From: a virus
Direction: 5' to 3' (one strand)
Virus record (IMG/VR): IMGVR_UViG_3300035698_000605
Span: 1 to 21,341 of that record
Length of the DNA stretch: 21,341 nucleotides
Shown: in pieces, positions 1 to 21,341 of the stretch
Layout of the letters: each line of letters opens with the position of its first letter
Position numbering within the stretch: the stretch's first letter is position 1
Made by a program: the position numbers and the translations under genes
Notes under the pieces: model-generated
What the model was told of the DNA's origin: nothing
Databases searched by the model: none
What the model saw: only the letters and a program-made list of their open reading frames with translations

Positions 1-41
1 AGAAATTCGCCAATGAATTTGTTTTCGGATTGGTGGCTTAA
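1..41 (+). CDS. 3' end of an upstream gene (partial)
   Basis: Reading from base 3, the last twelve codons of an open frame (KFANEFVFGLVA) run to a TAA at 39-41. The final A of this stop is also the A of the next gene's ATG (TAATG overlap), the same junction type seen later in the window, which supports a real gene end. Too little remains to assign a function. Confidence 0.45.
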   Translation, partial: KFANEFVFGLVA

Positions 42-181
42 TGCCACCCACCACCGCAAACGAACGCAAACGCCAGGAGCGCGAACGCAAACGCGGCGCT
101 GGGCTTGTGAGAATCGAGCTATGGCTAAAGCCTGACGATGCTAAGAGGGTCAAACAGTACGCAGAGGAAATGAATCAATGA
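41..181 (+). CDS. Small basic ribbon-helix-helix-like protein
   Basis: This gene encodes 46 residues and is too short for usual ORF cut-offs. The first 20 residues are very basic (ERKRQERERKR). They are followed by a short strand-like stretch, GLVRIELWLKPDDAKRVK, and an amphipathic helix ending in YAEEMNQ. Strand plus helix with this 'VRIELWL' pattern resembles the small Arc/MetJ-type (ribbon-helix-helix) proteins common in phages, which bind DNA as dimers; that assignment is an inference from pattern only. The start is coupled by TAATG to the upstream stop, and the end overlaps the next ATG (ATGA). The basic segment is written by a 13-base direct repeat (see the repeat entry). Confidence 0.6.
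   Translation: MPPTTANERKRQERERKRGAGLVRIELWLKPDDAKRVKQYAEEMNQ
61..94 (+). repeat. 13-base direct repeat, copies 21 bases apart
   Basis: CGAACGCAAACGC occurs exactly at 61-73 and again at 82-94, a start-to-start distance of 21 bases (two helical turns). A shorter relative, CCGCAAACG, lies just before at 55-63. The repeat is inside the small basic gene and encodes its Arg/Lys-rich segment, so protein-level duplication is the simplest explanation. A protein-binding site is possible. Confidence 0.6.
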
Positions 182-330
182 CAATCGACGAGCAAATATC
201 AATCCTTCAGCACTACAAGGATGGCGGCAAGGTAGTCTGGACCTGGATACTCAAGAAGCAATCTGATTCATGGGAGCCAATCACCAATGGCAAATTCAAC
301 TTTGCTGATAAAGAATACGTCAAAGGTTAG
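178..330 (+). CDS. Small hypothetical protein (50 aa)
   Basis: The ATG at 178 overlaps the previous stop (ATGA) and is preceded by an AGAGGAA Shine-Dalgarno-like site at 164-170. The product starts MTIDEQISILQHYKDGGKV and is rich in Trp, Lys and Asp, with no Cys and no membrane segment. It looks like a compact cytoplasmic phage protein. The W-T-W and S-W-E-P-I pattern resembles small phage proteins of unknown function whose middle reads 'W.....W......FNFADKEY'. No family is recognised with confidence. The neat junctions on both sides support expression. Confidence 0.6.
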   Translation: MTIDEQISILQHYKDGGKVVWTWILKKQSDSWEPITNGKFNFADKEYVKG

Positions 331-332
331 CT

Positions 333-434
333 ATGACTGAATCACACGTTTTGCTTCTGTTCTTCTCGGGTATGTTAATAGGCTTTGCTTTGTGCGCGAT
401 TGTTGTAGAGCTTTACCGCAGGGATATTCGGTAG
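333..434 (+). CDS. Single-helix membrane peptide (33 aa)
   Basis: The ATG at 333 follows the previous stop by two bases and has AAAGG at 322-326 at good spacing. Residues 6-26 (from VLLLFFSGMLIGF to about V25) form one hydrophobic helix with a Gly/Ser-containing face. A basic C-terminal tail (YRRDIR) predicts a cytoplasmic C-terminus by the positive-inside rule. Its size and topology fit a small inner-membrane peptide. A holin or superinfection-type role cannot be claimed, because no lysis genes are in view. Confidence 0.5.
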   Translation: MTESHVLLLFFSGMLIGFALCAIVVELYRRDIR

Positions 435-491
435 GTTTAATTGCAAAAATGCTGTAATATGTCGGGATGAATCCAATTAAACGCATCCAAA

Positions 492-635
492 ATGTTAGTG
501 CCTACTTACGCGGGAAGGCCCACAGAGGTCATTCAAAACAAAAATGATTGCTTTGTTTTAATACAGGGCAAGTATTTCCGTGTCAGTGAGGAAAAGGCAA
601 AGCCAGTGAAGATCAAATTAAGGTTGGTTAAATAA
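492..635 (+). CDS. Small hypothetical protein (47 aa) upstream of terminase
   Basis: Starting from ATG 492, the frame reads MLVPTYAGRPTEVIQNKNDC and continues as an alternating hydrophobic/polar strand pattern (FVLIQGKYFRVSEEK) with a basic end. The composition is protein-like and suggests a small beta fold. No good Shine-Dalgarno site is seen, and a stop in the same frame at 468-470 excludes longer starts. The TAA at 633-635 overlaps the next ATG (TAATG), which favours a real gene. A competing 26-codon frame at 467-547 is less convincing. Function unknown. Confidence 0.5.
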   Translation: MLVPTYAGRPTEVIQNKNDCFVLIQGKYFRVSEEKAKPVKIKLRLVK

Positions 636-700
636 TGGATAAGAGCAAGAGCGCGAAGGAAGAATTAATGAAAGTCTTAGAGGCGCTTGATCAATCATGA
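635..700 (+). CDS. 21-residue mini-ORF coupling to the small terminase
   Basis: ATG 635 overlaps the upstream TAA, and the TGA at 698-700 overlaps the small terminase ATG (ATGA). The product MDKSKSAKEELMKVLEALDQ plus a final Ser is a single charged amphipathic helix. The gene may work mainly as a translational coupler that delivers ribosomes to the small terminase start, whose own Shine-Dalgarno-like GAGG (680-683) is poorly spaced. It may also be a real helical peptide. Only the junctions and composition support it. Confidence 0.4.
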   Translation: MDKSKSAKEELMKVLEALDQS

Positions 701-1014
701 AGTCTGGAGAGAGTCGAGCGCAAGCCAATAGAAGGTTCAGACAGGAGGCTCTCAGGGAGCAATTATCCAAGCAGGGCCACGTCCAGCAAGCTGTTGAAAT
801 TATTAATAAACTGAAAGACTTTGAGGATGAGCCAGTAGCATTGGACGCACTGCAGGTCACAAGGCTCTCAAAAGCACTCGAAGGACACATGAAATTGGTA
901 AATAAATACCTACCAGATCAGAAGGAAGTGTTTAACGAACTAACCGGAGAGGATGGTGGGCCAGTCAAGCTGCAAGAGATCATATTTAATCCGGTGAGCA
1001 ATGGTACAGATTGA
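697..1014 (+). CDS. terS: Terminase small subunit
   Basis: This protein of 105 residues would recognise phage DNA and regulate the motor/nuclease subunit during headful or site-specific packaging. The start of the protein is Arg/Gln-rich and helical (NRRFRQEALREQLSKQGHVQ). A central helical pair follows, with the pattern 'LDALQVTRLSKALEGHMKLVNKYLPD'. The C-terminal tail TGEDGGPVKLQEI is highly typical of phage small terminases and is thought to contact the large subunit. It lies directly before the large subunit and overlaps it by 14 bases. The start overlaps the mini-ORF stop by ATGA. Identity rests on the tail motif and gene order. A cos or pac site is not visible. Confidence 0.85.
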   Translation: MKSGESRAQANRRFRQEALREQLSKQGHVQQAVEIINKLKDFEDEPVALDALQVTRLSKALEGHMKLVNKYLPDQKEVFNELTGEDGGPVKLQEIIFNPVSNGTD

Positions 1015-2476
1015 TTATGTTGACAAGCTGCATCCGATATTTACGAAACGGAAGCGTATAAAAATAATCGTCGGGGGCCGGGCCTCAACCAAATCAACTG
1101 GTGTTGCCGATTATGTAGGGGTCAAAGTATCAGCAGGGGAGCTATGGTGTTGTGCCAGAGAGAACCAGAATTCAATCGAGGAATCCGTACATAGAACCAT
1201 CCTGGATGAGATCGATCGGATCGGGCTAACGGGATTTAGTCAGACCAAGACAGCCATCACTCACTTTTCAGGCGGGAGAACTTTTTACAGGGGACTGGCC
1301 AGGAATATCACCTCGCTCAAGTCTACGCTATCAGGAGTGCATGGACTCTGGATCGAAGAAGGTGAGGACATATCAGCCAATACTCTCCGTGTACTGACTG
1401 CATCGGTTCGGCTGAATGCAAAGGATACGGAAAGGCTCCTAGGCGGTGAAGATGTGGGGATGCCTGAGATTATCATAACTATGAATAGAGGATCTCGATC
1501 AGGCGCGGTGGCTCAGAAGTGGTTAGCCAGAGCGGAACCGGAATTGATCAGGTGCGGTTATTACGAGGACGATGTTCTAATGGTGGTCCAGATGAATTAT
1601 ACCGACATGCCTCAAGACTGGTTCTTGGCTTCCGGCCTGGAAGAAGAGCGTAAGGATGATGAGGAAGCATTGTCTACAGAGGCTTACCGGCATAAATGGT
1701 TAGGCGACTATATGGACGAGGTTGATAACGCTACGATCAAAAAAGAATGGTTCGATTCAGCCATTGACGCGCATATAAAATTAGGTATAACGCCAAAGGG
1801 CGCGACTATCGCGACACATGATCCGGCTGATGGTGGAGACTCGTACGGCTACGCTTGCAGGACCGGCATACTTTACTCAGATATTGATGAGCTAATCGCC
1901 AATAACGGCAACGATGCCTGCGACCTGGCTACCGCCAGAGCGATTAACGCCAACGCGGATCTGTTCGTGTATGACGCTGATGGCATGGGTGCTCTGCTGA
2001 GAAACCAGATTTCTGCGAGCTTCAAGGGCATCAAGTGCGATATTAGACCGTACAAAGGGTCTAATTCGGTAGACGATCCAAATGCTGTATACGGTGGCAT
2101 CCACTCCACTGGACTCAAGGACAAGCCCAAGACCAACGCGGACACCTTCAAGAACAAACGCGCTCAATTCGGCATCAAACTGGCTGACAGGTTTTACAAT
2201 ACCTACCAAGCGGTAGTTCAAGGCAAATACATAGATCCCGACACGATCATAAGTATATCGTCAGACATCAAATTAATTGATAAGATTCGGTCAGAAGTGT
2301 GCCGGATTCCTACTGTCCCAAACGGGGCAGGGAAAATTCAGCTGATGTCAAAGCTGCGGCTCAAGAGTGAATTCGATATGGACTCACCAGGCATGTACGA
2401 CTGCTTAACTATGGGCGAAGAATTGCCACACGTTAAGACCGAGCGGGTTAAACTTAATTTCAGGCGAGCAGTATGA
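1001..2476 (+). CDS. terL: Terminase large subunit (ATPase and nuclease)
   Basis: This is the DNA-packaging motor: an N-terminal ATPase drives DNA into the procapsid through the portal, and a C-terminal RNase H-like nuclease cuts the concatemer. The Walker A-like loop GGRASTKST is at residues 25-33. The Walker B strand with catalytic acids, LWIEEGED, is at 116-123, and the coupling motif IIITMNR is at 157-163. Nuclease acids are visible in HDPADGGD (273-280), VYDADG (323-328) and FDMDSPGMYD near the C-terminus. The length of 491 residues is normal for the PBSX/Terminase_3-like group. ATG 1001 has GGTGAG just upstream inside terS. The stop overlaps the portal start as ATGA. Confidence 0.96.
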   Translation: MVQIDYVDKLHPIFTKRKRIKIIVGGRASTKSTGVADYVGVKVSAGELWCCARENQNSIEESVHRTILDEIDRIGLTGFSQTKTAITHFSGGRTFYRGLARNITSLKSTLSGVHGLWIEEGEDISANTLRVLTASVRLNAKDTERLLGGEDVGMPEIIITMNRGSRSGAVAQKWLARAEPELIRCGYYEDDVLMVVQMNYTDMPQDWFLASGLEEERKDDEEALSTEAYRHKWLGDYMDEVDNATIKKEWFDSAIDAHIKLGITPKGATIATHDPADGGDSYGYACRTGILYSDIDELIANNGNDACDLATARAINANADLFVYDADGMGALLRNQISASFKGIKCDIRPYKGSNSVDDPNAVYGGIHSTGLKDKPKTNADTFKNKRAQFGIKLADRFYNTYQAVVQGKYIDPDTIISISSDIKLIDKIRSEVCRIPTVPNGAGKIQLMSKLRLKSEFDMDSPGMYDCLTMGEELPHVKTERVKLNFRRAV

Positions 2477-4782
2477 GCGAACCATTAAACGAATTTCGCA
2501 AGGTTGACGCTGCGGAAGGTGATGAGAATATCCATGCAGAGGCGCTAAAGCGGTTCTCTGTACTCCAAGACCGAGAGCGGTTTTCACGAGCTCTGGCGAT
2601 TGAGGATAAGATTCAGATAGAAAGTGAGGGTGGAAATTGGGAGGAGTATGAATCATCCTCTGATAACGTCAGGAATGGTCGGGGCGAATCAGCACCACCG
2701 CCACCTCGATACCATATCGACAGGGTAACTCCTGTACTTGAGCAGTCACTTTCAGACCAGCGTCAGAATGAGATCCAGATACAGGTACGCGGATCTCGTT
2801 CTTCCAACAAGCAGTTAGAAGGTACAATGTCAGGCTTGATCAAGTCGGTCGAGTCTAGAAGTGATGCGAGCTACGCTTACGACAACGCGTATGATGAAAC
2901 CCAGAAGTGCGGATATGGCGGGTATCAGATCGTCACCGAGTGGGGCGATGGCTTCGACCAGGAAATTCTCATCAGGCCCATCAAAGACGCTGCCAGCTCT
3001 CTATGGTTTGGCGAGTCAGACATGTATACCAAAGAAGATGCTCTGTATGCTTTCGTGGTTTGGTATCTCGACGCGGACGAATTCAAGGCGCAATACCCGA
3101 ATAACTCACTGACTGACGTACCTGACGATATATGGTTGGCCAGCGGGAAGATGAGTGCTGATTGGTACGAAACTGACAATCATAAGGTCAGGATGGCGGC
3201 ATACTGGCGCAAGAAGCCCGTCAAGCGAGAAATCGTGATGATGACTGACGGCAAGGTTTACGATGTCGACGAGTCTTTCGATGCTATCCAGGACGAATTG
3301 GCGGCTCAGGGCATTACTATTGAGATCCGTGACGGCAAGGAAATGCGGCGCAATATTGACGATTACGAGGTTGAGCGGTACATCATCAATGGCGCAGAAG
3401 TATTGGGTGAAGTGGATAAGTGGGCTGGTAAGTACATTCCGCTGGTCCCTGAATACGGTGTTCAGACCACTATCCAGGGGCGAGAGATAATCCGTGGTCG
3501 GGTCAGAAAGACTCGGGACGCTCAAATGCTGTATGACTATGCTCAATCAGCCGCGGTCAAACAGGCAGCGAGTAATGTCCAAGACGTATTGATGCTCACT
3601 GCCGAACAAGCAGATGGGTATGAATCTGATATTGAAAACCTATCTCTAGGTGATGCGGCTGCACTAACCTATAACCACATTGACGGTCAGCCAGCGCCCT
3701 TCAGGACTCAATCAAGACAGTTAGACCAGGCTCTGATGGGGATATCTCAGGCAATGGCGGAGAACATCAATGCAACGCTAGGTGGCAATGTCGGATCGGG
3801 CGTAGATGGCACGGCGGCAGACGGTCGATCAGGTGAAGCTATTTTGCAGGGTCAGGCTGTATCGGAGAAATCCAACGCCATCTACATGACCAACCACATC
3901 CGGTCTGTGAGCTATGGCGGCAAAATACTTGCTGACCTATTGCCGCGGATTATGTCTCGTGAGGCCCAGGCTCGAATTATTAACCCAGATGGGTCCGCTG
4001 AATTTGTATCAATCAACACATCGGTGTTGGATTTGCAGAGCGGTAATACTTTCACAATCAACGATCTCGGTTCATCCAAGTACGACATCATTCCAGATGT
4101 GGGTCCAGCCTACGCCAGCAAGCGACTACAGGCATCGGCTCAACTGCAGTCTCTGTCTGAGAAAAATCCAGCATTCGGCCAACGTCCTGACCTGATCGTG
4201 AAAGGATTGGATCTTGGTGACGGTGGCGAGATGTACGAATCTCTCCGCAAAGGGCTAGTGATGTCCGGCGCTGTCGATCCAACTCCCGAGGAGCGGGAAG
4301 AATTCCAGATTGACCAAACTGAGCAGATTAAACAGCGGCTTATTCCAGAGTTAATGGAGCAGTTGATGCAGGATGCCAATATCAGGTTGGTGAACGCTAA
4401 CGCTGCGGCCCTTGAGTCTGAGGCACAAGCCTCAATGAGTTCGACAGATATCGACCTCATGAAAGCGGAAACCGCACAATTTAAGGCTGAGTCATCGGCC
4501 AACGCTCAGTCGATCAAAGATATCAGCGAAGCCTTCAAAGGCTTCAAGGCTCAGATGGAGGCGCTTAAAATACAGAACGCCTTAGGTATCGAGTTGAGTG
4601 CTCAGGATGCGGATAACCTGCAATCTCAATCAGAAGTCGTCGAGGGAACGCAACAAGTTGTAGCGCCTGGACCCAACGCTGTGCAGCAAGAGCAATTCGA
4701 CAAGGTAGTGCAAGGATTCGATGCTCCGGATGCGGGTTTCACGTTCAACATAGATACGGGTGCTATCGATGCCAATAGTTGA
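2473..4782 (+). CDS. P22-type portal protein
   Basis: The dodecameric portal forms the capsid vertex through which DNA enters and leaves. At 769 residues it is close to the P22 gp1 class (about 725) and much longer than siphovirus portals. The P22-family signature is seen at about residues 80-106, YHIDRVTPVLEQSLSDQRQN followed by EIQIQV, in which the DQRQN core (95-99) is characteristic. The middle region is alpha/beta. From about residue 618 to 730 the chain becomes Gln/Ala/Glu-rich and helical (repeated 'ANAAALESEAQAS'-like segments), as expected for the C-terminal barrel helix that P22 portals extend into the capsid. The start overlaps the TerL stop (ATGA), and the end overlaps the next gene by 14 bases. 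Confidence 0.95.
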   Translation: MSEPLNEFRKVDAAEGDENIHAEALKRFSVLQDRERFSRALAIEDKIQIESEGGNWEEYESSSDNVRNGRGESAPPPPRYHIDRVTPVLEQSLSDQRQNEIQIQVRGSRSSNKQLEGTMSGLIKSVESRSDASYAYDNAYDETQKCGYGGYQIVTEWGDGFDQEILIRPIKDAASSLWFGESDMYTKEDALYAFVVWYLDADEFKAQYPNNSLTDVPDDIWLASGKMSADWYETDNHKVRMAAYWRKKPVKREIVMMTDGKVYDVDESFDAIQDELAAQGITIEIRDGKEMRRNIDDYEVERYIINGAEVLGEVDKWAGKYIPLVPEYGVQTTIQGREIIRGRVRKTRDAQMLYDYAQSAAVKQAASNVQDVLMLTAEQADGYESDIENLSLGDAAALTYNHIDGQPAPFRTQSRQLDQALMGISQAMAENINATLGGNVGSGVDGTAADGRSGEAILQGQAVSEKSNAIYMTNHIRSVSYGGKILADLLPRIMSREAQARIINPDGSAEFVSINTSVLDLQSGNTFTINDLGSSKYDIIPDVGPAYASKRLQASAQLQSLSEKNPAFGQRPDLIVKGLDLGDGGEMYESLRKGLVMSGAVDPTPEEREEFQIDQTEQIKQRLIPELMEQLMQDANIRLVNANAAALESEAQASMSSTDIDLMKAETAQFKAESSANAQSIKDISEAFKGFKAQMEALKIQNALGIELSAQDADNLQSQSEVVEGTQQVVAPGPNAVQQEQFDKVVQGFDAPDAGFTFNIDTGAIDANS

Positions 4783-7276
4783 GTTTGAAGGGGACAGAAT
4801 ATCCTTCCCAGACCAGATGAGCCTGGATGAGATTGAAGACGTTCTTGACGGGCTCTGGGCTGCTACTCAGGCCACGGGTGAGGTCATGGCTACTCTTGGC
4901 ACTGCGGTTCCAGCAGAGATCATAGGCGGCCTTTCAGGGCTTGCCCATGCTGCCGGCCTGGGTGAGGGTCGAGGCGATGTGGCAGGATCTGGCGCAAAGA
5001 TCGCGGATCAAGTTACTCAAGGACTGACATTTCAGCCTAGAACCGAAGCAGGTAAACGGGCGATGGCCAGATTGGGCGATGACATGAGATCACTTGCCGA
5101 ATCCGCAAACCTAGATCAAATCTCGGGATACTGGCGAAATAAAATGGTGCCAAAGATCCAGGAGTTTGCCGGGCCTGTTGGTGGTAGCGCAATTGCCGCG
5201 ATTAGTGTGGGACTCTTTAACGTATTGCCTGACATGGTCCCAGGCGGCAGGGTGGTTAAGGGTGCCAATAAATCAAGGCGGTTTGGTTTTGATGAGATCG
5301 GCTCTGCAGGCGAACAACTGACCAAGGGCAAGAACAAAAGAGTGCTGGACGAATACGGCAACAAAATACAGCGGCCAACTAAGATGACAAATGTTCCCGG
5401 CATTCGAGGCATCCCCTCTGATGACGCGATTGAAATAGCAAGATATGAGCCTCATTTAATCCCGTCCGGGGCTTCTTCGGATGGCGCTTATATTGGCGGT
5501 CCTAGAGAGGTTCAGTCCAGGCGTGACCTGCTAAAAGTTAGAGACTCGCTGGATCAGACGATTGAGCGAGGGGCCGAGGGCGGAGATTGGTATGATCGAT
5601 ACCGAGATGATGTTACTGAGGTTACCGGCGGAGATCCCCGAGATGCGACCTGGATGACAGCAATGGAAGGGCAGTATTCTGCAGGCGTGGATCCAGGTAG
5701 TGAGTTGGCGTTTTCGCTGAAAGACACGAACTCAGGGATAGCTTTTGATGGCCGTCCGGTGAAGCCTGCTCGACCAGCACAGCAAGCTGCGTCTATGAGG
5801 GCGATCGAGGCTAATGATCCGAGCCTATTCCAGCTGGGACCAAAAACTGGTGAGTACGCGCATCGGGTAAATCCTGCGGCTGACCATGTTCCAACAGCAA
5901 CCGGGGTGAACGATTTCCGTCACGCTCGCAACCTGAATTACACTGAAATTGATGGGTCGCCTCAGCGCGAAGGGATGGGAACCTCTGCACACACATTTAT
6001 GGATTATGAGACTGCGCTCGCGGTAGGTAGGGCTAACGATTCAAACCTGGCAGGCAGAAGTAATTGGACCGGTGAGCAGGTTCAAGCAGCGCCCTGGGTT
6101 GCACAGAAAGCAGACGACCTATTTTCCAGGGGGCAGAAAAATTACATGAAGAAGGCAAAAGTAACCGCAGAGCGTGATGGACTTAATGAGCCGCTCGAAA
6201 TGATTGCTAAAAGCTTGGCCTTTGATGATGCGAATAAGACAATCGGCAATTTTTACGATAAGCACACTGCGTTTGCGACTCATGAAGCTCAACCCTATGT
6301 GGGCGCAAATCATTTGCCCGGGCTATTTGACGAGGGTGCTGATCGGGCTGGCTTCGCTGCAGACCCAAGATCATCATGGCGCACAGAGGATGGCCGCGAT
6401 GCGATTTATTCAGGGATGAGACTTAATGATACCGGGTATGCGGTAAGAACCAGAAAGAGCACAGACATGACCGGCGCGTATGATCCGCCTGCCGGGACCG
6501 GAGTCGAGTACAACCCTGGCGAGGTCGCGCGTCCTCTAGTTGCTTTTGATAGCGGTGACGTAAAGAGCGTTCCAGATGCTGACAGATCAATTCTAGACGC
6601 TGGAGAAGCAACAAGATCCTACATTGATGCTCAGGGTGCAGGCGCATGGCACAAGCCCTGGGTCGGCGGCAAGGCTCGAGACTCTAACGCTGTTGTGATA
6701 AGCAGGAGGGATGGTGATCGCGCCGCTACAGAAGCGGAAATGTCAAAGCTTGCCGATATTGGTCAACGGTATGGGCTTGGTGACGTTGTTGACCAAGGTG
6801 CCGGTGTGACGCTTAATGATTTCTATAATGGCGCTCCACCAATTGACAATAAGACACTTAAAAGGCTAGGCGCAGAAATTGGTGAGATCATTCCGAATTC
6901 GGACATTATCAGAGCCAAAGTTGATAGCGGCTATCTCTCAATGTTTGAAGATGCAAGCTCAATCGGCAAGGGCGAGATAACAGAGAAGTTTTTGTCTGTT
7001 GTTGATGGGCTGCCAGTAGGGACCAGGCGAGCACTTAACAGGAACCCCAACATCCCTGGCAAGGCTCTTGATCGGCTCGCTCGAGATGCTGAGTTGTCTG
7101 CTACTTATGGCGTGGTTAGGCAAGATATACAAAACGCCAGGAAGATCATCGGGGAAGGTCCAGGATGGGTTGAAAAGCTGCGTAATGGCGTTAAGAAGGG
7201 AGCTATTCTTCCTGCTCTTGCGGCTCTGCTGGTTGCTCAGGGTCAGGATGACGAGGAGTCCGAAGAATCCTTATAG
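4769..7276 (+). CDS. Large phage protein of unknown function (835 aa) between portal and scaffold
   Basis: The ATG at 4769 is preferred to an in-frame GTG at 4760, because the product then begins MPIVEFEGDRISFPDQMSLD. This is a 'ligand-like strand, FPD, (S/T)xDEI' opening seen at the start of many phage virion proteins. Residues about 125-155 contain a Gly/Ala hydrophobic stretch. The central part has strongly patterned blocks (TGVNDFRHARNLNYTE, HTFMDYETALAVGRAN, NWTGEQVQAAPWVAQK), which I recall from other phage proteins without an assigned activity. The C-terminus has a short hydrophobic helix (AILPALAALLVA) and a very acidic tail. The overlap with portal implies late, virion-related expression. 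It could be an internal or portal-associated protein; an enzymatic role is not excluded, as no catalytic motif was recognised. Its last 74 bases are overlapped on the - strand by a 55-codon gene. Confidence 0.65.
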   Translation: MPIVEFEGDRISFPDQMSLDEIEDVLDGLWAATQATGEVMATLGTAVPAEIIGGLSGLAHAAGLGEGRGDVAGSGAKIADQVTQGLTFQPRTEAGKRAMARLGDDMRSLAESANLDQISGYWRNKMVPKIQEFAGPVGGSAIAAISVGLFNVLPDMVPGGRVVKGANKSRRFGFDEIGSAGEQLTKGKNKRVLDEYGNKIQRPTKMTNVPGIRGIPSDDAIEIARYEPHLIPSGASSDGAYIGGPREVQSRRDLLKVRDSLDQTIERGAEGGDWYDRYRDDVTEVTGGDPRDATWMTAMEGQYSAGVDPGSELAFSLKDTNSGIAFDGRPVKPARPAQQAASMRAIEANDPSLFQLGPKTGEYAHRVNPAADHVPTATGVNDFRHARNLNYTEIDGSPQREGMGTSAHTFMDYETALAVGRANDSNLAGRSNWTGEQVQAAPWVAQKADDLFSRGQKNYMKKAKVTAERDGLNEPLEMIAKSLAFDDANKTIGNFYDKHTAFATHEAQPYVGANHLPGLFDEGADRAGFAADPRSSWRTEDGRDAIYSGMRLNDTGYAVRTRKSTDMTGAYDPPAGTGVEYNPGEVARPLVAFDSGDVKSVPDADRSILDAGEATRSYIDAQGAGAWHKPWVGGKARDSNAVVISRRDGDRAATEAEMSKLADIGQRYGLGDVVDQGAGVTLNDFYNGAPPIDNKTLKRLGAEIGEIIPNSDIIRAKVDSGYLSMFEDASSIGKGEITEKFLSVVDGLPVGTRRALNRNPNIPGKALDRLARDAELSATYGVVRQDIQNARKIIGEGPGWVEKLRNGVKKGAILPALAALLVAQGQDDEESEESL

Positions 7277-7370
7277 GAGATCCTCCATACGCGCGGTCCT
7301 CCTCATCTGGCAGTAGATCGCCTTCTATTAGGCGAACTCCATTGGGTAGTTCAGTTACTTTTCTGCTCAT
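7203..7370 (-). CDS. Small acidic protein (55 aa), third gene of leftward cassette
   Basis: Reading leftward from ATG 7370, an open frame of 55 codons ends at TAG 7205-7203. It begins MSRKVTELPNGVRLIEGDLL and ends in a Pro/Gln/Glu-rich tail (PEQPAEPQEQEE). A strong Shine-Dalgarno sequence (AAAGGAGAG, four bases before the ATG, in + strand 7375-7383) supports translation. It begins 23 bases after the zinc-ribbon gene stops. The last 74 bases lie opposite the 3' end of the 835-residue + strand gene, so both strands would be coding there. No family is recognised. The first 25 residues suggest a small beta-containing fold, and the tail is probably disordered. Confidence 0.6.
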   Translation of the reverse strand: MSRKVTELPNGVRLIEGDLLPDEEDRAYGGSPIRILRTPRHPDPEQPAEPQEQEE

Positions 7371-7393
7371 ATTGCTCTCCTTTGGTCCCGATG

Positions 7394-7594
7394 TTAGTTA
7401 CGGTTGAATCTATCGTAATCTTTGGCCATATCGTGGATATTTTGCAGGCGCATGATCGCAGCAACCAAGCGACTATTCTTCTCGACGTATCCGGTATGCT
7501 CGCAGTTCGTGCAGTAACCGCGAACGGATAAATATCCGGGCGGAATTTCCCATTTGCAAAGCCTGCAAGGCTCGGTGTGGGGCTTTGTGCTCAT
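7394..7594 (-). CDS. Small zinc-ribbon protein (66 aa)
   Basis: The protein has a four-cysteine ribbon: C10-x2-C13 (CRLC) and C28-x2-C31 (CTNC) with a 14-residue loop. A helical, charged C-terminus (RLVAAIMRLQNIHDMAKDYD) follows. Such ribbons bind zinc and usually mediate nucleic-acid or protein contacts. ATG 7594 is chosen over an upstream in-frame TTG (7597), because the very strong Shine-Dalgarno GAGGAGGT sits correctly for ATG but too close to TTG. That Shine-Dalgarno lies in the final codons of the upstream 105-residue gene, and the two genes overlap as TGATG, so translation should be coupled. The specific function is unknown. Confidence 0.75.
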   Translation of the reverse strand: MSTKPHTEPCRLCKWEIPPGYLSVRGYCTNCEHTGYVEKNSRLVAAIMRLQNIHDMAKDYDRFNRN

Positions 7595-7911
7595 CAAACC
7601 TCCTCAATTTTAAAATCAACAGATCCATTACGCTTTTGTGCTGCTGCCGCCTTTCGCTGTACTGCTGGCAGTGATCGCGCGCTTTCATTCCAACAATGGC
7701 AAAAGTCACCATCATTGTAGTTGGGATTTTTTGGGTCCGTCCAAAGAAATGATACTTTAAATTTACGGGCAGGCTTTGGTGCCGCCTTCAGCATTTTGAA
7801 TCCGTTACCATCGCATGCGAAACAAATACCAGCAACGACATGGGTGAACGCTCGAATGTGACCCTTTCCGCCACATTTACCGCAATCTACTTTAACTAAT
7901 GCTTTTGCCAT
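7594..7911 (-). CDS. DnaJ-type (CxxCxGxG) zinc-finger protein, first gene of leftward cassette
   Basis: The 105-residue protein carries two CxxCxGxG-type knuckles, CGKCGGKG (C10, C13) and CFACDGNG (C30, C33). Together they form one DnaJ-like zinc ribbon. A third cysteine pair, FCHCW (C71, C73), may be a separate feature. The remainder is basic (KAAPKPARKFKV; the AAAAQKR region) and ends FKIEEV. There is no J domain, so it is not a chaperone. Small phage proteins of this type are often of unknown function, and the ribbon also occurs in some late antitermination proteins, so a transcription-linked role is possible but not shown. It is preceded by AGGGG at suitable spacing and by a near-consensus promoter. 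It runs against all neighbouring virion genes. Confidence 0.8.
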   Translation of the reverse strand: MAKALVKVDCGKCGGKGHIRAFTHVVAGICFACDGNGFKMLKAAPKPARKFKVSFLWTDPKNPNYNDGDFCHCWNESARSLPAVQRKAAAAQKRNGSVDFKIEEV

Positions 7912-7943
7912 TTTTGTTCCCCTGCTTGCCTGCTTAGGAGTTA

Positions 7944-7971
7944 ATTATACTCATCGCATACCGCGTTGCAA
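7944..7971 (-). promoter_or_regulatory. Sigma70-type promoter for the leftward zinc-ribbon genes
   Basis: On the - strand, TTGCAA (+ strand 7966-7971) and a perfect TATAAT (+ strand 7944-7949) are separated by 16 bases. This predicts a start near 7937 and a leader of roughly 25 bases before the ATG at 7911. It is the best host-type promoter in the window and suggests expression by host RNA polymerase without phage late control. Confidence 0.75.
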
Positions 7972-7995
7972 CTGCTAAATGCAAAACAAATGCAA
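7966..7995. repeat. Three TGCAA repeats at near-helical spacing
   Basis: TGCAA occurs at 7967-7971, 7980-7984 and 7991-7995 (start-to-start 13 and 11 bases), the last two as ATGCAA. The first overlaps the -35 of the leftward promoter. The spacing would put the sites on nearly one face of the helix, as at a multi-site operator. The repeats are short and chance is possible. Confidence 0.3.
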
Positions 7996-8037
7996 TTAGA
8001 TAATATGGGTCGGCACATCAAACCCAGGCTAATAAAA

Positions 8038-8056
8038 TAGTTAGCACTTACTAACA
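8038..8056 (+). promoter_or_regulatory. Palindromic operator-like element, copy 1
   Basis: TAGTTAGCACTTACTAACA. Its first 16 bases fit TAGTNAG-CA-CTNACTA, whose 7-base arms are complementary apart from the N positions. It matches 17 of 19 bases of the second copy at 11248-11266, and the only two differences fall at the N positions. The element lies 52 bases before the scaffold start. Such a palindrome suits a dimeric helix-turn-helix regulator (for example TetR-type) or a phage-specific transcription signal. Which of these applies is not determined. Confidence 0.55.
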
Positions 8057-8108
8057 TTATGGAATAGAATTGAATTTACTCATAAACTAACCCGACAGGA
8101 TAAAGGAA

Positions 8109-8897
8109 TTGAGCGAATACCAAGAGGATGCTACTGAGGCTTCATCCGACCTCGAAGATGAAATTGCCGAATCATCAGCGGTGCTGGACGATGACGAGCA
8201 GGAACTTGACGAGCAAGAATCTGACGAATTGTCCGAAGAAGTGGCGGAGGAAGAAGGCGAAATTATCCGTACTTTTGAATCTGACAAGGCGAACGAGCGG
8301 TTCTCGAAAATAACGGCTGAGAACAGAGAGTTAAAACGCAGGCTAGACGCGATTGAAACGGTCCCAGAATATCAAGACCCTGGTGTACCGAATGAAAATG
8401 ATTATCCAGACTATGATAGTCACCAAGCGGCGCTGATTGAATACGGGGCAGAGAAATCTACCCACAAAGTATTGTCAGAGCGGCAACAGGCTTACCAACA
8501 GGCGCAAGTACAAGCCCAGAAGCAAGCGATGTATGGTGACCACGGAGAGAAGCAGAATCGGCTGGCAACATCTGTTGGCGATCTCTGGCAGACACTGGAT
8601 CAATCATATTTAGACAACCGAACGCTAGGCGGTAACGCTGCGGCAGAGGCCATTCTAAGACGCGACAATAGTGCTGAGATCGAATACTTTGTTGCGAAGA
8701 ACCCAGAAGTAGCGGTTCGGCTCAACGGGTTAGATCAGTTTTCTGTCTTTGATGAAATAGCCAAACTTTCCGAAGCATTGCGAGTTAAGCCAAAAAAAGG
8801 CGCGGCGTTACCGAAGCCAGTGGGGGCTAGTCCTTCCGGTGGTGGTAGATCCTCAGATCACAAAGCGGTGTTCAGTGTGGGGGCTACCTTCGAGTAA
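8109..8897 (+). CDS. Scaffolding protein
   Basis: The scaffold guides coat assembly into the procapsid and then leaves before or during packaging. The protein is 262 residues and lies immediately before the coat gene, the usual scaffold position. Residues 1-55 are extremely acidic (runs such as LDDDEQELDEQESDELSEE). The middle (about 105-150) is helical and Gln-rich (LSERQQAYQQAQVQAQKQA). The C-terminal segment is basic then Gly/Ser/Pro-rich (RVKPKKGAALPKPVG, SGGGRSSDHK), typical of a coat-binding tail. The start is TTG 8109, with AGGA (8097-8100) eight bases before; an upstream stop at 8088-8090 leaves no ATG choice. Assignment rests on position and composition, since scaffolds diverge quickly. 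Confidence 0.82.
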   Translation: MSEYQEDATEASSDLEDEIAESSAVLDDDEQELDEQESDELSEEVAEEEGEIIRTFESDKANERFSKITAENRELKRRLDAIETVPEYQDPGVPNENDYPDYDSHQAALIEYGAEKSTHKVLSERQQAYQQAQVQAQKQAMYGDHGEKQNRLATSVGDLWQTLDQSYLDNRTLGGNAAAEAILRRDNSAEIEYFVAKNPEVAVRLNGLDQFSVFDEIAKLSEALRVKPKKGAALPKPVGASPSGGGRSSDHKAVFSVGATFE

Positions 8898-8928
8898 AGT
8901 CACAAACTGATTTATTTGGAGTTTTATC

Positions 8929-10197
8929 ATGGCTAATAGCATTAATTTATTCACGCGCAAGCTGATGAAAGGGGTTATGGAATCCTTTGAGTCTCAGCGT
9001 GTTATCTCAAAAACTGTTAATACCGCACTGTTGCGTGGTGCATTCGGTAAGGGAACCGGCGCAAATGTCGATTTTCCTCGTCCAACTGACTACGTTAGTA
9101 CACGGACTTCTGGCGGCGACATTTCTGGCGGGACTCCCAGTCCGATCATTACTGGTAAGGCGACTGCAACGGTACAGGACTACATCACTGTAGAAATGGA
9201 TTATTCAGAAGCTGACCAGGCGATCAACATGGGCGGTCAATCTGAAAAGGACTTTTACGATGCAGCAGCAATGCGCGTAGTGACCGACCTCGAGGTTGAT
9301 TTCGCTTCCTTCGCTCTGAAAAATACTGCTTTACTATCTGGCACTCCAGGCACAGCGGTATCGACTTGGGCGGAAGTGGCCAACGCTGGCGCTCTAATGC
9401 GATCAAGCGGTGTGCCAATGGGCGGCTGGTCTTATATCGGCAATCCTTTCTTGCAAAGCTCACTTGCTGACATTCAGCGGTCTATTGGCGCTGTTGATTC
9501 TTTGGTTAGTCCTGCTTTCCAAGACGCAACACTTTCGAAAGCCTTTGCTGGCTTCAGGGTGCTGACTGCTGACGCACTTGCTACGGTTACTACTGGCGCA
9601 TTTGCCGACAAGGCCGGTACTTTGAGCGCGACACCTACTCTGACTTACGATGCTGCTAAAAACAGCATGACTCAGACGTTGGCTGTAACTGGCCTGACGG
9701 CTTCTGGTGTTGTTAAAGCTGGAGAGGTTATCCAAGTAACCGGTCGCAATCGTTTGAACCTTGCTACCCGGCAACCAATGCTCAACGCATCGGGAGCTCA
9801 GGTGCTTTGGACTGCGGTTGTAACGGCTGACGTTACTTTGAGCGGTGGCGCTGGAAACCTTGTATGTACTGGTCCTGCAATCTTTGAATCAGGCGGCGCT
9901 TACAATACCACTGACTCAGCACTTGCCTCTGGCGATGTTGTGACTTTGCTGTATCCAGCCTCTGCGGTAACTCAGGCTAACTTGTTTTATCACAAGGATG
10001 CTTTTGGTATCGGTTCTGTTCCTATCGAGAAGCTGTTTTCTACTGATACTGTCGGCACATCAAAAGATGGCTTGCAGCTGCGTTGCTCTAAAGGCGCGTC
10101 GATCAGAGAGAACAAGCAGATTGTCCGGTTGGACTTACGACCAGCCTACTCTGTCCTAAACCCATTCTTTAGTGGCCAAGGATTCGGTACTCCGTAA
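8929..10197 (+). CDS. Major capsid protein, P22 coat-like
   Basis: This is the main shell protein, 422 residues against 430 for P22 coat. Features consistent with the P22-type HK97 fold are an N-terminal helix (NLFTRKLMKGVMESFESQRV), the early strand segment NVDFPRPTDYVSTRT, the long spine-helix region around residues 100-125 (EKDFYDAAAMRVVTDLEVDF), and a beta-rich insertion at about 225-330 in the position of the P22 I-domain. The end (LRPAYSVLNPFFSGQGFGTP) resembles the P22 family's end strand. A good Shine-Dalgarno (TTGGAG, 8917-8921) precedes ATG 8929. It is followed by a hairpin terminator, as expected for a highly expressed structural gene. Confidence 0.9.
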   Translation: MANSINLFTRKLMKGVMESFESQRVISKTVNTALLRGAFGKGTGANVDFPRPTDYVSTRTSGGDISGGTPSPIITGKATATVQDYITVEMDYSEADQAINMGGQSEKDFYDAAAMRVVTDLEVDFASFALKNTALLSGTPGTAVSTWAEVANAGALMRSSGVPMGGWSYIGNPFLQSSLADIQRSIGAVDSLVSPAFQDATLSKAFAGFRVLTADALATVTTGAFADKAGTLSATPTLTYDAAKNSMTQTLAVTGLTASGVVKAGEVIQVTGRNRLNLATRQPMLNASGAQVLWTAVVTADVTLSGGAGNLVCTGPAIFESGGAYNTTDSALASGDVVTLLYPASAVTQANLFYHKDAFGIGSVPIEKLFSTDTVGTSKDGLQLRCSKGASIRENKQIVRLDLRPAYSVLNPFFSGQGFGTP

Positions 10198-10204
10198 GTC
10201 TTTT

Positions 10205-10263
10205 GGGGGTGGTTAGGGCTAACCTACCCACCCCTTTATTTAACCCACCCCCCTGTTTTTTTT
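10205..10263 (+). terminator. Hairpin terminator or attenuator after the coat gene
   Basis: GGGGGTGGTTA (10205-10215) can pair with TAACCCACCCCC (10241-10252) with one bulge, followed by CTG and eight Ts (10256-10263). This is the arrangement of an intrinsic terminator. An alternative smaller hairpin, GGTTA (10211-10215) with TAACC (10220-10224) and a GGGC loop, competes for the same left arm. Because essential tail genes follow, partial readthrough that lowers tail expression relative to coat is likely. Confidence 0.7.
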
Positions 10264-10277
10264 ACTGAGGTTCGTGT

Positions 10278-10433
10278 ATGCCCATCCCAATGTATAAAAA
10301 TGGCGTTTCGATGGAAGTCACAGATGATCCTGCTGGACGGGCTGAACTAGCCAAGCATGGTTGGACTGAATCGGATACGGCAAAGAAACAGGCAAAGTCA
10401 AAAAAAGCTGCAGTCAATGACGACGACAAGTGA
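10278..10433 (+). CDS. Small hypothetical protein (51 aa) after coat
   Basis: ATG 10278 has GAGG (10267-10270) seven bases upstream. The product begins MPIPMYKNGVSMEVTDDPAG. A short globular part with 'GRAELAKHGWTES' follows, then a Lys/Ala-rich tail and DDDK at the end. Small proteins with 'MYKNG...V...AGR...KHGW' between the coat and connector genes occur in other phages and are uncharacterised. The end overlaps the gp4-like gene by 17 bases, suggesting translational coupling. A head-completion or DNA-contacting role is possible given the basic tail, but is only an inference. Confidence 0.65.
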   Translation: MPIPMYKNGVSMEVTDDPAGRAELAKHGWTESDTAKKQAKSKKAAVNDDDK

Positions 10434-11250
10434 AGTAGTTACTGCCGCTCTGGGACTTACGCTGACGAGGGCTGGTGATATACCGCTCGAAGCTAACGAA
10501 ACTGAGCAAGGGATATTCCAACTTAACACCATGATGGCATCATGGAACCTGGCGCTTGGTTATACCAAAGTGTCGAGTACGAGTGACACCATCACGGTTC
10601 CTGATTACGCCATTGATGCGATAGTCCAAAATTTAGCGGTCAGGCTAGCACCGGCATTCGGTGGTCTAGTTGACGCTGATCTGCGCGAGAATGCGCGACA
10701 GGCTAAAAAGGATATGCTACGTCAGGTGGTCAGAATTGGACCAGCCAAACTGCCAAGCACATTACCACGAGGATCCGGCAATACTCGATCTCTCCGAAGC
10801 TCAACATTCTACGAGCCAGTTGTACCTGCCGCGGCCACTGATGGCCTATTAACGATGGCAAGCAATACAACTGAGACAACAATTACTGCCGTATCGACTC
10901 CAGTGCTTACACTAGGCACTTGGGACGTAATATCAACTCATCAGATGGGCGGAACGGCTGCTGGTCGACTAACATACCTGCCAGTTGAAACGGCTCTTGT
11001 AGAGGTCACAGCGAAGGCTACGATCCTTATGGCTTCAGGCGACTCCAAAGTGGTCACGGCATTCCTTGCCAAGAATGGCGTAGTGATTGCGGCCAACGGC
11101 TCAGGGTCTGCTACGGATACACTTCCTGCGGTGATTAACGTCCCCTGGAAGGTTGAAATGAGCCAGAACGATTACCTTGAGTTATGGGTATCGAACACTT
11201 CAGATACTGTTGATTTGATCGTGTCAGATGCCGAGTTAAGGATTAACTAG
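10417..11250 (+). CDS. P22 gp4-like head-to-tail adaptor with a C-terminal extra domain
   Basis: P22 gp4 binds the portal ring after packaging and starts tail assembly. Residues 1-135 show the family pattern: TTSEVVTAALGLTL, 'LNTMMASW', 'AIVQNLAVRLAPAFG', a basic helix with KKDMLRQ, and the diagnostic LPSTLPRGSGN (112-122), close to the 'YPSRMPTGSGN' of P22 gp4. P22 gp4 is 166 residues, while this protein is 277. The surplus (about 141-277) is Thr/Val-rich and strand-like, with LELWVSNTSDTVDLIV near the end, resembling beta-sandwich decoration or fibre-head domains. ATG 10417 is preferred over earlier in-frame alternative starts because it gives the family N-terminus. It overlaps the 51-residue gene by 17 bases. 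The stop codon TAG begins palindrome copy 2. Confidence 0.85.
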   Translation: MTTTSEVVTAALGLTLTRAGDIPLEANETEQGIFQLNTMMASWNLALGYTKVSSTSDTITVPDYAIDAIVQNLAVRLAPAFGGLVDADLRENARQAKKDMLRQVVRIGPAKLPSTLPRGSGNTRSLRSSTFYEPVVPAAATDGLLTMASNTTETTITAVSTPVLTLGTWDVISTHQMGGTAAGRLTYLPVETALVEVTAKATILMASGDSKVVTAFLAKNGVVIAANGSGSATDTLPAVINVPWKVEMSQNDYLELWVSNTSDTVDLIVSDAELRIN

Positions 11251-11266
11251 TAAGCACTCACTAACA
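11248..11266 (+). promoter_or_regulatory. Palindromic operator-like element, copy 2
   Basis: TAGTAAGCACTCACTAACA begins in the TAG stop of the gp4-like gene and ends 16 bases before the gp10-like ATG. It is 17/19 identical to 8038-8056. TAAAAT at 11271-11276 is a possible -10 immediately after it; the base composition upstream offers no good -35. See copy 1 for interpretation. Confidence 0.55.
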
Positions 11267-11282
11267 AGGGTAAAATCTTCAG

Positions 11283-12722
11283 ATGATAGTGCCAATGCAG
11301 ATGACAGACGGATATTACACGAGCAGGGCAATGCCTCTCTCGAGTGAAGTCTGTATAAATTGGTATCCTATCGAAAACAAGCTATCCACTGGTGAGGTTC
11401 TTAGCATTTCTCTGCTTGGTACGCCAGGGATCGCTCAGTTGGCTACCAGTGGCGCACTGAATCAGATCAATCGCGGCGCTTGGACCTTCAAAGACAAGTC
11501 ATATTTTATCAACGGAACGAGTCTGTACCGGCTAGAATCCGATTTAAGCACGTTGACGACCCTCGGGACCATCTCAGGCACTTCCAGAGTCTCTATCGCT
11601 GACAACGGTACCCAGATGCTTATCTTGGTGCCTGGTTCTACCGGCTACATATTCACCACAGGCCCAGATAATTTAGCGGCCATAACTGATTCTGATTTTA
11701 CTGCAAACGGTGCGCCTCAGACGGTGGTATTTATGGACGGGTATTTTGTCCTGTCTACTGACACCAAGAAGTTTATCACCTCCGCCCTCAATGACGGTAC
11801 GAACTACATCGCTACGGACTTTGGTTCTGCCGAATCAAATCCTGATGCAATCGTTGCTGTATTCCGCCACAAATCATCTCTATTCGTATTTGGCACTGAA
11901 ACGGGCGAGGTCTTTGCTAACATCGGCGGGTCATCCTTTCCCTTTCAACGGCAGCAGGGCTTTATCCTGTCGAAAGGTCTATTGGCAGCGAATTCCATCG
12001 CCATTGCTGGCGATACTTTCATGTATATCGGCAACGGCAAAGGTGAGGGTCCGAGTGTATGGGGATTCTCTGGCAATACAGTCGTCAAAGTATCTACGCC
12101 AGCCATTGATGAACTACTTGAAACTGAGCTAGAAAACGGCGTATTGAGCACTGTCTTTGCTTATTCCTACGCTCACGATGGCTCATACTTCGTTGCATGG
12201 TCACTAGCTGACACCACAATTGTCTATGATCAGGAGAGCGGGCGCTGGCACGAGAGAAAGTCTGACATATCTGGAACCATGACATCATGGCGGCCCAATT
12301 CACTGATATTGGCTTACGGGCTGTTATTGGTGGGCGACAGTATCGACGGGCGGGTTGGTAAGTGTGACATTGATATTCTAACTGAATACACCGAAACGGT
12401 TGAGCGAACGGTTTCTGGCAGGCCATTTCAGAACCAAGGTGCACCGTTTACGGTCCCGTTTATCGAGATCACGATGGAATCTGGCGTGGGCAATGCCGCA
12501 TCGATTGACCCAATGATCAGAATGGACCGGTCCACTGACGGCAAGACCTGGACTGATGAACGTCCTAGGGCGGTCGGTAAGATTGGCGAGTACAGTCGGC
12601 GCATAGCTTGGAGACAAAACGGCAGAGCATCGAGAAGCGAGATATTCAGGTTTAAGTACGCAGAACCTTGCAAGGCGGTCATCGCAAAGGTTGAAGCTGA
12701 TGTTAGGCCATTGCGAGCATGA
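11283..12722 (+). CDS. P22 gp10-like tail needle-adaptor / packaged DNA stabilisation protein
   Basis: In P22, gp10 sits below gp4 in the tail machine and seals DNA in the head. This protein is 479 residues against 472 for P22 gp10. It shares the opening arrangement (P-M-Q-M..., then 'CINWYPIENKLSTGEVL', 'LLGTPGI') and the repeated strand-rich design (TLGTISGTSRVSIADNGTQM, 'LFVFGTETGEVF', 'SFPFQRQQGFILSKGLLA', 'FVAWSLADTTIVYDQESGRW', 'GDSIDGRVGKCD'), consistent with a beta-propeller-like fold. It directly follows the gp4-like gene. Three in-frame ATGs (11283, 11295, 11301) are near the start. The first best matches the family length, although its AAGGG is 12 bases away. The stop overlaps the next ATG (ATGA). 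Confidence 0.87.
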   Translation: MIVPMQMTDGYYTSRAMPLSSEVCINWYPIENKLSTGEVLSISLLGTPGIAQLATSGALNQINRGAWTFKDKSYFINGTSLYRLESDLSTLTTLGTISGTSRVSIADNGTQMLILVPGSTGYIFTTGPDNLAAITDSDFTANGAPQTVVFMDGYFVLSTDTKKFITSALNDGTNYIATDFGSAESNPDAIVAVFRHKSSLFVFGTETGEVFANIGGSSFPFQRQQGFILSKGLLAANSIAIAGDTFMYIGNGKGEGPSVWGFSGNTVVKVSTPAIDELLETELENGVLSTVFAYSYAHDGSYFVAWSLADTTIVYDQESGRWHERKSDISGTMTSWRPNSLILAYGLLLVGDSIDGRVGKCDIDILTEYTETVERTVSGRPFQNQGAPFTVPFIEITMESGVGNAASIDPMIRMDRSTDGKTWTDERPRAVGKIGEYSRRIAWRQNGRASRSEIFRFKYAEPCKAVIAKVEADVRPLRA

Positions 12723-12973
12723 ATATTCCACCACCTATTGCATCACAGCCAATCGTGGAGCCAAACCGCACGATGTCTGACCCTTTTCGGCTATGGTCCC
12801 AACAAGTGACGGCGATGCAGATGCAGACCGGCTCAGGCTCCCCAGAGGGCGTTCTGTCGGCTCCTGTCACGACTTTGTACATGAACACAGCAGGAACGGC
12901 GGGATCAATACTCTACATCAAGCGAGATACTGACATTAGTGCTGACCCGGCTAGAGGGTGGATTCTGGTATGA
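12719..12973 (+). CDS. Small fibre-associated-like protein (84 aa)
   Basis: After a Pro-rich start (MNIPPPIASQPIVEPNRTMS), the C-terminal half has SPEGVLSAPVTTLYMNTAGT followed by AGSILYIKR and a final GWILV. This short beta module, 'SPEGxxxAPxxxLYxxTxGxxGxxLYxK...GW', recurs in phage tail fibre and tail-tip proteins. Here it exists as a stand-alone protein. Both ends overlap neighbours by ATGA, so it is embedded in the gp10-ejection operon. It may be a small virion component of the tail or a chaperone-like helper. Confidence 0.7.
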   Translation: MNIPPPIASQPIVEPNRTMSDPFRLWSQQVTAMQMQTGSGSPEGVLSAPVTTLYMNTAGTAGSILYIKRDTDISADPARGWILV

Positions 12974-13401
12974 GTGAGGTTTCGGAGCAGTTTTATGAAA
13001 ACCACAAGGTCAGAATTGACGCATTAACTAACGCGATTGAGTGTGCGATAGAGGAAGGAGCGGAGGCGGGTAACATTGAGCCAACTAACTATTTTGCTCA
13101 CGGCACTTATGGCAGAGAATTGCTGGTAAAGAAAGGGACTTTCATCACTGGAAAGATTCATAAACATACCTGCATCACGATTATTTTGTACGGTCATTGC
13201 AAGGTATTAACGGACAAAGGCGATTTCGATGTGACTGGGCCGAAAGTTCTGGTCACTGGCACTGGTAGCAAGGGCGTTTACGCTTACGAGGATACTTTAT
13301 GGCTTACCGTTCACCCTAATGAGGGCAACGGTACAGACTTGGAAGTAATAGAAAATAACGTTATCGCACCGGATTATGCGGCGCTGGAGAATAAAGCATG
13401 A
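12970..13401 (+). CDS. Cupin-fold phage protein
   Basis: This protein is 143 residues long from ATG 12970 (an upstream in-frame GTG at 12958 is rejected because of the ATGA overlap). The N-terminal helical part (VRIDALTNAIECAIEEGAEA) leads into YFAHGTYGRELLVKKGTFIT. It then enters a cupin motif, GKIHKHTCITIILYGHC (61-77), and a second motif ending WLTVH (111-115). Candidate metal ligands are H64, H66 and H115. The glutamate usual in cupin motif 1 is absent, so metal binding may be lost or altered. Similar proteins lie near tail genes in other podoviruses, with unknown function. Both junctions overlap by ATGA, placing it firmly in the late operon. Confidence 0.75.
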   Translation: MSEVSEQFYENHKVRIDALTNAIECAIEEGAEAGNIEPTNYFAHGTYGRELLVKKGTFITGKIHKHTCITIILYGHCKVLTDKGDFDVTGPKVLVTGTGSKGVYAYEDTLWLTVHPNEGNGTDLEVIENNVIAPDYAALENKA

Positions 13402-13979
13402 CTTTCGGAGTAGTTGCAGCAGTGGCGACAGTGGGCAGCGCGGCAATTGGCGCGATCTCCAGCAGAAACGCATCGAAGCGAGCTGCGGCGGGAGCGGAAC
13501 GCGGCCAAGACATATTGGTAGCATCTCGAGCGCAAGGTCGGGCTGATGCGATGCGGCAGTTTCCAATTGCTCAGGCATCTCAAACAAAGGGATTCGAGGA
13601 GTTTAGAGATTTCCTCTCGGGTCAGGTCATGCCAGCTCAAAGCACTCCGTTTATTGGCGGCAACATGGCGGCTCAAGAGCAGGTTGCTCGGGGCTTGCCT
13701 CAGATCCAGAACGCTATACTTGGCAATCCTATCGATACCAGTGGGTTCGTTGCCCGGCAGATTGGCCAGGCTCCAAGTTTTGATATGTCGAAGTACGGGC
13801 CGCAAGAACCTGAAGCTCCTCCTGCTGCCGCCCCTTTTGACATTGATCAGTATTTGAGCCAACTCAACTTGGGAAACTTGGGGAATTTCGCTCTAGGCAA
13901 TTTCGATCCGTACCACACAGCAGGGGGCAGCGGCAACAGGTTTGCGACTATGAACGTTAAAACAAGGGAGTCCCGATGA
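13398..13979 (+). CDS. Putative small ejection (internal virion) protein, gp7-like position
   Basis: This is a 193-residue protein. Residues 3-21 (FGVVAAVATVGSAAIGAIS) form a Gly/Ala-rich hydrophobic helix, followed by a basic coil-forming segment (RNASKRAAAGAERGQD). The rest is Gln/Pro-rich with low complexity (APPAAAPFDIDQYLSQLN, then LGNLGNFALGNF). A hydrophobic glycine-zipper start plus Gln/Ala-rich body is typical of podovirus internal or ejection proteins that enter the envelope with the DNA. Its place between tail-plug and larger ejection proteins matches P22 gene 7. Homology with P22 gp7 cannot be claimed from sequence alone. GGAG (13385-13388) precedes the ATG, which overlaps the cupin stop. 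Confidence 0.65.
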   Translation: MTFGVVAAVATVGSAAIGAISSRNASKRAAAGAERGQDILVASRAQGRADAMRQFPIAQASQTKGFEEFRDFLSGQVMPAQSTPFIGGNMAAQEQVARGLPQIQNAILGNPIDTSGFVARQIGQAPSFDMSKYGPQEPEAPPAAAPFDIDQYLSQLNLGNLGNFALGNFDPYHTAGGSGNRFATMNVKTRESR

Positions 13980-16900
13980 TTCAGCAAAATTATGGAAGGG
14001 AACAGATGGTCCGTTTGCAAGGCAGCGGAGTGATGCAGAATCCTATCGGCGGGCGCTTTAATTCTAGGGTCGGCTTTGTTCCTGCGGACTATTCCGGCCA
14101 AAATAGAATGGTTACCCGCCCCGTGCCAGCATCTTCACCTCCACCTCAATTGCCATACATGGGCAAGTCACTTCTGAATTCCGATCCTAATAGCCTGCAA
14201 GCGCAATATACAGGGCCGGTTCAAAACCCCAACGACCAGATGGTTTACCAAGGCGGCAGTAGCGATTTCGACGAACGTACGGGTACATATAGATCAACTG
14301 GGACAAGCCAGCCGCCCAATAGAGCAGACCTAGACGCACAGATGAATTCTCCAGCCCGAGAGCAGGCCAGGATTCAAGCGCAGCAAGACCTAAACGCAAG
14401 AACCGCATACGGCAGGCAGCCAAGCGCCGGTCAATCACCGGTAAACCCAAGAACAGGCCAATACGACACAATAGACCCAAACAATCCAAACTTTGACGAG
14501 AATGGGAACTATCGGTTCGAGAACGCCCCTGGAACTGGCGGTCCTATGCCTTCACTCCCTCGGGACGCTAATGGTCGGGTAATTTTTTCACCTGGCTTCG
14601 GTATGCCCGGGCAGGATTTCGGCGGCGGAGGGATTCCCGATGTCACAGATCCGTTTAATTTAGGGTATCAAAATCCACAAGAATCAACAGGCGCTGATTC
14701 TTCTTTTATTGCTGCTATTGGCGGTAGTGGCGATTTCGACGAAAGTACGGGGAAATTTAGATCAACCGGAACAAGCCAGCCACCACCTCGGGACGCTAAT
14801 GGTCGGGTAATTGGCGGGTATCCGCAAAATCAGTCACCATACGTGCAGCAGCCTCAAGGACCGATTGCGGGACCACAGCGGCAGCCAACTCAGCCACAGC
14901 CACCTGAATCTTTTAGGCCGGATGAGTCCGGATACAACATGAACCCGCAAGTTAGCCAGCAACAGAGAGATCAGCTCGCGGCAGAATCTTCTCAAGCAAT
15001 GGCGGCGGCACAGCAATACGGTCTTTCTGGTGCAGAGAACGCACTGCAGCAAGGCGCTATTCAGGGCATCGGCGCTATTACGGGTGGCGCAATGGCGGCG
15101 GGTGGCGCTATTCAAGAGGGCGGGCAGAATGCTCTGGGCCGTCTTGATAGTGCTCGAGGCATGATTGGTGCCGGTGTTGGTCAATCTATCACCGCAATTG
15201 GCGGTGCTTCGGGTCGCGCTCAGAATATGGTTTCCGGTGGTACTCAGGGCGGAGTCAACGCTTTGCAGCAGAGTATGTATGGAGCGCAAGGGCGGCTTGA
15301 CCAGGCTGGCAATATCATCGGCGGCGCTGTTAATCAGAACGTGCGAGGACTTCAGCAGGGCGGTCAGAACGCCCAGAATTTATTGGGTAGGGCTGGCGAT
15401 CAAGGTCAGCAGATGATCGGTCGGGGAGTCTACGATGCTCAACGCGCAGGTCAATATGGCCAGAATGCCTTAGCTCAAGGCGGCCAGAATGCTCAAAACG
15501 CTTATGGGCAGGCGATCAGTGGTACGCAACAAGCAGGTGTCCAAGGTCAGAACTATCTAGCGCAGGGCGGGCGGAATGCTCAGGGCCAGGTACAGCAGGG
15601 CGTGAACGCTCTGCAACAGGGTGCTAATAGAGGCCAACAGATGCTGTCATCACTGTTCGATCAAGCTGTTAATCCAGTCACGGGTTTTATTGACCCCGGA
15701 CAAAAGTCTCAGATTCTCCAATCGGCCATGACAGGCGCGATGGGACCAGAGGCGCAGAGAGCAGCGATTGCTGACTTCTCCGGCGATCCTGCGGCGGCGT
15801 TTGCGCTTGAAGAAGCAGAACGGGCGACATTGAGAAACGCATCAGCGATTGGTGGTCTAGGCGGCGGTCGAGTACGTCAGGAATTACAGCGACAAGCCCA
15901 GGGCATCCAGAACCAGCAGTTTAATACTCGGGTTGATCAATTAGGCAGCCAGGCTGCTCTTGGATTGAACGCTGCGACTACTGCGGGTCAATTACGCGGT
16001 CAGCAGGGTCAATTGAGTTCTAACCTTGCAGCTCAGACGGGTCGAGACATTGCACAATCAAGGCAGTTTGGTGCTGGGTTGGCTCAGGATCTCGGAGCGA
16101 ACCAGTCAAGCCTCTCAAGAGGAATAGCTCAGGACGTTGGCGCTTTGAGAGGTCGTCAAGGCGATCTTGCTCAGAGCCTGGGCGCGAACCAAGCAGATCT
16201 GTTGAGTCAAACCGCTAGAGATGTCGGTGGATTACGCACAACAGGTGCTAACCTGGCCCGCGATATTGGCGGGGCGCAGGCAGACGTTGCACGTGGAACA
16301 TCCCAGGACGTTGCCAGAATACTAGAATCTGGCGGTGTTGCTCGAGCAGGATTGGCAGAACAGTCGGCATTGCTACAGCAGCGGACGGGTCAGAGCATGG
16401 CCGAATTGATTAATTCTGGTGCGGTTACTCGGGCGGATATTGAAACCGGCGCGGCCAACTCAATTTCTCAATTAATCGCCAGCGGTTCTTTGGCTGGTGC
16501 TGAGATCGAATCGATTGCTGCTCAGGTTGAACAGAGCACTGGTCAGAGTTTGGCGGAGGTGGCTCAGAATACGGGCATCAACATTTCGAACATTGCGACG
16601 AATCTTGGGGCAGCTTCGGCTGATCTACGCTCTCAGGCTGGCAGAGATTTGGCGGCAGCGATTGCTGAAAGTTCTACTCAACTTGCTAACTTGCAATCTC
16701 AGCAAGGCGCTGGATTGGCAGACATTGCTGGTCAGACGGGTGCAGGACTTGCTGACTCATTGCTCAGAGAAGGAATTTTAGACGCTGATTCGGCTCGGCA
16801 GTTGGGTACATTGTTGGCGAACATCAGTGTTGAGGGTGCTACTTCTCAGGCTAACCTGGCGCAGAATGTTGGTAAGTTCGAGGCGGCTGGATTGCTCGGG

Positions 16901-17035
16901 ATGAGTGATAATGTTCAAAGTGCTCTCGGTTCGCTTGCTGAACAATTTGGCAGAAATACAGCGCGGACTAGCGCGGTTGATGCTGCAAATAGGGCTGGTG
17001 CTGCGGGTGCTTTCGGTACTCCAGTGGCCCAATAA
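13976..17035 (+). CDS. Large repeat-rich DNA transfer (ejection) protein, 1019 aa
   Basis: This is probably an internal protein ejected into the cell envelope to help DNA passage. Residues 1-330 are Pro/Gly/Gln/Asn-rich and likely disordered, with repeated DFDE-x2-G-x-[YF]RSTGTSQPP and PRDANGRVI segments (93-114, 195-203, 249-279). Residues about 345-560 form a first Gly/Gln/Ala helical repeat array. A junction domain follows with 'RNASAIGGLGGGRVRQELQR' (about 620-639). That 'NA(A/S)A-GGLGGG-R..-L.R' block recurs in phage proteins annotated as DNA transfer proteins. Residues 672-816 are five 29-residue units (11+11+7), and 853-973 are eleven 11-residue units. There is almost no Cys or Trp. 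The start overlaps the previous stop (ATGA) with GGGAG upstream. Confidence 0.75.
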   Translation: MIQQNYGREQMVRLQGSGVMQNPIGGRFNSRVGFVPADYSGQNRMVTRPVPASSPPPQLPYMGKSLLNSDPNSLQAQYTGPVQNPNDQMVYQGGSSDFDERTGTYRSTGTSQPPNRADLDAQMNSPAREQARIQAQQDLNARTAYGRQPSAGQSPVNPRTGQYDTIDPNNPNFDENGNYRFENAPGTGGPMPSLPRDANGRVIFSPGFGMPGQDFGGGGIPDVTDPFNLGYQNPQESTGADSSFIAAIGGSGDFDESTGKFRSTGTSQPPPRDANGRVIGGYPQNQSPYVQQPQGPIAGPQRQPTQPQPPESFRPDESGYNMNPQVSQQQRDQLAAESSQAMAAAQQYGLSGAENALQQGAIQGIGAITGGAMAAGGAIQEGGQNALGRLDSARGMIGAGVGQSITAIGGASGRAQNMVSGGTQGGVNALQQSMYGAQGRLDQAGNIIGGAVNQNVRGLQQGGQNAQNLLGRAGDQGQQMIGRGVYDAQRAGQYGQNALAQGGQNAQNAYGQAISGTQQAGVQGQNYLAQGGRNAQGQVQQGVNALQQGANRGQQMLSSLFDQAVNPVTGFIDPGQKSQILQSAMTGAMGPEAQRAAIADFSGDPAAAFALEEAERATLRNASAIGGLGGGRVRQELQRQAQGIQNQQFNTRVDQLGSQAALGLNAATTAGQLRGQQGQLSSNLAAQTGRDIAQSRQFGAGLAQDLGANQSSLSRGIAQDVGALRGRQGDLAQSLGANQADLLSQTARDVGGLRTTGANLARDIGGAQADVARGTSQDVARILESGGVARAGLAEQSALLQQRTGQSMAELINSGAVTRADIETGAANSISQLIASGSLAGAEIESIAAQVEQSTGQSLAEVAQNTGINISNIATNLGAASADLRSQAGRDLAAAIAESSTQLANLQSQQGAGLADIAGQTGAGLADSLLREGILDADSARQLGTLLANISVEGATSQANLAQNVGKFEAAGLLGMSDNVQSALGSLAEQFGRNTARTSAVDAANRAGAAGAFGTPVAQ
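14252..14315 (+). repeat. Repeat A, copy 1 (DFDE unit)
   Basis: This 64-base segment encodes GGSSDFDERTGTYRSTGTSQ and PP. It is closely matched at 14720-14783, with most changes synonymous or conservative. A third, diverged protein-level copy (PNFDENGNYRFENAPGTGGP) lies between them near residues 165-184. Confidence 0.75.
14558..14584 (+). repeat. Repeat B, copy 1 (PRDANGRVI unit)
   Basis: This 27-base stretch encodes PRDANGRVI and is exactly repeated at 14786-14812. It follows a diverged A-type unit. Exact identity at the DNA level suggests a recent duplication or gene conversion. Confidence 0.8.
14720..14812 (+). repeat. Repeats A and B, second copies joined
   Basis: A (14720-14783) and B (14786-14812) stand side by side here, encoding GGSGDFDESTGKFRSTGTSQ, PP, then PRDANGRVI. 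This gives the full composite unit, of which the earlier copies are separated parts. Confidence 0.78.
15989..16423 (+). repeat. Five 87-base (29-residue) super-repeats in the ejection protein
   Basis: Units start at 15989, 16076, 16163, 16250 and 16337, exactly 87 bases apart. Each reads as two 11-residue blocks plus 7 residues. Units 2 and 3 are clearest (GLAQDLGANQS... and DLAQSLGANQA..., each with a later ..RGIAQDVG / ..SQTARDVG block). Units 1 and 5 are more diverged but keep L, T, R/D and the terminal GA positions. 29 residues over eight turns gives 3.625 residues per turn, close to an unstrained alpha helix. Confidence 0.75.
16532..16894 (+). repeat. Eleven uninterrupted 11-residue (hendecad) repeats
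   Basis: Residues 853-973 divide without gaps into 11-residue units such as QSTGQSLAEVA, SQQGAGLADIA, GQTGAGLADSL and RQLGTLLANIS. Glycine sits at unit position 4 in most, and a hydrophobic residue at position 7 or 10. This predicts long amphipathic helices with hendecad packing. DNA identity between units is low, so the array is old. Confidence 0.72.
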
Positions 17036-17044
17036 GGAAGAGTC

Positions 17045-18244
17045 ATGGATTTACTAGATAAAATATCGTCATCATCTGCTGTCGATGTCGGCGCGAGATT
17101 CGAGAAAGGTCGGCAGATTGGTGAGCAGAGATTAACCAAAGAACTGTCCGGTCAAATTCTTGCTGAAACGTTGGGGAGCAAAGTTGGCCTGCAGGCTTTT
17201 AAGGATCTGCAGCGGGTAAACCCAGAAGTCGCGCTAAAACTCAAGGGCGCGATCCAGAGTGAAAGCGATGGCGATACTCAGTATTTTGTGGGTGTCACTA
17301 AGGTGCTGACAAAAATAATTGACAGCGGCGGATCGGTTCAAGAAGCGGCTGGCTGGCTTGGCAAGCAGGTTGCATTGGCGTATCAAGATGGGAGGTCGGG
17401 TATTGCTCAGAAAATGGCTAGTGCGGTCCAGGCACTGAATAACCCAGAGACATCAGATGCAACGGTGAGAAACCTTCGTGCGACTAATGAGGCTTTCGAG
17501 TCTGGAGACAAAGGATACTCAGCCAGGACAGAGAATCTACCTGGTGGTCTTATATTGCAGGCTGACAACAAGGGTGGAATCAGAGTCACTACCGGCTCGG
17601 GCCAAGTGTTGACGGGCCAGGCTGCTCAAAAAGCAATCGACGATGCTCGTAATTTAGGTATAACCGACAAAGTTGATCAGGTCCGAATGGAGTCAAATGC
17701 CAGAACTAGGGCAAGCAGAGTTTCGGAAATCAAACAGGAATATAGCCTCCGTGCTAGAGAGGCTGCACGGGAGCAGCTTACGCTTACTGACGGACTAAAG
17801 TTGGTCGCTAATGCGGAGCAAGGCATTCAGGGCGGGATTAAGGTTCAGCTAGCGCGGTTATTTCCTGATATTGACGTTACAAATGAGGCTCTGCTTGATC
17901 AAACAATGACCGAGTTAGCTTTGGCGCAATTAAGCAAGTTTAAGGGTCCAACTACAGACTTTGAGTTTGGTGTCACTAAGTCGATAGCTGGCGATGCTAC
18001 CGATTCAAAATCAGCAAACTTGGCCAAGATGAATTCTCTGTCTCGAGCTAACTGGTTTAATCAGCGTGAATTCAAGCAATTCAATAAGTTCGTTGCCGCC
18101 GATGGCGATCCTGACGAGTTTGCATTCAATTTTGTTGAGAAGATAAAGACAAAAAACGGCGACTTCACGCTCAGGCAGTTGCGAGATACTGCTGTAGCCA
18201 ACAATATGACAATGGAACAGGTGCTTTCTAAGGTTAATAAATAA
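17045..18244 (+). CDS. Putative DNA ejection protein (399 aa), gp20-like position
   Basis: ATG 17045 is preceded by AAGGAAGAG. The N-terminal 190 residues are helical and Gln/Ala/Lys-rich (RFEKGRQIGEQRLTKELSGQ). The middle (about 215-250) is a highly charged coiled-coil-like stretch (RASRVSEIKQEYSLRAREAA). The C-terminal third has ANAEQGIQGGIKVQLARLFP, then LALAQLSKFKGPTTDFEFGV, 'IAGDATDSKSANLAKMNSL' and ANWFNQREFKQF. I recall this block from other phage internal proteins, where a 'KGPTTDFE' core is common. Position between the 1019- and 703-residue proteins matches the middle ejection protein of P22-like phages. There is no signal peptide or obvious membrane helix. Direct kinship with P22 gp20 is not established. 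Confidence 0.68.
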   Translation: MDLLDKISSSSAVDVGARFEKGRQIGEQRLTKELSGQILAETLGSKVGLQAFKDLQRVNPEVALKLKGAIQSESDGDTQYFVGVTKVLTKIIDSGGSVQEAAGWLGKQVALAYQDGRSGIAQKMASAVQALNNPETSDATVRNLRATNEAFESGDKGYSARTENLPGGLILQADNKGGIRVTTGSGQVLTGQAAQKAIDDARNLGITDKVDQVRMESNARTRASRVSEIKQEYSLRAREAAREQLTLTDGLKLVANAEQGIQGGIKVQLARLFPDIDVTNEALLDQTMTELALAQLSKFKGPTTDFEFGVTKSIAGDATDSKSANLAKMNSLSRANWFNQREFKQFNKFVAADGDPDEFAFNFVEKIKTKNGDFTLRQLRDTAVANNMTMEQVLSKVNK

Positions 18245-20355
18245 TGACCGAAGTGATTAATTTAGAATCATTCAATATTGAGGATGATGGCGAAGAAGAT
18301 AAGGAAAACCAGACTATCATTGATCTGGATACTTTTGAGCTGCGCGAGACTCCAAAACCGAGCTTTGACGTTCCTGTCGAGGAGGCTGTACCACCGCAAT
18401 CTTTTGAGGGCCGTGATGCTTCTGGCATGCGGCGATCGCCTGACGTTGATAAGACTGAGGGCGCATTTGGGCGCAATGTAAAGCAGGGATTAATCAATAT
18501 CGGCGGCGGCGTTCTGCGTTATGTTGGTGCAGGCGCGGGCGCGATGGGTGTTGAGGGTGCAGATCGATACCTGCAAGATTTAGAAATCAGTCAGAACATG
18601 GAACAGAAAAAAACGGCTCAAATATCAGAAGGCGAGCCAATCAAATCATTTGGAGGTGAGGTCGTTGGTGAAACTCTTGGTTTTCCTGTTGGTGGTGGGG
18701 GCGCTACACTTATTCCTCGATTGGCTACTGGTGCGCTTTCAAGTGGAGCGAGCGCGGCGCTCTCTGCGGGTGGAAGAAATGAGGATGCTTCTGGCATTGC
18801 CACGGAAACGGCATTGGGTGTCCTCCTTGATCCTATTTTTCAAGGAATTGGCGCATTTAGAAAGATGAGAAAAGAGGCTGGCCAGGCTGATGATATGGCT
18901 GGTGTTCGAGCGGAAAGTGATTCCCTATCAAATGCCGCTGAGAATGTCGTCGAAGCTGCTGATATTCAGCCTGAAACCGGAATACGGCTACTTCCAGCAC
19001 AGCAAACAATGGACCCTTTCCAGTTGGAGCAACAAGCCTTCATCGGTCAGAATTTTGAAGCATCAGCAAGGGCGTACAAGGTACTAAAAGAACAGAACAA
19101 AGAAGCCGCGACAGCGGTTGGTGATCTTTTGAATATGATAGCAAGCCCATTGTCTCCATCGACGGCTCCAGGGCAGGCAAGGAGAGCATCTGGCGAGATT
19201 CTATCGACGGTTAAGTTGATGCGGTCAGAGGCGGCAAGCCCAATCTATAAGCAGTCATTTAGGCGGCAGAGACAAGGTAAAACGCCACCAATTGACACAT
19301 CGAACCTGCAAATAAAGGCTGAGAAAATGGCGGCTCAGTTTGATGCCGAAGGCGAGGTGTCAAATAACATCAAAACTCTTTTGGGTAAAATATCTAGAGC
19401 AAACGGTGATCTCTCTAAATTGCATAATGCGAAACTTGAAATAGATCAAATGATTGAAGGGACTAGGGAGAGTTCTGTCGGTAACACCACAAAGCGTTAC
19501 CTGTCAGACTTGCAGAGTGATCTGGTTCGCGAAATGACAGATCAGAGTCCATCCTACAGGGCGGCGCGTGATGAGTTCAGGCGATTATCACCACTTGTCG
19601 ACGAGGTCAGGGCTGGAGTTTTCGGGCGAATTGCTGACATTGATGACAAAGATTTGAAGCGAGTCTCCGGCATTATTTTTGACGCTTCAGAATCTAACCC
19701 AGAAATCTTAGCCAATTCGATCAGGACGCTCACAAACATTGAGGGCGGATCTGAGATTGTTGCTGGATTACTGAGAACGGAGATAGAAAAACGACTGGGC
19801 CGTATGAAGTCGGGAGTTTCCGAATTGGCCGAAGTTGGGGGTAGGCAGGCTGAGAACGTCCCTGCTAATTTATTGAATGCTTTATTCGGTAACTCAAAGC
19901 AAAAAGGTATGCTTTTTTCGGCATTGCGTGAATTAGACCCACAAGCAGAGGCTCGAGCGAAATGGCTCGAAAAGGCTTTGGAAAGGTCAAGGCAGGGAAG
20001 GCCAGGCGGATCTCAAACGGGCATCAGGAACGTCATAAATGCCAAGTTAAATGGCGTGTCTTTGAGCATCAGAAACTTTTTCAGAAATCCTATCGAATCG
20101 GTGTTTGGTATCGGTGAAGATGAGATGTTCAGCGTAAGGGCGGCGGCTCTTGGAGAGGCTCTATACAACCCCGACTGGTCACCGGATATGAAAAGAATTA
20201 TGAAGCTGAACCCGAACAGCCAAGAATCTGCGAGTAAGTTTGAAGTGCTTTTAAACAAGATTGTGAAAGCCAACGAAATTTCAGGCACCACAAGAAGAGT
20301 GTCGACTGTCGCTCCTCGGGTGGCGCTTAATGAAGATGACCAGGAGAATAAATAG
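18244..20355 (+). CDS. Putative DNA ejection protein (703 aa), gp16-like position
   Basis: The ATG overlaps the previous stop (TAATG). The first 80 residues are acidic and probably disordered (EDDGEEDKENQ). Glycine-rich hydrophobic segments follow at about 83-107 (LINIGGGVLRYVGAGAGAMG) and 135-185 (GEVVGETLGFPVGGGGATLI and on), which could insert in membrane. The C-terminal half is helical and charged, including SDLVREMTDQSPSYRAARDE and the segment RRLSPLVDEVRAGVFGRIAD, then GSEIVAGLLRTEIEKRL and the NAKLNGVSLSIRNFF region. Such 'SPSYxxARxxFxxLSxxVxxxxxG' helices recur in large ejection proteins of other phages. P22 gp16 (609 residues) holds the same final place before the tail gene. No lytic-transglycosylase motif is seen. 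Confidence 0.68.
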   Translation: MTEVINLESFNIEDDGEEDKENQTIIDLDTFELRETPKPSFDVPVEEAVPPQSFEGRDASGMRRSPDVDKTEGAFGRNVKQGLINIGGGVLRYVGAGAGAMGVEGADRYLQDLEISQNMEQKKTAQISEGEPIKSFGGEVVGETLGFPVGGGGATLIPRLATGALSSGASAALSAGGRNEDASGIATETALGVLLDPIFQGIGAFRKMRKEAGQADDMAGVRAESDSLSNAAENVVEAADIQPETGIRLLPAQQTMDPFQLEQQAFIGQNFEASARAYKVLKEQNKEAATAVGDLLNMIASPLSPSTAPGQARRASGEILSTVKLMRSEAASPIYKQSFRRQRQGKTPPIDTSNLQIKAEKMAAQFDAEGEVSNNIKTLLGKISRANGDLSKLHNAKLEIDQMIEGTRESSVGNTTKRYLSDLQSDLVREMTDQSPSYRAARDEFRRLSPLVDEVRAGVFGRIADIDDKDLKRVSGIIFDASESNPEILANSIRTLTNIEGGSEIVAGLLRTEIEKRLGRMKSGVSELAEVGGRQAENVPANLLNALFGNSKQKGMLFSALRELDPQAEARAKWLEKALERSRQGRPGGSQTGIRNVINAKLNGVSLSIRNFFRNPIESVFGIGEDEMFSVRAAALGEALYNPDWSPDMKRIMKLNPNSQESASKFEVLLNKIVKANEISGTTRRVSTVAPRVALNEDDQENK

Positions 20356-21341
20356 TGGCGGGAAGATTCATACCACCCAGCGAGCAATATTTCGACAACA
20401 GCGGCAGGGTCTTGGATTCTGGCCAATTGTTTTTCTATGACTCCGGCACGACTACGCTCAAGGCCGTCTACAGTGACCCTGACGGCCTGACGGCGATTGC
20501 TAACCCGGTTGTACTCGATGGCGCTGGCAGGACACCCGACGTGTACCTGGATGGCTCATATAAGCTCATCATCAAGGACAAGAACGATGCCCAGATAGAA
20601 GAGCGAGATCCTGTATTGGCGGCTGACGACACCACCAAAGGCTTTGCGTCTTGGAATGCGGTCACGACTTACTCGGAATTGGATATTGTTCGGGCCTCAA
20701 ATAACCTGCTGTATATCTCGATTGCCAACTCGAACCAGAACAACGAGCCATCTGCTACTGCTGCAAAGTGGACCCAGGTTCAGCTCTTGTCGTCTTACAA
20801 TGCCAATGAGACTTACGCAATAGGCGCGACGATAGTTGATTCTTCTGGCGATATTTTCAAGGGTCTTACTGCTTCAAATACCGGCAATACTCCCGCGTCC
20901 AGTCCAGCGAATTGGGGGTCAACCATCGCGACATCTGGAGTCGTTGAGGCGGTTGAATCGAGCGCGGTTATATTGGGTCGGGACACGCCTGCCGCTGCCA
21001 CAGTAACGGAGCTAACCTCTGGCGGCGATATTCTAAGCGACACAGACTCGACTGATTCTATAGGCTCAACTGCTGTTAGATGGCTCAAGGGCTGGTTTGA
21101 TACCTTAACGGCTGGAACGCTAACCATTGGCTCAGGCTCAATTGTAGACAGTTCAGGCGCTATCGACTTCGGCAACGAGAACCTATCGACTACCGGAACT
21201 TTAGACGCTGGTAATACTGACATCACAGGAACACTGGGTGTTAGTGGTACGACAACGTTAGGTCTAGTTTACGTTGGCTCATCAAGTAGCTACCTACAAG
21301 AATCATCTGGGGATTTATACCTCGGGTCTGGTGGTGGCGCT
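20355..21341 (+). CDS. Tailspike or tail fibre, 5' part (runs off the window)
   Basis: The frame starts at GTG 20355, which overlaps the previous TAG, with GGAG (20343-20346) eight bases before. It stays open for 329 codons to the window end. Residues about 4-90 (FIPPSEQYFDNSGRVLDSGQ, LFFYDSGT, YSDPDGLTAIANPVVLDGAG, YKLIIKD) match the head-binding N-terminal domain of P22 tailspike, which attaches the spike to the tail. Residues about 96-141 (SWNAVTTYSELDIVRASNNL...W) and 144-189 (YNANETYAIGATIVDSSGDI...NW) are two modules with the W/Y-x-GD-x-V-x-Y...W spacing of chitin-binding type-3 domains. Then Ser/Thr/Gly-rich fibre strands begin (TLTIGSGSIVDSSGAI, TGTLDAGNTDITGTL). The receptor-binding end lies outside. 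Confidence 0.85.
   Translation, partial: MAGRFIPPSEQYFDNSGRVLDSGQLFFYDSGTTTLKAVYSDPDGLTAIANPVVLDGAGRTPDVYLDGSYKLIIKDKNDAQIEERDPVLAADDTTKGFASWNAVTTYSELDIVRASNNLLYISIANSNQNNEPSATAAKWTQVQLLSSYNANETYAIGATIVDSSGDIFKGLTASNTGNTPASSPANWGSTIATSGVVEAVESSAVILGRDTPAAATVTELTSGGDILSDTDSTDSIGSTAVRWLKGWFDTLTAGTLTIGSGSIVDSSGAIDFGNENLSTTGTLDAGNTDITGTLGVSGTTTLGLVYVGSSSSYLQESSGDLYLGSGGGA

What the first reader, a model, noticed from the sequence alone, without database searches (positions are those of the whole stretch)
7203..7971. Leftward zinc-ribbon cassette with its own strong promoter inside the virion block
Seen: three small genes (105, 66 and 55 codons) on the opposite strand to every neighbour, joined by TGATG or a 23-base gap. 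Each later gene has a strong Shine-Dalgarno, and the set sits behind TTGCAA-16-TATAAT. Two products carry four-cysteine ribbons. Known: small foreign-looking, independently promoted genes inside structural operons of temperate phages ('morons') are often host-protective or regulatory. Inferred: this may be a moron whose products act on transcription, host defence or superinfection. The separation of scaffold/coat from terminase/portal by a reversed cassette is unusual for P22-like layouts.
Basis: partly seen in the sequence, partly recalled or inferred. Interest (0 to 1): 0.65.

Follow-up and report, generated by a model that had tools for sequence, protein, structure and literature searches.

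The report
Tiny convergent partner of virion protein
A backwards-reading three-gene cassette in a P22-like phage is real, and its last gene turns out to belong to a family of tiny genes that many environmental phages keep head-on against the end of one large virion-type protein gene, an arrangement like that of a known phage gene that blocks rival phages.

Summary
In detail: three leftward genes A (105 aa), B (66 aa) and C (55 aa) lie behind TTGCAA-16-TATAAT between portal/orf838 and scaffold. The "moron" reading is only half right, because the cassette is composite. C is not free-standing. It belongs to a family of ~60-aa proteins encoded convergently on the 3' end of orf838, a large hydrophobic-tailed virion-type protein. 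Of 70 phage loci carrying orf838 with enough downstream sequence, 54 have C by HMM; an antisense small ORF with ribosome-binding site straddles the 3' end in 53 of 59 distinct loci, against 16 of 243 other large genes. C is under protein-level purifying selection, has Shine-Dalgarno sites (47/54) and excess sigma70-like promoters. C and orf838 match no Pfam or PHROG family, and searches of 50,697 phage records found nothing convincing. orf838+C+B+A form one ~3.3-kb block absent from five close relatives, where portal abuts scaffold. A is a mobile zinc-ribbon protein with kin on Alteromonas and Citrobacter plasmids; B has no found kin. Most likely C is a cognate partner or inhibitor of the presumably ejected orf838 protein, geometrically like P22 sieA facing ejection gene 16. 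Binding, ejection and exclusion are inferred, not shown.

The parts
7203..7370 (-). Gene C, 55 aa: member of a conserved ~60-aa family encoded convergently on the 3' end of orf838; motif region outside the overlap, Pro/Gln-rich tail inside it
   Evidence: HMM hit in 54 of 70 loci, all in this one place; purifying selection and SD
7394..7594 (-). Gene B, 66 aa, four-cysteine ribbon, no relatives found
7594..7911 (-). Gene A, 105 aa, DnaJ-type CxxCxGxG zinc ribbon plus conserved C-terminal domain; plasmid and phage accessory family
7944..7971 (-). sigma70-like promoter TTGCAA-16-TATAAT of the leftward unit
4760..7276 (+). orf838, large protein with hydrophobic C-terminal tail; convergent partner of C; probably a virion or ejected protein (inferred)
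4710..8034 (.). whole present/absent block (portal 3' end, orf838, C, B, A, promoter) relative to L014, where about 53 nt lie between the same flanks
8040..8070 (+). GTTAGCACTTACTAAC palindrome overlapping a rightward promoter-like site (TTAGCA-18-TAGAAT) just outside the block, also in L014; may restart scaffold/coat transcription

Best explanation
The locus is a composite module. Core: a convergent, 3'-overlapping pair made of orf838, a large protein that is probably a virion component ejected with the DNA, and C, a ~60-aa soluble protein made from its own host-type promoter, so probably early or in the prophage rather than with the late genes. C most likely acts on the cognate large protein, perhaps on its conserved hydrophobic C-terminal tail, as an inhibitor or self-protection factor: it would keep incoming copies of the protein from working (superinfection exclusion) or shield the producing cell. 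In this phage two accessory zinc-ribbon genes, A and B, lie upstream of C and share one leftward promoter with it. Shown: the pair, its conservation, selection on C, promoter and SD enrichment, presence/absence of the block, spread of A over plasmids and phages. Inferred: virion location and ejection of orf838, binding by C, timing of expression, exclusion or immunity.
For: C-HMM hits in 54 of 70 loci with sequence beyond the orf838 stop; all hits with E up to 0.32 in 82 loci lie at this one place. SD-preceded ATG antisense ORF straddling the 3' end in 53 of 59 distinct orf838 genes against 16 of 243 other large ORFs of the same contigs. Non-overlap part of C: 144 synonymous codon changes against 52.3+-6.5 expected, 251 of 465 differences at position 3. 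Sigma70-like sites of at least 10/12 upstream of C: 5 of 53 against 0.45 expected. orf838 tail hydrophobic in 48 of 59 distinct genes against 17 of 272 controls; some homologues fused to cell-wall hydrolase or tail lysozyme; BFVD neighbours include large-polyvalent-protein entries. P22 precedent: sieA is leftward with its own promoter, 22 bp beyond ejection gene 16, and SieA escape maps to gp16 and gp20 (PMC10883804, passages). Integrase in 8 of 25 relative records.
Against: No sequence likeness between C and SieA, and C has no hydrophobic segment (0 of 54), so it cannot be an inner-membrane SieA-type protein. 17 of 25 relative records show no tyrosine integrase (many are fragments), and orf838 was found in 1 of 369 genomes of one bacterial class and on one contig of the species genome set, so many carriers may be lytic or their hosts unsequenced. 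In 7 of the 30 motif-scan C loci with downstream sequence, C faces another large protein, so C may not act on the orf838 core itself. No interaction, expression or phenotype data.
Confidence: 0.4

Rival explanations
1. C is an assembly chaperone or anti-aggregation factor: it binds the hydrophobic C-terminal tail of the large protein during synthesis so that it can be packaged, and is not an immunity factor.
For: The large partner mostly has a hydrophobic tail (48 of 59); C persists with other large proteins whose tails are moderately hydrophobic (15-residue Kyte-Doolittle maxima 1.25-1.73).
Against: A chaperone would normally be co-transcribed with its client on the same strand; C runs the other way with an excess of promoter-like sites of its own.
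Confidence: 0.2
2. C is an independent early host-takeover or regulatory protein that stays beside orf838 only because the two genes overlap, so recombination moves them together.
For: C remains when the large partner is another protein (L173, L179/L180, L191/L194-196); A, in the same leftward unit, has relatives beside DNA-metabolism genes.
Against: In L022-24, L071-72, L083-84/92 and L063 the small gene differs but still sits convergent at the same place, which hitch-hiking alone does not predict.
Confidence: 0.2
3. The leftward transcript works as antisense or colliding RNA that holds down orf838 and downstream late genes until the late phase; the peptide is secondary.
For: Convergent overlap of 20-143 nt and promoter-like sites.
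Against: Selection acts on the amino-acid sequence outside the overlap, with SD sites kept.
Confidence: 0.1
4. The cassette is an ordinary moron: three foreign genes that benefit the lysogen, unrelated to orf838.
For: Promoter, strand, absence from close relatives, plasmid relatives of A.
Against: C is tied to orf838 in dozens of phage loci.
Confidence: 0.1

Closest known systems
P22 sieA facing ejection gene 16
   Same: small leftward gene with its own promoter, inside a rightward virion block, directly convergent with an ejection-protein gene; SieA very likely acts on gp16/gp20 (PMC10883804, passages)
   Different: SieA is a 164-aa inner-membrane protein without likeness to C; the genes do not overlap in P22; C has no hydrophobic segment
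Superinfection exclusion aimed at tape-measure proteins (HK97 gp15 type)
   Same: small phage-encoded protein that blocks function of a large ejected protein (as told in PMC10883804, passage)
   Different: no sequence comparison was made; gene position not checked
Polyvalent / MuF-type injected multidomain proteins (Iyer et al. 2017, PMC5512222, passages)
   Same: large proteins of the virion gene block with variable N-terminal domains; some BFVD neighbours carry the name large polyvalent protein associated domain
   Different: the orf838 core matches no Pfam domain; no effector domain found in the window protein
DnaJ-type CxxCxGxG zinc domains, Q-like antiterminators, anti-TRAP (for gene A)
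   Same: paired CxxCxGxG knuckles
   Different: all matches below curated cut-offs or weak; A is 105 aa with its own conserved C-terminal domain

Membership tests
Phage moron | own promoter independent of the surrounding operon | tested here: met
   TTGCAA-16-TATAAT, a consensus match only
Phage moron | present in one phage, absent between the same flanks in relatives | tested here: met
   5 of 5 relatives spanning the site lack it, but orf838 is absent with it
Phage moron | not needed for, and not part of, virion functions | tested here: inconclusive
   C is locked to a probable virion gene; A and B were not found in relatives
Phage moron | expressed in the lysogen | not testable with these tools
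   no expression data
SieA-type superinfection exclusion | convergent gene next to the targeted ejection-protein gene, own promoter | tested here: inconclusive
   geometry and promoter-like site are there; that orf838 is an ejection protein is inferred
SieA-type superinfection exclusion | inner-membrane protein | tested here: not met
   no hydrophobic segment in any of 54 distinct C proteins
SieA-type superinfection exclusion | sequence relation to SieA | tested here: not met
SieA-type superinfection exclusion | blocks DNA entry of superinfecting phage | not testable with these tools
   needs an experiment
Polyvalent injected proteins (orf838) | several recognisable effector or LPD domains | tested here: inconclusive
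   no Pfam domain in window orf838; fold neighbours with the LPD name at low TM-score
Q-type antiterminator (gene A) | match to a Q family above noise | tested here: inconclusive
   phrog_6060 E 0.0066, phrog_127 E 0.012; a 51%-identical stretch in a protein annotated Q
Known defence systems | match to PADLOC models | tested here: not met
   window A, B, C and orf838 and three small proteins of other loci: none at E<=0.1

The most novel reading that the evidence does not exclude
A widespread two-gene conflict module of environmental phages, for which no description was found in the library searched: a large ejected protein and a tiny cognate antidote encoded head-on against it and locked to it by overlapping code. 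The antidote has been replaced by unrelated sequences in several lineages, as in toxin-immunity pairs, and in this phage it shares its promoter with two zinc-ribbon genes, one of plasmid type.
Probability: 0.3. Interest if true: 0.8.

Novelty: new variant of a known kind. Interest (0 to 1): 0.62.

Why it matters
Conserved genes encoded antisense to structural genes are easily missed by annotation. This one recurs in dozens of phage contigs, is under protein-level selection, matches no Pfam or PHROG family and has no convincing match among 50,697 phage records. It links a tiny gene to a specific large virion-type protein, so its function can be tested directly, and it suggests that exclusion or immunity genes may be placed head-on against their virion targets more often than in P22 alone.

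Tried and rejected
Single foreign moron of three genes: rejected for C because the C family stays with orf838. Shadow of orf838 coding: rejected because the conserved motif of C lies beyond the orf838 stop and shows an excess of synonymous change there. SieA homology: tested, none. PDB fold of orf838: no Foldseek match with E<=0.001; efflux-pump rows at Z up to 7.6 over model residues 300-522 taken as a common arrangement. Fold of C: beta-hairpin plus helix, pLDDT 68.5, pTM 0.27, too weak to use. No PDB sequence match for the C or orf838 profiles at E<=0.1; A only one chance match, E 0.98. PADLOC: none; NCBIfam: only hits far below cut-off. A and B by single-sequence scan of viral contigs: none. 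First genome scan with A2 found nothing; the second, with A3, found one MAG contig. Papers: seven searches of the held library; some searches were aimed at antisense or opposite-strand small genes and virion or ejection proteins and listed nothing that by title or start of abstract describes this pair; only passages of PMC5512222 and PMC10883804 were read. Gene maps made with a home-made caller missed most C genes and were not used for counts.
Full report
What was checked. The window is a 21,341-base virus record, probably a fragment. The flanks are P22-type head genes.

Presence and absence. In five contigs close enough to align across the site (L003, L004, L005, L007, L014; coat 75-87% identical) portal is followed by scaffold with no such genes. 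Against L014 the alignment stops at window 4709 and resumes at 8035, so portal 3' end, orf838, C, B, A and their promoter form one 3.3-kb present/absent block, with about 53 nt in its place. The direction, gain or loss, is not known. L002 and L035, the closest by coat or portal, do not reach across the site.

C is the partner of orf838. Searching viral contigs with orf838 gave 20 loci and, with an 11-row alignment, 126 relatives of which the best 80 (79 distinct loci) were kept. Mapping window proteins showed C-like ORFs antisense at the end of the orf838 homologue. A C profile built from 11 hand-picked members and iterated hits 54 of 70 loci that have the stop codon and at least 250 bp beyond, at E<=0.001; every hit down to E 0.32 in the 82 loci lies on the minus strand across the orf838 3' end, and hits elsewhere begin at E 1.0. 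The 16 misses are L022-24, L052, L063, L071-73, L078, L079, L083, L084, L092, L093, L096 and L100. In 11 representatives of them another SD-preceded small leftward ORF was found there: some look related to C (L093, L100), some do not (L022-23, L063, L071, L083), and L096 is doubtful. A count that does not use the C profile, SD plus ATG antisense ORF of 40-150 codons straddling the 3' end, gives 64 of 70 loci, 53 of 59 distinct, against 16 of 243 other large ORFs on the same contigs. On a tree of 64 orf838 cores three of the replacement types are each one clade, and the window sits with L015/L016, support 100/98.

C is a protein gene. Outside the overlap, 18 locus pairs differ at codon positions 1/2/3 by 111/103/251; synonymous codons 144 against 52.3+-6.5 by chance. 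SD sites precede 47 of 54 distinct starts against 234 of 2,564 control ATGs. Sigma70-like sites in the 140 nt upstream reach 9/12 in 13 of 53 (3.1 expected), 10/12 in 5 (0.45), 11/12 in 2 (0.05); several of these rows are close relatives. C has no hydrophobic segment and no Pfam or PHROG match at E<=0.01 in 37 members scanned; a related C finds nothing in the phage collection at E<=1, and the window C only two chance-level matches at E 1 and 3.

A scan with the C motif itself found 32 loci, many on contigs already in hand. In 23 the orf838 core is convergent, 2 end too early, and 7 face other large proteins of three kinds, which end in moderately hydrophobic tails. So C is not tied to the orf838 core alone.

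orf838. The window protein has no Pfam match beyond a chance-level LRV hit and no PHROG match. Its core has no relative in 50,697 phage records, and neither has that of L075; one MAG contig was found in the species genomes, and the same one in a class sample of 369. The model (pLDDT 77.7, pTM 0.80) matches at E<=0.001 ten predicted viral proteins, those with names from uncultured Caudovirales phages, one of them called large polyvalent protein associated domain-containing. Homologues carry N-terminal Hydrolase_2 (L028, L031) or Phage_lysozyme2 (L042); 3 of 15 homologues scanned have such a domain. The C-terminal tail is hydrophobic in 48 of 59 distinct genes against 17 of 272 other large ORFs. 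Virion location and ejection are inferred from these.

A and B. A matches 105 plasmid records, 2 of them over at least 80% of its length: same-sized proteins on Alteromonas plasmids, 50.6% identical; the rest, mostly Citrobacter and Klebsiella, are shorter matches. One match lies in Ochrobactrum phage OC, annotated as Q, and near full-length ones in two virus contigs, L110 and L111, upstream of genes that I take, from recall of the families, for early DNA-metabolism genes. B has none. The best A and B matches in the loci held are weak (A E 0.046, B 1.4), so they look like additions in this phage.

Mechanism. P22 has the same geometry: gene 16 ends at 13313 and sieA runs back from 13830 to 13336 with its own promoter, and SieA escape mutations lie in gp16 and gp20 (PMC10883804, passages). 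C is not a SieA but may work like one, or as chaperone or antidote for the tail. A tyrosine integrase is present in 8 of 25 relative records, so at least some carriers look temperate; the window itself shows none. I put 0.4 on the partner/inhibitor reading; the existence of the conserved convergent pair I regard as well established.

Noticed in passing
window 8040-8070: Palindrome GTTAGCACTTACTAAC overlapping the -35 of a promoter-like site before scaffold, with a counterpart in L014 (TTAGCG-18-TACAAT); scaffold/coat may have a regulated promoter of their own.
   Followed up: partly
L186 5104-5639: Two small ORFs next to C resemble the C-terminal segment of the large protein, as if its tail were duplicated as separate pieces.
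   Followed up: no
L083 7859-8059, L071/L072, L022-L024, L063: Small leftward proteins that look unrelated to C occupy its place at the orf838 3' end, with lineage-specific types.
   Followed up: partly
L028 8420-11929, L031 7721-11932, L042 4387-7893: orf838 homologues with N-terminal cell-wall hydrolase or tail lysozyme domains.
   Followed up: partly
L108 2490-3770 and L109 1363-6373: On the Alteromonas plasmid the A relative directly follows a DNA cytosine methyltransferase gene; on the Citrobacter plasmid it follows dinG, with a Lar restriction-alleviation gene nearby.
   Followed up: no
window 13976-17035: 1019-aa repetitive protein with a weak match to phrog_598 DNA ejection (E 9.4e-07); perhaps another ejection protein.
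   Followed up: no
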